Shown: in pieces, positions 1 through 64,000 of the stretch
Layout of the letters: every line of letters begins with the position of its first letter
Numbering within the stretch: position 1 is the stretch's first letter
The notes under the pieces: generated by a model
Database searches by the model: none
Told to the model about the DNA's origin: nothing
The model's input: the letters and a program-made list of their open reading frames with translations, nothing else
Program-made: the position numbers and the translations under genes
From: an uncultured Desulfobacteraceae bacterium
Lineage (GTDB): Bacteria; Desulfobacterota; Desulfobacteria; Desulfobacterales; Desulfatirhabdiaceae
DNA: 64,000 nt
Direction of reading: 5' to 3'
NCBI GenBank assembly: GCA_903953895.1
Contig: CAJBLH010000065.1
Location: forward strand, 1-64,000

Positions 1-627
1 CTGCCAGTTGGCCTGTTTCATGCGATAGGCCCAGTCGGTTTCCTCAAAGAAAAAAAAGAAATTTTCATCAAACATCCCAACTGTATCCATGGCGGTTTTT
101 CGAATCATCAGACAAGCGCCGATTCCGGATTCGACAGGGATAGGCCCATGGTAAGTCCGACGCTTGCTGGGAAATTTTTCCGGAAACAGGATCCGCAGCA
201 GCGTTTCGTTGGAAATCAGGGTCAGCAGGGTGGGGAAATTGGCGATGGAATTCTGCAACGTGCCGTCCAGGTTCAGGAGCTGGCCGCAAGCCATGCCTGC
301 ATTTGGCGTAGATTCCATAAACGCCAGGAGTTTTTGAACGGCGCCGTCCGTTAGTGCGGCATCGGAATTCAGCAGCAGGGCGTACCGGCCGGCCATTCTT
401 TTCAATGCCTGATTGTTGGCTGCCGCAAATCCCCTGTTGGTCGGGTTTTCAATCAGATGCACCTGCGGAAAAGAGGTCTTGACCGCTTTCTGGCTTCCGT
501 CTGTCGATCCGTTATCCACGACCCAGATTTCGAATGTGATTCCCTGAATGGTTGCGAAAACGGAGCGGATGCAGTTCAGCAGCAGATCCCGGGTGTTCCA
601 GTTGACGATAATTACTGAAATATCCAT
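1..627 (-). CDS. Family 2 glycosyltransferase (rhamnosyltransferase-like), 3' end outside window
   Basis: Probable transferase of a sugar from a nucleotide donor onto the LPS core or O-chain, acting at the cytoplasmic face of the inner membrane. The reading frame opens at ATG 627-625 and stays open to the left edge (209 codons). The protein begins MDISVIIVNWNTRDLL, the usual start of a GT-A fold. It continues with VVDNGSTDGS, LLLNSDA (DxD-type metal and nucleotide site) and, near the edge, FFEETDWAYRMK, the acceptor-side signature of WcaA/rhamnosyltransferase-type GT2 enzymes. It is the last visible gene of the minus-strand LPS operon, 24 bp after waaC. The family is clear; the sugar and acceptor are not. 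Confidence 0.9.
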   Translation of the reverse strand, partial: MDISVIIVNWNTRDLLLNCIRSVFATIQGITFEIWVVDNGSTDGSQKAVKTSFPQVHLIENPTNRGFAAANNQALKRMAGRYALLLNSDAALTDGAVQKLLAFMESTPNAGMACGQLLNLDGTLQNSIANFPTLLTLISNETLLRILFPEKFPSKRRTYHGPIPVESGIGACLMIRKTAMDTVGMFDENFFFFFEETDWAYRMKQANWQ

Positions 628-651
628 GAGTTATATTTAGAGCAAGCGAAA

Positions 652-1695
652 TTATTTTTCTGCAATGTCTATAGCGGCAAAAACAGTTTCAACGCCGATA
701 AGGTTCATGCAGTCGCATGTTGGGCACCGGCGTTTGAAACAGGGGCTGCACGGCAGGCCGACGCGAATTACCTGGTGCTGATCGCCCATGGGCCCGGTCC
801 GCCAGGGGGCTGTCGGTCCGAAAAGAGCGACGACCGGTGTATTAACCGCAGCACCCAGGTGCATGGGGCCAGTATCGGTGGATACCAGCACATCAGCTTT
901 TTCGTAAAGGGCGGCAAGGGTTTTCAGGCTCGTTTTTCCAGTCAGATCCACGGCCGAAGACGTCATCCGAGACAGAATATCCAGAACTGTTTGCGCATCT
1001 TCCGGTGCGCCGGTGAACACAGGGGAAACGCCGTACCGCTCGGAAATGCGGTCGGCCAGTTCGGCAAAGCGGTCATTCGGCCAGAGTTTGGTTGCCCATT
1101 TGGCAACCGGATTGATGCAGATCAGCGGCCGGCCAGTTTGCATCCCCGCCTGAAGCAGCAGGCGATCGACGGCGCTGCGGTCATCGGCATGAATCGGCAG
1201 CCGATAGCAAATATGCCGGGAATGGATGCCTGCCGAATCCAGCATCATCAGATTGCGCAGAATGGCATGGATGTTCATGTCCACCGGCGCCACACGTTCA
1301 TTTAAAAACAGATAACTGTGTTCCTGATGTTCCATGCCCCGGTCAAACCCGATTTTCCGGCTGCCTCTGGACAGGCTGACCAGTACGCCGCTTTTGATCA
1401 GCGCCTGGAAATCAAAGACAAAATCATACCGGGTGTCTCGAAGCGCCTGAACCAATCCAGATGCCTCATGAAAAGCGGATTGCCACTTTCCACACCGGAT
1501 GTCCTTGATCCAGCTTTTTCTTCTGGAAACAATCACCCGGTCCAAGGCTTCATGCCCGATAATCAGGGGGGCTGCGGCTTCTTCGATCACCCAGGTGATA
1601 TGCGCCGATGGATAGGCCGCACGAATGGCATTCAACGCCGGAAGGGTGTGAATCACATCGCCGATGGCGCTCAACTTGACAATCAGAATGTTCAT
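652..1695 (-). CDS. waaC: LPS heptosyltransferase I (WaaC-like, GT9)
   Basis: Transfers the first L-glycero-D-manno-heptose from ADP-heptose to Kdo in LPS inner-core assembly, at the inner-membrane cytoplasmic face. The 347-residue protein begins MNILIVKLSAIGDVIHTLPA, the classic GT9 N-terminus, and carries the C-terminal donor-site motif DTGPMHLGAA followed by FGPTAPWRTGP. The start ATG at 1695 overlaps the waaF stop by four bases (ATGA). A longer frame exists upstream but runs inside waaF and lacks family similarity. The C-terminus has a Cys cluster (CSPCFKRRCPTC) also seen in the neighbouring waaF product, so the two look like related GT9 paralogues. Heptosyltransferase I rather than III is inferred from order and N-terminal motif. 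Confidence 0.88.
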   Translation of the reverse strand: MNILIVKLSAIGDVIHTLPALNAIRAAYPSAHITWVIEEAAAPLIIGHEALDRVIVSRRKSWIKDIRCGKWQSAFHEASGLVQALRDTRYDFVFDFQALIKSGVLVSLSRGSRKIGFDRGMEHQEHSYLFLNERVAPVDMNIHAILRNLMMLDSAGIHSRHICYRLPIHADDRSAVDRLLLQAGMQTGRPLICINPVAKWATKLWPNDRFAELADRISERYGVSPVFTGAPEDAQTVLDILSRMTSSAVDLTGKTSLKTLAALYEKADVLVSTDTGPMHLGAAVNTPVVALFGPTAPWRTGPMGDQHQVIRVGLPCSPCFKRRCPTCDCMNLIGVETVFAAIDIAEK

Positions 1696-2747
1696 GCGGA
1701 TCGCTTTTCCAAGAGAATTTTCAGCGCAAGATGCAAAACATGATCGACGGTGACAGCATCCATGCACCGGTGATCGGTCGGGCAGTCCGGCTGCATGCAG
1801 GGGCTGCACGCCACGGGCATGCGGATGATGTGGCTGAGACGGCTCATCGGGGAGGTGGTGGTGTGGTCTGTGGAACCGAAAATGGCAATCTGTGGAATAT
1901 GCAGGGCCGCGGCCACATGCATCAGGCCGGAGTCGTTTGTGATGAACAGGCGACATTGGTCAATCAAGGCGATGGCCTCTCTTAAAGATGTCTTTGCGCA
2001 TAAATTGACAGCGGCATCTCCCACAGCACCGGCAATCCGTTTTCCCAGTTCTTCCTCGCCCGGGCCCCCGAAAATCAGAAAACAGACATCCGGAATGGAT
2101 TTCAAGCGGTTGCAGAGTTCGGCAAAACGATCTTCAAACCATCTTTTGGCGGTTCCAAAGGCGGCGCCGGGGTTGATACCGATCACACAGGCGGTATCGG
2201 AACCTCCGCAGGTTCGAATAAACTGCTTGGCGCAGCTTTTTTCGGCATCCGAGACGAAAATCTCCATATCGGCAGGAGCGGCGATGAACCCGGCGCCATT
2301 CAGAATCTCGAGGTAGTAGTCGATCTGATGCCGCCGTTTCAAAAACGGATAGCGGTGAACCGGATGGGTCAGCATCAGGGTGCGGGCATCCGTGTTGTAT
2401 CCGATGCGGATGCCGATACCCGCCAGCCAGACAAGGAATGCGGCCTCAAATGCATTCTGCAGCAGCAGGGCCAGATCGAAGTCATGTTGACGCAGGTCTC
2501 TGGCCAGCCTGAATTTCCCGAAAAAGCCGCGATGACGTCCTGCAACATCATAGCTCAGGATGTCGTCGATATGCGGATTGTTCTGATATACCGGCGCCAC
2601 CCATGGCTTGGCCAGAAGGGCGATGCGGGCATGCGGAAAATTGTTTCGCACGGCCCGCAGAAACGGCGTACTCATCACGGCGTCTCCCACCCAGTTGGGT
2701 GTGCGGACAACAAGGCTGTGAACGGATGAAGGATTCAGGATTTTCAT
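1692..2747 (-). CDS. waaF: LPS heptosyltransferase II (WaaF-like, GT9)
   Basis: Adds the second heptose to the LPS inner core from ADP-heptose. The 351-residue protein shows the WaaF N-terminal motif VVRTPNWVGDAVMSTPFL, in which the Asn-Trp-Val-Gly-Asp stretch is characteristic of heptosyltransferase II. It also has the GT9 donor motif NDSGLMHVAAA and a following FGSTDHTTTSP segment. The start is set at ATG 2747, which overlaps the upstream acyltransferase stop by four bases. The waaF stop in turn overlaps the waaC start, so translation is probably coupled along the operon. A Cys-rich C-terminal segment (CSPCMQPDCP) resembles that of waaC. Function is established for the family; substrate is inferred. 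Confidence 0.9.
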   Translation of the reverse strand: MKILNPSSVHSLVVRTPNWVGDAVMSTPFLRAVRNNFPHARIALLAKPWVAPVYQNNPHIDDILSYDVAGRHRGFFGKFRLARDLRQHDFDLALLLQNAFEAAFLVWLAGIGIRIGYNTDARTLMLTHPVHRYPFLKRRHQIDYYLEILNGAGFIAAPADMEIFVSDAEKSCAKQFIRTCGGSDTACVIGINPGAAFGTAKRWFEDRFAELCNRLKSIPDVCFLIFGGPGEEELGKRIAGAVGDAAVNLCAKTSLREAIALIDQCRLFITNDSGLMHVAAALHIPQIAIFGSTDHTTTSPMSRLSHIIRMPVACSPCMQPDCPTDHRCMDAVTVDHVLHLALKILLEKRSA

Positions 2748-3646
2748 TCTCTGTGCCACGGGCTGAACGGCCGGGTTTTCCAGCGCTGGTGGACCCAGAA
2801 CCACTGGTCGGGATATCGCCGGATCACGGCTTCGATGGCCTGGTTGTAGCGAAGGGTGTTGGCTTCGATATCGTGGGTCCGGTCTCCGGTTTGGATCAGT
2901 TCCAGTTCCTCGCAGAATTCGATGATAAATCGATTCCGATTTCGAACCATAAAAATCGGCAAGACCGGTGCGCGGGTTTTAAGGGCCAGCAGGGCGAATC
3001 CCTTGTTGGTGCAGGCCCGGTGATTGAAAAAGTCAACGAAAACCCCTTCGTACCAGTCCACATTCTGATCCATTAGCATGGCGACCACATGTCCGTTCTT
3101 GAGCTGGCGAAGAATCTTTCGCATGGCGTGGGCATTGGGGATGAGTCCGGCACCAAAGCGGGTTCTCAGGCGAAGAAAATAGGCATCCAGCGGTGAAAAA
3201 TCCAGAGGCCGGTAAATGATATCGGCTGAAAAACCGGCCATTGGCGCAACAGAGGGCAGCAGTTCCCAGTTTCCCATGTGCGCGGTCAATGCCAGAACAC
3301 CTTTTCCCTTTGCCAGAGCGGCTCGGATGTTGTGCAGTCCGCGAATCTCGGCATGCCGGTACAGCTCAGGCAGCGTCAGCCGTTCGCTCCATCCGATTTC
3401 AATCGGGATGCGCATGATATTGTAAAACGACAGAAAGGCCAGCGTCCGAATCTGATCCGGACTTTTTTCACGGCCAAAGGCGCGGGTCAGATTCTGAATG
3501 GCGATATTTCGGTGTTTTTTATCGATCCGAAACCACAAACCGGCGGCGGCTTTTGCCAGGGAATCGGTCGTGGTAGCGGAAAACAGTCCGATCGTTCGAA
3601 ACAGGGTCGATATCAGATACGTCAGAAACGAATTGAAAATATTCAT
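2744..3646 (-). CDS. lpxL: Lipid A late acyltransferase (LpxL/HtrB family)
   Basis: Member of the lysophospholipid acyltransferase family that adds secondary acyl chains from acyl-ACP to Kdo2-lipid IVA at the inner membrane. The 300-residue protein has an N-terminal hydrophobic segment (about residues 5-25), the HxxxxE catalytic motif as HMGNWE (His123, Glu128) after VLALTA, and the later MLMDQNVDWYEGVFVDFF and APVLPIF motifs typical of LpxL/LpxM. The start at ATG 3646 gives a four-base overlap with the upstream glycosyltransferase. The gene sits with lpxK and waaA, as expected for late lipid A steps. Whether it acts as LpxL or LpxM, and the acyl chain used, cannot be read from the sequence. 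Confidence 0.88.
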   Translation of the reverse strand: MNIFNSFLTYLISTLFRTIGLFSATTTDSLAKAAAGLWFRIDKKHRNIAIQNLTRAFGREKSPDQIRTLAFLSFYNIMRIPIEIGWSERLTLPELYRHAEIRGLHNIRAALAKGKGVLALTAHMGNWELLPSVAPMAGFSADIIYRPLDFSPLDAYFLRLRTRFGAGLIPNAHAMRKILRQLKNGHVVAMLMDQNVDWYEGVFVDFFNHRACTNKGFALLALKTRAPVLPIFMVRNRNRFIIEFCEELELIQTGDRTHDIEANTLRYNQAIEAVIRRYPDQWFWVHQRWKTRPFSPWHRE

Positions 3647-4395
3647 GATGTTGGGTTTTTCAGTCCTTTTTCCCAGACTTTTGCATGCCTGAGAAATACA
3701 TACCAGGCGGAATTCATGGCAATTACCAATCCGGCAGCGCCATCCAGAAGCCCGAGTTTCCAGATGTAACATTCCAGAAATTTTCCGAGGGCATGAAAGA
3801 CACCGGCTGCCGTAAACCAAGCCCCGGTTGCCGGGTGATTGGTGGCGTACACATCTGAAAACCGGTCGATGGTCTGCACCTGATCCGATATATTGCGGTA
3901 AACCGCATGCAGAATGGGGCTGGATAACGGCAGTACCTTGCCGACGACTTCCAGTTTTTCATGAAGGCCGCTGCCTTTCCACCGGCCACTGCCTTTTCGT
4001 ACCAGACGCACTTTGCGATCCGGATACCAGCCGCCATGGCGTATCCAGGCGCCGAGATACCGGGAGAGCCGCGGCATGGAATAACCGCAGACTTCCGGGG
4101 GGGCGCTTCGAATTGTTTGTTGCATTTCTGCGGCAAGGGGGGCGGAAATGCGTTCATCTGCATCCAGATTCAGAATCCACTCGGAAGCAGCAAGGTTCAT
4201 GGCGTATTGTTTCTGCTCGGCATACCCCTGCCAGACATGGGTGAAGACCCGGGCGCCGCCGGCCGTGCAGATTTCCTGCGTGCCGTCGGTACTGCCGGAA
4301 TCCACCACGATCACTTCATCGGCGAATGCAGCACTTTCGAGCAATGCCGGAATCCGGTCCGCTTCATTTAATGTGATGATAACGACACTGATCAT
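3643..4395 (-). CDS. Family 2 glycosyltransferase, LPS core (WaaE/KdtX-like)
   Basis: GT2 glycosyltransferase of the small WaaE/KdtX group that decorates the LPS inner core, often with glucose on heptose. The 250-residue protein begins MISVVIITLNEADRIPALLE, then DEVIVVDSGSTDGTQEI and WILNLDADERIS, the nucleotide and metal-binding parts of the GT-A fold. It ends in a hydrophobic C-terminal segment (about residues 200-235) that probably anchors it to the membrane. Its start overlaps the lpxK stop by four bases and its stop overlaps the lpxL-like start by four bases. Placement between lpxK and lpxL supports a core-assembly role; the sugar is unknown. Confidence 0.87.
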   Translation of the reverse strand: MISVVIITLNEADRIPALLESAAFADEVIVVDSGSTDGTQEICTAGGARVFTHVWQGYAEQKQYAMNLAASEWILNLDADERISAPLAAEMQQTIRSAPPEVCGYSMPRLSRYLGAWIRHGGWYPDRKVRLVRKGSGRWKGSGLHEKLEVVGKVLPLSSPILHAVYRNISDQVQTIDRFSDVYATNHPATGAWFTAAGVFHALGKFLECYIWKLGLLDGAAGLVIAMNSAWYVFLRHAKVWEKGLKNPTS

Positions 4396-5504
4396 GAGGA
4401 TAAAGATATCCGATTTTGGATGAGTCTGTCAAACGCCATTGAATCACTGATGGATATGCGAATGCCGACAACCATGCATTCCATGGGAAACTGAAACCGT
4501 CCGTGCAGTCTGGCAAGGTCTTTTTCGGTGGTGACAAGGGCGCTTGCACCGGCGTTACCGGCGGCTTTGATGATGGCCTGAATATCTTCGGATAAATACG
4601 TATGATGATCGGAAAATCCTTTAACTCCGCAGACATTGACTCCCATTTTCCGGAGGGTTTTCTGAAAATCAAAATTGTCGGCAATGCCGGAAAATGCAAA
4701 AAAACGTTTTCCGATGAACCAATCATCGTCAGTTAAGGGTTCATCTACCTGAAATTCAAGTGTTTCTCCGGCTGAAAATCGGGCTGAAAAAAATGGTTCA
4801 TGCACCGCAAAAAAAACCGGACGGCCCGTGGTCCATGGTTCTGTGGGGGCGTAAAATGGTCTGGAAGACCGGGTCAGGATCATGGCATCGCTGAAGTCTA
4901 TGGCGGAGGCCGATTCCCGTAGCGTTCCGCGAGGTATCAGGTGACCATTTCCGAAAGGACGGGTTTTGTCGAGCAGAAGCAGATTCAGGTCCCGAAAAAG
5001 GGCCAGATGCTGAAACGCATCATCGAGAATTACGACTTCAGTCTGAAATTTCGTTACGGTCAGCATGCCGGATCGATACCGGTTATGTCCGACCAGAACC
5101 GGGATACCTTTCAGCGATGCCGCCAGCAGAAAAGGTTCATCACCGGCGGTATCCGGTTCCATCAGAATGGTTGAACCATCGCTGACAATACCGCCGCGTT
5201 TTTCGGCAGCGCCTTTATATCCCCGGCTGATGACAGCCACCCGGTATCCCAGTTTCTGCACCCTTTCGGCTGTGTAGATGGTCATCGGTGTTTTTCCGGT
5301 GCCGCCGGTTGTCAGGTTTCCAATCGAAATAACAGTGCAGGGGAGGGTTTTCGATTTCAGAAACCCGGCAGTATAGCCGGTTCTGCGGAGTTGAACGCAC
5401 GCACCATAGATATTGGAAAGCAGCGTCAGCAAAATATTCACCGTAAGCGGCGGATCGGTCTTGCCGGTCATGATGGCTTCAATCGATTTTCGGAAAAATG
5501 TCAT
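4392..5504 (-). CDS. lpxK: Tetraacyldisaccharide 4'-kinase LpxK
   Basis: Phosphorylates the 4' position of the tetraacyldisaccharide 1-phosphate precursor to form lipid IVA, using ATP at the inner membrane. The protein is 370 residues, near the family norm. It has an N-terminal membrane-associated segment and the P-loop GNLTTGGTGKTP (about residues 62-73) followed by YRVAVISRGYKG. It also has the VVILDDAFQHLALFRDLN segment with the DDxxQH motif that marks LpxK, and ALVTTEKDLARLH near the C-terminus. It is coupled by four-base overlaps to waaA upstream and to the glycosyltransferase downstream. The assignment is secure. Confidence 0.95.
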   Translation of the reverse strand: MTFFRKSIEAIMTGKTDPPLTVNILLTLLSNIYGACVQLRRTGYTAGFLKSKTLPCTVISIGNLTTGGTGKTPMTIYTAERVQKLGYRVAVISRGYKGAAEKRGGIVSDGSTILMEPDTAGDEPFLLAASLKGIPVLVGHNRYRSGMLTVTKFQTEVVILDDAFQHLALFRDLNLLLLDKTRPFGNGHLIPRGTLRESASAIDFSDAMILTRSSRPFYAPTEPWTTGRPVFFAVHEPFFSARFSAGETLEFQVDEPLTDDDWFIGKRFFAFSGIADNFDFQKTLRKMGVNVCGVKGFSDHHTYLSEDIQAIIKAAGNAGASALVTTEKDLARLHGRFQFPMECMVVGIRISISDSMAFDRLIQNRISLSS

Positions 5505-6808
5505 GTGGGGATAAACCGCTCGATGACGTGCATGGTTTTTTCCAATGATCCCTGATTCTCCTGCAAGACTTGAAACGCATTGTTGCCCATGGCTTGAGAT
5601 CGTTCGAAATTGGTGAGAAGGGTCAAGGCCGCCTGCGCCAGTTCGGTGGCGTCATGAACCACCCATGCGCCGCCGGCAGCCAGCAGACGGTGGCAGCTTT
5701 CAGTCACATCGCGGGTATGGGGCCCCATCAAAACCGGCTTGGCGAATGCGGCCGGTTCCAGAGGATTGTGGCCTCCGAAATCGAGCAGGCTGCCTCCCAC
5801 AAAAGCGACGTCACAAAGGGCATACAGGGCCTTCAGGTGGCCGATGGTATTCACCACGATCACATCCGGCGGATTTGGTGACGGAGCAACTTCCATTTGT
5901 GTCAGTAATTGTGCCGTCAGCCCATCAGAATCCGCCAGTTTGCTTACTTCGTTTGCCCGTTCGATATCCCGGGGCGCAAGGATCAGGCAAATCGCCGGAA
6001 ATTCATTCCTTAGCCGGGAAAAGGCTTCAAGAATAATGGCTTCCTCGCCGGGGTGCGTGCTGCCGGCGACCAGGCATCGGCGATAGGGTGTCTGGGAAAG
6101 AATCTGCCGCAGATGATGGATCATCTGTTGACAAACCAGATCCGGGGCTGAGTCATATTTGAGATTACCGGTAATGGCAACCTTGTCTGCAGAAAAACCC
6201 AGACCCATAAACCGTCGGGCGTCATCTACGCTCTGCGTGCAGATGACAGAAAAACAGTGGAATAGGGGAGATGTCCATTTTGCAAAACGCCGATATCGTG
6301 AATACGATCGGTCTGAAAGCCGGGCGTTGACCAGTACGACCGGAATCGCGCATTGTTTCATCTTGAACAAAAAATTGGGCCAGATATCTGTTTCAACGAT
6401 AACGACCAGGCTGGGATGAACCCGGTTGATTACGGTGCGGACGGAAAATATCAGGTCATAAGGAAAATAAAATACCGCATCCAGATCGTTGCCGAACTGG
6501 CGGCAGGCGGTTTCATACCCGGTCAGGGTCGAAGCTGAAAAAACAACCGGCCGATCCGGATATCTCTGTTTGAGCGATCTGGCCAGCGTAACTGCGGACA
6601 AAACTTCCCCCACGGACAGGGCATGAACCCACAGGGGGTCTGAGTTTAAATTGGATGTTTTCAGATTCCGCAGTTCCGAAGCGATCGCAAGCCCGAGGCG
6701 CTGAAGAACAGTTTTACGCCGTTTTGGAGAGACAATAACCGAAACAAGAAGCCAGGGAATCGCCAGAAGGCATCCAATAATCCATAATAGGTTGTATGCA
6801 GCAATCAC
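5501..6808 (-). CDS. waaA: 3-deoxy-D-manno-octulosonic acid (Kdo) transferase
   Basis: Transfers Kdo from CMP-Kdo onto lipid IVA at the inner membrane (GT30). The 435-residue length fits the family. An N-terminal membrane anchor (LLWIIGCLLAIPWLLVSVIV, about residues 7-26) precedes KRRKTVLQRLGLA. Family motifs follow: WVHALSVGEVLSAVTLA, VETDIWPNFL, CLVAGSTHPGEE and the C-terminal FVGGSLLDFGGHNPLEPAA, which is diagnostic for WaaA. It starts 21 bp after the lptG stop, and its stop overlaps the lpxK start by four bases. One to several Kdo units may be added; the number is not predictable from sequence. Confidence 0.95.
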   Translation of the reverse strand: MIAAYNLLWIIGCLLAIPWLLVSVIVSPKRRKTVLQRLGLAIASELRNLKTSNLNSDPLWVHALSVGEVLSAVTLARSLKQRYPDRPVVFSASTLTGYETACRQFGNDLDAVFYFPYDLIFSVRTVINRVHPSLVVIVETDIWPNFLFKMKQCAIPVVLVNARLSDRSYSRYRRFAKWTSPLFHCFSVICTQSVDDARRFMGLGFSADKVAITGNLKYDSAPDLVCQQMIHHLRQILSQTPYRRCLVAGSTHPGEEAIILEAFSRLRNEFPAICLILAPRDIERANEVSKLADSDGLTAQLLTQMEVAPSPNPPDVIVVNTIGHLKALYALCDVAFVGGSLLDFGGHNPLEPAAFAKPVLMGPHTRDVTESCHRLLAAGGAWVVHDATELAQAALTLLTNFERSQAMGNNAFQVLQENQGSLEKTMHVIERFIPT

Positions 6809-6829
6809 ATCAATTTTCCCCGTTAATGT

Positions 6830-7912
6830 CTATATCTGCTCGGCATACATCAGCATGATGACGCCGAAACATAAAAACACGGCGTTTGTGGCCCAGGCGG
6901 CAATCATCGGGGGCAGCATTTCCCCGTAACCCAGTGACATACAGAAACTGTTCAGTACCCAATATAGAAACGCCAGACCGATGCCATAGGCGATGCTGGC
7001 CGGAAGCCCGTCTTTCAGCCTGTTTTTGCAGGCAATGCCGACACCTGCCAGGACCAGAATGATACAGACAAAGGGAAAGGCGATCTTGGCGTGAAAATCC
7101 ACCCGGTATTGCGTTGCGGAATAGCCTTCAGCCTCGATGGTGTCGATATAATTCAGCAGTTCCTCGATTCCCATTTCCGATGTTTTTTTTGCCACATGTT
7201 TGAGTCGATCCGGATTCATGTCGAGTTGCACAGGCATCGAATCCTGAAAATCGATGGTGTAGCTGAATCCCGTGTCATCGAGCTTTTGTTCAAGAATTTC
7301 GAACAATACCCACTGCCCATTTGAAAATACGCCGCGTTCCGCATCCAGTCTTCGAATCAGCCTGAAACGATCGTCAAAAGTATTCAGCGTTACCTTGTAC
7401 AGGGCTTTTTCAGCAGCGTTGTAATGACGGATATGGATGATGCCGTTTGTGGTTTTCATCCAGATGTTGTTTTCCCGGGTCGATATGGCCTGCTCCTTTC
7501 GCACTTCATTCAGCCAGATTCTGTTTGCGGTGGTCATGGTGACGGGAACGATGGCTTCAGATAGAAAAAATAGCAGGAATGAAAACAAGAAACCTATTGC
7601 CAGGATGGGCTTTAACAGCGAATGGATACTGATGCCGCAGCTTCTAAGTGCTGTAAGCTCATTGTGTTTATTCATCATACCGAAACTGATGAGTACCGAC
7701 AGCAACACCCCTACCGGAATGATCTGAGACAGAACAAACGGGATGGAATGCAAAAAAAAGTCGATTGCCCGGGAAAACGGCAAGCCGGCCTCCATGAAAT
7801 TATCGATTTTTTCGAAGAAATCGACCGCCAGATAAATGGCGACCACCAGAACCAAGACCATGAAAAAGTATCGAAAAATTTCACGCGAGAGATATTTGTC
7901 AAGAATGGTCAT
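6830..7912 (-). CDS. lptG: LPS export ABC transporter permease LptG
   Basis: Inner-membrane permease of the LptB2FG complex that extracts LPS and feeds it to the LptC-LptA bridge. The 360-residue YjgP/YjgQ family protein has the expected architecture: TM segments at about residues 12-35, 55-85 and 98-120, a periplasmic beta-jellyroll domain (about 135-265), then three TM segments to the C-terminus (FPFVCIILVLAGVGIA, PASIAYGIGLAFLYWVLNS). It is paired with lptF immediately upstream (17 bp gap). The LptG call over LptF rests on position and on resemblance to the second gene of such pairs. The ATPase lptB and lptA/C are not in this window. Confidence 0.9.
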   Translation of the reverse strand: MTILDKYLSREIFRYFFMVLVLVVAIYLAVDFFEKIDNFMEAGLPFSRAIDFFLHSIPFVLSQIIPVGVLLSVLISFGMMNKHNELTALRSCGISIHSLLKPILAIGFLFSFLLFFLSEAIVPVTMTTANRIWLNEVRKEQAISTRENNIWMKTTNGIIHIRHYNAAEKALYKVTLNTFDDRFRLIRRLDAERGVFSNGQWVLFEILEQKLDDTGFSYTIDFQDSMPVQLDMNPDRLKHVAKKTSEMGIEELLNYIDTIEAEGYSATQYRVDFHAKIAFPFVCIILVLAGVGIACKNRLKDGLPASIAYGIGLAFLYWVLNSFCMSLGYGEMLPPMIAAWATNAVFLCFGVIMLMYAEQI

Positions 7913-7929
7913 AATTCGTATGGCGCCGC

Positions 7930-9111
7930 TTATGGAGTGATTTTTCGAAGACGTCGAAATCTTCGCGCCAGGGCGGCTGTCAGGGTTGTCAAGGGAGCCG
8001 GCTTTTCATAGTTGGCGCGATGGAGCAGTATGAGTCCGGCCCCTGTCATAACAAGATTGGGAAGCCACATCCCCAGAATCGGCGGATATGTACCTGCTTC
8101 ACCAAAAACCCATCCAGCAGACAGCAGTATGTAATAAATCAGAAAAAAGCATATCCCCAGGCTGATGCCGAAAGAACGGCGGCTGGATCTCGACTGAATT
8201 CCCAGCGGCGCCGCCAGCAGACCAAGGGCGATGCAGGCAAACGGCAGGGAAAATTTTTTGTGAAATTCCATCAGCGTCAGATAATATTTTGAATTTTTTT
8301 CAGTTGATGAAGCCAGATACTGCCGGATCTCGGTCAGCGACATTTCTTCCGGGTGTGTGGGCCCAGTCGCCATGGCGGCAGCGGCCTGCCGAGTGTCCAG
8401 GTGGATGTCGTAGGTATCGAAATGCACCGTATTGACGGAACGGCTTTTGACATCCACCTGATTGATGGTTCCCTCATAAAGCCTCAACAGAAACTGGTGG
8501 GTCTCCGGATTGCTGTCCATCTGACCTTTGGGCGCCACGACAGTGATGATGGCATCCTGTGTCCGCTGGTCTTCGATGAACACTTCGCTCAGAATTCTGG
8601 TTTTGGCATCCACTTTATTGACATACAGCATCACCCCTTTGAATCCGTCGTTGAAGGTTCGTTCTTTGATACCAATGTCCAGATTGGTCGAGGCAACCTG
8701 CAGGGTCAGTTTCTTTATGGACATTCTTCCCCAGGGAAGGCCGTATAATGCCGTGAATGCAGTCAGCAGCGCCCCCACCAGACAAAACAGCATGACCGGA
8801 GGCAACAGGTCATAAACACTGAGCCCTCCGTTTTTCAAAGCCAGGATTTCATTGTCGCTCGATAGTCGCAGAAAGGTCAGCAGCACCGACATCATGATCG
8901 ACATAGGAATGATGAATTCCATGAAAAACGGCAGGGTATAGAGAATCATCCATCCGATAACCGACAGCCCAACCCGGTGATTGACAACTAGATTCATGAT
9001 TTCGATGATTTGGGTCATCAAAAAAATAAATGAGAAAAAAATCAGGTTGATTCCAAACGGCGGAAGCATCTCCCTGAAAATATAACGATGTATGATCGTA
9101 TTGATTCTCAT
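7930..9111 (-). CDS. lptF: LPS export ABC transporter permease LptF
   Basis: Partner permease of LptG in LPS extraction from the inner membrane. The 393-residue protein of the YjgP/YjgQ family begins MRINTIIHRYIFREMLPPFG. It shows N-terminal TM segments (about 15-38, 55-80, 98-122), a periplasmic jellyroll domain, and C-terminal TM segments including LPFACIALGLLAAPLGI and FGISLGICFFLIYYILLSAG. It is the first gene of the tight LPS block, 82 bp downstream of cobU. The last ~25 residues are Arg-rich and cytosolic. The pair LptF-LptG is secure; which one is which is inferred from gene order. Confidence 0.9.
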   Translation of the reverse strand: MRINTIIHRYIFREMLPPFGINLIFFSFIFLMTQIIEIMNLVVNHRVGLSVIGWMILYTLPFFMEFIIPMSIMMSVLLTFLRLSSDNEILALKNGGLSVYDLLPPVMLFCLVGALLTAFTALYGLPWGRMSIKKLTLQVASTNLDIGIKERTFNDGFKGVMLYVNKVDAKTRILSEVFIEDQRTQDAIITVVAPKGQMDSNPETHQFLLRLYEGTINQVDVKSRSVNTVHFDTYDIHLDTRQAAAAMATGPTHPEEMSLTEIRQYLASSTEKNSKYYLTLMEFHKKFSLPFACIALGLLAAPLGIQSRSSRRSFGISLGICFFLIYYILLSAGWVFGEAGTYPPILGMWLPNLVMTGAGLILLHRANYEKPAPLTTLTAALARRFRRLRKITP

Positions 9112-9193
9112 CCCATTATCCAGCCTCAGATTTGCACGATCATCGAGTTTGCCATAGTTTTTGAAGCGCCATGGAACAGCGGCTATCGCCTTC

Positions 9194-9712
9194 TTATTTT
9201 ATTTTTACCGGTATTCCCGCCACCATCCAGATTACCTGATCTGCGCAGGCCGCGATCCGCTGATTGACCTGCCCCACGGCATCCCGGAACTGCCTGGCCA
9301 GTTGATTATCCGGAACGATTCCTGCGCCGACTTCATTGGTAACCAGTATGACCGGGCATACTGCCACACGCAAGCTTTCAATCAATTGAGCGGTCTTTTC
9401 GGATATCGCATCGGGGTCGGTGTATTCCAGCATCAAATTGCTCACCCATAGCGTCAGGCAGTCCACCACCAGGACATCAGCTTTGGGACCGATATCCCGA
9501 ATGGCTGCGGGAAGAAAAACCGGTGTTTCTACGGCCGTCCAGTCCGCTCCCCGTTCCGCCTGATGTTTATAAACCCGCTGGTGCATTTCATCGTCCCTGG
9601 GGATACAAGTGGCTATAAAAAATTTTTCGGATTTTTCCATCCTGTCGGCCAGATGCAGGGCATGGCTGCTTTTACCGCTACGACACCCGCCTATTAGAAG
9701 GGTTGTATTCAT
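9194..9712 (-). CDS. cobU: Adenosylcobinamide kinase / adenosylcobinamide-phosphate guanylyltransferase
   Basis: Bifunctional cytosolic enzyme of the lower-ligand branch of cobalamin synthesis. It phosphorylates adenosylcobinamide and then transfers GMP to give adenosylcobinamide-GDP, the substrate of CobS, which is encoded at 17143-17871. The 172-residue protein has the P-loop GGCRSGKSSHA (about residues 8-18), the RDDEMHQRVYKHQAER segment containing the guanylylation-site His region, VLVVDCLTLWVSNLM, and VTNEVGAGIVPDNQLARQFRD, all CobU hallmarks. GAAGGA lies just upstream of the ATG. No cobalamin riboswitch fits in the 78-bp upstream gap. It precedes the LPS genes and may share their transcript, though the roles are unrelated. 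Confidence 0.94.
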   Translation of the reverse strand: MNTTLLIGGCRSGKSSHALHLADRMEKSEKFFIATCIPRDDEMHQRVYKHQAERGADWTAVETPVFLPAAIRDIGPKADVLVVDCLTLWVSNLMLEYTDPDAISEKTAQLIESLRVAVCPVILVTNEVGAGIVPDNQLARQFRDAVGQVNQRIAACADQVIWMVAGIPVKIK

Positions 9713-9790
9713 TTATCGATTCCTTCAGATAACTGCTTAAAATATGTCCTGTTATTTTCTGAACTGTTCTTGCAGAAGCTCAGCAGAGTA

Positions 9791-10573
9791 CTAGTCGATT
9801 TCCCAGTATTCAAGCAATTTCTGAAATGGTTCTGATGAAATCGCGCCGGGATCGGTGAATGGAAAATTATAGATGATTAGCAGACAGTAAACAAGAGCGA
9901 CAAAAGCCCCGAACATTCCTATCATGAAGGCATGGTGTTTGAAGCAAGGAATATCGAAGAAACAGAGAAAGATCAGATAAATAATTGTTCCTCCGATGAG
10001 CGTGATCCACATTGAAGCCGTAATATTGGGCCTGCCGCCGATAATCCGGTCATGACGCAGCCCTCTGTACTCGCTGACGATTCTAAGGGTTTCCTGATGC
10101 AGCGCCATTTCTCTGTTATCACTGGGAGAAAAAGATAGAACTCCAGCGTTAATGCGCGTGATGAGTCTATGGGCGTTTTCATCCTGCAGCGCCATGGCTT
10201 GTTTCGGCCATTCATCCTGAATGACATATTGGACATAGCGCCTGATAATTTCATGCATTTCCGAACGGAATGGCTCAGGGTATGCGCCCAGGTTGCGATA
10301 GACATTATGAAGGGAATTGGCCTCTTTAATGACGTCATCATCCACCTTGTTGTAATTCTGCCAAGTTGCAACAGCCACAAAGGTCAGAATAAGGGCAAAC
10401 ATTACACCGATGGCGCTAGCAAATATCTGCCCATAATCTGTCACTTCATTAAAAAGAAATGATTTAAAGGAGTTCTTGACAAGATATAGGCATGCAAGGG
10501 AAATGGCGACAAAGATGAAAACGAAAAGGACAGCAGCAGAAAACGGTGAAAAACAGGATAAAAAATTGATCAT
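9791..10573 (-). CDS. DUF4239 membrane protein (bestrophin-like), paralogue A
   Basis: Integral membrane protein of the DUF4239 (bestrophin-like) family, 260 residues, function unknown. TM segments are visible at about residues 12-34, 50-72, 190-212 and 218-238. Between them lies a soluble region with conserved KEANSLHNVYRNL and PEPFRSE motifs, typical of DUF4239 proteins. It is highly similar along its whole length to the protein at 31974-32759, so the two are recent paralogues or transferred copies. It stands alone, 78 bp upstream of cobU and divergent from the hydrogenase genes. An ion-channel role is only suggested by distant resemblance to bestrophins. Confidence 0.8.
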   Translation of the reverse strand: MINFLSCFSPFSAAVLFVFIFVAISLACLYLVKNSFKSFLFNEVTDYGQIFASAIGVMFALILTFVAVATWQNYNKVDDDVIKEANSLHNVYRNLGAYPEPFRSEMHEIIRRYVQYVIQDEWPKQAMALQDENAHRLITRINAGVLSFSPSDNREMALHQETLRIVSEYRGLRHDRIIGGRPNITASMWITLIGGTIIYLIFLCFFDIPCFKHHAFMIGMFGAFVALVYCLLIIYNFPFTDPGAISSEPFQKLLEYWEID

Positions 10574-10759
10574 AATAAATGCCTTTTGTTGCCGTCAAAA
10601 CCATGTGACAGCAGATTATGCCCGTTTGCAGATAGATACGTTTCCGAACCATTTATTGATTCACATACCCTCTGTCAATACAAATCCATCACCGTGGCAT
10701 CGGATGCCGTCCGAATGCCGCGCATATTGGTTGCTTCATGATGATAGACTCTTGCTGGA

Positions 10760-10778
10760 AATCACCTAAAAGGTGATT
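10760..10778. promoter_or_regulatory. Short inverted repeat (operator-like)
   Basis: AATCACCT and AGGTGATT form an 8-bp perfect inverted repeat around a 3-base AAA spacer. It has no following T-run, so it is more likely a protein-binding site than a terminator. Which of the two divergent units it would serve is unknown. Confidence 0.3.
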
Positions 10779-10939
10779 CGAGATAAAATGTATTCACGCG
10801 CTTGATCGGGTCTTTGTTGATAACATACTGAGGCAATTGCGTGCATATGAATGTCATCCCCGCACATAGATATGGTCGAAATTTCCGGAAGACAGCCTCC
10901 CGCAGCTTTTCACAATTGTGTTTTTATGAAATTGATTAT

Positions 10940-10968
10940 TTACAATTCTTCGAATCTTATGCTATAAA
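10940..10968 (+). promoter_or_regulatory. Candidate sigma70-type promoter for the hydrogenase operon
   Basis: TTACAA (10940-10945) and TATAAA (10963-10968) are separated by 17 bp. The -10 box is near consensus but the -35 box is weak (3 of 6), which would suit an activated promoter. Transcription would start near 10975, leaving a leader of about 110 nt that contains the TTTTTTACG direct repeats. Confidence 0.35.
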
Positions 10969-10998
10969 AAATTACCGATAGAACACCGTTTTTCAGTA

Positions 10999-11053
10999 TT
11001 TTTTACGCACATGGCTGGGTAAGTAATGAACATTTTTTTACGTGTGGCTGAGT
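10999..11053 (+). repeat. Pair of direct repeats just upstream of hynB
   Basis: Two related stretches share a T-run followed by ACG and then TGGCTG-R-GT. One is at 10999-11020 and the other at 11033-11053. Their TGGCTG cores are 33 bp apart, about three helical turns, so they would lie on the same face of the DNA. This suggests a regulator-binding array, or an RNA-level element, in the hydrogenase leader. No matching -12 element for sigma54 follows either TGGC. Confidence 0.4.
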
Positions 11054-11084
11054 GTATTCTTAACAACTGCATCTGGAGGTGCCA

Positions 11085-12026
11085 ATGGAAAATGAGAAAG
11101 CGTTTTTCGACAAGCTAGAACAGAAAGGAGTTTCACGAAGAGACTTCATGAAGTACTGTACCTTCCTGACGGCGACCATGGGGCTTTCATCTTCGTTTGT
11201 TCCCAAGGTGGCCGAGGTTTTCGCAGCACCCAAAGAACGCCCGCCGGTCATCTGGCTGCATTTCGGCGAGTGTACAGGATGCTCGGAGGCCTTGTTGAGG
11301 TCCCAGTACCCTTATGTGGATGATCTTCTTCTGGAGCTGCTGTCAATGGAATACCATGAAACCATCATGGCCGCAGCCGGAGATCAGGCGGAAGAGCAGC
11401 TTCACAACGCCGTGAAAAAATACGGCGGCAAATTCATCTGTATCGTGGAAGGCGCCGTTGCCACCAAATTTGATGGCGCATACGGAAAAGTCGGTGGAAA
11501 AACCTTTCTGCAGATTGCCAAAGACATTTGCCCCAAGGCTGCAGCCGTTATCGCCATGGGAACTTGCGCTGCTTATGGCGGCATCCAGGCGGCAGCTCCG
11601 AATCCCGGCGGATACGTGGGTGTCGGTGAAGCCATTGGCATTAAAACCCTGAATATCACGGGGTGTCCTCCGAATCCCCTTAACTTTGTGGGAACCATCG
11701 TTAATTATCTCCTTTTGGGCAAACTGCCGGCTCTGGACAGTCTGGGCAGACCGTTGTTCGCTTTCGGAAAAACCATTCACGATCAGTGCCAGAGACGGTC
11801 TCATTTCGAAAATAACGAATTTGTGCTGGAATTCGGATCCAAAGAAGCTGAAATGGGATATTGTCTGTATAAAGTGGGGTGCAAAGGTCCGGACACCTAT
11901 AACAACTGCCCGACGGCGAAATTCAACGACGGCACAAGCTGGCCGGTTCAGGCCGGGCATCCCTGTATAGGCTGCAGCGAGCCGGCATTCTGGGATAAAA
12001 TGACTCCTTTTTATGAACCATCCTGA
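11085..12026 (+). CDS. hynB: Periplasmic [NiFe] hydrogenase small subunit (Tat-exported)
   Basis: Iron-sulfur electron-transfer subunit of a periplasmic uptake-type hydrogenase. The ATG at 11085 has GGAGG five bases upstream. A GTG six bases earlier is also in frame but would sit on the ribosome-binding site. The 313-residue precursor carries a Tat signal (SRRDFMKYC, residues 17-25) and a hydrophobic stretch ending near AEVFA. Mature motifs are ECTGCSE (proximal cluster), MGTCAAYGG, GCPPNP, DQCQRRSHFE, GYCLYKVGCKGP and NNCP with HPCIGCSEPAFWD (distal and medial clusters). No C-terminal membrane anchor is visible, which fits soluble HynAB enzymes of sulfate reducers. The large subunit follows after 83 bp. 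Confidence 0.95.
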   Translation: MENEKAFFDKLEQKGVSRRDFMKYCTFLTATMGLSSSFVPKVAEVFAAPKERPPVIWLHFGECTGCSEALLRSQYPYVDDLLLELLSMEYHETIMAAAGDQAEEQLHNAVKKYGGKFICIVEGAVATKFDGAYGKVGGKTFLQIAKDICPKAAAVIAMGTCAAYGGIQAAAPNPGGYVGVGEAIGIKTLNITGCPPNPLNFVGTIVNYLLLGKLPALDSLGRPLFAFGKTIHDQCQRRSHFENNEFVLEFGSKEAEMGYCLYKVGCKGPDTYNNCPTAKFNDGTSWPVQAGHPCIGCSEPAFWDKMTPFYEPS

Positions 12027-12109
12027 CGGTTTCTTCCGGATCACTTTATCTGCAACCAGCGAGCAAATGATGATGACAATACTATCTGAAGATAAGAGGA
12101 GAGATATAT

Positions 12110-13750
12110 ATGGGTAACAGAATAATGATAGACCCCATTACCAGAATTGAAGGACACCTTCGCATCGAAGTCGAGGTCGAGGGAGGCAAGGTCAAGGATG
12201 CCTGGAGTTCGGGTCAGATGTTCAGAGGAATCGAGCTGATTCTTCAGGGCCGGGATCCCCGGGATGCTCACCATTTTGTTCAGCGATCCTGCGGGGTCTG
12301 AACCTACACACATGCCTTGTCCTCGGTGAGGGCAGTTGAAAATGCAGTCAATGTCACCATTCCCAAAAATGCACGCATCATTCGAAATCTGTTGCACGGC
12401 GCCCAGTTCCAGCATGACCATTTGGTGCATTTCTATCACCTCCATGCGCTCGACTGGGTCGATATCGTCAGTGCTTTGAAAGCAGACCCGGTCAAGACCG
12501 CCGCCCTGTCCGACAATCTCAGCAATGCATCCGTCGGCGGCGCGGTTTATTTCAAAGCCGTCCAGCAACGCCTGCAAACCTTTGTGGACAGCGGGCAGCT
12601 CGGCCCCTTCAGCAACGCCTACTGGGGACATCCCGAATACAAGCTGCCGCCGGAAGCCAATCTGATGGCCTCGGCCCACTATATCGAAGCGCTTAAGCTT
12701 CAGGCCAGGACTGCCAGACTCCATGCTATTTTCGGCGGCAAGAATCCGCATCCCCAGTCTCTGGTGGTCGGCGGCATCACTTCCGTAAATGATCTGTCTC
12801 CGGAGCGGATTGCCGAATTTTTATATCTCTGGAAAGAAACCCAGGAATTCATTAAAAACGTCTATATTCCGGATCTGCTGGCAGTGGCTTCATTTTACAA
12901 AGATTGGGGCGCCATCGGCGGCACCACCAATTTCATGGCCTGGGGTGAGTTCCCCTTAACCGAAAAAGAGCCCGACAGCCTGTTTATGCCCAGAGGCGTT
13001 ATCATGAAGCGAGATATGGCAGGGGTTGCCATGTCTCAGCAGGAAAAAGTCACCGAGCATGTAACGCATGCCTGGTATGAAGAAGGCAAGGCCAGGCATC
13101 CGTTTGAGGGTGAAACCAAACCCAAGCACGGCGACTATCAGCCTGGCGGCAAATATTCCTGGTTCAAGGCTCCGCGCTATGATGGCGTTTCCTGTGAAGT
13201 CGGCCCCTTGGCCAGAGTACTCGTGGCCTATGCCAAAGGCCATGCCGGTATCAAGGCACTGGTGGATGGCACCCTGAAAAAACTGGATATTCCGGTAACG
13301 GCTCTTTTCTCCACCCTGGGAAGAACTGCGGCCAGAGGACTTGAAACGGTCGCCATCGGCGATGCCATGGAAGGCTGGCTGAACGAGCTGATTGAAAACG
13401 TCAAAAATGGCGATACCAAAACCTACCAGTCATGGACAATGCCAGATAAAGGTATGGGATATGGTCTCAACGACGTGCCCAGAGGCTCTTTGGGCCACTG
13501 GATTCAGATCGAGAATAAGAAAATAAAGAACTACCAATATGTTGTGCCATCAACCTGGAATTTTGGCCCCCGGTGCGAAAAAGGCTTCCGCGGTCCTGTT
13601 GAAGAAGCTTTGATCGGCACACCGATAGCCGATCCCAAACGACCGATCGAAGTGCTAAGAACCGTTCATTCCTTCGATCCCTGCGTGGCCTGCGGAGTTC
13701 ATATCATCGACCCGGCATCCAACGAAGTGTACAAGATCAGAGTGACATGA
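12110..13750 (+). CDS. hynA: [NiFe] hydrogenase large subunit with in-frame TGA (predicted selenocysteine at residue 64)
   Basis: Catalytic subunit that oxidises or evolves H2 at a Ni-Fe centre in the periplasm, co-exported with the small subunit. Reading TGA at 12299-12301 as selenocysteine gives one 546-residue protein. The N-terminal nickel motif becomes RSC(61)GVU(64)[15 protein letters not shown], where families normally have RxCGxCxxxH. The C-terminal motif is the ordinary DPC(525)VAC(528)GVH(531), with a 15-residue tail to be cut after His531. The ATG has a GGAG site upstream. Frame and family similarity continue unbroken on both sides of the TGA, and an 8-bp hairpin follows it. Classical [NiFeSe] enzymes carry Sec at the first Cys of the C-terminal motif, so this position is different. 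A TGC-to-TGA sequencing error is the main alternative. No maturation protease is adjacent. Confidence 0.85.
12317..12335 (+). promoter_or_regulatory. SECIS-like hairpin downstream of the in-frame TGA
   Basis: Bases 12317-12324 (TTGTCCTC) pair without interruption with 12328-12335 (GAGGGCAG), with two G-U wobbles at T20/G32 and T17/G35. The apical loop is GGU (12325-12327). The loop guanines lie 24-25 nt after the TGA. Bacterial SECIS elements are short hairpins in this distance range with a G in the apical loop, recognised by SelB. The same bases encode conserved protein sequence, so coincidence is possible. Confidence 0.6.
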
Positions 13751-13775
13751 TTTTTTGGCATTGAGAATCATTTTT
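13747..13775 (+). terminator. Weak terminator-like hairpin after the hydrogenase operon
   Basis: ATGATT (13747-13752) can pair with AATCAT (13766-13771), followed by a short T-run to 13775. The stem is only six A+T-rich pairs, so termination strength is doubtful. It lies in the narrow gap between the convergent hynA and lysR genes. Confidence 0.3.
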
Positions 13776-14754
13776 GCCCAATTTGATTGCCCCCCGGACT
13801 CCTCCCTCCAGCGGAGGAGTCCTCTCCTGGGTCTGCTTCTCTGCTTTTCCGGACATAATCCAGAAACAACTGATGATGTTTCTGGATTCCCAATTGATGC
13901 CGGTAAATCAGATATACCTCGCGCACAATTCGCCAACCCTGAATCGGGATTTCAACAATGATGCCCCGATCGATTTCCCGCTTGACGGCGTGAAGCGACA
14001 GCACCGATATTCCCAGACCTGCCAGGATCGCTTCTTTGACGGCTTCCGAACTTCCCATTTCCGCAACGATATTCAACTGATTCAAGTCTATTCCGGCATG
14101 TTCCGAAAGGAATTCTCCAAGGATTTCACGGGTGGCGGAGCCTTTTTCCCGCATCACGAAAGGCGCTTCCAGAAGGTCATTAACGGAGACTGCCGTTTCT
14201 CTGACCCAGCGATGCCCGGTCGGAACCGCCAGAATCAGCCTGTCCTGCCACAGGGGCTCGCTGTGCAGTTTTTTGTTACGGGGATTTTTGCCGATAAACC
14301 CCATTTCCGACTGCTGGTGTACAACCATGTCTATGGTATCTTCACTGTTGGCGGATTGAACAAATGTGTGAATCTGAGGGTATGCTTTCTGAAACCGGCT
14401 GAGTACATAGGGCAGGATATAGGTTGCTGGCAGGGTGCTGGCGCTGATGCGGATGCTGCCGGAAACCTTGTTCTGAAGCCGGATCATTCTTTCCTTGACA
14501 TCTTCCCGCAGTAAAAGGACTTTTCGGGCGAATTCATACAGAAGTTTGCCTTCGGGCGTTAGTGAAATCCCTGAACCATCGCGGTTGACAAGTCGGGTGC
14601 CGGCGGCGTCTTCAAGGTTTTTGATGTGCTTGCTGAGAGAAGGTTGCGTCAACACCATTTTTCTGGCAGCCCGGCTGAAATTTTTTTCCGCCACCAGGTG
14701 CACGAGAGCTTCGAGTTGCTGAATCGTGATGTTTTTGAACGTATCGTATGGCAT
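13768..14754 (-). CDS. LysR-family transcriptional regulator (CysB/CysL-like)
   Basis: DNA-binding regulator of 328 residues. The N-terminal winged helix-turn-helix (about residues 10-70; ALVHLVAEKNFSRAARKM then LTQPSLSKHIKNLE) is typical LysR. The effector-binding domain spans about 95-300 (FVMREKGSATREILGEFL is a characteristic anion/substrate-site segment). The last ~25 residues (from about DPGEDSSAGG to the end) lie beyond the normal domain boundary and are encoded by a dispersed G+C-rich repeat, so the native C-terminus was probably near the KSREA stretch. It is convergent with the hydrogenase genes. Two direct repeats upstream of its own start suggest autoregulation. Target genes and ligand are unknown. 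Confidence 0.92.
   Translation of the reverse strand: MPYDTFKNITIQQLEALVHLVAEKNFSRAARKMVLTQPSLSKHIKNLEDAAGTRLVNRDGSGISLTPEGKLLYEFARKVLLLREDVKERMIRLQNKVSGSIRISASTLPATYILPYVLSRFQKAYPQIHTFVQSANSEDTIDMVVHQQSEMGFIGKNPRNKKLHSEPLWQDRLILAVPTGHRWVRETAVSVNDLLEAPFVMREKGSATREILGEFLSEHAGIDLNQLNIVAEMGSSEAVKEAILAGLGISVLSLHAVKREIDRGIIVEIPIQGWRIVREVYLIYRHQLGIQKHHQLFLDYVRKSREADPGEDSSAGGRSPGGNQIGQK
13790..13831. repeat. G+C-rich dispersed palindromic element, copy A
   Basis: Contains the perfect 9-bp inverted repeat GACTCCTCC / GGAGGAGTC (13797-13805 and 13813-13821) around CTCCAGC, flanked by C-rich and CTC-rich stretches. It belongs to the family also seen at 36938, 38478, 55838 and 63718. Here it overlaps the 3' end of lysR and supplies its last codons. 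Confidence 0.6.
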
Positions 14755-14766
14755 ATTCTGTTTTGC

Positions 14767-14825
14767 TTACCATAGCTGTTCAGGATAATCAATCTGAAAG
14801 GATATTCTATTACCATAGCCGTTCA
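14767..14825. promoter_or_regulatory. Direct repeats upstream of lysR (probable operator)
   Basis: TTACCATAGCTGTTCA at 14767-14782 is repeated as TTACCATAGCCGTTCA at 14810-14825, with one mismatch in 16. The spacing is 43 bp, about four helical turns, which puts both sites on one DNA face. The first copy begins 13 bp upstream of the lysR start. LysR proteins commonly bind such paired sites in their own promoter and in the divergent one. Binding by this LysR is inferred. Confidence 0.5.
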
Positions 14826-14991
14826 TAACAAAAAATCAGAACATCTGAAAGAGATTGGAGAATTTGCATTCAATATTTGACATCATATCGGAAACAGGAT
14901 TAAATACATCATCCGGCAAAGACACGTCCATCCATATCTATTTTTCAGCCATGCCGAGCCAGAATTATCCATAAACCGGAGATGAAACATC

Positions 14992-15483
14992 ATGACAATA
15001 AACCCGGATTTTATTGCTCCTTGCGGTCTTTACTGCGGGGTCTGCGCCATCTACAAGGCACATCGAGACAACAATCAAAAATTCAAGGAAAGACTGGCGG
15101 CTCTGTATAAAGGCGAGGTTTCCGGCAAGGGAACGCTTCCGGGCAGTGAAACGCTGTCACCCGAAAAAATCAGGTGTAACGGATGCCTGTCCGATGATCT
15201 GTTTATGCATTGCAAACAATGTGACATCCGGGCCTGCACAAAAGAGAGAGGTTACACCGGATGTCATCAATGCGATGAATTTCCTTGTCGGCATATCGAC
15301 AATTTTCCCATGACAGTCGGCAAAAAAGTAATCTTGCGGGCCATTCCCTATTGGCGGGAAGTCGGCACTGAAAAATGGATTGCAGATGAAGAAGCCCGCT
15401 ATATCTGTCCGGAATGCGGCAACAGTGTTTTCCGGGGCGTTGTCGTCTGTAATCGGTGTAAGGCGAAACTGGATCTGGACTAA
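14992..15483 (+). CDS. DUF3795 Cys-rich protein
   Basis: Small cytosolic protein of the DUF3795 family, 163 residues, function unknown, probably binding zinc or an iron-sulfur centre. The N-terminus carries the family signature IAPCGLYCGVCAIYKA. Further Cys pairs occur in CNGCLSDDLFMHCKQC, GCHQCDEFPC and a C-terminal rubredoxin-like ribbon (CPECG then CNRCK). GGAG lies 11 bp before the ATG. It is divergent from lysR and is followed after 31 bp by a VOC-family gene in the same direction. Such proteins are common in anaerobes; no pathway is implied by the context. Confidence 0.85.
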   Translation: MTINPDFIAPCGLYCGVCAIYKAHRDNNQKFKERLAALYKGEVSGKGTLPGSETLSPEKIRCNGCLSDDLFMHCKQCDIRACTKERGYTGCHQCDEFPCRHIDNFPMTVGKKVILRAIPYWREVGTEKWIADEEARYICPECGNSVFRGVVVCNRCKAKLDLD

Positions 15484-15514
15484 TGCGTTTTTGCAATCAC
15501 TATGGAATAAACCG

Positions 15515-15943
15515 ATGAAACTCAATAAGATGGATCATATCTGCATTGCTGTGAAGGATCTGAATGCAGCCCGAAAAAATTGGGAGTCCGTTCTAGGCAA
15601 ATCCGCACCGGATGATGCCTATGAACATGCACCGGAACAGATTCGCGTGGCGCGATACTGGATCGGCGAGGTAGGCTTTGAGCTGATGGAATCAACGACA
15701 CCCGATGGCCCGGTTGCCGAATGGATCAAGAAAAACGGCGAGGGCGTCATGTTGATCAGTTTCAATGTCGATAACACCCGGGATGCGGTTGCCGAACTCC
15801 AGGGCAGAGACTATACATTTATTCCCGATAATAAGGGAGAAATCGCCAGATCTTTTCGCAATTGCGAGTTTGCCTTTCTTCATCCCAAAAAACTCAATGG
15901 CGTCTTAACCGAATTGATCGATGATAAACCGGAACCCATTTAA
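15515..15943 (+). CDS. VOC-family protein, probable methylmalonyl-CoA epimerase
   Basis: Glyoxalase/VOC-fold metalloenzyme of 142 residues. It begins MKLNKMDHICIAVKDLNAAR, in which the DHIxIAV strand with the metal-binding His is typical of methylmalonyl-CoA epimerase. Other epimerase-like segments are GEVGFELMESTTPDGPVAEW (metal-ligand Glu) and a C-terminal FLHPKKLNGVLTELI. Length and motifs fit an epimerase interconverting (R)- and (S)-methylmalonyl-CoA in propionate metabolism. An in-frame upstream extension overlaps the DUF3795 gene and has no similarity, so the ATG at 15515 is chosen. No mutase or carboxylase is nearby, so another VOC function remains possible. Confidence 0.75.
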   Translation: MKLNKMDHICIAVKDLNAARKNWESVLGKSAPDDAYEHAPEQIRVARYWIGEVGFELMESTTPDGPVAEWIKKNGEGVMLISFNVDNTRDAVAELQGRDYTFIPDNKGEIARSFRNCEFAFLHPKKLNGVLTELIDDKPEPI

Positions 15944-15985
15944 CACCCCTTGTCCCTATTTGTTTTCTACATGAAATGGTTCTTC

Positions 15986-17155
15986 TTAGATTCTGTCCAC
16001 AAACAGCCCTGCCATGGCATCCAGAACCGTCATCCCCTGAAGGGCCAAGGCACAGCGTTCCGGTGTCAGCGAGAACCGTTCTGAAAGCTCCGGGTCTGTC
16101 AGAATATCTTGAAACAGGCTGGTAAACGGCGTGGCCGATTTTTCCTCAAACCGTTCGATCGAGATGCCTTCCACGGTTCGAAGTCCCAGAAAAATGATTT
16201 CCATCAACTGCTGTTCCGTACTCAACACTTCTTTTTCTGCTACGGGAAGCCTTCCGCTGTTGACATCCGCCATGTATGCGGTGATATCTCTATGATTTCG
16301 GTATCGGACGGGGTTCAGGTAGGAATGGGCCGCCGTGCCGAATCCCAGATAGGGGGCATTAGTCCAGTATTTCTGATTGTGGCGGGATCGGTTGATATCG
16401 GGAGTATTGTGGTCTTTCCGAGCGAAATTGGAGATTTCATAGAGGGGATAGCCGTGTTCGGACAATTCCGAGACCGTGGTTTCAAACAGATCGCAGACAT
16501 CCCCGTCTGCCATGGGTTCAAATTCCCGAAGACGCCGCATGCGGTCCAGCGGGGTTCCAGGCTCGCAGGTTAGCATATAGCAGGAGATGTGTTCGGGGTT
16601 CAACGAAATCGCTCGATGCAGATCGGAAATCCACGCCTTCTGGCTCTGTCCGGGAATGCCATACATCAGATCCATGCCGATTCGATCGAAACCGGCGGCT
16701 CTGGCCCACCAGACGGCATCTGTTGCCGCATCCGCCGAATGAAGGCGTCCCAACCACTTTAAAAAACCGTCCTGAAATGACTGAATACCGATGTTGAGGC
16801 GGTTCACCCCCCTTTCCCGATAGGCTTTCAGAGAGTCGGCCGTAACGGTTCCGGGATTGACCTCAAGCGTTATTTCGGCCGATGCATCGAGGCTGAACTG
16901 CGCGGAAATCCGGTCGATGATCCGGCCGATATCACTGGGAGCCAGCATCGACGGGGTGCCGCCGCCAATATACAGCGAGTCGAAATGCATTTGGCTGGGT
17001 GTGGCGGCGATCTCACGACAAAGCGCTTCAACAAACGCATCTTTCAGAGAGATGTCCGTAATGGAATAAAAATCGCAGTACCGGCATTTTCGGATGCAGA
17101 ACGGAATATGAACGTAAATGCCGGCAACCGGAGAAGACTGGGTCAAACAGGCCAT
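15986..17155 (-). CDS. hemW: Radical SAM heme chaperone HemW (HemN-like)
   Basis: Radical-SAM protein of 389 residues of the HemW group, which binds heme and hands it to apoproteins and is often misnamed coproporphyrinogen dehydrogenase. The cluster motif is HIPFCIRKCRYCDF (Cys20, Cys24, Cys27). It is followed by SLYIGGGTPSML (SAM site), EVNPGTVTADSLKAYRERGV, GIQSFQDGFLKWLGRLHSA, DLMYGIPGQS and the HemW C-terminal domain (YEISNFARKD, PYLGFGTAAHSY, FLGLRTVEGIS). The start is placed at ATG 17155, inside the end of cobS (13-bp overlap). A much longer open frame exists upstream but runs through cobS without similarity. Co-transcription with cobS is likely. Confidence 0.92.
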   Translation of the reverse strand: MACLTQSSPVAGIYVHIPFCIRKCRYCDFYSITDISLKDAFVEALCREIAATPSQMHFDSLYIGGGTPSMLAPSDIGRIIDRISAQFSLDASAEITLEVNPGTVTADSLKAYRERGVNRLNIGIQSFQDGFLKWLGRLHSADAATDAVWWARAAGFDRIGMDLMYGIPGQSQKAWISDLHRAISLNPEHISCYMLTCEPGTPLDRMRRLREFEPMADGDVCDLFETTVSELSEHGYPLYEISNFARKDHNTPDINRSRHNQKYWTNAPYLGFGTAAHSYLNPVRYRNHRDITAYMADVNSGRLPVAEKEVLSTEQQLMEIIFLGLRTVEGISIERFEEKSATPFTSLFQDILTDPELSERFSLTPERCALALQGMTVLDAMAGLFVDRI

Positions 17156-17871
17156 CCCGCCGCCATGACCAGGAACAGGACGGCTTCCATCACTTCCGTC
17201 ATGGCGCCCAGCATATCGCCGGTAATACAGCCCATGCGGTTTCGGTAATAACTTAGAATCACAACCAGCGCCAGAATAAAGGTCATGTTCAGCCAGATGC
17301 CCTGCCAGCCCAGAAAGACCGAAAAGACAGCCGGCAGGAGTACCCATATAAAGTCTTTGGGCGACAATGCATTCTCGAAAAACGATAAGCCGGTTCCGAC
17401 TGTTCTGCCATAGAGAAGAAACCGCATACCGAACAGCATCCCGGAACGGGAGTAGGCCGGAACCAGAATCAGAATTAGGGCCCGCTGAGGGCCATTCAGG
17501 CTCTGGAGGCCCGCCCACTTGATCAACAGGCAGCAGAAAACAGCCATAAGCCCCATGGCGCCGATACGGCTGTCTTTCATGATTTCAAGCGCCCTTTCCC
17601 GGGATCGATGTCCGAGCAGGCCGTCGGCCGCATCCGCCAGCCCATCCAGATGAAAAGCGCCTGTCAGTAAGACCAGAAATACCACATCCATGGCCGACAC
17701 AGCCGGAAGCGGCCAAAAAAGCATGGCCATTCTGTCGAAAATGGAAAGAAGAATCCCGACAATCAGTCCGACCACCGGAAAATAGGGGGTCATGGCCTGG
17801 GTATCGAACGTATCGGATTTGCCGAGCGGCAACAGTGTCAGAAACTGAAGCGCGGATTTGAGATGTTTCAT
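17143..17871 (-). CDS. cobS: Adenosylcobinamide-GDP ribazoletransferase (cobalamin synthase)
   Basis: Inner-membrane enzyme that joins adenosylcobinamide-GDP with alpha-ribazole (phosphate) in the last stage of cobalamin assembly. The 242-residue, mostly hydrophobic protein starts MKHLKSALQFLTLLPLG. It carries the diagnostic acidic motif GAFHLDGLADAADGLLGH (about residues 72-89), followed by RALEIMKDSRIGAMG. At least five TM segments follow, ending GCITGDMLGAMTEVMEA. It works with CobU at 9194-9712, though the two genes are 7.4 kb apart. Overlaps the hemW start by 13 bp. Confidence 0.95.
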   Translation of the reverse strand: MKHLKSALQFLTLLPLGKSDTFDTQAMTPYFPVVGLIVGILLSIFDRMAMLFWPLPAVSAMDVVFLVLLTGAFHLDGLADAADGLLGHRSRERALEIMKDSRIGAMGLMAVFCCLLIKWAGLQSLNGPQRALILILVPAYSRSGMLFGMRFLLYGRTVGTGLSFFENALSPKDFIWVLLPAVFSVFLGWQGIWLNMTFILALVVILSYYRNRMGCITGDMLGAMTEVMEAVLFLVMAAGWPV

Positions 17872-17903
17872 AAGGGATTTCCCAAGTGAAATCGATGTGC
17901 CGG

Positions 17904-18560
17904 TTATTGATCCGCTGAATGGATGCGCTGAAGCACACCCAGGGTTTTGGTCATCGGCAGCGCTTTGAACAGGCCCGATGCCTTTGCAATTTCATAAACC
18001 CGCCATGGCACTTGCCCTCCTTCCTTCGGGTCCTGAAAAATATCATGAATCAATAGAAATCCACGGGGAACGATGTGGTGGGCCCAGCACCGATAATCCA
18101 TCATGGCGGTTTCAAAGGCATGGCCACCGTCGATAAAAACCAGACCCAGCGGGGTGTTCCATGCCCGGGCCGCAATTTCGGATCGGCAGACGATCGGCAC
18201 GACCGTATCCTCGAGTCCGGCCAGTGCCAGGGTATTTCGAAACAGGGGGAAGGTATCTATCTGAAAAGTGCGTATGTCGAACAGTTCGGGATCGAAATAT
18301 TCTTCGCCGGGTTGCTGTTCTTCAGACCCCCGGTGATGATCTATCGAAAAGAGGATCGTGTCGCCGGCTTTGCAGGCGTTTCCCAGATATATGACCGACT
18401 TGCCGCAGTAGCTGCCGATTTCAAGACAGGGGCCGAGCCGTGAGGCATCAAGTGCTATTTCATAAAGCCTCATGCCTTCTTCAGGGTCTAAAAAACCCTT
18501 GATCTGTTCTGTGATCCGCCAATCGGTGTGATTGCGCTGTGGGTGGGTATCCGGTTGCAT
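17904..18560 (-). CDS. Class I SAM-dependent methyltransferase (Methyltransf_24 type)
   Basis: Predicted SAM-dependent methyltransferase of 218 residues. Motif I is LGPCLEIGSYCGKSVIYLG (about residues 41-59). An acidic adenosine-binding strand follows as LFSIDHHRG, then LGLVFIDGGHAFETAMMDY, which matches the metal-dependent class seen in macrocin-, cephalosporin- and catechol-type O-methyltransferases. It ends PRGFLLIHDIFQDP. The substrate cannot be predicted. It lies between ftsK (8-bp gap upstream) and cobS (32-bp gap), so it is probably cotranscribed with both. Confidence 0.82.
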   Translation of the reverse strand: MQPDTHPQRNHTDWRITEQIKGFLDPEEGMRLYEIALDASRLGPCLEIGSYCGKSVIYLGNACKAGDTILFSIDHHRGSEEQQPGEEYFDPELFDIRTFQIDTFPLFRNTLALAGLEDTVVPIVCRSEIAARAWNTPLGLVFIDGGHAFETAMMDYRCWAHHIVPRGFLLIHDIFQDPKEGGQVPWRVYEIAKASGLFKALPMTKTLGVLQRIHSADQ

Positions 18561-18568
18561 GGTATTCC

Positions 18569-20851
18569 TTATGGTATGTCATCATATCCACTCACCAGGA
18601 CTTCACGGGCCTTGACGCCATCGGACGGCCCGATGACCCCTTCCTTTTCCATGGTTTCGATGATGCGGGCCGCCCGGTTATAACCGATGCGAAGATGCCG
18701 CTGCACCATCGAAATGGATGCCTGGCGGGTTTTGGTTACCAGAGCGACTGCATCGTCATAGCGATCGTCATGGTCTTCGGCCGAAGATCCATTTTCTTCC
18801 TCGGTGATGGCTTCCGTAATCATGGTATCGTATTCAGGCGGTTTCTGTTCTTTCAGGAATTCGATGATCCGGTTCAGCTCTTCTTCGGAGATATAGGCGC
18901 CGTGAATGCGCTGAAGCTTGGCGGTTCCCGGCGGCAGCAGCAGCATGTCGCCGTTTCCCAGAAGCGCTTCGGCGCCATTGGAATCGATGATGGTCCGGGA
19001 GTCGGTTCGGGAAGAGACCTGAAATGACAGGCGGGTGGGAAAATTGGCTTTGATGATGCCAGTCAGAACATCCACCGACGGCCGCTGTGTCGCCAGAATC
19101 AGATGGATTCCCGAAGCCCTGGCCATTTGCGCCAGCCGGGTCAGGGCCACTTCCACATCCCGCGATGCCACCATCATCAGATCCGCCAGCTCATCGATGA
19201 TGATGACGATCAAAGGCAGTTTATCGGGCTTGACGCCGTCGGGGCCGGGTTTGGCCTTTTCCATCTTCTGGTTGAACTGGGTGATGTTTCGGGCCTTGTG
19301 ATCCGAAAGCAGTTGATAGCGTCGCTCCATTTCCCGGACGGCCCAGAACAGGGCATTGGTGGCCTTCTTGACGTCCGTCACCACCGGTGTAATCAGATGG
19401 GAAATGCCGTCATACAAGGAAAGTTCGATGCGTTTGGGATCGATCATGATCAGCTTGACCTGATCCGGCGTAGACTTGTACAGGAGGCTGCAGATCATGG
19501 CGTTCAACCCGACACTTTTTCCGGTTCCGGTGGCGCCGGCGATCAGCAGATGGGGCATTCGGTCCAGCTCGGCCACCACGGGATTTCCCACAATGTCCTT
19601 TCCCATGCAAAGAGTCAGGCAGGAGCGGGATTTTTCAAAGGCAGGGGAGACGACAATTTCTTTGAACCGGACGATCTGGCGATCGTTATTGGGAATTTCG
19701 ATGCCGATCACGGCCTTTCCGGGAATCGGTGCTACGATGCGGATACTCAAAGCTTTCAGCGCCAGAGACAGATCGTCTGCCAGATTGACGATTTTATTGA
19801 TTTTAACCCCGGGTGCGGGTTCATATTCGAATGTTGTGATCACCGGGCCGGGAGAAATGGCGGTTACCGCGCCCTTGACATTGAAGTCCTCAAGGGTTTT
19901 TTCAAGCAGCCTGGCCTGCGACTGAAGGTGTTCCGTATCATACTGAGAGGTCCGGGGTTCCGGATCATCCAGAAACGAAACCGACGGCAGCGAAAATCCG
20001 TCTGATCTTTTCGCCGATTCACCCTTTATGGGAAGTGTTTCCTGAATCGTTTCAACAACAGATTTCATCTCAACGACAGTCTTCATCTCAACAACAGGTT
20101 TCATCTCAACGGCAGGCTTCATCTCAACAACAGGTTTCGGCTCAACAACAGGCTTCATCTCAACAACAGGTTTCGGCTCAACAACAGGCTGCGGCGGAGA
20201 AATCGCCAGGGAAGGCGGATCAACGGGTTGAGCCTTGGCTGGCTTGGGGTGTTTTTTGATGGATTCTTTTTTCAGGGGCTCCTTGAGTAGACGTTCTGGC
20301 TTGGGCTCAGCAGGTTTTCGGGAGAAAACGAATCGGATGGCCACCCAGAAATGTCCGGCAAAGCCGACCAGAGAAAAACCGGTCGTCAGGATCAGACCGA
20401 TGATCCACAACAGAAACAGGATGACCAGCGACCCGGAGATATTGGTATAGGCGATCAGAAACCGGTGAAAGTAAAGCCCGATCCGACCGCCCGATGGAAA
20501 TGCGCTTCCCCAGATCAGGATGTAATTATCCCGGAAAGAGACTAGGCTGCCGGTGGTAATGGCCAGAATCAAGCCGCCGGCGATGGTAACGGCAATGGTG
20601 GTTCTGGGTCTGGCATTGAAAAAATGAATGCTCGATATCAGCAGTAATATCGGAATCCAGTAAGCTCCCAACCCGAACAGACCGATTAATTGGCCTGCAG
20701 CCGTTGCGCCGACATATCCGAAAAAATTGCGGCTGCTGCCGTTGGCGCCCGGATGATGAAAGAACGCATCTTTTGGATCGAATGAAAACAGGCTGGACAG
20801 GGTGAATATGACCAGAAAAAAAAGCAGGATGCCGATCAGTTCTTTTCGCAT
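18569..20851 (-). CDS. ftsK: DNA translocase FtsK/SpoIIIE
   Basis: Septum-located DNA pump that clears and resolves chromosome termini at division. The 760-residue protein has four N-terminal TM segments (to about residue 170). A Pro-Lys-rich linker (about 175-300) includes a run of hexapeptide repeats of the form PVVEMK at about 216-271. The RecA-like motor has Walker A AGATGTGKSVGLNAM and Walker B LIVIIIDELADLMM. The C-terminal gamma winged helix (YDDAVALVTKTRQASISMVQ, RRLRIG-like region) should read KOPS/SRL sequences. Complete and of ordinary length. A hairpin with a U-run sits just before its start codon. Confidence 0.96.
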   Translation of the reverse strand: MRKELIGILLFFLVIFTLSSLFSFDPKDAFFHHPGANGSSRNFFGYVGATAAGQLIGLFGLGAYWIPILLLISSIHFFNARPRTTIAVTIAGGLILAITTGSLVSFRDNYILIWGSAFPSGGRIGLYFHRFLIAYTNISGSLVILFLLWIIGLILTTGFSLVGFAGHFWVAIRFVFSRKPAEPKPERLLKEPLKKESIKKHPKPAKAQPVDPPSLAISPPQPVVEPKPVVEMKPVVEPKPVVEMKPAVEMKPVVEMKTVVEMKSVVETIQETLPIKGESAKRSDGFSLPSVSFLDDPEPRTSQYDTEHLQSQARLLEKTLEDFNVKGAVTAISPGPVITTFEYEPAPGVKINKIVNLADDLSLALKALSIRIVAPIPGKAVIGIEIPNNDRQIVRFKEIVVSPAFEKSRSCLTLCMGKDIVGNPVVAELDRMPHLLIAGATGTGKSVGLNAMICSLLYKSTPDQVKLIMIDPKRIELSLYDGISHLITPVVTDVKKATNALFWAVREMERRYQLLSDHKARNITQFNQKMEKAKPGPDGVKPDKLPLIVIIIDELADLMMVASRDVEVALTRLAQMARASGIHLILATQRPSVDVLTGIIKANFPTRLSFQVSSRTDSRTIIDSNGAEALLGNGDMLLLPPGTAKLQRIHGAYISEEELNRIIEFLKEQKPPEYDTMITEAITEEENGSSAEDHDDRYDDAVALVTKTRQASISMVQRHLRIGYNRAARIIETMEKEGVIGPSDGVKAREVLVSGYDDIP
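20040..20205 (-). repeat. 18-bp tandem repeats within ftsK linker
   Basis: About nine imperfect copies of an 18-bp unit encode successive hexapeptides such as PVVEPK, PVVEMK, PAVEMK and TVVEMK in the FtsK linker. Read on the plus strand the unit resembles CAGGTTTCATCTCAACAA. Copies differ at single bases, and array length is likely to vary between strains by slippage. In-frame unit length keeps the protein intact. Confidence 0.85.
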
Positions 20852-20859
20852 GAACTCCC

Positions 20860-20886
20860 AAAAAAATAAGCCTGATGAATCAGGCT
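20860..20886 (-). terminator. Rho-independent terminator between the 125-aa gene and ftsK
   Basis: On the minus strand AGCCTGA and TCAGGCT (20886-20880 and 20875-20869) form a 7-bp stem with a 4-base loop, followed by TTA and a T-run to about 20860. It follows the gene ending at 20927 but ends only 9 bp before the ftsK start. It may therefore act as an attenuator for ftsK. Confidence 0.65.
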
Positions 20887-20926
20887 GTTAAATTACCAGT
20901 TAGACGAGCACAAATCCCGCAGAAAG

Positions 20927-21304
20927 TCATTTTGCCCGATTTGTGCTGTTGGGCAATGTGCCATACATCCCGTGAGATCGATCTATAAAGAGTTTTAATC
21001 CGATTCCCTTGGCAATGATTCTTCTCAGCTCATCGGGCGCGACACTGAAAGCCTCGTCCAATATTTCAACGCCATTGTCTCCGGCTTTAAGAAACTCTAC
21101 ATCATAGCGCTCCGGGAATTCCCGGATAATATGAACATAAGAAACCTCTTTTGGGTTTTTTTTAACTTTGATCGACAACGTTCGCACACCTTCGATAACA
21201 TGTTTTGCACCGATCATCCCAAAGAATTCTTTTCCACCCAACAGCTTATAAATCAATTTTGGTGCTGAAATTTCTCCAGTTTCCATATTCGCATCAGACC
21301 ACAT
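20927..21304 (-). CDS. Conserved-looking small protein of unknown function
   Basis: A 125-residue soluble protein that I do not recognise. GAGG lies 8 bp before the ATG at 21304, and codon use matches its neighbours, which favours a real gene. It is predicted mixed alpha/beta (KHVIEGVRTLSIKVKKNPKE, VSYVHIIREFPERYDVEFLKAG) with no TM segment or metal motif. The stop overlaps one arm of an inverted repeat (AGCACAAATC ... GATTTGTGCT, 20909-20945). A stronger hairpin with a U-run follows at 20860-20886. It lies upstream of ftsK and divergent from the antitoxin/R-M operon; the context gives no clear role. Confidence 0.6.
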   Translation of the reverse strand: MWSDANMETGEISAPKLIYKLLGGKEFFGMIGAKHVIEGVRTLSIKVKKNPKEVSYVHIIREFPERYDVEFLKAGDNGVEILDEAFSVAPDELRRIIAKGIGLKLFIDRSHGMYGTLPNSTNRAK

Positions 21305-21426
21305 AAAATGAACCTCTTCCTCCCGGCGGTTGTTTGTTTTCTCATCGTATTTCCACTATGATCAATGTTCCGATTATACAAAACCCTTCATCAGAAGCAA
21401 ACCTTTTCCGTCCGAAGATATTCTTA

Positions 21427-21455
21427 TTGACACAACATGTTGAAATTAATACAAA
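21427..21455 (+). promoter_or_regulatory. Candidate promoter P1 of the antitoxin/R-M operon with internal palindrome
   Basis: TTGACA (21427-21432) and TACAAA (21450-21455) lie 17 bp apart, a perfect -35 box and a 4-of-6 -10 box. The spacer begins with the perfect 10-bp palindrome CAACATGTTG (21433-21442), placed as an operator would be. Confidence 0.5.
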
Positions 21456-21509
21456 GTGATCGATAATGCCTGGCCCTTTCTCGCATACCCATCCCTGACC
21501 CGTTCTGTA

Positions 21510-21538
21510 TTGACAACGTAAATCTTTTAAAATACGCT
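21510..21538 (+). promoter_or_regulatory. Candidate promoter P2 of the antitoxin/R-M operon
   Basis: TTGACA (21510-21515) is followed after 17 bp by TACGCT (21533-21538), a perfect -35 box with a poor -10 box. The antitoxin start codon lies 40 bp further on, after GGAGG. Either this or P1 may be the main promoter. Confidence 0.35.
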
Positions 21539-21577
21539 GTCATACAATGATCTGTTTATATCACAGGAGGGTCGATC

Positions 21578-21832
21578 ATGTCGAAGAATGCATGTTTAAA
21601 TATCAGAACGACTGAGGAAATCAAAAAAGGGGCAGAGGTGATCCTGGGTGGACTCGGGTTGAACATCTCCACCGCCGTGAATCTTTTTCTCAAACAGGTT
21701 ATCAACTATAATGGCATTCCTTTTGATCTGCGACTGCCCAACCTGGAAACCCGGCAAGCGATGGAGGATATCGAGAACCGCCGTAATATGGAAAATGAAA
21801 CCCCATGTTCGAACAAACCTTTAAAAAAATAG
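21578..21832 (+). CDS. RelB/DinJ-family antitoxin-like protein leading the R-M operon
   Basis: Small ribbon-helix-helix protein of 84 residues. The N-terminal part (LNIRTTEEIKKGAEVILGGLGLNISTAV split over residues 7-34, then NLFLKQVINYNGIPFDL) matches the DinJ/RelB DNA-binding and dimer domain. Family members normally follow this with a toxin-binding tail and a yafQ/relE toxin gene. Here the tail after NLETRQAMEDIENRRNMEN is short and unlike the family, and no toxin follows. The last 28 bases overlap hsdM in another frame, so the two are translationally linked. GGAGG lies 8 bp before the ATG. It may regulate the R-M operon; that is inference. Confidence 0.85.
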   Translation: MSKNACLNIRTTEEIKKGAEVILGGLGLNISTAVNLFLKQVINYNGIPFDLRLPNLETRQAMEDIENRRNMENETPCSNKPLKK

Positions 21833-23259
21833 ACGATGTCCTCTGGAAAGAAGCCGGCTGCACCACCGAGCTGGATTACACCGAGCAAAGCTCCTGGCTG
21901 CTGTTTCTGAAATATCTCGACGAACTGGAACGGGATAAGACCATGGAGGCCGAGCTGGAGGGGAAAAAATACACCTTCATCCTCGACCCCCCCTACCGGT
22001 GGGAAAGCTGGGCAGCCCCGAAAAACGGTGACGGCAAGCTCGACCACAACAAAGCTCTGAGCGGAGACGATCTGCGGGATTTCGTGAACTTAAAGCTGTT
22101 CCCGTATCTGCACGGTTTCAAGCTGAAGGCCAATGGGCCGAATACCATCGAATACAAAATCGGGGAAATCTTCGGAGAGATACAGAACAAGATTTCAAGC
22201 GGATACAACCTGCGCGAAATCATCGATCATATCGATGAACTGCATTTCCGGTCTCAGACCGAAAAACATGAACTGTCCCATCTCTATGAAGCCAAGATCA
22301 AAAACATGGGCAACGCCGGCAGAAACGGCGGAGAATATTACACCCCGCGTCCGTTGATCCGCGCCATTGTGCAGGTAGTCAATCCAAAGATCGGCGAACG
22401 CATTTACGATGGGGCTGTAGGCTCCGCCGGCTTTTTGTGCGAAGCCTTCGTTTATCTCAAGTCTCAACCGCAACTGACGACCGACGACCTGATCACGCTG
22501 CAGGAAAAGACCTTTTACGGTAAAGAAAAGAAATCCCTGGCCTACGTGATCGCCACCATGAATATGATCCTGCACGGCATCGAGGCTCCCAACATTATTC
22601 ACACCAACACGCTGACCGAAAACCTTGCCGACGTTCAGGAAAAGGATCGCTTCGATGTCATCCTGGCCAATCCGCCTTTCGGCGGCAAGGAACGCAAAGA
22701 AGTTCAGCAGAATTTTCCCATCCGAACCGGCGAAACGGCGTTTCTGTTTTTGCAGCATTTCATCAAAATGCTCAGGGCCGGCGGACGGGCCGGTGTGGTT
22801 ATCAAGAATACTTTCCTGTCCAACACCGACAACGCCTCAACGAGCTTACGAAAGCTTTTACTGGAAAGCTGCAACCTGCACACGGTACTTGACTGCCCTG
22901 GTGGAACCTTTCTTGGTGCTGGAGTAAAAACCGTAGTGCTGTTCTTTGAGAAGGGATCGCCGACACGCAAGGTCTGGTTCTACCAGCTCGACCCTGGCAG
23001 AAATATGGGTAAGACCAATTCACTGAATGATACCGATCTGGCTGAATTCATCGAATTACAAAGGACCAAAGCTGACTCTCCCAAAAGCTGGAGCGTGGAC
23101 GTTACAACCATTGATCCGGCAACCTTCGATCTCTCAACGAAGAATCCAAACGGCGGCGAAGAAATAATCCACCGCAGCACGCAAGCGATCATGGACGAAA
23201 TTGCTGCACTGGATGCGGAAAGTGCCAAAGTGCTTGCGAACATCAGGGCGTTGATATGA
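21805..23259 (+). CDS. hsdM: Type I restriction-modification methyltransferase subunit HsdM
   Basis: Adenine-N6 methyltransferase subunit that, with HsdS, protects host DNA and, with HsdR, forms the restriction complex. The 484-residue protein has the HsdM N-terminal helical domain (TELDYTEQSSWLLFLKYLDELE), YTPRPLIRAIV, SAM motif I DGAVGSAGFL (about residues 202-211) and the catalytic NPPF at about residues 289-292 (VILANPPFGG). Size matches type IB enzymes. The start lies within the antitoxin gene and the stop overlaps hsdS by four bases (ATGA). The recognition sequence is set by HsdS and cannot be read here. Confidence 0.96.
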   Translation: MFEQTFKKIDDVLWKEAGCTTELDYTEQSSWLLFLKYLDELERDKTMEAELEGKKYTFILDPPYRWESWAAPKNGDGKLDHNKALSGDDLRDFVNLKLFPYLHGFKLKANGPNTIEYKIGEIFGEIQNKISSGYNLREIIDHIDELHFRSQTEKHELSHLYEAKIKNMGNAGRNGGEYYTPRPLIRAIVQVVNPKIGERIYDGAVGSAGFLCEAFVYLKSQPQLTTDDLITLQEKTFYGKEKKSLAYVIATMNMILHGIEAPNIIHTNTLTENLADVQEKDRFDVILANPPFGGKERKEVQQNFPIRTGETAFLFLQHFIKMLRAGGRAGVVIKNTFLSNTDNASTSLRKLLLESCNLHTVLDCPGGTFLGAGVKTVVLFFEKGSPTRKVWFYQLDPGRNMGKTNSLNDTDLAEFIELQRTKADSPKSWSVDVTTIDPATFDLSTKNPNGGEEIIHRSTQAIMDEIAALDAESAKVLANIRALI

Positions 23260-24377
23260 AGGCGGGGTGGAAGACAAAACCTTTTGAGGAGTGCACCCAA
23301 AAGATAACCTATACACCGAAGGTTCAGAGAAAAGATTTTTTGAATGACGGCACATATCCTATTATTTCTCAAGAGGAACACTTTATTAACGGGTATTGGA
23401 ACAATGAAGCAGATATTTTCAAAGTTACTACTCCCGTCATTATATTCGGTGACCATACTAAGGTTTTGAAGTACATCGATTTCGATTTTGTACTCGGTGC
23501 AGACGGAGTGAAGGTTTTGCAGCCAAAAGAGTTTCTCGTACCCAAGTTCTTCTTTTATCAGTTGCATGCCACAAATCTTGAGTCCCTTGGGTATGCCCGT
23601 CACTACAAGCTGCTAAAAGAACTTGATATTATATTTCCACCGCTCCCCGAACAGCAGCGCATCGTCGGCATCCTTGACGAAGCATTTGAAGGCATTGCCG
23701 TTGCTAAAGCGAATGCCGAAAGAAACCTTCAAAACGCCCGTACTTTGTTTAAAAGCTATCTGCAATCTGTTTTTGCCAAAAACGGCAAGGGGTGGATAGT
23801 CAGAACAATTGGAGAAGTTTGTACGCTCAGAAGCGGAACGACTGTCGGCGCAGCTCTTGAAAAATCGGCTGGTGATCTGCCATATCTTAAAGTTGCCGAC
23901 ATGGCACATGCTGGAAACGAAATTGAAATCTTCAGCTCTTCTCGGTTTCTGGATACAACTGATATCGGGAAAAATGCTGTGCTGCCTTCCGGAGCAACTA
24001 TATTTCCAAAACGAGGCGGATCGATTCTGACAAACAAAAAGCGACTGACAGCCGTACCCATTTGCGCTGACCTGAACATCATGGGAGTCATTCCGGGAAA
24101 GAACATACTTCCGAAGTTTTTATATTTTTATTTCTTGAATGTAGATATGCGTCAAATTGGCAGTGGTTCATCCATTCCGCAGATCAATAATTACGATATT
24201 GAACCGCTTGCTATCTCTTTTCCTGAATCCGTTGATCAGCAAGCAGAAATCGTGTGCATATTTGAGAAACTGTCCACCGAAACCCAACACCTCGAATCCA
24301 TCTACCAACAAAAACTCACCGCCCTGGAAGAACTGAAAAAATCCCTCCTACACCAAGCCTTCACCGGTCAACTTTAA
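23256..24377 (+). CDS. hsdS: Type I restriction-modification specificity subunit HsdS
   Basis: DNA-recognition subunit of 373 residues. It has two target-recognition domains (about 1-125 and 180-320), each followed by a helical conserved region: LPEQQRIVGILDEAFEGIAV (starting near residue 130) and, at the C-terminus, VDQQAEIVCIFEKLSTETQH to SLLHQAFTGQL. This gives a complete bipartite specificity protein. The base composition is more A+T-rich than hsdM and hsdR in the first TRD, as is common for horizontally exchanged specificity domains. Translation is coupled to hsdM by a four-base overlap. Only one hsdS and no inverted partner genes are present, so phase variation by inversion is not indicated. 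Confidence 0.95.
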   Translation: MKAGWKTKPFEECTQKITYTPKVQRKDFLNDGTYPIISQEEHFINGYWNNEADIFKVTTPVIIFGDHTKVLKYIDFDFVLGADGVKVLQPKEFLVPKFFFYQLHATNLESLGYARHYKLLKELDIIFPPLPEQQRIVGILDEAFEGIAVAKANAERNLQNARTLFKSYLQSVFAKNGKGWIVRTIGEVCTLRSGTTVGAALEKSAGDLPYLKVADMAHAGNEIEIFSSSRFLDTTDIGKNAVLPSGATIFPKRGGSILTNKKRLTAVPICADLNIMGVIPGKNILPKFLYFYFLNVDMRQIGSGSSIPQINNYDIEPLAISFPESVDQQAEIVCIFEKLSTETQHLESIYQQKLTALEELKKSLLHQAFTGQL

Positions 24378-24386
24378 GGACATGCC

Positions 24387-26783
24387 ATGAACGAAGCCGA
24401 AACCAGAGCCGAACACATCGACCCCGCCCTTGCTGCGGCGGGCTGGGGAGTGGTTGATGGCAGCCGCATCCGGCGGGAGTATCCGATCACGATGGGGCGG
24501 ATTGAAGGCAGCGGCAAGCGGGGCAAGGCGCTGACGGCCGATTACATTCTGGAGTATCGCAATACGAAACTGGCGGTGGTCGAGGCCAAAGCCTGGAACA
24601 AGCCGCTGACAGAGGGCGTCGGGCAGGCAAAGGATTATGCGGCCAAGCTGGCCGTTCGCTTTGCGTATGCCACCAACGGGCAGGGCATCTACGGCATCGA
24701 CATGCAGACCGGCACGGAAGGCGAGCTGCCCCAATATCCGACGCCGGATGAATTATGGAACCAGACATTTGCCGTCCAAAACGCCTGGCGGGATCGCTTT
24801 GCCAAGGTGCCGTTCGAGGATCGGGGCGGGTATTTTCAGGGGCGATATTACCAGGACATTGCCGTCGAGCGCGTGCTGACAGCGATAGCCGAGCAGAAGA
24901 GTCGCATCCTTCTGACGCTGGCGACCGGTACGGGCAAAACCTTCATCGCTTTTCAAATCGCCTGGAAACTGTTTTACAGCCGCTGGAACTTGACCGACTG
25001 GCAGACGGAAAACGAGCCCAGCCGTCGGCCCCGCATCCTGTTTCTGGCAGACCGAAACATTCTAGCAGACCAGGCCTACAACGCCTTTTCCGCCTTTGCC
25101 GAAGATGCGCTTGTCCGCATCTCTCCGGATGACATCCGCAAAAAGGGGAGGGTGCCAAAGAACGGCAGTATCTTTTTTACCATTTTTCAGACATTCATGA
25201 GCGGCCCTTTGCAAGACGGTCACCCCAGCCCGTATTTCGGGGAGTATCCGCCGGACTTTTTCGATTTCATCATTATCGACGAGTGCCACCGGGGCGGGGC
25301 CAATGATGAAAGCAACTGGCGCGGTATTCTCGATTATCTTTCCCCGGCGGTTCAACTGGGTCTGACGGCAACCCCGAGACGCAAGGACAATGTTGACACC
25401 TACGCCTATTTCGGTGATCCGGTGTATATTTATTCGCTGAAAGACGGTATCAACGACGGATTTTTAACCCCGTTTCGGGTCAAGCAGATTTCAACAACTC
25501 TGGATGAATATGTCTATACGCCGGACGACACCCTGGTTGAAGGCGAGATCGAAATCGGCAAGATTTATGATGAAGATGATTTCAACAAGATCATCGAGAT
25601 TATCCCCCGGGAAAAGAAGCGGGTCGAAATCTTCATGTCGCAGATCGACCCGAACCAGAAATCATTGGTCTTCTGCGCTAGCCAGTCGCACGCGCTGGCG
25701 GTGCGGGACATCGTCAATCAGCTCAAACCTGGCAGCAATCCGAATTACTGCCAACGGGTAACGGCCAACGACGGCGCACTGGGCGAGCAGCACTTGCGGG
25801 ATTTTCAGGACAACGAAAAAACCATCCCCACCATCTTGACCACATCGCAAAAGCTTTCTACCGGCGTGGATGCCCGCAATGTGCGAAACATCATCCTGAT
25901 GCGGCCGATCCATTCGATGATCGAATTCAAGCAGATCATCGGACGCGGCACGCGGCTTTACGACGGAAAAGACTACTTCACGATTTATGATTTCGTAAAG
26001 GCGCACCATCATTTCAGTGATCCGGAGTGGGACGGAGAACCGATGGAACCGGAAGCTTGCGAAAATTGTGGATGCTATCCGTGCCAATGCCAAATGGAAT
26101 CCCCGCTGCTATGTCCGGTCTGCGGCAAACATCCCTGCATGTGTAATAAGGAGCCTGTCTCTGAATTCAGAGAAGACCTCTCTCCTTTCAAAACAAAAGC
26201 CATCATCAAACTGGCCGACGGCAAGGAGCGCACCATTCAGCACATGACGGTCACCAGCTTCTGGCATCCGGACGGTACGCCGATGTCCGCCCAGCAGTTT
26301 ATGGAAGCCCTCTTTGGCAAGCTGCCGGCTTTTTTCCAGAATGAAGAAGAACTTCGCACCTTGTGGAGTGTGCCGGACACCCGCCGGAAATTATTGGAGG
26401 GGCTGTCTGAAAAAGGCTTTGGCAAGGATCAACTGACCGAAATGCAGAAAATCATCGATGCGGAGAAAAGTGATCTGTTCGATGTTCTATCACATGTGGC
26501 CTATGCGCGGGCGCCTCTGACCCGTGAAGAACGGGCCGAAAAAGCCAAAATCATTATCAGCACGCACTTTAACAGCAGACAGCAGATTTTTCTTTCTTTC
26601 GTGCTGTCCCATTATGTCAGCGTCGGTGTCGAAGAACTGGATCAATCCAAATTGACACCGCTGCTTCGGCTGAAATATCATGGCTCGATTTCCGATGCGG
26701 TTGCGGATCTGGGCCGTCCGGATGAAATCGGCCATGTGTTCTGCGGGTTTCAGAAATACCTGTATCAGCAGGAGGCGGCATAA
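24387..26783 (+). CDS. hsdR: Type I restriction endonuclease subunit HsdR (EcoEI-like)
   Basis: ATP-dependent translocase and nuclease subunit, 798 residues, close to the shorter type IB HsdR size. The nuclease core is ADYILEYR to VVEAKAW with Asp52, Glu66 and Lys68 as the D-ExK site. The SF2 helicase follows: ATGTGKT (about 179-185), DECHRGG (about 298-304), GLTATPRRKDNVDTY, and motif VI-like IIGRGTRLYDGKDYF. After the helicase comes an unusual Cys-rich stretch with nine cysteines (about residues 557-588), then the HsdR C-terminal helical domain. It starts 9 bp after hsdS. The R-M operon M-S-R appears complete and intact. Confidence 0.95.
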   Translation: MNEAETRAEHIDPALAAAGWGVVDGSRIRREYPITMGRIEGSGKRGKALTADYILEYRNTKLAVVEAKAWNKPLTEGVGQAKDYAAKLAVRFAYATNGQGIYGIDMQTGTEGELPQYPTPDELWNQTFAVQNAWRDRFAKVPFEDRGGYFQGRYYQDIAVERVLTAIAEQKSRILLTLATGTGKTFIAFQIAWKLFYSRWNLTDWQTENEPSRRPRILFLADRNILADQAYNAFSAFAEDALVRISPDDIRKKGRVPKNGSIFFTIFQTFMSGPLQDGHPSPYFGEYPPDFFDFIIIDECHRGGANDESNWRGILDYLSPAVQLGLTATPRRKDNVDTYAYFGDPVYIYSLKDGINDGFLTPFRVKQISTTLDEYVYTPDDTLVEGEIEIGKIYDEDDFNKIIEIIPREKKRVEIFMSQIDPNQKSLVFCASQSHALAVRDIVNQLKPGSNPNYCQRVTANDGALGEQHLRDFQDNEKTIPTILTTSQKLSTGVDARNVRNIILMRPIHSMIEFKQIIGRGTRLYDGKDYFTIYDFVKAHHHFSDPEWDGEPMEPEACENCGCYPCQCQMESPLLCPVCGKHPCMCNKEPVSEFREDLSPFKTKAIIKLADGKERTIQHMTVTSFWHPDGTPMSAQQFMEALFGKLPAFFQNEEELRTLWSVPDTRRKLLEGLSEKGFGKDQLTEMQKIIDAEKSDLFDVLSHVAYARAPLTREERAEKAKIIISTHFNSRQQIFLSFVLSHYVSVGVEELDQSKLTPLLRLKYHGSISDAVADLGRPDEIGHVFCGFQKYLYQQEAA

Positions 26784-26888
26784 ATCTCAATTGAAAAAGG
26801 ATCCACTCAAGAATAAATCATATATCCAGACCCTCATTCAAGGGAAAAAACAGCCGAGTCATTAACAGCTAAAGGTTCAGTCACCCCG

Positions 26889-28706
26889 TTGAAAAACACA
26901 TCCACATTTTTTAGGAACCTGCCCATCCATGTCAAATTGATGGTCAGCTATTCCTCCGTTTTTATCGTTACCGGTCTGTTCGGCAGCCTCATTTTTTATT
27001 TTACGATGCGCGACACTATCGAAACCAGCATTGAAAGCGAGTTGAACAATTCGACGATTTCCATCCTGAACATGGTCCATACGGCGGCTCAGAATGCCAT
27101 CCGGAGCTATCTGCGGGCGGTTGCGGAAACCAACTTGTTTCTGGTTCAAGATATCTATGACAAGTACCAGCATGGTCTTATTTCCGAAGCGGATGCCCGC
27201 GTCGGCGCCGTGCGCATTATTACCGGCCAGAAAATCGGAAAAAGCGGTTATCTGTACTGCTCCAACAGCCAGGGAGTCGCCGTCGTTCATCCCTTTCCGG
27301 ACGTTTACGGCAGAAGTTTTTTGGATCGGGATTTCACCAAGGAACTGGTCCGACGAAGAGAAGGATATCTGGAATATGACTGGAAGAATCCGGGTGAAAC
27401 AGAAGAACGTTCCAAGGCGATATATATGGTTTACTTCAAGCCATGGGATTGGATTATTTCCGTATCTGCCTACCGGGATGAGTTCAAAGACCTGGTCAAC
27501 GTGTCGGATTTCCGGGAAAACATTTTATCCCTGAAATTCCGGGAGAACGGTTATTCTTTTATATTGGACGGCAGCGGCAATATCATCATTCATCCCAAAT
27601 TGGCATACGGTCAGCCTTATGGTTTCAGCGATGAAAATATAAAAATCACATCCGAAATCATTCAGCAGAAAAGCGGCAAACTCATCTACACGTGGAAAAA
27701 TCCCGATGAGACGGAACGCCGCCAAAAACTGGTCATCTTCAACCATATTCCCGAGTTCGACTGGATCGTGGCATCCTCCTGTTATCTGGACGAAGTCTAT
27801 GCACCGTTAAACAGTTTGAAGCACATCGGATTGATTATCGTCCCCGTCACACTGCTTCTGGTCTTTCCCATCACCTTGCTGATAAGCGCCTCCATTACCC
27901 GCCCGCTGCGGACCCTCATGGACCGTTTCCATGCAGGGGCTGCCGGCGATATGAGCGTACGAATGGAGGTGAAAACACATGATGAGATCGGACATCTGGC
28001 TGGATATTTCAATGAATTCATGGAGAAACTGGCGATTTCCCAAAGTTTCGAACAGGAAATTCTGGATATCAGCCAGCGGGAACAGCAAAAAATCGGCCGC
28101 AATCTGCATGACGATCTGGGTCCGCATCTGATCGGTGTGGATTTTCTGGCCTGTGTTCTCGAGCAGAAACTGCTTGCCAGAAACGCCGGCGAGGCCGTGG
28201 ATGCCGCCAAAATTCGGGAACTGGTGGCCGATGCCATTCATAAGTTGCGCCGATTGGCCAGAGGCCTTTGCTCTGTGGATCTGGGAGATCAAGGACTGGA
28301 TGCGTCGCTAAGTGAACTGGCCGGATATATCGAAGATGTTTTCGGCATATCCTGCCGAATGCAGTGCGACGCCCCCGTGCGCATCGCCGATCAATCCATG
28401 GCAACCCATATCTATTATATCGCCCATGAAGCCCTGCACAATGCTGTCCGACATGCCGGGGCCAAAAACATCCGAATATTTCTTTTTTTTCGAGATTCCG
28501 ACTTGTTGATGAAAATCGATGATGACGGCTGTGGTATATCCGAATCGGTCCAAAGCGAGGGGATGGGGCTGAACATCATGAAATACCGGGCCCGTCGTAT
28601 CAATGCAGTGTTGTCGGTAAACGGCAAGCCGGGTTTGGGTACCGTGATCACACTTGAAATGCCCGGTTTTCGAAATCGTCAGGAGATGATCCATGGCCGG
28701 AAATGA
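26889..28706 (+). CDS. Sensor histidine kinase with tandem Cache domains (NarX/HisKA_3 type)
   Basis: Membrane sensor of 605 residues. An N-terminal TM (about 19-41) is followed by two periplasmic Cache-type modules, each with a GYLY/GYSF...HP pattern and a WKNP-ET segment (about 110-210 and 215-315). Then come a second TM (about 318-340), a HAMP domain, the HisKA_3 box REQQKIGRNLHDDLG with phospho-acceptor His407, and a HATPase (HEALHNAVRHAGA, DDGCGI, GMGLNIMKYRA). The start is TTG at 26889; a later ATG would remove the first TM half. Its stop lies inside the response-regulator gene. Cache domains often bind small carboxylates, which fits the downstream ligase and permease genes; the ligand is inferred. 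Confidence 0.93.
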   Translation: MKNTSTFFRNLPIHVKLMVSYSSVFIVTGLFGSLIFYFTMRDTIETSIESELNNSTISILNMVHTAAQNAIRSYLRAVAETNLFLVQDIYDKYQHGLISEADARVGAVRIITGQKIGKSGYLYCSNSQGVAVVHPFPDVYGRSFLDRDFTKELVRRREGYLEYDWKNPGETEERSKAIYMVYFKPWDWIISVSAYRDEFKDLVNVSDFRENILSLKFRENGYSFILDGSGNIIIHPKLAYGQPYGFSDENIKITSEIIQQKSGKLIYTWKNPDETERRQKLVIFNHIPEFDWIVASSCYLDEVYAPLNSLKHIGLIIVPVTLLLVFPITLLISASITRPLRTLMDRFHAGAAGDMSVRMEVKTHDEIGHLAGYFNEFMEKLAISQSFEQEILDISQREQQKIGRNLHDDLGPHLIGVDFLACVLEQKLLARNAGEAVDAAKIRELVADAIHKLRRLARGLCSVDLGDQGLDASLSELAGYIEDVFGISCRMQCDAPVRIADQSMATHIYYIAHEALHNAVRHAGAKNIRIFLFFRDSDLLMKIDDDGCGISESVQSEGMGLNIMKYRARRINAVLSVNGKPGLGTVITLEMPGFRNRQEMIHGRK

Positions 28707-29370
28707 AAAAATCAATATACTGATTGTGGAAGACCATCCCATATTCAGAATGGGGTTGCGGGAACTGATCAACCAGGAAGCAGATATGACGGTCTGCGGG
28801 GAAGCCGCAAGCGTACAGGAGGCCAGAAAGCTTCTGATGAACGTGAATCCGGATCTGCTCGTTGTAGATTTATCTCTAAAGGACAGCAGCGGTTTCGACC
28901 TGATTCAAGACATCCGCTCTCGAAGCGGCAGTAAGATACCGATCCTGGTGCTGTCCATGCATGATGAGACGCTTCACGCGCAGCGCTGCCTCAAAGCCGG
29001 CGCCCGAGGATACATTATGAAGCAGGAGGCAACCGTGTCGGTTGTCAAGGCAATCCGGAGGATACTGAAAGGATATCTCTATGTCAGCGAAAAAGTATCC
29101 AGCCGGCTCCTGGAAACCGTGGTCAGTCATCCGGATGCCATGCATGAAAATCCTCTGGATCATTTGACAAACCGAGAACTGGAAATTTTTCAGATGATCG
29201 GACAGGGACTTCATACCAGTGAAATCGCCGAACGGCTTCACCTCAGTGCAAAAACTGTCGGTACCTACCGCGAACGCATCAAGGCCAAGCTCGGTTTCTC
29301 CCACGGCATGGATATGGTGCGTTATGCCGTCCTCTGGGTGAGCCAAGGGGTCATCCCTTCAAAAAGCTGA
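28693..29370 (+). CDS. NarL/LuxR-family response regulator
   Basis: Transcription factor partner of the preceding histidine kinase, whose gene it overlaps by 14 bp. The 225-residue protein has a receiver domain (ILIVEDHPIFRMGLREL, phospho-acceptor Asp59 in LLVVDLSLKD, LSMHDE, GYIMKQE) and a LuxR-type helix-turn-helix (LTNRELEIFQMIGQGLHTSE, IAERLHLSAKTVGTYRERIK). It probably activates the acyl-CoA ligase gene at 29559, whose upstream region has a compact palindrome. Such a kinase/regulator pair beside an acs-like gene resembles the CrbS/CrbR arrangement that controls acetate use in other bacteria; the parallel is inferred. Confidence 0.93.
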   Translation: MAGNEKINILIVEDHPIFRMGLRELINQEADMTVCGEAASVQEARKLLMNVNPDLLVVDLSLKDSSGFDLIQDIRSRSGSKIPILVLSMHDETLHAQRCLKAGARGYIMKQEATVSVVKAIRRILKGYLYVSEKVSSRLLETVVSHPDAMHENPLDHLTNRELEIFQMIGQGLHTSEIAERLHLSAKTVGTYRERIKAKLGFSHGMDMVRYAVLWVSQGVIPSKS

Positions 29371-29373
29371 TGG

Positions 29374-29402
29374 AAATACCTTTTTGTAGGTAAAATACCT
29401 AT
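29374..29402. promoter_or_regulatory. Palindrome and direct repeat upstream of the acyl-CoA ligase gene
   Basis: TAGGTA (29387-29392) and TACCTA (29396-29401) flank AAA as an inverted repeat. AAATACCT occurs twice as a direct repeat (29374-29381 and 29393-29400). The cluster lies 157 bp upstream of the ligase start and immediately after the response-regulator stop. It is a plausible binding site for that regulator. Confidence 0.4.
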
Positions 29403-29558
29403 CGATAATTTCAATTTTTCCCTACACGCCTTTCATTCATATACCGATTATAAAAAACTCATTTATCCTGTAAATACTGAATGTAATTTATTGGATCATC
29501 GACCGTAATCCATCGCTATTCACCCGGTAACCTCTTAAATCATAAGGAGCAGGAACAA

Positions 29559-31109
29559 ATGAAGGATTTTTGTACCCTTAGGACAGTGATCACGCGAAAT
29601 CTGGAATATAACCCGGAAAAGATCGCAGTGATTGAAGGCCAGCGGCAGTTTACCTTTCGCGAATTTGCAGAGCGGACTCGCAGTATGGGAAATGCTTTAT
29701 TGAACCTGGGTCTGGAGAAAAGGGATCGTGTCGCCATTTTAAGTAAAAACAGTATCGAAAACGCCGAGACCTATTTCAGTATCCCCAATGCAGGTCTGGT
29801 TCTGGTCATGCTCAATTTCCGATTGGCGCCACCAGAAATTCTGACGGTACTCAAGGATTCACAGGCATCGGTGCTTATGGTGAACGAAGAGTATCTGGAA
29901 CACATCGAAAAACTCAAAGCGGACTTGGACTTCATCAAACAATTTATCTTTATCGGAGATCAGACCAAAACCCCGAGCGGATGGCTCCATTATGAAACGC
30001 TGATCGCTCAGACTCCTTCCCATGTTCCCACAGCGCCAGTGTATGAAGACGACCTGGCCATCCTGATGTATACGAGTGGTACGACCGGAGCGCCGAAAGG
30101 CTGCATGGGAACCCACCTCAATTTATATCATGTCGGCAGAAGCCTGACCCTTGAGATGAGGATGGATCAACACGATGTCGGGATTATTGCCTCTCCGCTT
30201 TTTCATGCCACCGGTGAAGTCGTGCTGATGAACGACATGTTCAGCGGTACGACATCGGTGATCATGACGATGTGGGACACCGAAGAGTTCATGCGACTTG
30301 TCGAGAAATACAAAGTGACCACAGGCATGATCGCCACCCCCATGCTCCTGTTTCTCGTGCAGAATCCCAACGCCGGAAAATACAATCTGAGCAGTATGAA
30401 AAAGGTGTTCTTTGCCGGAGCCCCTGTCACCCCGATCGTTTTTCAACAAGCGATCGAAAAATTTGGCAATGTTTTTCTGCATCTTTTCGGCACCAGCGAA
30501 ACCGTGGGTCAGGCAACGGTTCTAAGAATCGAAGATGTTACCCGGGCATTGGCGGAAGGGAAATCAGAAATTCTTTCCTCCTGTGGCCGGTCGTTTGCCG
30601 ACATGCAGAGCGAGGTTGTGGATGAAAATGACAAACCGGTTGCGCCGGGCGCCATCGGCGAAATTCGGGTGCGGGGACTGGGTACGACACTGGGATATTG
30701 GAACAAGGAAGATGCAACCAGGGAAGTTTTCAGAAATGGCTGGTACTATCCCATGGACCTGTGCCGAGTGGATGATCAGGGCTATATTTATGTCGTGGAC
30801 CGAAAAAAAGACATGATCATTACGGGCGGCGAAAATGTGTACCCCGCCGAAGTGGAGAATGTTCTCTACAAGCATCCGGCCGTCGCTCAGGCGGCGGTCA
30901 TCGGCACCAAGGATGAAAAGTGGGGTGAAGCCGTAACTGCACTGATCCTGAAAAAACCGGATGTGAATGCGACGGAAGAGGACATCCGGTCTTTCTGCAA
31001 GACAGAGATCGCCGGATACAAAGTGCCCAAGAAAGTGATGTTTGTGGATGCCCTGCCGATGAGCGCCAGTGGTAAACTGCTGAAATATAAACTTCGTGAA
31101 CAGTTTTAG
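29559..31109 (+). CDS. AMP-forming acyl-CoA synthetase
   Basis: Activates a carboxylic acid to its CoA thioester via an acyl-AMP, in the cytosol. The 516-residue protein has the AMP-binding motif YTSGTTGAPKG (about 171-181), LFHATGE, FGTSETVG, the ATP-site region YPMDLCRVDDQGYIYVVDRK, the hinge KDMIITGGENVYPAEVE and the C-terminal catalytic Lys in LPMSASGKLLKYKL. Length and motifs fit medium/long-chain or cyclic-acid ligases rather than the ~650-residue acetyl-CoA synthetases. GGAG lies 11 bp before the ATG. It is followed after 52 bp by an acetate/succinate-type permease and preceded by a Cache-sensor two-component system, which suggests a shared carboxylate substrate. Confidence 0.93.
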   Translation: MKDFCTLRTVITRNLEYNPEKIAVIEGQRQFTFREFAERTRSMGNALLNLGLEKRDRVAILSKNSIENAETYFSIPNAGLVLVMLNFRLAPPEILTVLKDSQASVLMVNEEYLEHIEKLKADLDFIKQFIFIGDQTKTPSGWLHYETLIAQTPSHVPTAPVYEDDLAILMYTSGTTGAPKGCMGTHLNLYHVGRSLTLEMRMDQHDVGIIASPLFHATGEVVLMNDMFSGTTSVIMTMWDTEEFMRLVEKYKVTTGMIATPMLLFLVQNPNAGKYNLSSMKKVFFAGAPVTPIVFQQAIEKFGNVFLHLFGTSETVGQATVLRIEDVTRALAEGKSEILSSCGRSFADMQSEVVDENDKPVAPGAIGEIRVRGLGTTLGYWNKEDATREVFRNGWYYPMDLCRVDDQGYIYVVDRKKDMIITGGENVYPAEVENVLYKHPAVAQAAVIGTKDEKWGEAVTALILKKPDVNATEEDIRSFCKTEIAGYKVPKKVMFVDALPMSASGKLLKYKLREQF

Positions 31110-31161
31110 TGTAGATCATCTAATTTTAAACGATGTCGGATTAATTGAAAAGGAGAAGATT

Positions 31162-31764
31162 ATGTCGTCCACTCAAGATCATGTTTTCGCAAACCCTCTT
31201 CCCGCCGGGCTGGGAGCTCTGGCAATGGCCTGCTTTGGCTTTTTTGCTTTATTGTCGGGCAGGGTTACCCATGACGCAGCACCGATATTGGCTGCATGGC
31301 TGATCGGCGGCTTTTTTGTTCAAATGGTCGTTGCCATTATCGAGTTCAGAGATAAAAATTTACCGGGCGCCAATGTGTTTCTGGTGTTTTCCGCCATTTT
31401 CATGCTGACCGGGGCCTTGAGCGTCAGTGCTAAATATTTTCTCCATAAGGCAGGCATGCCTTTCGACGCCACTATCGAAGGCTGGTTGTGGCTGGCCATC
31501 ACGCTGTGGATATGTATCGTACTGCCGTGCTTTCTGAAGAGCCCGAAAATACTTTTTATTCTGGGTTCTCTTCTGTGTGTGGCGCTGTTTTGTCTGATCT
31601 CACTGGATTTCGGCGTGGTTGCCGGAAGAGCTGCAATAGCCAAGACCGGGGCTTATGCCTTGTTGATCGCCGGATGTCTTGCCATATACCTGGCTGGCGC
31701 CATTTCGCTGAATACGCATTTCGGTAGGCAGATTCTGCCCATCACAACCCCTTTTATCAAATAA
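31162..31764 (+). CDS. satP: Acetate uptake transporter (GPR1/FUN34/SatP family)
   Basis: Six-TM inner-membrane carrier of 200 residues, of the family that moves acetate or succinate with protons. The N-terminus carries a variant of the family signature NPAPLGL, here NPLPAGLGALAMA. Six hydrophobic segments follow up to CLAIYLAGAISLNTHFGR. The ATG at 31162 is preceded by AAGGAG; an in-frame extension upstream overlaps the end of the ligase and lacks similarity. A strong terminator follows. Cotranscription with the acyl-CoA synthetase suggests the acid taken up is then activated. The family is clear; the substrate is inferred. Confidence 0.88.
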   Translation: MSSTQDHVFANPLPAGLGALAMACFGFFALLSGRVTHDAAPILAAWLIGGFFVQMVVAIIEFRDKNLPGANVFLVFSAIFMLTGALSVSAKYFLHKAGMPFDATIEGWLWLAITLWICIVLPCFLKSPKILFILGSLLCVALFCLISLDFGVVAGRAAIAKTGAYALLIAGCLAIYLAGAISLNTHFGRQILPITTPFIK

Positions 31765-31773
31765 TCCGCAATC

Positions 31774-31832
31774 CCGGACAAGGAAAAACAGATACTTCCC
31801 AACCAGAATCTTTTTCCTTGTCCGGACTTTTC
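31774..31832 (+). terminator. Rho-independent terminator after satP
   Basis: CCGGACAAGGAAAAA (31774-31788) pairs perfectly with TTTTTCCTTGTCCGG (31811-31825), a 15-bp stem around a 22-nt loop, followed by ACTTTTC. The loop is long but the stem is strong. It ends the ligase/permease transcript. Confidence 0.8.
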
Positions 31833-31973
31833 TAACGTACTGCTGCAAAAAACCAACCCCGGTAATTCTTTGATATTCACGTTGACAGGTTTGCTGTAAT
31901 ATGGCAGATGTTCATGCATATTCATTAAGCTGTTTTCATTCAATCTTTTCTTTTTTCATTTCTGAACGCATCG

Positions 31974-32759
31974 ATGCTGAACAAATTATTATCTCATTTT
32001 TCGCCGTTTTCCGCCGCCATCTTTTTTGTATTTGTCTTTGTCGCTATTTCGGTTGCCTGCCTTTATCTGGCAAAGAGATTCTGTAAATCGTTACTTTTCA
32101 ATCAGGTAACGGATTATGGTCAGATATTCGCCAGCGCCATTGGTGTAATGTTTGCCCTTATCCTGGCATTTGTGGCTGTCGCTACCTGGCAAAATTATGA
32201 CAAGGTGGATGACGGTGTTCATAAAGAAGCCAATTCCCTGCATAATGTTTACCGAAACCTGAGTGCATACCCTGAGCCGTTCCGCTCGGAAATAACAGCT
32301 CTGCTCAGGCAGTATGTTCAGTATGTCATTACTGATGAATGGCCGAAACAGTCCCAGGGGCTGCAGGATGAAACCGCCCATACACTCATCACGCGCATTA
32401 ACGCAGCAATTCTTTCTTTTTATCCTCACGGCAACAGAGAAATGGCTCTGCATCAGGAAACCCTGAGGAACGTGTGCGAATACAGAGGGCTGAGGCATGA
32501 CCGAATGACCGGGGGCAGGCCGAATCTTACTCCCTCCATGTGGATTACGCTTGTTGGAGGAACCATTCTATACCTGATTTTTCTTTGTTTCTTCGATATT
32601 TCCTGTTTCAAACACCATGCCTTCATGATCGGGATGTTCGGGGCTTTTGTCGCACTTGTCTACTGTCTGCTCATCGTCTACAATTTTCCCTTCACTGCTC
32701 CAGGCGCGATTTCTTCAGAACCATTCCAGAAATTGCTCGAATACTGGAAGATCGATTAG
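31974..32759 (+). CDS. DUF4239 membrane protein (bestrophin-like), paralogue B
   Basis: Integral membrane protein of 261 residues, function unknown. It is nearly collinear with the protein at 9791-10573: both share FSPFSAA, VTDYGQIFASAIGVMFALIL, FVAVATWQNY, KEANSLHNVYRNL, DEWPKQ and an identical-looking C-terminal block around KHHAFMIGMFGAFVALVYC. TM segments lie at about 12-34, 50-72, 190-212 and 218-238. It stands alone between satP and a YkgJ gene, without an obvious operon partner. Two close copies 22 kb apart in opposite orientation suggest duplication of a single-gene cassette. Confidence 0.8.
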   Translation: MLNKLLSHFSPFSAAIFFVFVFVAISVACLYLAKRFCKSLLFNQVTDYGQIFASAIGVMFALILAFVAVATWQNYDKVDDGVHKEANSLHNVYRNLSAYPEPFRSEITALLRQYVQYVITDEWPKQSQGLQDETAHTLITRINAAILSFYPHGNREMALHQETLRNVCEYRGLRHDRMTGGRPNLTPSMWITLVGGTILYLIFLCFFDISCFKHHAFMIGMFGAFVALVYCLLIVYNFPFTAPGAISSEPFQKLLEYWKID

Positions 32760-32866
32760 TACCCTCCTGAAAGTGGCATTATGCAGTCATCATGTGGTCT
32801 AAGTTGCCTGAAAAATGGTGTAAACAGTTCAAAATACCCTGAAAAAGATGAATAGAAGTGTAGGGA

Positions 32867-33313
32867 TCAGGTGAATTCAAGATAATCCATGGTTTTGGAC
32901 ACAATATCGAGAATGCGCTCTCGTGGATACAATGTTCCGTTTCCGATTCCCGGACACTCCTTCATGGCTTTTTCCCATTGCCGGGAGGCGCGCATCAGAT
33001 TGAACCAGAAAGGATAGGTCCGGCACTGGAGCGGTCTGACCGGATAAATCCGGCAGCCCTGATCATAGAACCGGCATCTGCCGTCGGCTTCCTCGGCAAT
33101 GCTGAAACCCGATGTGATCGGCCGCAGATGAATCCGGGTCAGATCGGATGCCGTCATCTTGAGAAAATCAGCCAGCATGAGGATTTCCGGATTGCTGATC
33201 CGTATGATACCGGGATCTCCTGTGCAGCAGGCACCGCAGCGCCGACATTGAAAACGAATTCCAGCATCGAAAAAATACGGGGGGCGATAGTCATTGTTTG
33301 GGTTGCATTTCAT
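32867..33313 (-). CDS. YkgJ-family cysteine-cluster protein
   Basis: Small protein of 148 residues of the YkgJ/UPF0153 family, thought to bind zinc or an iron-sulfur cluster. The core motif is FQCRRCGACCTG (about residues 22-33), followed by CRFYDQGCRIYPVRPLQCRTYPFW and a final Cys in KECPG, the full set of conserved cysteines. No TM segment. It is convergent with the DUF4239 gene and is probably a single transcript. Some relatives are linked to flagellar or metal-related functions; nothing here indicates one. Confidence 0.85.
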   Translation of the reverse strand: MKCNPNNDYRPPYFFDAGIRFQCRRCGACCTGDPGIIRISNPEILMLADFLKMTASDLTRIHLRPITSGFSIAEEADGRCRFYDQGCRIYPVRPLQCRTYPFWFNLMRASRQWEKAMKECPGIGNGTLYPRERILDIVSKTMDYLEFT

Positions 33314-33396
33314 ATGGGTTTCAATCTATAAAAAAACAGACGAGATCACGAAAAAACTTCGTGGCTTCGCGCATTCGCATGTGTAATTGTTTTCAT

Positions 33397-34134
33397 TCAC
33401 CGAGGCAATGCCACTGTGTCATGACACTCAGTGACATATGCGGCGCCTTCATGAATTTGCCACAGGACATTGAAGTCATAGACCTTCATGCCGAAATGTC
33501 TTTTTTGATCGGTGGAGGCATAATATGCCGGCCGGGGGTCCATTTTCAGCAATTGTTCGATGAGAAGCGTCAGCCCCGGGAAGCCGGTATTTTCTTTTTC
33601 AAGGCAGAAGTCTCGGGCTGCCGGGCTGAATTCCACCCGAACGAGAGCTTCCGGAGGATGGGAAGCGAATCCGCCGCGGGCGCCGGAAACGGCATCTGCA
33701 TAGGGTAAATAAGGCTTGATGTCCAGAACCGGGGTGCCGTCCATCAGATCGATCCCGGCAAGGTATAGACGGGTTTCTTTATTTTCCCGGATGATTCTAT
33801 CGAGTCGGACAGCCGAGATGCCGATGGGATTGGGCCGGAATCCGGAACGGGTTGCGAAAACGCCGGTACGGCGGTTGCCGCCCAGTCGCGGCGGCCGGAC
33901 TGTGGCTTTCCAGGTATCCCGCATCCCGGAATGAAAGACAAAAATGATCCAGATATGAGAAAAATCATCGAGCCCTTTAAATGCCTCCATCTGATCGAAT
34001 GGAGGAAACACTTTTAACACAGCGCGGGCTTCGGCTGCCAGTCCGGGCTGGCGGGGAATGCCGAATTTTTCCTTGAAACAGGAATCGATGATGCCGATGG
34101 GTTTGAAAGAGTATTGTTCGGAAGATTTTAACAT
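33397..34134 (-). CDS. trmO: tRNA (m6t6A37) methyltransferase TrmO (TsaA domain)
   Basis: Methylates the N6 position of threonylcarbamoyladenosine-37 in some tRNAs, using SAM. The 245-residue protein has the TsaA/YaeB core: YSFKPIGIID, FKGLDDFSHIWIIFVFH, and the signature RRTGVFATRSGFRPNPIG, ending VRVEFS and a C-terminal part that binds tRNA. The start is placed at ATG 34134 (MLKSSEQ); an in-frame upstream extension adds a hydrophobic stretch not found in the family. The gene is divergent from the AdeC-like gene. Confidence 0.88.
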   Translation of the reverse strand: MLKSSEQYSFKPIGIIDSCFKEKFGIPRQPGLAAEARAVLKVFPPFDQMEAFKGLDDFSHIWIIFVFHSGMRDTWKATVRPPRLGGNRRTGVFATRSGFRPNPIGISAVRLDRIIRENKETRLYLAGIDLMDGTPVLDIKPYLPYADAVSGARGGFASHPPEALVRVEFSPAARDFCLEKENTGFPGLTLLIEQLLKMDPRPAYYASTDQKRHFGMKVYDFNVLWQIHEGAAYVTECHDTVALPR

Positions 34135-34192
34135 TTTGTAAAGAACTAATTCCAGTAAAGCAATCAAAAACAGATGAAGGTGCATGAGCGCT

Positions 34193-34225
34193 GGTAGGGG
34201 CAGGCTTGAAATCCGGCCTTACCAA
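34193..34225. repeat. Imperfect palindrome between trmO and the AdeC-like gene
   Basis: GGTAGGGGC and GGCCTTACC form an imperfect inverted repeat around AGGCTTGAAATCC. A T-run lies 6 bp beyond the second arm on the plus strand. No gene ends here, so it looks like a dispersed repeat relic rather than a working terminator. The rest of the 237-bp gap 34135-34371 shows nothing clear. Confidence 0.35.
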
Positions 34226-34371
34226 CGTGTCTTTTTCAATAAAAAATGCAATAATACGACCACAGCGGGTTGTCAATATCGGTTGCCGGAAAGCATGACG
34301 AAAAGAACCAGAAAAACGGTTGTATCAGAGGCTGTACCTGAAGAACATACGGATAAGGAAAATTGACTAAC

Positions 34372-36138
34372 ATGACGGTATCTTCATATTTTCAAAATAT
34401 GCCTTTAGCAGCGTTGACCCGCGTGGCTTCGGGTCTGGAAGACGCGGACCTGGCGATCCTGAATGCCAGGATCATCAATGTATATTCCGGTGAGATTCTC
34501 GATAATTGTTCCGTCGGGATCAAGGGCGAGTGGATCGCCTGGGTGGGGGATGCACCGAAGAAAGTGGATGAAACCCTTACCCGCGTTATCGATGCCAGCG
34601 GAAAAACCGTGGTTCCGGGATTTATCGACGGCCATACCCATATGGCCTGGCTGTCGAACCCTGCCGATTTTATGGAAACCGCCATGAAAGGCGGTACGAC
34701 AACGCTGATTACCGAGACCATGGAAACATTTCCGATTGTTGGGGCAGACGGTGTCAAGGATTTTCTGGCTGCGCTCCGAAACCAGCCGATTAAAATCTTC
34801 ACCACCGCACCGGCCATGGTTTCCATCAGCGGGAAAACCAAAGGGGTACCGGTAGATGTGCTCTCCGATCTGCTCAGTCAGGAAGGCATGCTCGGCCTCG
34901 GAGAATCTTACTGGCAGGCCGTGATTCAGGAGCCCGATATTTATCTGCCGATGTTCCTTCAGACCATGAGTTGCGGCAAACTGCTGGAAGGCCATTCTGC
35001 GGGCGCCGGCGGCAAGAAACTCATGGCATACGCTGCTGCCGGAATATCGTCATGTCATGAACCCATTACGGCGGAAGAGGCTCTTTCCCGGCTGCGGCTG
35101 GGAATTTACGTCATGATTCGTGAAGGCAGTATACGAAGAGACCTGGCGGCCATCTCGAAAATCAAAGACTTCGGCATTCATTCCCGACGGTTGATTCTGG
35201 CAACCGATGGCGTGTCTCCGGCGGATCTTCTCGAAAAGGGATACATGGAATATGTCGTCCAAAAAGCCATTGATTGCGGATTTGATGCGGTAACGGCCGT
35301 TCAGATGGCTACCCTGAACGTGGCGGAACATTTCGGATTGGATGCCTTGGTCGGAGGCATTGCGCCGGCCAAACACGCCGATATGTTGATTATCCCCGAT
35401 CCTGGTACGATTGTTCCCGAGATTGTGATCAGCCGGGGCAGGGTGGTGGCGGAAAATGGGCATGCGCTTGCGCAGCCCCGAAAACATGTGTTCTCGCATC
35501 GGAGCCTTGCCAGTGTTCAAATTCCTGAGCCCTTGAAAGCGGCTGATTTTTCCATCCGCTTTCAAGGGGCAGCGCCGACGGTTCGGGTAAGGATCATCGA
35601 CCAGATTACGGAGCTCGTTACGCAGGAACTTCAGATGGAGATGCCGGTTACAGTCGGAGAAATTCCGGCCGATATCCGAAAAGACATCATCAAGGTGGCT
35701 GCCATCGATCGGGTACATAAACCCGGAAAGCGTTTTGTAGGGCTGATCCGGGGAACAGGCATGACATCCGGGGCTTTTGCATCGAGCGCTGCCTGGGATT
35801 CTGCCGACATCATCGTGGTGGGGGCGTCGGATGCGGACATGGCGCTGGCCGTAAACCGCATTCGGGAAATACAGGGAGGCGCAGTGGTGTGTGATCAAAA
35901 CAGGGTCGTGGCGGAACTGGCGCTTCCGGTGATGGGCCTGATGGCCGATGTCCCCCTGGCGGAAATGGCCCGGCAGCTCGCTGCCGTTCAAACGGCTGCC
36001 GGTCATCTGGGGGTTCGTTTCTCCGATCCGCTGCTGACTCTTGTCACCCTGACCGGTGCGGCCATCCCTTATCTGAGAATCTGCGAGGAAGGTCTGGTGA
36101 ATTTAAAAAACGGCAAAACCACAGGACTCTGGATATAA
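34372..36138 (+). CDS. Adenine-deaminase-like amidohydrolase (divergent AdeC)
   Basis: Metal-dependent amidohydrolase of 588 residues with the two-part AdeC layout: TIM-barrel domain (about 70-380) and the AdeC C-terminal domain (about 415-588). The metal motif PGFIDGHTHMA (His88, His90), LEGHSAGAGG, SSCHEPITAEEAL, REGS and the barrel-end Asp in LATDGVSPADL are kept. However, the usual ADPHE segment reads TETMET and the usual TDDRHP reads TDGVSP, so substrate may differ from adenine. A TTG nine bases upstream (34363) is an alternative start with better SD spacing. It is separated from lutA by 3 bp, so it is cotranscribed with lutABC. Confidence 0.8.
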   Translation: MTVSSYFQNMPLAALTRVASGLEDADLAILNARIINVYSGEILDNCSVGIKGEWIAWVGDAPKKVDETLTRVIDASGKTVVPGFIDGHTHMAWLSNPADFMETAMKGGTTTLITETMETFPIVGADGVKDFLAALRNQPIKIFTTAPAMVSISGKTKGVPVDVLSDLLSQEGMLGLGESYWQAVIQEPDIYLPMFLQTMSCGKLLEGHSAGAGGKKLMAYAAAGISSCHEPITAEEALSRLRLGIYVMIREGSIRRDLAAISKIKDFGIHSRRLILATDGVSPADLLEKGYMEYVVQKAIDCGFDAVTAVQMATLNVAEHFGLDALVGGIAPAKHADMLIIPDPGTIVPEIVISRGRVVAENGHALAQPRKHVFSHRSLASVQIPEPLKAADFSIRFQGAAPTVRVRIIDQITELVTQELQMEMPVTVGEIPADIRKDIIKVAAIDRVHKPGKRFVGLIRGTGMTSGAFASSAAWDSADIIVVGASDADMALAVNRIREIQGGAVVCDQNRVVAELALPVMGLMADVPLAEMARQLAAVQTAAGHLGVRFSDPLLTLVTLTGAAIPYLRICEEGLVNLKNGKTTGLWI

Positions 36139-36141
36139 GTC

Positions 36142-36915
36142 ATGCAACAAACAGCCGCAACCCATTGTCGGCCGGTCTTGGTGTTTCCGGAAAGGCCCGT
36201 TACCCTTTTCGTCCAGTGTCTTGCCGACAGTCTCTATCCCGACGTTAAGAAAGCGGTGGAGAAAATCTTTGATCGACTGGGTATAGATGTCATCTGCCCG
36301 AAAGACCAGACCTGCTGCGGCCAACCAGCGTTCAATGCGGGATACCGGAAAGAAGCCGGAAAAACGGCCGCTCGGTTCATCGAGATATTCGGCAATGCTG
36401 AAACCATCGTCTGTCCGTCGGGATCATGTGTCAACATGGTCCGGCATCATTATCCGCTTCTGTTTAAAAACGACCCGAAATATCATGCCAAAGCCGTTGA
36501 CCTCGGAAGGCGCATCTTCGAATTGACAGAATTTCTCGTGGATGTACTCACCGTAACGGATCTCGGCGCTGCCTTTTCGGGCCGGGTGACGTATCATGAT
36601 TCCTGTCACCTGCTACGGGGGCTGTCGGTCCGGACTCAGCCGCGTCGGTTGATTCAGAACGTAAAAGGTGTCGTTCTGGTCGAAATGAAGGATTCCGACC
36701 GGTGCTGTGGTTTCGGGGGAAGTTTTTTTCTGAAATATCCGGATATATCGCGGGCCATGGCCGCCGACAAGGTCCGAAACATTGTGGATTCCGGTGCGGA
36801 TGTGGTGGTGGGATGCGATATGGGCTGTCTGATGCGGATTCAAAAACAGTTGATCCGTATTGGTTCCGATATCAAGACCCTGCACATTGCCCAGCTCCTG
36901 ACAATGGCAGGGTGA
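36142..36915 (+). CDS. lutA: LutA/LldE-type (Fe-S)-binding subunit
   Basis: CCG-domain protein of 257 residues, one of three subunits that oxidise L-lactate to pyruvate. Two CCG modules are visible: DQTCCGQPAFNAGYRKEAG with CPSGSCVNMVR in the first, and YHDSCHLLRGLSV with DSDRCCGFGGSF and GCDMGCLM in the second. These cysteines bind Fe-S clusters or a heterodisulfide-like site. The N-terminus has a ~17-residue extension before VTLFVQCLADSLYPDV. It follows the AdeC-like gene with a 3-bp gap and precedes lutB by 100 bp containing a repeat element. Confidence 0.93.
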   Translation: MQQTAATHCRPVLVFPERPVTLFVQCLADSLYPDVKKAVEKIFDRLGIDVICPKDQTCCGQPAFNAGYRKEAGKTAARFIEIFGNAETIVCPSGSCVNMVRHHYPLLFKNDPKYHAKAVDLGRRIFELTEFLVDVLTVTDLGAAFSGRVTYHDSCHLLRGLSVRTQPRRLIQNVKGVVLVEMKDSDRCCGFGGSFFLKYPDISRAMAADKVRNIVDSGADVVVGCDMGCLMRIQKQLIRIGSDIKTLHIAQLLTMAG

Positions 36916-36937
36916 AGCAACTGGGGAGATACTGCTT

Positions 36938-36970
36938 TGCTCCTCCCCGGAGGCTGGGAGGGGGCACTCG
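36938..36970. repeat. G+C-rich dispersed element, copy B (lutA-lutB gap)
   Basis: The stretch beginning TGCTCCTCCCCGGAGGCTGG and ending in a G-run resembles the CTCCTCCCC...GGAGG...GGGAGGGGG pattern of the other copies. It occupies the middle of the 100-bp space between lutA and lutB. As RNA it could fold through CTCC/GGAG pairing and affect coupling between the two genes. Confidence 0.5.
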
Positions 36971-37015
36971 GGCGGCAGCGTTAAAAATGTTGAGACCATG
37001 AGAAAGTAAACATCC

Positions 37016-38305
37016 ATGCAATCTTATATCGATGAAGCCGAAAAGGCCATATCCAATCCCGTCCTGCAGACAGCTCTGGCCAATCTCCAGGAACGGCTCG
37101 GAAAAGGGGCGGCAGCAGCCTACCGGAATCTGCCGGAAGGGCCGGGCCTGCGTCTGAAAGCCCATGACATCCGCATGCAGGCCATCAACAGCCTGGATGT
37201 GCTGCTGGAAACACTGGCGGAACGGGTTGAAAAAAATGGTGGCGAGGTAATCTTTGCCGATGATGCAGCGGCCGCAGTCTCTGCCTGCCGGGAAATCGCG
37301 CGAAAACACGGGGTACGAGCCGTGGTCAAGGGCAAATCCATGGTATCCGATGAAATCGGTTTAAACGATGCCCTCAGTGCAGACGGCATCGAGGTGACGG
37401 AAACGGACCTGGGCGAATACATTATTCAACTGGCGGCGGAACATCCGTCTCATATCATTGCCCCTGCCATTCATAAAACACGGGATGAGATTGGAACCCT
37501 TTTCACCGAAAAACTCGGCATTTCGTACACAAATGATCCGCCGACATTGACACGGGAGGCTAGAAAATCTCTTCGGGAAAAATTTCTGGCGGCGGACATG
37601 GGAATTACCGGCTGCAATCTGGCCTGTTCCGAAACCGGTCATATCGCCCTTCTTTCCAATGAAGGCAACATCCGCATGTCCACCACACTTCCCCGTGTTC
37701 ATGTGGCCATTATGGGGATGGAGCGTGTGGCCGCCACGCTGTCGGATCACGATATTTTGTTGAGGCTGCTGGCCCGTGGGGCGGCCGGGCAGAAAATGGC
37801 CGGTTACGTCAGCCACATCAGCGGCCCCAGGCAGCCCGGACATGCAGATGGGCCGGATCATTATTACCTGATCATTCTGGATAACGGCCGCAGCCGGATT
37901 CTGGCGGATGAACGATTCCGGGAAATCCTCTGCTGTATCCGCTGCGGGGGTTGTCTCAATGTCTGCCCGGTTTATGCCAAAATCGGGGGGCATGCTTACG
38001 GGGCCACATATTGCGGTCCGGTGGGTGCGGTGGTAACTCCACTGCTGTCCGGTGTCGGCCGGTTCAGTCATCTTTGTCAAGGAGAAACCCTTTGTGGCGC
38101 CTGTAAGGACGCCTGTCCGGTCAATATCGATATTCCCCGAATGCTTCTTGAATTACGATCCATGCTGGCCGATGGAGATGCATCCTGGCAAGTGCGGCGA
38201 AACAGCCTTCTGGAGAAGGCCGGATGGATGATCTGGTCCTGGATGATGCAGGATCGCAGACGTTACGAAATCGGAGTTAAACTGATGAAACGGATTTTTC
38301 CATGA
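37016..38305 (+). CDS. lutB: LutB/LldF-type iron-sulfur lactate-oxidising subunit
   Basis: Large subunit of the LutABC complex, 429 residues. An N-terminal LUD domain (about 50-290; VVKGKSMVSDEIGLN, GCNLACSETGHIALLSNEGN) is followed by two [4Fe-4S] motifs, CIRCGGCLNVCPVY (about 312-325) and CGACKDACPVNIDIP (about 360-374). A C-terminal helical tail typical of LutB ends the protein. Electrons from lactate probably go to the quinone pool or an ETF-like carrier. Its stop overlaps the lutC start by four bases. Confidence 0.95.
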   Translation: MQSYIDEAEKAISNPVLQTALANLQERLGKGAAAAYRNLPEGPGLRLKAHDIRMQAINSLDVLLETLAERVEKNGGEVIFADDAAAAVSACREIARKHGVRAVVKGKSMVSDEIGLNDALSADGIEVTETDLGEYIIQLAAEHPSHIIAPAIHKTRDEIGTLFTEKLGISYTNDPPTLTREARKSLREKFLAADMGITGCNLACSETGHIALLSNEGNIRMSTTLPRVHVAIMGMERVAATLSDHDILLRLLARGAAGQKMAGYVSHISGPRQPGHADGPDHYYLIILDNGRSRILADERFREILCCIRCGGCLNVCPVYAKIGGHAYGATYCGPVGAVVTPLLSGVGRFSHLCQGETLCGACKDACPVNIDIPRMLLELRSMLADGDASWQVRRNSLLEKAGWMIWSWMMQDRRRYEIGVKLMKRIFP

Positions 38306-39168
38306 GCCCGCAGCCCATTTCCAACAAGGTGCGTTTTCTTCAACAGATCCGGACTGCCTTGGGGCAGCCAGCAGGGCGCGGCAGAAATTTTCTCGATCTG
38401 TTTTCCGACTCGCGTACCGGATCTTCCCTTTTGCTGAACCGGATTGACGACCGATCCGCTACAGACGTAAGCACCCTGACTCCTCCCCCCAGCCGGGGGA
38501 TGTCGGAAGGGGGGACGGGGAGTAAACAATCACCAGTAGACAGAAATCCTCTGCTGGATCGGCTCATCGATGAATCTATCCCTCTGAATCTGAAGGTGAT
38601 TCCCGTGCCGACTGTGGCAGACGCCGCACAGTCCATTGTCGATCTAACGCTGGATCGAACCCCGGAATGGAGCGATGCCAAAAGTCTGGTCGCCTGGCGG
38701 CACCCGCTGATTGATAGCCTGAACCTTCCGGATCGCTTGAAAAGCTGTGGGATTCCGGTATATGTTCCGGATTTTGAATCCGTCGATTTTAAGCAGTTTC
38801 GTCTACTGGCACAAACCGCGCTGATTGGTGTAACATCTGCGGACTACTGTATTGCAGAATCCGCAAGCCTGATTCTGAAAAACCGGTCCGGACAGCCTGG
38901 AATGGTTTCGCTGCTGCCGTCGATTCATGTGGCCGTGATTACTGAAGATCAACTTTTGGATAGCCTTGCGAAATGTTATGCTCTGATAAAACAGGGTGTC
39001 GATGCCGAAACCGAAGGCATGATCGGTTGTATGACATTGATTTCCGGACCCAGCAAAACTGCCGACATCGAGGCTGTGATGGTTCATGGCGCCCACGGCC
39101 CCCGGGAGATGATCATCTTCGTGATTGCCGAACAAAAGGGTTTTTCCAACACTTTCCCTTTATCTTGA
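38302..39168 (+). CDS. lutC: LutC/LldG-type LUD-domain protein with repeat-derived insert
   Basis: Third component of the lactate-utilisation complex, 288 residues, longer than the usual ~210-240. The C-terminal LUD fold is clear: GVTSADYCIAESASLILK, MVSLLPSIHVAVITEDQLLD, and the end GPSKTADIEAVMVHGAHGPR. Residues about 59-74 (TPPPSRGMSEGGTGSK) are encoded by a dispersed G+C-rich palindromic element inserted without breaking the frame, between the N-terminal helix region and the fold. Start overlaps lutB by four bases. The insert is predicted disordered and probably tolerated. Confidence 0.9.
   Translation: MSPQPISNKVRFLQQIRTALGQPAGRGRNFLDLFSDSRTGSSLLLNRIDDRSATDVSTLTPPPSRGMSEGGTGSKQSPVDRNPLLDRLIDESIPLNLKVIPVPTVADAAQSIVDLTLDRTPEWSDAKSLVAWRHPLIDSLNLPDRLKSCGIPVYVPDFESVDFKQFRLLAQTALIGVTSADYCIAESASLILKNRSGQPGMVSLLPSIHVAVITEDQLLDSLAKCYALIKQGVDAETEGMIGCMTLISGPSKTADIEAVMVHGAHGPREMIIFVIAEQKGFSNTFPLS
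38478..38524. repeat. G+C-rich dispersed element, copy C, inside lutC
   Basis: Begins GACTCCTCCCCCCAGCCGGG and continues through a GGAAGGGGGGACGGGGAGT tail, matching the plus-orientation pattern of copy E. The insertion keeps the lutC frame open. Confidence 0.65.
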
Positions 39169-39232
39169 AAACTATAGTATACTGCGAACGGGCATAATCT
39201 GCACTTTCCTGATGCTCCGAAGGATTATTTTA

Positions 39233-40195
39233 ATGACAACTGTACGTATTGTTAAAAATTGGGATTCGCCCAATATTTTTCGACAAACACCTGAATGTAA
39301 GGGAATATGGGATGGAATAAACTTTACGCTCGATGCAGAACAAGAATATGATTATGCCATTGTATTCAATAATTTTATGAAAACGGATACTCAGATAACA
39401 TGCCCCGAGGCCAATTTATGGGCATTGATGCAAGAACCTTATGAAAGTGGTTTTTCAGATTGGATGGTAGAAAAACATGAAGTTTTTCATAAAGTTTTCA
39501 CACATCATATTCCCTTAAATAATTCCAAATATATTCCTTCTCACCCCGCTATTCCCTGGCATGTAAATCTTACTTTTGATGAACTGATTGCCTGTAAAAT
39601 GCCACAAAAATCCAAAAAACTATCAGGAATCGTTGGAGAAGCCATGGATTTGCCCGGGCATATCAAAAGAAGGCTATTTTTAGAATATATTCAAAAAGAT
39701 ACTTCTCTGGAATTAGATTTATACGGTAGAAAAATTAATTACATTGAAAATAAATGGAATGGGCTTGCACCTTATAAATATTCGCTTGCCATAGAGAACA
39801 ATAGTGGACCTGATTGCTGGACTGAAAAACTGGCGGATTGTTTTTTAAGCTGGACGGTTCCAATTTATTATGGGTGTACCAATTTAGAAAAATATTTTCC
39901 AAAAGAATCATTTATTCAAATTGATATAACGAACCCTCGTGAAAGTCTTGTTAAAATTAAAACAATTATCAATGAAAATAATTGGGAAAAATATATTCCT
40001 GCTCTGGAAGAATCTCGAAAATTAATATTATATCATTATCAGTTTTTTCCGTATTTTTGCGAATTGATTCGTTCACAGCCTGTTTGCCAGACTGAAAAAA
40101 AACGCATTATCCTACCCGCTTATAAAAGAAGCAGGCAGGCATGGATGAATCGTATCAAGTATAAATTTAGAAAAAAATTGGGATTATTGATGTAA
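39233..40195 (+). CDS. GT10 alpha-fucosyltransferase-like glycosyltransferase
   Basis: Glycosyltransferase of 320 residues with the GT10 (alpha-1,3/1,4-fucosyltransferase) signature. The segment LAIENNSGPDCWTEKLADCF corresponds to the conserved donor-binding ENS...YVTEK motif. It is followed by WTVPIYYGCTNLEKYFPKES and FIQIDI. The protein would add fucose or a similar GDP-sugar to a surface glycan. The ATG at 39233 has AAGGA 9 bp upstream; longer in-frame starts overlap lutC. G+C content drops sharply here compared with lutC, marking the start of an A+T-rich glycan island. The next gene overlaps its stop by one base. Confidence 0.85.
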   Translation: MTTVRIVKNWDSPNIFRQTPECKGIWDGINFTLDAEQEYDYAIVFNNFMKTDTQITCPEANLWALMQEPYESGFSDWMVEKHEVFHKVFTHHIPLNNSKYIPSHPAIPWHVNLTFDELIACKMPQKSKKLSGIVGEAMDLPGHIKRRLFLEYIQKDTSLELDLYGRKINYIENKWNGLAPYKYSLAIENNSGPDCWTEKLADCFLSWTVPIYYGCTNLEKYFPKESFIQIDITNPRESLVKIKTIINENNWEKYIPALEESRKLILYHYQFFPYFCELIRSQPVCQTEKKRIILPAYKRSRQAWMNRIKYKFRKKLGLLM

Positions 40196-40992
40196 TGGTA
40201 AGCATCGTCATTTCTTTTTATCAACGGTTGGAGCATTTGAGACGTTGTCTGGATTCCTTGAAATATTGCGCGCAGGATTTTGACGAGGTTGTCATTACGG
40301 ATGATGGCTCCGATAAAGATATCGTAAGCAGCCTTAAGAACATGATTTCATACTATCCTTTTCCGATAAGTCATGTCTGGCAGCCTAAAATGGGATTTAG
40401 AGTTGCGGCTGCACGAAATAACGGAATCAGACATGCCAAAGGAGAGTATTTGATTTTTTTAGACTGTGATTTCCTGGTCTTATCTGACACAATAAAATAT
40501 CATATTAAAAATGCATGCCCCAAAAGATTTGTTGCAAGCGCATATAAATATTTAAGCGAAGATCAGACCGATCAAGTATTTAAATCAGGAATTTCATTGG
40601 ATTTACTTGAACATCTTTATTGTCAGATACCCGATAGGGAAATTATCACAGCGCACCGTAGATCTATAAAACGTAACATCCTGATGCAATTGCGTCTGGT
40701 GAGCTATAAAAAACAAAGCCTCGGGGGACATTTTTCCATTTATCGAAAAGATATAGAATCTATAAACGGTTATGATGAAAATTTTGTCGGCTGGGGGGGG
40801 GAAGATGAAGATTTGGGCAAAAGACTTGTAAAAGCTGGAATTTTTAGCAAATTGGCATTCCGCTATGCAAGAGTATTACATATGTGGCATCCAAAAGCAT
40901 TGGGGTGCAGAGATTGGCAAGACGGGCCCAATATGGATTATTTTAATAGAACGGATATTCCTTTCTTTTGCAAAAATGGTTTAAAAAAATAA
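40195..40992 (+). CDS. Family 2 glycosyltransferase (galactosyl/chondroitin-polymerase type)
   Basis: GT-A glycosyltransferase of 265 residues. It begins MVSIVISFYQRLEHLRRCLD and has VITDDGSDKD, MGFRVAAARNNGIRHAKGEY, LIFLDCDFLVL (DxD site) and a C-terminal FVGWGGEDEDLGKRLVKAG, the acceptor-side GWGGEDxD motif of bacterial chondroitin polymerase and galactosyltransferase-type GT2 enzymes. It starts in the stop codon of the GT10 gene (TAATG), so the two are coupled. A+T-rich like its neighbours. Likely builds an outer core or O-chain side branch. Confidence 0.87.
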   Translation: MVSIVISFYQRLEHLRRCLDSLKYCAQDFDEVVITDDGSDKDIVSSLKNMISYYPFPISHVWQPKMGFRVAAARNNGIRHAKGEYLIFLDCDFLVLSDTIKYHIKNACPKRFVASAYKYLSEDQTDQVFKSGISLDLLEHLYCQIPDREIITAHRRSIKRNILMQLRLVSYKKQSLGGHFSIYRKDIESINGYDENFVGWGGEDEDLGKRLVKAGIFSKLAFRYARVLHMWHPKALGCRDWQDGPNMDYFNRTDIPFFCKNGLKK

Positions 40993-41023
40993 ACTTGACA
41001 GGTGAAATTTATAACATGATGAA

Positions 41024-42292
41024 TTAACTGCTATTATTTATTCTATATAGAATGGTTGCCATCGAAAAAATAGTAAAAAAGATAAGTTCTGCAAAATGAC
41101 TGAATATGGGTTCAAAACATCCTTTTATAATAAACATTATGCCTGATGACAAAATACACAATCCCCACTTTTTGATAAACGCATCTTTCCCATCTTTGAT
41201 CAATTTTAAACACATTATAAAAAAAGCCAGTATTACATATAAATACAGGATAAGTCCTATAATGCCGGTTCTTGTAGCAATGGATAAAAACATATTATGA
41301 GGTATTTTAAACATCTCTTCAGACAACCAATATTTAGAGGGGATTCTGCTATTATATTTATTTTGATCTATAAATTCAGAAATGCCAAATGTATCTATAC
41401 TAAAACCTGTTCCAATAATCGGATAGTCTTTTATAATTTCTATTGAAATATAAGTTAACGCTATTCGATGCCATATAGAGCCTTCTGAAGCAGAATTGAA
41501 TCGTTCTTTCAAAGGTGTACAAAAGATAATGATAATTAGAATGAGTAAAAAGGATAGTAATAATTTTTTGTTCTTTATCGCTAAGACAAAAAAAGCCAAG
41601 CCCATAGCAACTAAATTGCTGCGTGTCTGAGTTAATACGGTCGTCGCGGTTAACACAAGAACACAAAATATTAATATGATTTTTTGAGAAAGATGTATTT
41701 TGTTAGAGAAGTGATTTACAGACAAAATGATGGCAAATAATGTCATTATGCCGATAAGATTGGTGTTTGTTTCCTGAAATCCTAAAGCGAACCGACTTGT
41801 TATGTCGTTGCCTTGTATCCAATAATAGTATCCCAATCCACCGACAGAGAAGATAGATGCAGATATTATTATTGTCCAAGAAAGAATTTCGATGCGTTTT
41901 TTAGAATCAAAATAGTTAATTAATATAAAATAAAAAATAAGATATCTTAAAAGGTGAGAGTAAAAATCTGTAAAACTGTTTTTTTTATCAATAGCAAAAA
42001 AGACACTCAGAAGTGCCCATATTGTGAATATTCCAAGCGGGATAAGAAGGGGGCTTCTGAATGAAAGCCTAATTTTTTTCAACAAAATCAGGAAAACAAC
42101 AAATATTACCGAAAAAAAGAAGCAAATTTCCTTAATCGATGTTACGTGCGGAAATGAGTTGAAAAAAACTAACGTTCCCATAAGGATCGGAACAGCCTTA
42201 TTTAACAACTCGGAAATATTCAGATGTTTTAATTTTTCGTTGAAATAAATAGAATTATAACTCATTTTTACGAATTTGATAAAATTTTTCAT
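41024..42292 (-). CDS. O-antigen ligase / polymerase-like membrane protein (WaaL/Wzy)
   Basis: Polytopic inner-membrane protein of about 422 residues with roughly ten TM segments and the Wzy_C/WaaL-type periplasmic loop in its C-terminal half (about 285-345). There the segment GTGFSIDTFGISEF precedes PHNMFLSIATRTGIIGLILY; the PHN...R pattern with a conserved His is typical of O-antigen ligases. It would join O-chains to lipid A-core or polymerise repeat units in the periplasm. The start is uncertain: ATG 42292 is chosen, but 42340 and 42265 are also possible and none has a good SD. Very A+T-rich. Confidence 0.8.
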   Translation of the reverse strand: MKNFIKFVKMSYNSIYFNEKLKHLNISELLNKAVPILMGTLVFFNSFPHVTSIKEICFFFSVIFVVFLILLKKIRLSFRSPLLIPLGIFTIWALLSVFFAIDKKNSFTDFYSHLLRYLIFYFILINYFDSKKRIEILSWTIIISASIFSVGGLGYYYWIQGNDITSRFALGFQETNTNLIGIMTLFAIILSVNHFSNKIHLSQKIILIFCVLVLTATTVLTQTRSNLVAMGLAFFVLAIKNKKLLLSFLLILIIIIFCTPLKERFNSASEGSIWHRIALTYISIEIIKDYPIIGTGFSIDTFGISEFIDQNKYNSRIPSKYWLSEEMFKIPHNMFLSIATRTGIIGLILYLYVILAFFIMCLKLIKDGKDAFIKKWGLCILSSGIMFIIKGCFEPIFSHFAELIFFTIFSMATILYRINNSS

Positions 42293-43055
42293 TGGGATAT
42301 TGCTCAGGGCCTGGGTCGTGTAATTCAACAGGATAATCAAACATACCTTTTATTCCATTGCTGACTGCTCTATATTTATGTGTAAACATGAAACTTCTAT
42401 TAAACAGACTATATTTTGTATTGGAGTGACATTTTATATTAATGGGCTTATAGATATCGACCGTTTCATTTGCATAGTTGACAAATTCACTCATAGAATA
42501 TTTTTTTATAGCTTCTCCATATTTATGTATATATCGCCATGTCATGTCTCCATCTTCTTCTCCTATTCCTAACAATCTTTCGTCAAAGTATCCTAACTCC
42601 TCTATTTCTTTCTTATTAACCACAAAATGTGACCAGGAATTATTAATTAAAAATGATTTCCCGTTATTATTGTGGATGGCTTTTTTGATTTTTTCGATGT
42701 AGTTAGGCTTGGTTATCATGGTGTCATCATTTAAAATAAGTACATAATCATTCGTTGAATGAATAATGATCGAGTTCCAGAGCTTCGAAAGACCTCTGAA
42801 AGTCGGAAATATAATCGGGTATATACTGCTTTTTGAAGATATGAGTTCTAGAATCCGTTTGCGATATTCTTCTCCAAAATCTCTATTATTTTCACCATTT
42901 ACCGTTACAATAATTTCATTGCAGTTATTGTATTCAGATAACTTTGATATTAGCGGAACAAAATACTTATCGAATCGTGCCTCAAAGGTTGTTATTCCGA
43001 TAGAAAGGTTGAACTCCATGGGGCATTTTTGAAAAATCCTGAAATTAAATTCCAT
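42255..43055 (-). CDS. GT-A family glycosyltransferase of the polysaccharide island
   Basis: Predicted glycosyltransferase of 266 residues. It has a GT-A style start (FNLSIGITTFEARFDKYFVP after a 12-residue lead), EIIVTVNGENN, DYVLILNDDTMI (DD metal site) and LGYFDERLLGIGEEDGDMTW, where the acidic cluster is the acceptor-side motif. Its stop overlaps the O-antigen ligase start region. It is A+T-rich and asparagine/lysine-rich, unlike the LPS genes at the left end. The initiating Met may be residue 13. The transferred sugar is unknown. Confidence 0.75.
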   Translation of the reverse strand: MEFNFRIFQKCPMEFNLSIGITTFEARFDKYFVPLISKLSEYNNCNEIIVTVNGENNRDFGEEYRKRILELISSKSSIYPIIFPTFRGLSKLWNSIIIHSTNDYVLILNDDTMITKPNYIEKIKKAIHNNNGKSFLINNSWSHFVVNKKEIEELGYFDERLLGIGEEDGDMTWRYIHKYGEAIKKYSMSEFVNYANETVDIYKPINIKCHSNTKYSLFNRSFMFTHKYRAVSNGIKGMFDYPVELHDPGPEQYPNEKFYQIRKNEL

Positions 43056-43090
43056 AACACCATCTTCAAATTAACGCTTAAGAACATATT

Positions 43091-43399
43091 TTAAAAGAAA
43101 AATTGTAATTTTTGAAAAAAGCAAGCAAACAGAGAACAAAAGCAATTTTTGAAAATTTCATCTTTTGTTATTGAATCATTTAACCTAATGAAAACTGAGA
43201 GAAATCTTATAACCATCATATGGAAATTGCAATCTTTATTCCAAATTCCAAAATATAGACTTTCAGAAAATTCATTTTGCAAAGCAGCAGCGAAAAGATA
43301 ATACCTATTGTATATCTCCGACCGATAACGCCGCGAAAGTATTTTTCTGAATGTATGTAGGCATGATTGGAGGTGCTGAGAGTTAAATTGTGCAAGCAA
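43091..43399 (-). pseudogene. Possible gene remnant (102 codons)
   Basis: An open frame giving a Phe/Tyr/Arg-rich protein that I do not recognise. It has no clear ribosome-binding site and no motif. Parts such as RYYLFAAALQNEFSESLYF look protein-like rather than random, which suggests the tail of a lost island gene. It could equally be chance in A+T-rich DNA. Confidence 0.25.
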
Positions 43400-43412
43400 A
43401 CTCAGCGGACGT

Positions 43413-43445
43413 TAAAACCTGCAGGCTCACTGAATGCCTGCAGGT
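43413..43445 (-). terminator. Rho-independent terminator of the ferritin gene
   Basis: ACCTGCAGGC (43417-43426) and GCCTGCAGGT (43436-43445) form a perfect 10-bp stem with a 9-base loop. On the minus strand it is followed by TTTTAAC. It lies 63 bp after the ferritin stop. Confidence 0.75.
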
Positions 43446-43507
43446 CATTTCTATTGGGAACAAATTCCTTTTCTGATGATGTCCGTCCTGTCATGTGCGC
43501 ATTTATC

Positions 43508-44044
43508 TTATGCCGTAACGGAATAAGCTGCTGGGTCCAGCGCAGATCCGGGTGGAAAGGCCCGTGCGCCAAGCTCCCGATCCAGCATCAGAATACCGCT
43601 CTGATTCTCTCCGATCATTTTAATCTGCTCTAACACTTTGCAGGCGGTGGCCTCTTCTTCCAATTGCTCTTTGGAAAACCATGCCAGCATCGGCTCCGAA
43701 GTATAATCTTTTTCTTCACGGGCAATGGTGGTCAGCTCATTGATTTTACCTGTGATGAACTGTTCGTGTTCATAGGTATCCTGCCAGACTTCCGTAATGG
43801 AAGCCCAGACGGTTTTCAACTGGTTCAGATTCAGCAGAACTACCTTTCCGCCCCGGTCGTTAATATGGTCAAAAAATTTCATGGCATGTGTCATTTCTTC
43901 ATGCGCCTGACACCGCATCCAGTGCGCCATGCCATCCAAATTTCTGGTGTGAAAATAGGCGGTCATGGACATGTAGATATAAAAAGACTCCAGTTCGTTC
44001 TTGATCTGTTCATTCATGGAATTGCGCAGTCGTTCATTGATCAT
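43508..44044 (-). CDS. ftnA: Non-heme ferritin
   Basis: Iron-storage protein of 178 residues forming a 24-subunit cage and oxidising Fe(II) in the cytosol. The four-helix ferritin fold carries the ferroxidase ligands: Glu in KNELESFYIYMSM, the Glu-His pair in AHEEMTHAMKFFDHI, Glu in YEHEQFITGKIN and Gln/Glu in FSKEQLEEEATA. The length matches bacterial FtnA. GGAGGGG lies just upstream of the ATG at 44044; a longer frame upstream is not needed. Single gene with its own terminator. In an anaerobe it probably buffers iron and oxidative stress. Confidence 0.95.
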   Translation of the reverse strand: MINERLRNSMNEQIKNELESFYIYMSMTAYFHTRNLDGMAHWMRCQAHEEMTHAMKFFDHINDRGGKVVLLNLNQLKTVWASITEVWQDTYEHEQFITGKINELTTIAREEKDYTSEPMLAWFSKEQLEEEATACKVLEQIKMIGENQSGILMLDRELGARAFPPGSALDPAAYSVTA

Positions 44045-44105
44045 GATATCCCCTCCTTTGGTCAATAAGATTGTATTCGAAAAATGCAAATTTTACCGAG
44101 CATCA

Positions 44106-46031
44106 TTATAAAACTTCCCCGGTCCGTTCGACGTGGTATCCACCCAGTTTTTCAACACGTGCCTTGAAATCAGGCGTTCGAATCGCTGTCAGCAGGCACT
44201 GGATGTTTTCCGTATCGAAGAAACGTTCGGGAATGATCAAGTCATACTGTTCGGTGACGACCGGAATGAAATCAAGATTCAGGGCTCTGGCAGCCGCAAA
44301 AATCCCCAAGCCCATATCCGCAGCGCCGCTGAGAACCGCTGCTGCAACGGACATGTGGGTGAATTCATCCGTACCATAACCGTTGATGTCTCTGGGATTC
44401 AGATCGAGCTGCTTCAGGCGGTAATCCAGAAGTATGCGCGTTCCGGAACCAGTCTGCCGATTGATGAAGTGGATATCCTTGCGAATCAGATCCTCGATGC
44501 CCGTGATGCCTTTCGGGTTTCCGCGCGATATCATGAACCCCTGATCCCTGAAAACCAGTTGCACCCGTTTGACCGGGGTGTCTGGCAGAAATTTTCGGAT
44601 ATCGGAAATGTTATACGAGCCGTCTTCCGTGTTCAGAAGATGCGAGCCTGCCAGGTGGCAAACCCCTCTTTTGATGGCCATCAGTCCCCCCATGCTGCCC
44701 ACATGGCTGGAGGACAGGGTCAACCCGGGATAATGGGCGCGGATCATATCCGCGAGTACATCCAGGGTATTGTCATGGCTGCCGACAACCACGATGGTGT
44801 TTTTGATGGAAGACAGCGGCCGAAGCAGTTCTGCCTGGACGGGTTCATTTTCCTTGATGCCTTCGAGATGATTCGGGATACGGATGATGCCATCGGCCTG
44901 GGTCAGGGTGGTGATGCAGCCGGCGCCACGGGGAAGCGGAATGGCGACAATTCGATCATCGACCTTTCCCAGTTTGACACGGAGAAATTCTTCAATACCC
45001 AGTTTTGAGGGAATTTTCCGAATGGGTTCTACAGACACCGTGGGGCGGTGCGGTTCGGGTTGTCCGGTCATGGCGCAGATCAGCGGGCCGACGAACTGCT
45101 CGTAAGCCACGATGGCCGATACCGGATATCCGGGGATGCCGAACACGGGTTTCTGATTGATGACTCCCATAATCAACGGTTTTCCCGGCATCACGGTAAT
45201 GCCGTGAACCAGAACATCTCCGATATTTTGTATTGCAGCGCGGCCATAATCTTCAGAGCCGGCGGATGATCCGCCCACGGTCAGAATGATATCGTCATCG
45301 CCCGAGCAGGCCTTCTGCAATATCCGTGTTATGGTTTCCAGATCATCCCGAATCATTTCGTGGCGTTCGTAGTAGCCGCCCCAGGCTTCGACGAGTTTTC
45401 CCAGAACCGTGGAATTGGATTCCAGAACCTGGCCGGGCTTTAAGGCTTCGACGGGTGTCGTTCGCCAGTCTACCAGCTCTGATCCGGTGGGGATGATCAA
45501 TACCTTGGGTTTTTTTCGAACCTGTACCGAAAAAATTCCTCCGGAAAGCAGAGCGCCAATGCAATACGGCGTGATCCGGTGATTCCGTGGAAACAAGAGC
45601 TCTGTGGCCACGATGTCTTCGCCCATCTTGCGTATATGCTGCCATGGAAAAACCGGGGCCTCTATCTGAACCCGGGTTTCATCCAGGACGTGGACATATT
45701 CGATCATGATGACGGCATTGGTATTTTCTGGCAGGACATATCCGGTATTGACGTAAAACGCATCCGTACCGATGATGAGTTCTTTTGGCCGGGTCTCGCT
45801 GGCTCCGAACGTATTTTCAGCTTTGACCGCCAGGCCGTCCATGGCAGCCGCATGAAAAGCAGGGGAGGACAGTCGGGCGTAAACAGCTTCTGCCAGAACC
45901 CTTCCCACGGCATCCGGTACAGGGATGGTTTCAGAGATGGGAGGATCGACGGGTTGAAACCTTTTAAACATCATTTCTCTGGCTTCTGCCAGGGTTTTCA
46001 TTTTTAAATAGACATTTCTATGATGATCCAC
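44106..46031 (-). CDS. MoeA-PBP fusion (molybdopterin molybdotransferase with periplasmic-binding-like domain)
   Basis: Cytosolic molybdenum cofactor protein of 641 residues. The first ~400 residues are MoeA: VGRVLAEAVYARLSSPAFHA, AMDGLAVKAE, TGYVLPENTNAVIMIEYV, LIIPTGSELV, TVGGSSAGSEDYG and FGIPGYPVSAIVAYEQF. The last ~220 residues are a PBP-like domain (TIVVVGSHDNTLDVLADMI, SSHVGSMGGLMAIKRGVCHL, INRQTGSGTRILLDY), likely to sense molybdate, tungstate or a pterin. The start is GTG 46031 with AAGGAA 8 bp upstream; ATG 46001 is an alternative. It follows moeA by 18 bp. Such tandems are common where both Mo and W enzymes are made. Confidence 0.9.
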   Translation of the reverse strand: MDHHRNVYLKMKTLAEAREMMFKRFQPVDPPISETIPVPDAVGRVLAEAVYARLSSPAFHAAAMDGLAVKAENTFGASETRPKELIIGTDAFYVNTGYVLPENTNAVIMIEYVHVLDETRVQIEAPVFPWQHIRKMGEDIVATELLFPRNHRITPYCIGALLSGGIFSVQVRKKPKVLIIPTGSELVDWRTTPVEALKPGQVLESNSTVLGKLVEAWGGYYERHEMIRDDLETITRILQKACSGDDDIILTVGGSSAGSEDYGRAAIQNIGDVLVHGITVMPGKPLIMGVINQKPVFGIPGYPVSAIVAYEQFVGPLICAMTGQPEPHRPTVSVEPIRKIPSKLGIEEFLRVKLGKVDDRIVAIPLPRGAGCITTLTQADGIIRIPNHLEGIKENEPVQAELLRPLSSIKNTIVVVGSHDNTLDVLADMIRAHYPGLTLSSSHVGSMGGLMAIKRGVCHLAGSHLLNTEDGSYNISDIRKFLPDTPVKRVQLVFRDQGFMISRGNPKGITGIEDLIRKDIHFINRQTGSGTRILLDYRLKQLDLNPRDINGYGTDEFTHMSVAAAVLSGAADMGLGIFAAARALNLDFIPVVTEQYDLIIPERFFDTENIQCLLTAIRTPDFKARVEKLGGYHVERTGEVL

Positions 46032-46049
46032 TTTATTTTTTCCTTAAAT

Positions 46050-47282
46050 TCAACCGAACAGTTCCACTTCAACCGCCTCTCCCTGAACCAGTCCTTCCAC
46101 ATTCAAGCCAATTTCAATCAGACCATCGGCTTTTACCATGGTGTTGATCAGGCCCGACTTTCCCAGTACAGGTTCCGCCAGAAGGTTTCCGTTCATTTGC
46201 CTGAGCTTTACCCGGACATAGTCCACGCGGCCCTGGGCGGAAGAAAGATTTCGGGACAGACGGGCCGGTACTCGGATGGTTTGAAACGGGTGATCCTTGA
46301 TGCCCGAGATATGTTCGATAAAGGGCTTCACGATTTTCAGAAACACGACCATAGCGGAAACGACATGGCCGGGAAGCCCCCACAAGGCTTTGTTTTGGGA
46401 TATAGCCAGAATGGTGGGCTTTCCCGGGCTGATCGAAATGCCGTGAAAAAGAATCCGGGGTTCGGGCAGTGAAGACAGCGCATCGATGGTGACATCGCGC
46501 ACGCCGACGGAGCTTCCGCCGGAGATCATCGCCATATCGGATGTTTTCAGGGCAAGGCTGAGGGTTTGATTCAGGTTTTCGCTGTTGTCCGGGATAATGC
46601 CGAAAGAAACTGGAATGGCGCCGCAGGCCTTTACCATGCTGCTCAGGCTGTACGTGTTGATGTCCCGGATTTTTCCGGGAGCCGGGGTTTCCGTGATCGG
46701 AACCACCTCATCCCCGGTGGATATGATGGCAACAACCGGTTTGCGATACACCTTCAGCGTGTTTTTGCCGAATGCCGCCAGCAGTCCGATTTCCTGGGCC
46801 CTGAGGCGCCTGCCCTCGGGCAGAAGGCTGTCGTCTTTAAAAAAATCTTCTCCCGTTTCGATCACATGCTGGCCCGGGGCCGCACTTCGGTATATCTCAA
46901 TAGTGGATGTATCCATGGCTTCCGTATGCTCGATCATGACCACGCTGTCCGCACCGTCCGGAAGCATTCCGCCGGTGGAGATCCGACAGGCTTCTCCGAT
47001 GCCGACGGTAAAACCCGGCGTTTCTCCCATGTGCGCTGTACCCTTGATCGCCAGAAAAGCCGGATTACCCTCGGTGGCGCCGAAAGTGGATGCAGCGCAA
47101 ACCGCGTAACCATCCATGATGGATCGCCTGAAATCCGGCAGGTTCTCCGTTGCCGTTACCGGCTCCGCCAGAACCCTTTCGAAGGCATCCATCAGGGGAA
47201 TTGTTTCAATTTTCATTTTAGAAAATTCGGATCGGAAGGCAAGGGCCTGCTCGATGGTTACAACATTAAAAAAATCTTTCAT
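46050..47282 (-). CDS. moeA: Molybdopterin molybdenumtransferase MoeA
   Basis: Inserts molybdate (or tungstate) into adenylylated molybdopterin. The 410-residue protein has all four MoeA domains: FERVLAEPVTATENLPDFRR, SIMDGYAVCAASTFGA, ISTGGMLPDGADSVVMIEH, AQEIGLLAAFG, VAIISTGDEVVP, DINTYSLSSMVKACGA, ISGGSSVGVRD and WGLPGHVVSAMVVF, with a C-terminal beta domain. GGGAG lies 7 bp before the ATG. A good promoter is visible at 47382-47410. It heads an operon with the MoeA-PBP fusion; the two may serve different metals. Confidence 0.95.
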   Translation of the reverse strand: MKDFFNVVTIEQALAFRSEFSKMKIETIPLMDAFERVLAEPVTATENLPDFRRSIMDGYAVCAASTFGATEGNPAFLAIKGTAHMGETPGFTVGIGEACRISTGGMLPDGADSVVMIEHTEAMDTSTIEIYRSAAPGQHVIETGEDFFKDDSLLPEGRRLRAQEIGLLAAFGKNTLKVYRKPVVAIISTGDEVVPITETPAPGKIRDINTYSLSSMVKACGAIPVSFGIIPDNSENLNQTLSLALKTSDMAMISGGSSVGVRDVTIDALSSLPEPRILFHGISISPGKPTILAISQNKALWGLPGHVVSAMVVFLKIVKPFIEHISGIKDHPFQTIRVPARLSRNLSSAQGRVDYVRVKLRQMNGNLLAEPVLGKSGLINTMVKADGLIEIGLNVEGLVQGEAVEVELFG

Positions 47283-47381
47283 TTACGTACTCCCGGAAAA
47301 AGATATGCGCCTCTTTCTTATTCCACATCGTATAAAAGCCATAAAAAACCACGACTTTCAAGTTCAAGAAAAAACATTTGA

Positions 47382-47410
47382 TTTGTAACAAGTTGAATCA
47401 ACCCTGTCAA
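47382..47410 (-). promoter_or_regulatory. Candidate sigma70-type promoter of moeA
   Basis: On the minus strand TTGACA (47410-47405) and TACAAA (47387-47382) are separated by 17 bp, giving a perfect -35 and a 4-of-6 -10. Transcription would begin near 47375, about 93 nt before the moeA start. Confidence 0.55.
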
Positions 47411-47511
47411 CCCGCTGGATGATCGGGAAAGTCTGAGCCGTCGATTTCGATTTTTTGAAAAGGTCGCCGGTATTTCAGTATTTCAATTTTGATTTTTTCC
47501 CGTGTTCATCA

Positions 47512-47540
47512 TTGATTCTTACACAAAATAATCTTATACA
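47512..47540 (+). promoter_or_regulatory. Candidate promoter of the 47613 membrane protein gene
   Basis: TTGATT (47512-47517) and TATACA (47535-47540) are 17 bp apart. Both boxes are 4 of 6. The gene start lies 73 bp downstream. Confidence 0.35.
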
Positions 47541-47612
47541 AAAGAAGTTCTTTCAACAACTGAAGATTAAACAGGCTGGATGGTTTTGAATCATTTGAAT
47601 CAAAGGGAAGAT

Positions 47613-48191
47613 ATGGAAAAATCGAAAAACACATCGAAGAATCGCTTGTCGGCTTATTTAAATAAGTGCGCCAGTCTGGCGCTGAAGGCAGCAATATGGG
47701 CGGGAGTATGCTTTGTACTGAGCATCGCTCTATTGTATTTTTGCCAATTGCTGTTCGGATTTTATCTGAAAACGCCAATGGGGCCGGATTTTTCAGCCGC
47801 CAATCCCGAGTTGATGGATTCCATCATGCAGTTGTCGGACATGGGATTTGAAAATCTGTCCATTCCCCTGGTTCTGACGGTATTCTTTACTTGTCAGGGG
47901 ATACTGGTTACAGCAAAAATCTTTTATGTGGCGCGTTATATAACACCGTTGGGAATTTTCGGACGTCTGATCACCTGCGTGCTGCCGATTGCCGCTGTTG
48001 TAGCGTTGTTGATCCCGGAATTCGTTCAAGTTGACGGTTGGATCACGGCTTATGTGCTGTCCATTTTTCCAACCTTCGTGTTGTTTAATATCTGTTTTGA
48101 GATCGCTGATGAACTCTTTCCTGAAATGGATGATATGATGGCTTTTTTTCAAAAAAGCGAAGACTCCGGAAAAAAAATCAATGGTCGCTGA
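47613..48191 (+). CDS. Membrane protein of unknown function
   Basis: A 192-residue protein that I do not recognise. It has four likely TM segments at about residues 24-54, 88-108, 120-140 and 145-168, and an acidic then lysine-rich tail. The ATG at 47613 follows AAGGGAAG; another ATG 33 bases upstream has no ribosome site. It overlaps the following glycosyltransferase start by 11 bp, which implies cotranscription and perhaps a joint role in envelope glycan work, but no function can be assigned. Confidence 0.7.
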   Translation: MEKSKNTSKNRLSAYLNKCASLALKAAIWAGVCFVLSIALLYFCQLLFGFYLKTPMGPDFSAANPELMDSIMQLSDMGFENLSIPLVLTVFFTCQGILVTAKIFYVARYITPLGIFGRLITCVLPIAAVVALLIPEFVQVDGWITAYVLSIFPTFVLFNICFEIADELFPEMDDMMAFFQKSEDSGKKINGR

Positions 48192-49434
48192 CGGCCGGGG
48201 TTCATTGAAAATTTGCCTGTTGAGCTATCGCAGCAATCCGCACTGCGGCGGGCAGGGCGTGTATATCAAAAACCTGAGCCGGGCATTGGTAAACCTGGGT
48301 CATGAGGTCAATGTGGTTTCAGGTCCGCCACAGCTTCACCTGCATGCGGACATTGCGGTCAACCAGCTTCCCTGTCTGGATCTATACAACCCTGATGCAC
48401 TTTTCAGGGTGCCTTCCCTGAAAGAACTCTCAAATCCCGTCAATTTTGCCGAATGGGTTGGGGTGTCCACCATGGGCTTTCCGGAACCTTTTACGTTCGG
48501 TATCCGGGCCTTTCAATTTATGCAGAATAACTCCCGCCGCTATGACATCGTACACGACAACCAGAGCCTGTCTTATGGTGTCTGGGCCATCGGCAGGCGG
48601 ATGCCAACAGTCGCCACCATTCATCATCCCATTACTATAGATCGAAGAATCGCCGTGCGTTCGGTCAGCTCTGCATGGAAAAAGTTCCAATACATGAGGT
48701 GGTACTCGTTTATCGGCATGCAGAAACGGGTTTCCAGAACCCTTTCGCACATCATCACGGTTTCGGCGTGCGCCAGAGACGATATCAGCAGCGATTTCAA
48801 CATATCGCCGGATAAATTCCGTATTGTTCCAAATGGTATTGATACGGATCTGTTTTATCCCGTTGCGCAGGTTCCGCGGGAAAAAAACAGGATTATCGTC
48901 ACCAACAGCGCCGATACGCCGCTGAAAGGGCTGTATTATCTGCTGCATGCTGTAGCCGATCTATCCAAAACCCGAAAGATTCGTCTGGTTGTTGTAGGAT
49001 CACCGAAAAAAAACGGCGGCATTCTCCGATTGATCACGCGCCTGGGGATCGGTAGATCGATCACGTTTACCGGTCGCATCAGCCACGAAGAATTCGTCCA
49101 TCAGTATGCCAAGGCTTCAGCAGCGGTCGTGCCTTCGGTGTATGAAGGGTTTGGGCTTCCGGTGGGTGAGGCCATGGCATGCGCCGTGCCGGTCATCAGC
49201 ACCACGGGAGGCGCCCTGCCCGAGGTCGTCGGAGATGCCGGCATTCTGGTTCCGCCAGAAAATGCCGGCGCCCTGTCACAGGCTATCGCGGGGCTGCTGG
49301 ATAATCCGGATCTGGCCGACCGTCTTGGCCGGGCCGGATACGAGCGGGTTCATCGGCACTTTACCTGGAAGCGTGCGGCGGAAAAAACCGTTGAAACATA
49401 CCGGGAGGCCATCGATGGTCACCGTAGATTTTAA
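48181..49434 (+). CDS. Family 4 glycosyltransferase
   Basis: GT-B retaining glycosyltransferase of 417 residues. The N-terminal acceptor domain has SNPHCGGQGVYIKNLSRALV (the GG-QGVY loop of GT4). The C-terminal donor domain has IVPNGIDTDLFYPV, ITFTGRISHEEFVHQYAKAS and VPSVYEGFGLPVGEAMA, with the E-x7-E nucleotide-sugar site, followed by STTGGALPEVVGDAGILVPP. It overlaps the preceding membrane protein and, by 20 bp, the following methyltransferase. The trio is probably one unit making a surface or lipid-linked glycan; the donor is unknown. Confidence 0.92.
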   Translation: MVADGRGSLKICLLSYRSNPHCGGQGVYIKNLSRALVNLGHEVNVVSGPPQLHLHADIAVNQLPCLDLYNPDALFRVPSLKELSNPVNFAEWVGVSTMGFPEPFTFGIRAFQFMQNNSRRYDIVHDNQSLSYGVWAIGRRMPTVATIHHPITIDRRIAVRSVSSAWKKFQYMRWYSFIGMQKRVSRTLSHIITVSACARDDISSDFNISPDKFRIVPNGIDTDLFYPVAQVPREKNRIIVTNSADTPLKGLYYLLHAVADLSKTRKIRLVVVGSPKKNGGILRLITRLGIGRSITFTGRISHEEFVHQYAKASAAVVPSVYEGFGLPVGEAMACAVPVISTTGGALPEVVGDAGILVPPENAGALSQAIAGLLDNPDLADRLGRAGYERVHRHFTWKRAAEKTVETYREAIDGHRRF

Positions 49435-50125
49435 CCGACTTTCGCTTCATCCCGGAGACCGTGTTCTAGACATCGGCTGCGGAACGGGCCGGCATACCGC
49501 GGCTGCGTATCAATGTCCGGATATAACAGTGATCGGATCCGATCTGAATTTCGATGACGTTCGACAGGCCGGAGACCGGCTCCGGTTTCATGACTATTGC
49601 CATATACATGGCGGAGGGGTGTGGATGCTTTCTGTTTCAGACATCACCCGGCTGCCGTTTGCTGATGCCGGCTTCGATCTGGTGATCTGCTCGGAAGTTC
49701 TGGAGCATATTTCCAATGATAAAACGGCTGTCGCAGAAATCATCCGGGTGCTGAAACCAAACCGCTTCCTGGTTGTCAGCGTGCCCCGCTATTACCCGGA
49801 GCGGATATGCTGGGCGCTATCCGATGCCTATCATCAGACGACAAACGGACACATCCGTATTTACCGAAAACAGGAGTTGATCCGGCTTCTGGAATCGCAT
49901 GGGGCGGTTTTTCAGTTCAACCGATTTGCGCATAGTCTGCACGCACCCTACTGGTGGCTGAAATGTCTGGTTGGTCCGGAGCGAACGGATGCGGCTATCG
50001 TAAACAGTTATCAGCGTTTTCTGACCTGGGATATTCTGAACAAACCCAGAACCACCCGGTTTCTGGAAGCGTTGCTGAATCCTCTGTTTGGGAAAAGCCT
50101 GGTCATCTACTGTAAAAAACGGTAA
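49415..50125 (+). CDS. Class I SAM-dependent methyltransferase
   Basis: Methyltransferase of 236 residues of the Methyltransf_11/UbiE-like class. Motif I is VLDIGCGTGRHTAAA (about residues 18-32). It is followed by VIGSDLNFDDV (adenosine-binding Asp), ITRLPFADAGFDLVICSEVL and EIIRVLKPNRFLVVSVPRY. The C-terminal part (residues 135-236) carries a methyltransferase helical cap with THTNG-like and RIYRKQELIRLLESHG segments common in glycan or lipid methylases. The start within the end of the GT4 gene is chosen because motif I begins 18 residues later. The substrate is probably the product of that glycosyltransferase, by context only. Confidence 0.88.
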   Translation: MVTVDFNRLSLHPGDRVLDIGCGTGRHTAAAYQCPDITVIGSDLNFDDVRQAGDRLRFHDYCHIHGGGVWMLSVSDITRLPFADAGFDLVICSEVLEHISNDKTAVAEIIRVLKPNRFLVVSVPRYYPERICWALSDAYHQTTNGHIRIYRKQELIRLLESHGAVFQFNRFAHSLHAPYWWLKCLVGPERTDAAIVNSYQRFLTWDILNKPRTTRFLEALLNPLFGKSLVIYCKKR

Positions 50126-50143
50126 ACGGTGTCTCATTGCGGT

Positions 50144-51715
50144 TTATGATGCACAAGGATTGTTGCAAGACTGGCATTGCACGGCTTTTTGAATTTCTCC
50201 TGTCGGGTATACGCTCATGAAAGTATCTACGACATCCGGGTCGAAAAAACTGCCTTTGCCGCGCTGGATAATGTCAAGAATCTGGATTTCTTCCATTTTT
50301 TTCCGATAAGTTCGATCTGAAGCCAGTGCGTCATACACATCGGCAATCGAGAGAATGCGAGCCAGAAACGGGATATCGGTTCCTTTCAATCCGTCCGGAT
50401 ATCCGGCGCCATCATAGCGTTCATGATGACATCGAATGATCTGCTGCTCTCTTTCCCAGAGTCCGAGCTGTCCCACAATGTTGGCGCCGATAATGGAGTG
50501 GGTTTTGATGATATCATATTCTTCGTTCGTCAGTTTTCCGGGCTTGAGCAGAATTTCGTCGCGAATGCCGATTTTGCCGATATCATGAAGGAGTCCTGCG
50601 GTATTCAAGATATCCAACTCTTCCGCCGAACAATTCATTTTTTGGGCCAGGATTTTTGAAACGGCTGTTACCCGATTCGAATGCTGTTCGGTATAGGAAT
50701 CTTTTGCGCCGATGGCTTTTACAAAAGCGTAGATGGTTGAAAACAGATTGTCGTAAATATTTTCATATAGGGCCAGATTTTCGATGGCATAAGCGGCTTG
50801 ATGCGTCATATAGGAAAGATAGTACAGATCTTTTTCGCCGAACTGCCTGCATTCCTTGAGATTGATCGTTGTCAGAACCCCGAATATTTTTCTGCGAATG
50901 GTCAAGGGTGCAATCATGACAGATTCGATTTCACTGCTGAACCCGTGGAGACGGTTGCCTTCCGAGATCAGAAGCGGCAACTGATCGCTGGCCACATCCA
51001 TGATCATGTAATTGGGGATACGGCTGGAAATATTGATTAAATCAATGGGAGATGCAACCGCCCCCCCTGTGCCGACGCCGGCTGCCGCCACCACAAACGG
51101 CCGTGTAACGGCTTGATTGATGATATAAAATGCCGACTCGCTGGCGTGGGTGATCTCGACAGCCATCTCCACCAACCGGTTGAAGACTCCGGTGCTGCTG
51201 GAGACAGTCGAAAAGTTATTCATGATACGGTTCAAGGTTTGCAGGTCTTCGATCTTCTGAAGCAGTTCCAGGTTCAGTGATTCAATCCTGACCTTGCTTT
51301 CGATTTCTTTCTTGAGAAGGATGTTTTCAACAAAGAGATGCTGTTGGTTCAACACTCTTTTTAAGCAGAGTTCAAGCTGATTCAGATTGATGGGTTTGAT
51401 TAAAAAATCCACCACGCCGTTTTTTAACGTGCGAATGGTATTATCCAGGGATGGAAATCCGGTCATGATGACAACGGGAATCGTATTGTCGCGTTTGCGG
51501 ATATTTTCCGCAAGCTCGAGTCCATCCATCACCGGCATGTTGATATCGGTAAAGCAGCAGTCGATCCGTTCCCTGTCCAGGATGGACAGGGCGTCAGCGC
51601 CGTTTTTAGCGGTAAAGACCTCATATCCCTTGATCGAAAAATATTCGCTGACAACATCCAGGATACTTTCTTCATCATCGACAAATAGTATTTTTTTTTT
51701 ATGGTCGGTTGACAC
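50144..51715 (-). CDS. Response regulator with GAF and HD-GYP domains (c-di-GMP phosphodiesterase)
   Basis: Signalling protein of 523 residues. The receiver domain (about 8-125) has DDEES, phospho-acceptor Asp57 in CCFTDINMPVMDG and the KPI lysine. A GAF-like domain spans about 165-325. The HD-GYP domain (about 330-510) has HSNRVTAVSKILA, LLHDIGKIGI, HSIIGANIV, HHERYDGAGYPDGLKG and IADVYDALASDR, so the catalytic residues are intact for cyclic di-GMP hydrolysis. It ends with a Cys-rich tail (CQSCNNPC). No kinase gene is adjacent. It is convergent with the methyltransferase and divergent from terC. Confidence 0.93.
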   Translation of the reverse strand: MSTDHKKKILFVDDEESILDVVSEYFSIKGYEVFTAKNGADALSILDRERIDCCFTDINMPVMDGLELAENIRKRDNTIPVVIMTGFPSLDNTIRTLKNGVVDFLIKPINLNQLELCLKRVLNQQHLFVENILLKKEIESKVRIESLNLELLQKIEDLQTLNRIMNNFSTVSSSTGVFNRLVEMAVEITHASESAFYIINQAVTRPFVVAAAGVGTGGAVASPIDLINISSRIPNYMIMDVASDQLPLLISEGNRLHGFSSEIESVMIAPLTIRRKIFGVLTTINLKECRQFGEKDLYYLSYMTHQAAYAIENLALYENIYDNLFSTIYAFVKAIGAKDSYTEQHSNRVTAVSKILAQKMNCSAEELDILNTAGLLHDIGKIGIRDEILLKPGKLTNEEYDIIKTHSIIGANIVGQLGLWEREQQIIRCHHERYDGAGYPDGLKGTDIPFLARILSIADVYDALASDRTYRKKMEEIQILDIIQRGKGSFFDPDVVDTFMSVYPTGEIQKAVQCQSCNNPCAS

Positions 51716-51824
51716 AGAGGGGTTCCTATCGAGAAAAAATAAGCCATAACAATACTTGCGTTAAAATGATTCTTAGATTATCAATAAAAAATATTCAACA
51801 CCTTTTTCTTCAAGGAGATATTCG

Positions 51825-52556
51825 ATGGAGTGGATATCGAATCCCCAGGCATGGGTGGGACTAATTACCCTGACAGTTCTCGAAATTGTTCTCGGCATTG
51901 ACAATATCATATTTATCGCCATTATCGCAGGCCGGTTGCCCGAGCATCTTCGCAGTAAAGGCAGGTCTATCGGGCTTGGGCTTGCGATGCTGACGCGCAT
52001 CGCGCTGCTGATGTCCATTGCCTGGATAACGCGTCTGACCGGGCCGATCTTCACGGTTTTTTCAGAGGAGATATCCGGAAGGGATATGATCCTGCTTTCC
52101 GGAGGGTTGTTCCTGCTGGTAAAAAGCACCCTCGAGATTCATGCCAGTATCGAAAACAAGTCGGAAATCGACAGTCATATGAATGTGAAACCTCAGGCAT
52201 CCTTTATCGGCGTCATTGTTCAGATCGCCTTGGTGGATATTGTTTTTTCACTGGATTCGGTGATCACGGCCGTTGGCCTCGCTCAGCAACTATCAGTGAT
52301 GGTCATTGCCATCGTTATTGCAGTGATCATCATGATGGCCATGTCCGGAACCATCAGCGCTTTTATCCATGAGCATCCGACCCTGAAAATCCTGGCGCTC
52401 AGTTTTCTGATGCTTATCGGTCTAGCCCTGATCGGTGAAAGTTTTGATATGCATATTCCCAAGGGATATATGTATTTCGCCATGGCTTTTTCATTTAGTG
52501 TGGAAATGCTGAATATGCGGCTTCGAAAACACCAGACACCCCCCCTGCAACCCTGA
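51825..52556 (+). CDS. TerC-family membrane protein
   Basis: Integral membrane protein of 243 residues of the TerC/YoaE/YgdQ family, with about seven TM segments. The two diagnostic acidic motifs are EIVLGIDNIIFIAI (about 20-33) and DIVFSLDSVITAVG (about 138-151), placed as inverted repeats in the membrane. Family members are linked to manganese or calcium efflux and to tellurite resistance. AAGGAGATATTCG precedes the ATG. An OsmC-family gene follows closely, suggesting a stress-related pair. Confidence 0.92.
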   Translation: MEWISNPQAWVGLITLTVLEIVLGIDNIIFIAIIAGRLPEHLRSKGRSIGLGLAMLTRIALLMSIAWITRLTGPIFTVFSEEISGRDMILLSGGLFLLVKSTLEIHASIENKSEIDSHMNVKPQASFIGVIVQIALVDIVFSLDSVITAVGLAQQLSVMVIAIVIAVIIMMAMSGTISAFIHEHPTLKILALSFLMLIGLALIGESFDMHIPKGYMYFAMAFSFSVEMLNMRLRKHQTPPLQP

Positions 52557-52574
52557 TATATAATGGAGAAATTA

Positions 52575-52988
52575 ATGGTTCAGACCAGTGTTCAATGGAT
52601 TTCCGGTAACAATTTTATCGGTGTGGATTCAACCCGCCACTCCGTTGTGCTTTCTGCGGAAGATAACGGGATCGGCGTCAAACCGTCCGAGATGCTTCTG
52701 GTGGCCCTGTCATCCTGTACGGCCGTGGATGTAGTGGGTATTCTGGAAAAAAAACGAAAGCCCTTGTCTTTTCTGGAAATAATCACAACTGGAGAAAGAG
52801 ATGCCGAGCCGCCCTGGCCCTATCGAAAAATCAATCTGCACTATCGGATGCGGGGAAAAGACCTGACCGAAACCGCCGTAGAGCAGGCCATCCGGCTGTC
52901 GCAGGAAAAATACTGCTCGGTGGCCGCCACGGTGAGGGGCGTCGCTCATATCACGACCTCGTTTGAAATCCTGCCCGATCCGCAATAG
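52575..52988 (+). CDS. OsmC-family peroxiredoxin-like protein
   Basis: Cytosolic OsmC-fold protein of 137 residues that probably reduces organic hydroperoxides with two cysteines: Cys48 in LSSCTAVDV and Cys114 in QEKYCSVAATV, the standard redox pair. The fold elements KPSEMLLVALSSCTA and SVAATVRG are typical of the YhfA subgroup. The ATG at 52575 has GGAG 7 bp upstream; an ATG at 52563 would add four residues but lacks such a site. Follows terC by 18 bp. Confidence 0.9.
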   Translation: MVQTSVQWISGNNFIGVDSTRHSVVLSAEDNGIGVKPSEMLLVALSSCTAVDVVGILEKKRKPLSFLEIITTGERDAEPPWPYRKINLHYRMRGKDLTETAVEQAIRLSQEKYCSVAATVRGVAHITTSFEILPDPQ

Positions 52989-52999
52989 TGTGAAGAGAA

Positions 53000-53043
53000 C
53001 CATTCTTCACCGTTTGGTATTTACCTTAAGCGGTGAAGAATGG
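53000..53043. terminator. Hairpin between convergent osmC and epimerase genes
   Basis: CCATTCTTCACCG (53000-53012) pairs perfectly with CGGTGAAGAATGG (53031-53043), a 13-bp stem with an 18-base loop. No clear T-run follows on either strand, so it may slow or stop transcription in both directions with Rho, or stabilise 3' ends. Confidence 0.6.
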
Positions 53044-53064
53044 CATGATGGAAAATATTGAGAG

Positions 53065-54036
53065 TCAAGTTTGCTTCGACGCGATGATCCGGCGCAGGAT
53101 TTCATCCAGCGTTGTTTTGGGTTCAAATCCGATCAACTTGTTTATCTTTTCAATGCCTGGAACCCGTCGCTGCATATCTTCAAAATCTTTCCCGAAAGCC
53201 TTTTCATAGGGAATATATTCAATCCGGGAACCGGAGCCGGTCAGTGCGATGATTTTTTCCGCCAGGCTGCGGATGGATATTTCCTCGATTCCGCCCACAT
53301 TCAATACCTGGCCTGCCGCCTCATCGGTTTCCATCAATGTCATGAATGCCTGAACTACATCTTTTACGTAGGTAAATGTCCGGGTCTGCGATCCGTCTCC
53401 GTAAATGGTCACCGGGTTGCCGCTCAGGGCCTGATCCACAAATCGGGGAATGACCATACCGTAGGCGCCGGTTTGTCGGGGGCCGACCGTATTGAACAAT
53501 CTGGCGATGATGGTTTTCAGTCCGTGGGTGCGGTAATAGGCAAGGGCCGTAAATTCATCCATCAGTTTGGATGCGGCGTAACTCCACCGGAATTTGCTGG
53601 ACGGCCCGTAGATAATGTTGTCGGTTTCCACCAGCGGGGCATGCATGTGTTTGCCGTACACTTCCGAGGTGGAGGCGATCAGAACTTTTTTCTTGAATTT
53701 GTTGCACAGCTCCAGAACTTTTTCGGTTCCCTGAATATTGGTGCGGATGGACTCCAGGGGTTTTTCCAGAATCGTGAGAACGCCGACTGCGGCCGCCAGG
53801 TGAAAGACGACATCGCAGATGCCGGTCAGCTCCAGCAGGCTCTCATGATTTAAAATCGTATCCACCGTAACGAAGATACGGTTTTGAAAACGCAAATCCT
53901 GCATCATCGGCTGAAGATTCTCGATGGAACCGGTGGATAGATCATCGATAATATAAACATCCTCTCCCTTTTCAAGGTAGGCTTCGGCCAAATGGGAGCC
54001 AATAAAACCGGCGCCTCCGGTAATCAGAACTTTCAT
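53065..54036 (-). CDS. NAD-dependent sugar-nucleotide epimerase/dehydratase
   Basis: Extended short-chain dehydrogenase of 323 residues acting on a nucleotide sugar. It has the NAD motif ITGGAGFIGSHLAEAY (about 4-19), DDLSTGS (adenine-binding Asp), VVFHLAAAVGV, STSEVYGKH, the catalytic YAASK (Tyr-x3-Lys) after FRWS, and RLFNTVGPRQTGAYGMVIP. The Arg-Trp-Ser before the catalytic Tyr and the RQTGAYGMVIPRF segment resemble UDP-glucuronate decarboxylase and GDP-sugar epimerase subfamilies. The substrate is undetermined. It lies downstream of the M29 peptidase gene, 49 bp away. Confidence 0.88.
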   Translation of the reverse strand: MKVLITGGAGFIGSHLAEAYLEKGEDVYIIDDLSTGSIENLQPMMQDLRFQNRIFVTVDTILNHESLLELTGICDVVFHLAAAVGVLTILEKPLESIRTNIQGTEKVLELCNKFKKKVLIASTSEVYGKHMHAPLVETDNIIYGPSSKFRWSYAASKLMDEFTALAYYRTHGLKTIIARLFNTVGPRQTGAYGMVIPRFVDQALSGNPVTIYGDGSQTRTFTYVKDVVQAFMTLMETDEAAGQVLNVGGIEEISIRSLAEKIIALTGSGSRIEYIPYEKAFGKDFEDMQRRVPGIEKINKLIGFEPKTTLDEILRRIIASKQT

Positions 54037-54085
54037 GAAGTCATCCTGTGAATTTTAACTTTTTATGATTTTGTTATGCATGATA

Positions 54086-55285
54086 TCAGCAGGTAAACCG
54101 GCCATCTTCATAAACGACGATCTGCTCGCCTGTTTTCAAATGTGCGGTAACTCTTTTCTGCTCGATGTTGACCATATCCCAGTGCAGGGCCGAATCGTTG
54201 AACCCCAGCTTTTTTTTCAGACTTTCCGTCAATTCCGCAACATTGCCGCTGTAAGTATCGGTATAGGATGACCCCAGGGCGATATGGCAATTACCGTACA
54301 ACCCGCCGAAATTCTCGTCGTAAAGGGTATTGGCCATGAACCGGTCGATTCTGGAAAAGCGCTTATCGGTCAATGAAAACTCTCCGATCCGGCTGGCCCC
54401 TTTGTCCATGGAGAGCTGATTTTTTACAAAAACTTCCCCTTTTTCTGCGGAAATGTTCATGGCCACACCATCTTTGAATTCCAGCCGAACATCTTCCACG
54501 TAATTGCCGTTTCGGTACGACGGCTGATTGGCGTAGTATACGCCCTGGGTTCCCCGCCAATCCGGAGAAATAAAGAGTTCGAAACTGGGGATGTTGTGTC
54601 CGGTGATGCCGATCCATTTTCGCTGGCTGCCTGGCATGATCTTCAGATCGACATGGGAGGATTCCACATGGAAATAGGCGACATCCAGGCTGTTCAGCCA
54701 GGTTTTGATAGCCCTGGACTGATCATAAATGGTCTGCCATTCGGATGCAGGAGACGCGTGATCCAGAAAACAGGCATTGACGATCTGTCGGGAATAATCT
54801 TCCAAGGAAAGATTGGCATGCTTGGCCAGCTCGTTTGTTGGGAGCATGCACAGGGTCCAGCTGAAAGCCCCTGTTTCTTCGCGTTTGTTCAGGATATCTC
54901 GGATAAACTTGCGGGCGACCGCCGCCCTGCCGATTTTTTTTGGGTCGGCTTCGCTCAGGTGGGTGATGGATTCCGGGGCATGCAGATAAATGCTGCCATT
55001 GAGCGCCTCGTAGAACTCCCGTTCGCCGGGAGGTTGAAAGATCACCTGTTTGGAATTGGAAAGAAGATAAAACGATTTTTCCATGTTGGGTGTCAGCGTA
55101 CTCCGTTGCACGGGATTCAGCCCCATTTCAAGGAGTCTGGCATAGAGAATTTCCGCCAGCGGCAGGGCCGGGGAATCATAGCGGATCAGCACGATCCCCC
55201 CTTTTCGGAAAGGTTTGGTTCTGGCTGTTTTCAGCCCCCAGATCAGCGTGTCGGCGTAACGGTTCAGTTGAATATCTGTCAGCAT
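54086..55285 (-). CDS. M29-family aminopeptidase
   Basis: Metal-dependent leucyl-type aminopeptidase of 399 residues (thermophilic AmpS/PepS family). The C-terminal catalytic half keeps the expected ligands: Glu in GHNIPSFELFISPDWRGTQG, Glu in LEFKDGVAMNISAEKGE, His and Tyr in GNCHIALGSSYTDTY and the LHWDMV His-Asp near the end. The N-terminal part (about 1-190) is the usual dimer domain (ILIRYDSPALPLAE-like). It follows the 86-residue gene by 28 bp, so the two probably share a transcript. The reaction is established for the family; substrate choice is unknown. Confidence 0.9.
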   Translation of the reverse strand: MLTDIQLNRYADTLIWGLKTARTKPFRKGGIVLIRYDSPALPLAEILYARLLEMGLNPVQRSTLTPNMEKSFYLLSNSKQVIFQPPGEREFYEALNGSIYLHAPESITHLSEADPKKIGRAAVARKFIRDILNKREETGAFSWTLCMLPTNELAKHANLSLEDYSRQIVNACFLDHASPASEWQTIYDQSRAIKTWLNSLDVAYFHVESSHVDLKIMPGSQRKWIGITGHNIPSFELFISPDWRGTQGVYYANQPSYRNGNYVEDVRLEFKDGVAMNISAEKGEVFVKNQLSMDKGASRIGEFSLTDKRFSRIDRFMANTLYDENFGGLYGNCHIALGSSYTDTYSGNVAELTESLKKKLGFNDSALHWDMVNIEQKRVTAHLKTGEQIVVYEDGRFTC

Positions 55286-55313
55286 TTCGTATCCAGTTAT
55301 TTGAAAATGATCA

Positions 55314-55574
55314 TTAAGGATGATCTTCTTTCAGAAAAAGACGATGATATTCGGTGTCGGAGAGATGGTCTTTCAGCAGGCGGTTGATGAGTTCGAAAAT
55401 TACCTGTAAATCGGCATGGTTCAGGGAGGGGATCAGCCGCTTCATCAGTTGATCGTCCGAAAATTTTTGAAGATAGTAAATGACCGTGCTCTCATCGGTC
55501 TCCCGGTCCAGTCCGAAACCGACAAGCTCTGAGTATGATTCGACAAAATCGTGGGAGTGCAATTTCATGACCAT
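55314..55574 (-). CDS. Small conserved-looking protein of unknown function
   Basis: Soluble, acidic, largely helical protein of 86 residues without signal peptide or metal motif. Key parts are HDFVESYSELVGFGLDRETD and the ending EYHRLFLKEDHP. The protein looks conserved rather than random, and an upstream A+G-rich stretch (AAAGGATGGTC) can serve as ribosome site for the ATG at 55574. It leads into the M29 peptidase gene and is divergent from the efflux operon. I cannot assign a function. Confidence 0.7.
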   Translation of the reverse strand: MVMKLHSHDFVESYSELVGFGLDRETDESTVIYYLQKFSDDQLMKRLIPSLNHADLQVIFELINRLLKDHLSDTEYHRLFLKEDHP

Positions 55575-55722
55575 CCTTTTGCAGCATTTGGTGAAAAATA
55601 TCTGAATACTTTAATGGAAAAGCGTTTGAAGGTCAATATACACCTACTGTGATCACAAGAAAAATAAAAATTCTTGATGTATCTGTATGGAATTTAGCAA
55701 CTGAATTTAGATCATGTTTTTG

Positions 55723-55750
55723 TTGACACCTTTCAATTCCATATTATGAT
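55723..55750 (+). promoter_or_regulatory. Strong sigma70-type promoter of the efflux operon
   Basis: TTGACA (55723-55728) and TATGAT (55745-55750) lie 16 bp apart, a perfect -35 and a 5-of-6 -10. Transcription would begin near 55757, giving a leader of about 185 nt before the first gene. Confidence 0.65.
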
Positions 55751-55754
55751 GGAT

Positions 55755-55826
55755 ATCAAGAACCTGATGACAATAGCCCGCTCGCCTGAAACGGGCGGTT
55801 GGTCGCAGAAGGTTCTGGTCCTTGAT
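55755..55826 (+). ncRNA. Candidate structured 5' leader (possible riboregulator)
   Basis: Starts at the predicted transcription start. ATCAAG (55755-55760) pairs with CTTGAT (55821-55826), the next AACC (55761-55764) with GGTT (55811-55814), and inside them GCCCG (55776-55780) with CGGGC (55792-55796). Together they make a closed multi-stem fold of about 72 nt upstream of the metal-efflux operon. It matches no riboswitch class I can name. Metal or translation control is only a hypothesis. Confidence 0.35.
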
Positions 55827-55837
55827 CATCGTTTCGG

Positions 55838-55876
55838 TCCGCCCCCCTCCCGCCCTTCCCCCGCTGGGGGGAGGTG
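55838..55876. repeat. G+C-rich dispersed element, copy D (inverse orientation)
   Basis: On the minus strand it reads ACCTCCCCCCAGCGGGGGAA and then GGGCGGGAGGGGGGCGGAC, close to copies C and E. It lies in the leader of the efflux operon, just upstream of an ATG at 55882 that has a GGGAGG-type site supplied by the repeat itself. Confidence 0.65.
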
Positions 55877-55941
55877 TTGAAATGGCTGATACGATAATCT
55901 ATGCCCGTTTTGTGGTTTTTTCAGGAAGTGAAAGGGTGAAT

Positions 55942-57321
55942 ATGTTGAAACGATTTTTAAGAAATTTCATCCACCCGGAACGATATGCCATTTCGGCCCT
56001 CGTTGTTCTCTGTTGGTGGGGGGTTCAGGTTCTGGCTGCGGAATCCGAATTCGCTCTGCTTGAATCCCGGATGACCGAATCCCTGTCCCTGAGCGATTGT
56101 TTGTCTTATGTCTATCAGGCCAGTCCGGCGGTCAAGGCGGCAAAGGCATCCTGGAAAATCACCATCGAGAAATACCGGATCGAAACCGGATATCCGGATC
56201 CACAGTTCATTACCACCTACTGGTCGCCGGATCCTACCCGAGACTGGAGCAATAAGCGATTCGACGCATCGATCACCCAGGTCATCCCGCTTCCGGGAAA
56301 ACTGGCGGCTGCCGGAAGGGTGGCGGAAACCGAATCCCAGATCGCCCGGCTGGAGCTGGACCGGACGGTTCGGGATATCGCCGTCCAGGTGCGGGAGTCT
56401 TACCACGAACTGTTCTATATCCGTGAGGCAGTTCGGATTGCGGATCTCAACCGGCAGGCGCTCGATCGCCTCCGAAAAATCGGCGAAACGGCGTATGCCG
56501 CCAACCGGGTGGCACTTTATGATGTGCTGAAGGCCCAGTCCCAATCCGGTCAGGTTCAGTACGACGTGTTGCTGCTTCAGGAACTTGAACGAACGGAAAT
56601 TGTCCGGTTGAATGCCCTGATGAACCGTCCGCCGGAAGCAGACATCGGGCGACTCATCGAAGCGCCCATGCAGCCGCTGATCTATGAACTGAAGGATATT
56701 TTCGAATTGGCGGAGGTAAACCGGGAGGAAATCCGTCAGACTGCTGCTGGAGCTGCCAAGTCCCGGGCCGAGGCGGATGTGGCCCGTTACCAGAACCTGC
56801 CGGAATTTATGGTGGGATTTCAGTTTGAATACGATGCACCGGAAACGCCTGAGGCCCCGGCAAACAACAAGTATGGGATTCAGTTTGGCATGACCCTGCC
56901 GATCTGGGGAGAAAAGAATGCCGGAAGGCGGGAAGCGGCCCGGGCTGGCGTTGAAAAGGCAGCCGCTCTGGCAGGTGTTCAGATCAACGATGCCCGCGCC
57001 ATGATCCGGGAGACGTTTTTCCGGCTGAAGAATGCCGAAAGACTGGTGACGCTGTATCGCGATCAACTGCTGCCCCAGGCTCAAAAGGCCATGCAAACGG
57101 CTGAAATCTGGAACCGTGAAGGCCAGGGCGGTTTTTCCGATTATGTGGAGACCGAAGCGGTCTGGTACAATTTTCAACTGGCGCTGGCCAGATCCCGGGC
57201 CGATTACGGCAAGTATCTGGCAAAGCTGGAAGGTATTGTCGGCATCAGCCTGACAGGCGCCGAACCCGCAGAGGGAAATGTCCCTGACCAGAATTCATTG
57301 CCAAAGGTGTCTTCGCCATGA
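55942..57321 (+). CDS. cusC: TolC-family outer-membrane efflux protein (CusC-like), first of two
   Basis: Outer-membrane channel component of a tripartite metal exporter. The 459-residue precursor has a signal peptide (MLKRFLRNFIHP, then ISALVVLCWWGVQVLAA, cut near residue 33). Two outer-membrane-efflux repeats follow (about 60-240 and 260-450; SPAVKAAKASWKITIEKYRI, SARESYHELFYI-like helices, QFGMTLPIWGEKNAGRREAA). The ATG at 55942 is chosen because it gives a clean signal peptide; ATG 55882 would add 20 residues encoded partly by a repeat-adjacent leader. Its stop overlaps the next gene by four bases. Confidence 0.85.
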   Translation: MLKRFLRNFIHPERYAISALVVLCWWGVQVLAAESEFALLESRMTESLSLSDCLSYVYQASPAVKAAKASWKITIEKYRIETGYPDPQFITTYWSPDPTRDWSNKRFDASITQVIPLPGKLAAAGRVAETESQIARLELDRTVRDIAVQVRESYHELFYIREAVRIADLNRQALDRLRKIGETAYAANRVALYDVLKAQSQSGQVQYDVLLLQELERTEIVRLNALMNRPPEADIGRLIEAPMQPLIYELKDIFELAEVNREEIRQTAAGAAKSRAEADVARYQNLPEFMVGFQFEYDAPETPEAPANNKYGIQFGMTLPIWGEKNAGRREAARAGVEKAAALAGVQINDARAMIRETFFRLKNAERLVTLYRDQLLPQAQKAMQTAEIWNREGQGGFSDYVETEAVWYNFQLALARSRADYGKYLAKLEGIVGISLTGAEPAEGNVPDQNSLPKVSSP

Positions 57322-58919
57322 AGCCATACCGGACAATGCAACGGTTGCAAAACCGAAAATTTTGGCGTATCAATCGGCCGTTTTGGTCTGCTGATGTCCG
57401 GGGGACACTGTTTCTGGTGGCGGCAATGGCATGGGTATGTTCCGCTTGTTCCGGTTATCAGAAGCTTTCGGCCGACTATGAGGCTTATCAGCCACCGATC
57501 CTTGCTGCTGTTTCGGAATCCCGGCTGCCGGAGTCCGCAAACCGTCCGTTGGTGGCGGATGATTTCCCGAATCAGCAGAAAAAGATCGATGCGATGAGGG
57601 CTGCATGGTCGGTTGCGCTGGATGCCCCGGCGAATGACTCGCGGTTTTATTCACCGTCCCCTGAAAAACTGACGGCCCTGGAACCGGCCGCCGGTGATGA
57701 GGCGAAGGCGATCCGTTCGCTCTCTCCGGAATTCTCTCTCGAAACCCTCCAGGTCCTGGTACTTCTCAGAAATCCTGGAGTGATCTCTGCTGAAAACGCA
57801 TTTCGGGGAAAGCTTCATGCGTATTCACAGGTTTTGGGGCTGGATGAAGTCTTGAGGCAGTATGCGGCCTTTACCCAGTCGGTGATGACTGGTGTTGGAA
57901 GCTTGATGGACAAGGAATCATCCGCCATGAAATTTCCCTTTCCCGGTATCCTGGCCTTGAAAGGAGAGATCGTCAACCAGGAAGTCATCATTTCCCGGCA
58001 GGTTCTCGAGACCGCCCGCAAGACAGCCGTTTCCGAAGCCCGCAGACTTTACTGGAAGTTGCATGCCAATCGCCGTTTTCAGGAAATTACCCAGGTTGCG
58101 CTGTCCCTTCTCGATCAGCTCGAACTGTCTGCCAGGAAACGCTATGAGGTTGGCCAGGAAACGCTTCAGGAGGTGCTACGGGTCCAGATTCAGCAGATCA
58201 AGCTGGCAGAAGAACTGCGAACGCTCAAAGAAGACCAGAAAACCCTTCATGCCGGCATTCGAAGTCTGCTCGATCTTCATCCTTCAGCCGTCAGCGGAGT
58301 TCCGCAATCCCGTGATCCCCGCCGGGAAGTTGTGGACATCGACAGGATATCGGCTTTGGCTTCAGAGAACAGTCAGGAGCTGAGAACGATCCGGTCCATG
58401 ATCGGCAGGATGGAGCGGATGATCGAGATGGCTGAAACGGAAATTTATCCGCCGTTTACCCAAAACCTTTCCCTGTTTGAGAACAATGCCGTTTTTCAGG
58501 TTGGCGCCATCAACAGTGGAAAGGCTTCCTCCGATGTATCCACTGGCGATGGGCTGCCCAAGAATCCATGGTTCGGGTTAGAAGATGCGTATTTACAGGA
58601 AACACGGGAGAATCTGCTGGCCCTGCGGTCGGATCTGAAAAAGGCGGAAAACGATACCCGATTCAAGGTTCGGGACGGCTGGTTCCGGCTGGATCAGGCC
58701 ATACGGGAAGAACGGCTTTATACAAAAAAAATTACCGAGCTTTCCCGTCTCTCTTCGGAAGTTACGGCGCTTCGATATGAGGCAGGGGTAGCCGAACTGA
58801 GGGATGTCATCGAATTTTATATGATATGGTTTGATGCACGCTTGTCCGGAGAGCGCAAAAAAGCAGAAATAGGGATTACACGGGCCAATCTTGAAGAAAT
58901 TGTCGGAATATCCTTTTAA
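57318..58919 (+). CDS. Second TolC-family outer-membrane efflux protein, probable lipoprotein
   Basis: A further outer-membrane-factor protein, 533 residues, quite different from the preceding one. A basic N-terminus and hydrophobic segment end at VCSACSGYQ, a plausible lipobox with Cys near residue 44. About 100 residues of low-complexity linker precede the efflux repeats (TLQVLVLLRNPGVISAENAF; ELSARKRYEVGQETLQEVLR, both typical of the TolC helical hairpins). Two channel-type genes in one RND operon is unusual. It may form a mixed or alternative channel. Coupled to its neighbour by an ATGA overlap. Confidence 0.82.
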   Translation: MKPYRTMQRLQNRKFWRINRPFWSADVRGTLFLVAAMAWVCSACSGYQKLSADYEAYQPPILAAVSESRLPESANRPLVADDFPNQQKKIDAMRAAWSVALDAPANDSRFYSPSPEKLTALEPAAGDEAKAIRSLSPEFSLETLQVLVLLRNPGVISAENAFRGKLHAYSQVLGLDEVLRQYAAFTQSVMTGVGSLMDKESSAMKFPFPGILALKGEIVNQEVIISRQVLETARKTAVSEARRLYWKLHANRRFQEITQVALSLLDQLELSARKRYEVGQETLQEVLRVQIQQIKLAEELRTLKEDQKTLHAGIRSLLDLHPSAVSGVPQSRDPRREVVDIDRISALASENSQELRTIRSMIGRMERMIEMAETEIYPPFTQNLSLFENNAVFQVGAINSGKASSDVSTGDGLPKNPWFGLEDAYLQETRENLLALRSDLKKAENDTRFKVRDGWFRLDQAIREERLYTKKITELSRLSSEVTALRYEAGVAELRDVIEFYMIWFDARLSGERKKAEIGITRANLEEIVGISF

Positions 58920-59004
58920 GGCGGCTCATATCGTATAATCATCCCGAATGATGGTATGTTAAATTCACATGGATGAACAGGATATATTTGGCTGGAGAGA
59001 TCGC

Positions 59005-60318
59005 ATGCTGCATAAACTATCTGTTAAAATCATTCCGGCCATTCTGGCGGTCATTCTGGTTATCTGCGCCGCCTGGTTTTTGGGCTATCGGCAGGGAATG
59101 GGCCGGCAGGCTTCTGCGCCGTCGGGCTCTCGTCATCTGCTGTTTTACCGGAACCCCATGAACCCGGCCATTACCTCTCCGGTTCCAGCCAAGGATGAGA
59201 TGGGCATGGATTATATTCCGGTTTATTCGGACGATGCGGCAACACCAGCCAAGTCATTGCAGGCGCAGGCGGATGATTTTTTCAGCGAAGACATCCCTGT
59301 TTTCGGCCTTGGGACGGTAACGATGACGGATCAGGGTATCCAGCTCTCTGGCGTTCAGGTGGCTGTGGCCGTACAGGAAAAAATCCAACGGGCGCTGCGC
59401 ACTGTGGGACTGGTGGTTCCGGACGAGACCCGCATCCACCGGGTGCAGACCAAGGTCGGCGGCTGGGTTGAAGCGCTTTTAATCAATTATACTGGTCAGT
59501 TAGTTCAAAAGGGCGGCCCCATTCTTTCGATTTATTCTCCGGAGCTCTTGAGCAGTCAGGAGGAGTTCGTCAAAGCCCGGGACCTGGCGTCTCATTTGTC
59601 CTCAGCCGCAGGTGATCGGGCGTCCGCTCACGGACTTCGTCAGTCCGCACGACGTCGGCTGGAACTCTTCGATGTTCCGGCAGACTTTATCGACGCGCTC
59701 GAACGTTCCGGAAAACCCCGGCGAACAGTCACCCTGCTTTCTCCGGCGGATGGTTTCGTAACAGCCAAGGATATATTTCCAGGTCAGGAAGTCAAGGCGG
59801 GCATGGAGCTGTATACGGTAACGGATCTTTCGGTCGTCTGGGTGGATGCCGAGGTTTATGAATACGAGGTCCGCGATGTCCATGTCGGTCAGGAAGGCAT
59901 TTTGACAACGACATTCGATCCATCGCTCCAGCTTGCCGGAAAAATTGCCTACATTTATCCGACATTGAACCGCGAGAGCCGCACTTTGAAACTTCGGTTC
60001 GATTTCGGCAACACAGATTTACGCCTGAAGCCCGGCATGTTTGTGGATGTCAATCTCCAAATCGATTATGGAGAGAGTGTCGTCATCCCCGATTCTGCGG
60101 TGATGGATTCCGGAACCCGCCAGGTCGTTTTCGTAGATAAAGGGGACAGTCGGTTCGAGCCCCGCCTGGTGAAAACAGGCGTTCGAACCGAAGGAAAAAC
60201 CCAGGTGCTGTCGGGTGTAAAGCCTCACGACTGGGTGGTGGTACGGGCCAATTTTCTGCTCGATTCCGAATCCCGCCTCAGCGCCCTGATCGATGCGGCG
60301 TTGGCGAACAAAAAATAA
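59005..60318 (+). CDS. cusB: RND efflux periplasmic adaptor (CusB-like)
   Basis: Membrane-fusion protein of 437 residues linking pump and outer-membrane channel. An N-terminal TM/signal segment (about 8-30) is followed by a Met-type heavy-metal-binding segment FYRNPMNPAITSPVPAKDEM with MGMDYIPVY, similar to the CusB N-terminus where methionines bind Cu(I)/Ag(I). Barrel-sandwich (VGGWVEALLINYTGQLVQKG), helical hairpin and beta-barrel domains follow (LSPADGFVTAKDIFPGQEVK, VWVDAEVYEYEVRDVHVGQEG). GGAGAGA sits 4 bp before the ATG at 59005; an upstream ATG (58969) lacks such a site. The pump gene begins 37 bp later. Confidence 0.92.
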   Translation: MLHKLSVKIIPAILAVILVICAAWFLGYRQGMGRQASAPSGSRHLLFYRNPMNPAITSPVPAKDEMGMDYIPVYSDDAATPAKSLQAQADDFFSEDIPVFGLGTVTMTDQGIQLSGVQVAVAVQEKIQRALRTVGLVVPDETRIHRVQTKVGGWVEALLINYTGQLVQKGGPILSIYSPELLSSQEEFVKARDLASHLSSAAGDRASAHGLRQSARRRLELFDVPADFIDALERSGKPRRTVTLLSPADGFVTAKDIFPGQEVKAGMELYTVTDLSVVWVDAEVYEYEVRDVHVGQEGILTTTFDPSLQLAGKIAYIYPTLNRESRTLKLRFDFGNTDLRLKPGMFVDVNLQIDYGESVVIPDSAVMDSGTRQVVFVDKGDSRFEPRLVKTGVRTEGKTQVLSGVKPHDWVVVRANFLLDSESRLSALIDAALANKK

Positions 60319-60355
60319 CTGCCAACAGATAACAGATAACTGAATTAAACTGCCC

Positions 60356-63300
60356 ATGATAAAACGTATCATCGCATTTTCCGCAACCAACCGCCTGCTG
60401 GTAGTCATGGCTACGATCGCTGTCATGGTCATGGCCGTCTACGCCTTGCAGTCCATCCGCCTGGATGCGTTGCCGGATCTGTCCGATACCCAGGTGATCA
60501 TTTATTCCAAATGGGATCGGTCTCCGGACATCATCGAGGATCAGGTGACCTATCCCATTGTTTCGACCCTGCTCGGGGCTCCGAACGTCAAGGCTGTTCG
60601 GGGCTTGTCGGATTTCGGTTTTTCGTATATTTACGTCATTTTTAAGGATGGAACCGATATTTACTGGGCCCGTTCCCGGGTGCTGGAATATCTTTCCAAA
60701 ATTCAGTCCCGGCTTCCCGAAGGGGTTCGAACGGAGCTTGGGCCAGATGCCACCGGTGTTGGCTGGGTCTATCAGTATGTTCTGGTGGACCGCTCCGGAG
60801 AACATTCTCTGGATCAGCTCCGATCCTATCAGGACTGGACCCTGCGCTATGCTGTCCAGTCAGTTCCCGGCGTGGCGGAGGTTGCATCCATTGGCGGGTT
60901 TGTGAAACAGTATCAGATCACCGTAGATCCCAATCGGCTGTCGGCTTACGGGATTTCCTTCACCATGCTGACCGCCCTCATTCGAGAATCCAACAATGAG
61001 GTGGGAGGCCGGCTGATCGAGTTTTCAGGTGTTGAATACATGGTCCGGGGGAGGGGATACAGCCGCAGCATTGCGGATTTCGAAAATATCGTGGTCAAGG
61101 TCACCCCCGGCGGTACGCCGGTGCTGCTCAAAGACATCGGCCGGGTGGAACTGGGGCCCGACATCCGCCGTGGGGTTTCTGATCTGGATGGAAAAGGGGA
61201 TATTGTGGGCGGTATCGTGGTCATGCGTCACGGCGAAAACGCCCTGAACGTCATTGGCCTGGTGAAGGAAAAACTGAAAGAAATTTCGCCTTATCTCCCC
61301 AAAGGGGTTGAGATTCTTCCCGCCTATGACCGGTCTGATCTCATCACCCGTGCTTTGGATACGCTGTCTCATGAGCTGAAAATCGAGATGAGCATCGTCT
61401 CGGTGGTCATCCTGGTTTTTCTCTGGCATATACCGTCTGCCATCGTGCCTATCGTCACGATTCCGGTCTCGGTGCTGATTTCATTCATTCCGCTTTATTT
61501 CATGGGGGTTACGGTCAACATCATGTCGCTGGCAGGCATCGCCATTTCCATCGGGGTACTGGTGGACGGGGCCATTGTGGAGGTTGAGAACGCCTATAAC
61601 AAGCTCTATCACTGGCAGGCGGAAGGCCGGAAAGGCGACTTTCATCAGGTGCGGCTGGAAGCCCTGATGGAAGTGGGGCCTTCGGTGTTTTTTTCGCTGT
61701 TGGTCATCGCTGTGGCGTTTCTTCCCATCTTTGCGCTGGTGGATCAGGAAGGCCGGCTCTTCCGGCCTCTGGCATACTCCAAAAATCTGGCCATGGCGAT
61801 CGCCGCCATTCTGGCCATTACACTGGATCCGGCCATGCGGATGTTTTTTACCCGTATGGACCCGTTTTCATTCAAGCCGGCATGGCTGTCCCGGCTTTCC
61901 ACCCATGTTCTGGTCGGCGCCTATCATCCGGAGGAGGCGCATCCCATCAGCCGGACCATCTTTAAAATCTATGAGCCTGCCTGCCGGTTTGTTCTGGCCT
62001 GGCCCAAATCCGTGATCGCCGCCTCTGTGGCCATGGTTGTGCTGAGCATACCGATATATCTGAAGCTGGGTTCCGAGTTCATGCCGCCGTTGAATGAAGG
62101 AACTATTCTTTACATGCCGACAACGTTTCCCGGTATTTCGGTGGCTCAGGCCCAGGAACTCTTGACCACGCAAGACCGGGTGCTGAGGGATTTTCCGGAA
62201 GTGGAGCGGGTTTTTGGAAAAGCCGGCAGAGCCGATACATCTACGGACCCGGCCCCTTTTTCCATGATGGAAACAACGGTGGTACTCAAATCTGAAAATA
62301 TGTGGAGAGGCAAAAACCGGTGGTATTCCGCATGGGTTCCGGAATGGCTGAAATTTATGTTTCGCCCGATCTGGCCCGATCACATTTCCTGGGAAGAACT
62401 GGTTGCAGAAATGGACAAGGCCCTGCGCATTCCAGGTGTCACCAACGCATGGACTATGCCCATCAAGGCTCGGATCGACATGCTGACGACCGGTATTCGC
62501 ACACCGGTCGGTATCAAGATTCTGGGATCGGATATCATGGAGATCGAACGGATCGGACTGGAGCTCGAACAGGCCATCCGCCTCATTCCGGGAACCCGGA
62601 GCGTGTTTGCCGAGCGAGTGGCCGGCGGCTATTTCGTGGATTTCGAGCCGCGCCGGGATCAACTGGCCCGATACGGACTGACCATTTCTGCCGTGCAGTC
62701 GATCATTACCGGCGCCATCGGTGGGGAAAACATCACCACGACCGTGGAGGGAAGAGAGCGTTATCCTGTCAACCTGCGCTATCCGCGTGAACTGCGGGAG
62801 GACATGGATAAACTTCGGAGGGTTCTGGTGCCAACGCCGATGGGGGCCCAGATTCCGTTGTCGCAGTTGGCGGATATCCGACTTTCGCAGGGGCCGGCCA
62901 TGCTTCGGGATGAAAATGGATTTCTGGCGGGTTATGTTTATGTGGATATTTCCGGCAGGGATATGGGCGGTTATGTGGAGGAGGCCAAACAGCGGGTGAA
63001 CGATCTGAAATTGTTGAAACCCGGCTATCTGCTTCAATGGAGCGGTCAGTACGAAAACATGATACGGGTTCGGGAACGGCTTCAAATTGTCATCCCCATC
63101 ACGATTCTGCTGATCTTTTTTCTGCTGTACCTGAACACGCAATCGGCTTTCAAAACCACCGTGGTCATGCTGGCCGTTCCTTTTTCCGCCATAGGCGCCA
63201 TCTGGTTGTTTTATTTTCTGGATTACAACGTTTCCATCGCCGCCTGGGTGGGGATGATCGCACTGATGGGCCTGGATGCCGAAACCGGGGTTTTCATGCT

Positions 63301-63664
63301 TCTGTTTCTGGACTTGTCCATTGACGACGCCAAAAAACGGGGAAGACTGAATTCTTCCGAAGAGCTGGATGAAGCCATCCTGCATGGGGCCGTCAAACGG
63401 GCGCGTCCCAAAATGATGACTGTTGCCGCAGCGTTTATGGGCCTTTTGCCTATCATGTGGTCCACCTCTGCCGGTGCGGATGTCATGAAGCGGATTGCTG
63501 CACCCATGATCGGTGGCCTGGTTACCTCGTTCATTCTGGAGCTTTTGGTCTATCCGGCCATTTACAAACTCTGGAAAGGCCGGACGGAGCTGTCGGGTGT
63601 CGCCGTGGCCGGCAGATTGAAGGGTCGTATTTCAAACCCGCCCGTACCGGGTGCGATGCCTTGA
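60356..63664 (+). CDS. cusA: Heavy-metal RND efflux pump (CusA-like)
   Basis: Inner-membrane proton-driven trimeric exporter of 1102 residues, HME subfamily. It shows twelve TM segments in two halves, the N-terminal SIRLDALPDLSDTQVIIYSK with VTYPIVSTLLGAPNVKAVRG, the TM4 proton-relay region GVLVDGAIVEVENAYN, FMPPLNEGTILYMPTTFPG-like pore text, AERVAGGYFVDFEPRRDQLA and the end VMKRIAAPMIGGLVTSFI. These match the Cu(I)/Ag(I) group (CusA) more than CzcA. RIDMLTTGI retains one methionine of the CusA binding triad, while ARYGL replaces a position that is Met in CusA as I align it. Followed by a repeat element and a secreted Met-rich protein. Confidence 0.93.
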   Translation: MIKRIIAFSATNRLLVVMATIAVMVMAVYALQSIRLDALPDLSDTQVIIYSKWDRSPDIIEDQVTYPIVSTLLGAPNVKAVRGLSDFGFSYIYVIFKDGTDIYWARSRVLEYLSKIQSRLPEGVRTELGPDATGVGWVYQYVLVDRSGEHSLDQLRSYQDWTLRYAVQSVPGVAEVASIGGFVKQYQITVDPNRLSAYGISFTMLTALIRESNNEVGGRLIEFSGVEYMVRGRGYSRSIADFENIVVKVTPGGTPVLLKDIGRVELGPDIRRGVSDLDGKGDIVGGIVVMRHGENALNVIGLVKEKLKEISPYLPKGVEILPAYDRSDLITRALDTLSHELKIEMSIVSVVILVFLWHIPSAIVPIVTIPVSVLISFIPLYFMGVTVNIMSLAGIAISIGVLVDGAIVEVENAYNKLYHWQAEGRKGDFHQVRLEALMEVGPSVFFSLLVIAVAFLPIFALVDQEGRLFRPLAYSKNLAMAIAAILAITLDPAMRMFFTRMDPFSFKPAWLSRLSTHVLVGAYHPEEAHPISRTIFKIYEPACRFVLAWPKSVIAASVAMVVLSIPIYLKLGSEFMPPLNEGTILYMPTTFPGISVAQAQELLTTQDRVLRDFPEVERVFGKAGRADTSTDPAPFSMMETTVVLKSENMWRGKNRWYSAWVPEWLKFMFRPIWPDHISWEELVAEMDKALRIPGVTNAWTMPIKARIDMLTTGIRTPVGIKILGSDIMEIERIGLELEQAIRLIPGTRSVFAERVAGGYFVDFEPRRDQLARYGLTISAVQSIITGAIGGENITTTVEGRERYPVNLRYPRELREDMDKLRRVLVPTPMGAQIPLSQLADIRLSQGPAMLRDENGFLAGYVYVDISGRDMGGYVEEAKQRVNDLKLLKPGYLLQWSGQYENMIRVRERLQIVIPITILLIFFLLYLNTQSAFKTTVVMLAVPFSAIGAIWLFYFLDYNVSIAAWVGMIALMGLDAETGVFMLLFLDLSIDDAKKRGRLNSSEELDEAILHGAVKRARPKMMTVAAAFMGLLPIMWSTSAGADVMKRIAAPMIGGLVTSFILELLVYPAIYKLWKGRTELSGVAVAGRLKGRISNPPVPGAMP

Positions 63665-63717
63665 ATGCCAGTGCAATAACGTGATGTCTTTGTCCGAAAC
63701 GCCATGAGATATTTGTA

Positions 63718-63754
63718 CTCCTCCCCCCAGCGTGGGGAGGCCTGGAGGGGGGCT
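63718..63754. repeat. G+C-rich dispersed element, copy E
   Basis: CTCCTCCCCCCAGCGTGGGG followed by AGGCCTGGAGGGGGG, the clearest plus-orientation copy. CCTCCCC/GGGGAGG arms give a 7-bp stem across AGCGT. It lies between cusA and the small Met-rich gene and might act as a processing or stabilising hairpin there. Confidence 0.7.
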
Positions 63755-63792
63755 CATTTATATTTAACTATTTAAATACAAAGGAAATAATT

Positions 63793-64000
63793 ATGAAAAA
63801 GTTAACAGTGACAGTACTGATATTGATGGTGTTGGGCATTGGAGCCGCATGGGCCGCATCTTCGGGTCATGACCACGGTTACGCTATGGGGAAAATGCTG
63901 CGGCATACCACGGTGGATGGATATGGCTTCATGTATCATATGCTGAACATGGACGAACGCAATTCAGCGATGAAGGGCATGGAAGGAATGGAAATGCCCG
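63793..64000 (+). CDS. Secreted Met/His-rich metal-binding protein, 3' end outside window
   Basis: Start of a small exported protein. AAGGAA lies 7 bp before the ATG at 63793. A signal peptide (MKKLTVTVLILMVLGIGAAWA) is followed by a mature part rich in Met and His: SGHDHGYAMGKMLRHTTVDG, GFMYHMLNMDERN and KGMEGMEMP at the edge. Such sequences bind Cu(I)/Ag(I) in the periplasm and may hand metal to CusB/CusA, like CusF, although it does not match the CusF fold signature. It is the last visible gene of the efflux operon. Confidence 0.82.
   Translation, partial: MKKLTVTVLILMVLGIGAAWAASSGHDHGYAMGKMLRHTTVDGYGFMYHMLNMDERNSAMKGMEGMEMP

Follow-up and report, generated by a model that had tools for sequence, protein, structure and literature searches.

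The gene at 21578-21832 (plus strand) of the window, i.e. of the whole stretch of 64,000 nt that was analysed, encodes an antitoxin of the RelB/DinJ family which is without a toxin, has its last ~12-14 codons replaced, and stands at the head of a type I restriction-modification (R-M) operon. Alignment with the relatives on either side indicates that the locus is a chimera, which lacks the toxin and, of the antitoxin, just the last ~12-14 codons. Probably a relB-yafQ pair lost its toxin and these codons when an EcoAI-type hsdMSR joined it, and the promoter and the antitoxin were captured by the operon.

Gene content of the locus

The 84-aa product of 21578-21832 exceeded the curated cut-offs of two family profiles, TIGR02384 of NCBIfam (78.9 bits, cut-off 45.65, E 2.5e-22, profile positions 1-75 of 85) and PF04221 of Pfam (55.4 bits, cut-off 22.4, E 5.7e-15), which assigns it to the RelB/DinJ family; PDB chains named DinJ were also matched. 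The matches in Pfam, NCBIfam and PADLOC were to RelB/ParD-type families only, and the helix-turn-helix (HTH) that marks C proteins was not among them. A strong candidate Shine-Dalgarno sequence, AGGAGGG, precedes the gene at 21565..21571 (plus strand). The initial annotation had described an intact DNA-binding domain, and the ribbon-helix-helix (RHH) part does appear complete, as judged from the sequence alone; a single-sequence AlphaFold model of the protein (mean pLDDT 50) was too poor for use. The statement that no yafQ or relE gene follows was borne out in the window, where tblastn with the toxin of L094 gave a best E of 0.28 for a YafQ-like toxin gene and a toxin profile of 7 sequences gave zero matches; the adjacent cognate toxin gene of a type II toxin-antitoxin system was thus not found. 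Solitary antitoxins are reported as a recognised class of antitoxin genes without a linked toxin (PMC3874152).

Directly behind relB lies a compact operon of the EcoAI type, in agreement with the annotation of relB as its first gene. It comprises hsdM for the type I DNA methyltransferase subunit (21805..23259), whose start region is common to its relatives, hsdS for the specificity subunit (23256..24377, overlapping hsdM by 4 nt) and hsdR for a restriction subunit of the EcoAI/FtnUII family (24387..26783, 9 nt after hsdS; NF046051, E 1.4e-242, 807 bits), all on the plus strand. The three frames are open and near-contiguous, as in type I R-M systems of the EcoAI family, and PADLOC type I models matched HsdM, HsdS and HsdR. 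A gene of 125 aa at 20927-21304 (minus strand), between ftsK and relB, had no Pfam, NCBIfam or PADLOC match; two relatives of it were seen, one at C187 of the own genome and another, carrying a stop codon, in G007. No tRNA was found in the window.

Descent of the antitoxin and position of the junction

RelB relatives were sought in 395 genomes of the phylum of the window, and the five best outside its own genome (L094-L098) showed 72-76% identity to the window RelB over residues 1-74. All five sit in relB-yafQ loci. The toxin is an open YafQ-type frame of 91 aa with a 4-nt overlap with relB in L094 and L098; the same frame is interrupted by an internal stop in L096, and only its last 48 residues are left, by internal deletion, in L095 and L097. 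Plasmids gave RelB in 381 records and phages in 33, every one below 60% identity, and the 35 pattern matches to RelB relatives in viral contigs yielded 0 confirmed cases. The relB-yafQ relatives have the same promoter element and antitoxin, but not the downstream part, and descent from the antitoxin of a toxin-antitoxin pair, as had been suggested at the outset, is well supported by these alignments. Retention of relB with a broken toxin, and with no R-M operon behind it, was seen in three of the five close relatives (L095, L096, L097), i.e. keeping of the antitoxin after toxin loss recurs in this relB family in loci without R-M genes.

The junction zone between relB and hsdM was placed by alignment at 21787..21804 (plus strand), where the DNA identity to the relB relatives in 30-nt windows drops from 0.70-0.73 (21758-21787) to 0.23-0.30 (21788-21817). 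The similarity spans the promoter element and relB to about codon 72 and ends 11-17 nt before hsdM; in profile and alignments, homology with complete antitoxins reaches residue ~72-75 of ~85-86. Since homology to the relatives extends to ~21787 and none is seen beyond, the window protein is without the last ~12-14 residues only. The toxin-binding tail had been described as replaced by sequence reading into hsdM, which holds for these residues and not for the whole tail (homology to ~72-74 of ~86). The RelE-binding region of E. coli RelB is reported as residues 50-79 (PMC3507626), so that the window RelB would retain part of such a region, the C-terminal toxin-binding region of RelB/DinJ being incomplete. 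The relB-hsdM junction is known from one genome.

The comparison of window relB with the five relatives over 72 codons gave dN of 0.15-0.19. A dS value was obtained for just two of the pairs, 3.04 and 1.85 (dN/dS 0.05 and 0.10), the remaining pairs being saturated. Codon comparison thus indicates that the RelB protein is conserved across the combined branches; with dS high or saturated, this selection cannot be dated relative to the fusion. The region upstream of relB has a GC content of 0.40, the values for relB, hsdM, hsdS and hsdR being 0.45, 0.51, 0.43 and 0.54, and the difference of relB and its upstream region from hsdM and hsdR speaks for a chimera. The hsdS gene is AT-rich like relB, and therefore composition does not separate the two parts cleanly; the pattern is compatible with a composite origin, short of proof.

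Elsewhere in the own genome, a second RelB-family gene (C88:8901-9098; L002 1480-1749, minus strand) encodes 89 aa, matches the profile to position 73 of 85 and has no neighbouring match to the YafQ family. A pair of closely similar YafQ-like genes lies at C105:9693-9950 and C57:4308-4550; for both the sequence ends ~120-135 nt upstream, presumably at contig ends, which puts the antitoxin genes out of view. A YafQ-like toxin gene at C209:42504-42767 (L198) follows a gene of 87 aa that is not RelB-like and is possibly a different antitoxin partner.

Upstream region of relB

An operator-like pseudo-palindrome, CTGTATTGACAA, at 21505..21516 (plus strand) overlaps the predicted -35 and recurs in the five relB relatives with the sequence TTGT(A/G)TTGACAA; the form (C/T)TGT(A/G)TTGACAA is common to all six sequences (window and L094-L098) upstream of relB. 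The conserved promoter element TTGTATTGACAA resembles a half-site of relO. In E. coli, relO is reported to hold four hexads in two adjacent half-sites, TTGTAATGACAT and TTGTAATTACAA, with the hexad core [A/T]TGT[A/C]A (PMC2812701). The window element carries one exact hexad of this type (TTGTCA, minus strand), which is the one occurrence over the 273 nt that precede relB. Given a window-wide rate of 1.7 per kb, the hexad by itself is within chance, and what speaks for it is the conservation of its position. The shared element may also have been conserved as a -35 instead of an operator.

The predicted relB promoter, which would be inherited, occupies 21510..21538 (plus strand), with the -35 TTGACA at 21510-21515, a spacing of 17 nt and the -10 TACGCT at 21533-21538 (3/6 to consensus). 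The 17-nt spacing is also present in the five relatives, whose -10 sequences are TACAGC, TACAAT, TACATT, TACATT and TACATT (L094-L098 in order), scoring 3, 5, 4, 4 and 4 of 6. The initial annotation had placed promoter and operator at 21427-21455. The promoter-like stretch TTGACA-17-TACAAA does exist there (plus strand), with the palindrome CAACATGTTG at 21433-21442, and scores 10/12 against 9/12 for the inherited relB promoter, but nothing in the five relatives could be aligned with it and the conserved element is the one at 21505-21516. The consensus promoter scan listed a single site (TTGAAA-16-GATAAT at 21440) where 1.0 would be expected, which is chance level, and the relB promoter was not listed. 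Rfam families gave zero matches at 20800-22000.

Initiation of hsdM

The hsdM gene starts at 21805 inside relB, and the overlap of 28 nt counts the relB stop codon. No Shine-Dalgarno sequence was found before this start, and the same test gave the same result for 50 of 79 relatives (79 of the 80 were compared, L075 being left out as its match begins at residue 9). The predicted accessibility around the start was 0.61, higher than in 71 of the 79 relatives (mean 0.49), and hence nothing indicates a start that is masked until relB is translated. Of the translational linkage proposed by the initial annotation, the overlap is a fact; the coupling itself is something that we infer from it.

The relB gene could act as a translational coupler, i.e. 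initiation at the hsdM start, which is without a Shine-Dalgarno sequence, would require the translation of relB. Besides the overlap and this missing sequence, such a role is favoured by type II systems with C proteins, in which overlaps of ~20 nt are reported as common and the C and R genes of Esp1396I as translationally coupled (PMC2997769). Against it stand the absence of the sequence before 50 of the 79 related hsdM starts as well and the high accessibility, and the C and R genes of PvuII are reported to be translated independently (PMC2997769). Reinitiation is also described as dropping sharply with the stop-start distance, overlaps of 4 and 1 nt being by far the commonest among coupled-type pairs (PMC10666635). 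Taken together, a coupling role is possible and rather doubtful.

Occurrence in related genomes and plasmids

In all, 116 related hsdM loci were scanned with a RelB profile of 11 relatives and with the toxin profile of 7 sequences. These comprised 80 loci from GTDB genomes (those ranking highest among 563 confirmed stretches, with best segments 81-88% identical to HsdM), 29 from the phylum search (30 minus the own locus of the window), 6 from viral contigs and the congener locus L218. The upstream DNA per locus varied up to 4 kb and was below 260 nt in L016, L024 and L050; the loci are partly non-independent, L038 and L044 having identical leaders, and the collections may share species. RelB ahead of hsdM was found in 0 of the 116 loci by the RelB profile, and the toxin profile had no match in them either. 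The RelB profile was likewise negative on loci L219-L222 and on 8 plasmid loci, which were taken from 54 plasmid records matching HsdM. The annotation had itself proposed a search for the DinJ-hsdMSR arrangement in other genomes and counted a lack of conservation as one of two signs against its reading; as far as searched, the congener included, the arrangement is not conserved. The recurrent linkage to type I R-M genes that characterises RptR was accordingly not seen here, with 0 of 116 loci.

The 395-genome set contained RelB/DinJ in 85 genomes and HsdM (E <= 1e-40, with at most four candidates scored per genome) in 90; when the two tables were compared by eye, the two genes adjoined in the own genome only. 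The distance between them is ~4 kb in G037, where they lie on opposite strands, and ~100 kb in G034. The hsdM of the congener G005 has 88% identity over residues 1-343, where the match stops at the contig end, and is without RelB; its start lies 50 nt after the stop of another, long open frame. No clean empty site was found in the family, the flanking ftsK cluster and histidine-kinase pair differing in context among the relatives examined. In plasmid L210 the hsdM gene is preceded, at a distance of 90 nt, by an RHH gene that follows an AAA-family ATPase gene, with a terminator-like hairpin between the RHH gene and hsdM (by eye); this RHH gene matches PF20605 and not RelB. In the titles and abstract beginnings of the open-licence papers retrieved, no hsdMSR operon led by a RelB/DinJ gene is described. 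With the arrangement seen in a single genome, accident is the default reading and regulation a testable extra.

Relation to described systems

The window gene has in common with E. coli DinJ-YafQ, RelBE and L. paracasei DinJ-YafQ the TIGR02384/PF04221 family, the RHH region, the position of the antitoxin as first gene of the operon and a promoter element resembling a relO half-site. It differs from these systems by having no toxin gene, by the replacement of its last ~12-14 residues and by hsdM as the next gene.

RptR, reported as a 79-aa repressor that heads type I R-M operons, has four alpha helices and binds TAGCTA (PMC12255303). Like the window gene it is a small first cistron of such an operon, for which autorepression of the operon promoter is proposed. 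RptR recurs, 54 of 117 homologues being reported beside type I R-M genes (PMC12255303), whereas the window gene encodes an RHH-family antitoxin seen once, and the two are set apart by the reported fold. C proteins such as C.PvuII resemble the window in having a small regulator gene whose end runs tens of nt into the next R-M gene (PMC2997769). They are described as lambda cI-type HTH-like regulators that precede the endonuclease gene (PMC12255303), whereas the window relB precedes the methyltransferase gene.

Toxin-antitoxin genes joined with type I R-M genes were also observed among the plasmid loci, where HicA lies between hsdM and hsdS in L214, and PIN/VapC genes lie behind hsdS in L210 and L216. 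These three operons contain toxin genes, placed between or after the hsd genes, whereas the window has a lone antitoxin at the operon head. DarTG2 in EPEC represents toxin-antitoxin genes inside a type I R-M operon. The plasmid hsdM is in three loci found behind a ParA-family (L213, L217) or AAA-family (L210) ATPase gene and a small gene (the RHH gene of PF20605 in L210), and this partition/R-M neighbourhood of L210, L213 and L217 is possibly recurring.

Alternative explanations

The most likely explanation is that promoter and antitoxin were captured specifically in this lineage, with residual autorepression possible. Homology on both sides shows that the EcoAI-type hsdMSR cassette became attached after relB codon ~72, at a point ~11-17 nt ahead of the hsdM start codon, probably in a single fusion event, whose direction and mechanism we infer. 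The operon would then be transcribed from the inherited relB promoter, with the relB ribosome-binding site ahead, and the truncated RelB may, as a dimer, occupy the conserved half-site that covers the -35 and so reduce the transcription of relB-hsdMSR. This reading is argued against by the weak -10 (3/6) and by one exact hexad against four in relO. Two forms of the fusion can be distinguished, both being sub-cases of it. The relB gene may be a leftover first cistron that gives promoter and leader, has no regulatory role and will decay. In line with this, the relB-hsdM arrangement was found nowhere else in the loci and genomes searched, the broken toxins of three of the five closest relatives occur with relB and no R-M operon, and the own genome holds a second RelB gene without an adjacent YafQ; the intact frame and ribosome-binding site of relB and the mainly synonymous codon differences from its relatives speak against it. 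Such a passive role is plausible and falls somewhat short of being probable. As the initial annotation proposed, with C proteins as its parallel, the truncated RelB may instead have been selected as an autorepressor by which hsdMSR expression is limited or delayed, an effect also comparable with that of RptR. The retained promoter and half-site element, the conserved RHH part and the strong ribosome-binding site of relB are consistent with this, and so are the reported repression of the own promoter by DinJ alone in L. paracasei (PMC9592637), the reported binding of RelB dimers to relO without RelE (PMC2812701) and the precedent of RptR for small repressors at the head of type I R-M operons (PMC12255303). 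However, none of the 116 related hsdM loci shares the arrangement, the congener also being without RelB, the -10 is weak, and part of the C-terminus is missing, which E. coli RelB reportedly requires for the association of its dimers (PMC2812701). A selected repressor is on balance rather unlikely, and the lack of a second case favours a passive leader or a young regulator.

A stronger version would have the antitoxin turned into a dedicated autorepressor of the type I R-M operon in one step, with the toxin removed, the tail trimmed and operator, promoter and DNA-binding domain kept, so that loss of RelB under stress or phage attack, expected if the protein is as protease-labile as E. coli RelB, would raise restriction; this is quite unlikely. 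The solitary RelB could also neutralise in trans another YafQ of the own genome, which has three YafQ-like toxins elsewhere, two of them with no partner gene visible before the sequence ends ~120-135 nt upstream. The third, however, has its own upstream gene, which is not RelB-like, and the region equivalent to the reported RelE-binding residues 50-79 of E. coli RelB is truncated (PMC3507626), making this role most improbable. An assembly chimera of two unrelated sequences would suit a draft genome in 315 contigs and a junction seen once. It is highly unlikely given a junction just ahead of a start codon with both frames open, on a contig of 109.6 kb whose left ftsK cluster and right histidine-kinase/regulator pair have counterparts in congeners.

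Conclusion

If RelB has no repressing effect at this locus, the operon is an ordinary case of promoter capture and toxin loss. If the truncated RelB still represses, the locus would be a snapshot of an R-M operon acquiring a built-in regulator by a single recombination step. The autoregulation of antitoxins would then be linked to the control of type I restriction, for which RptR is the closest precedent found.
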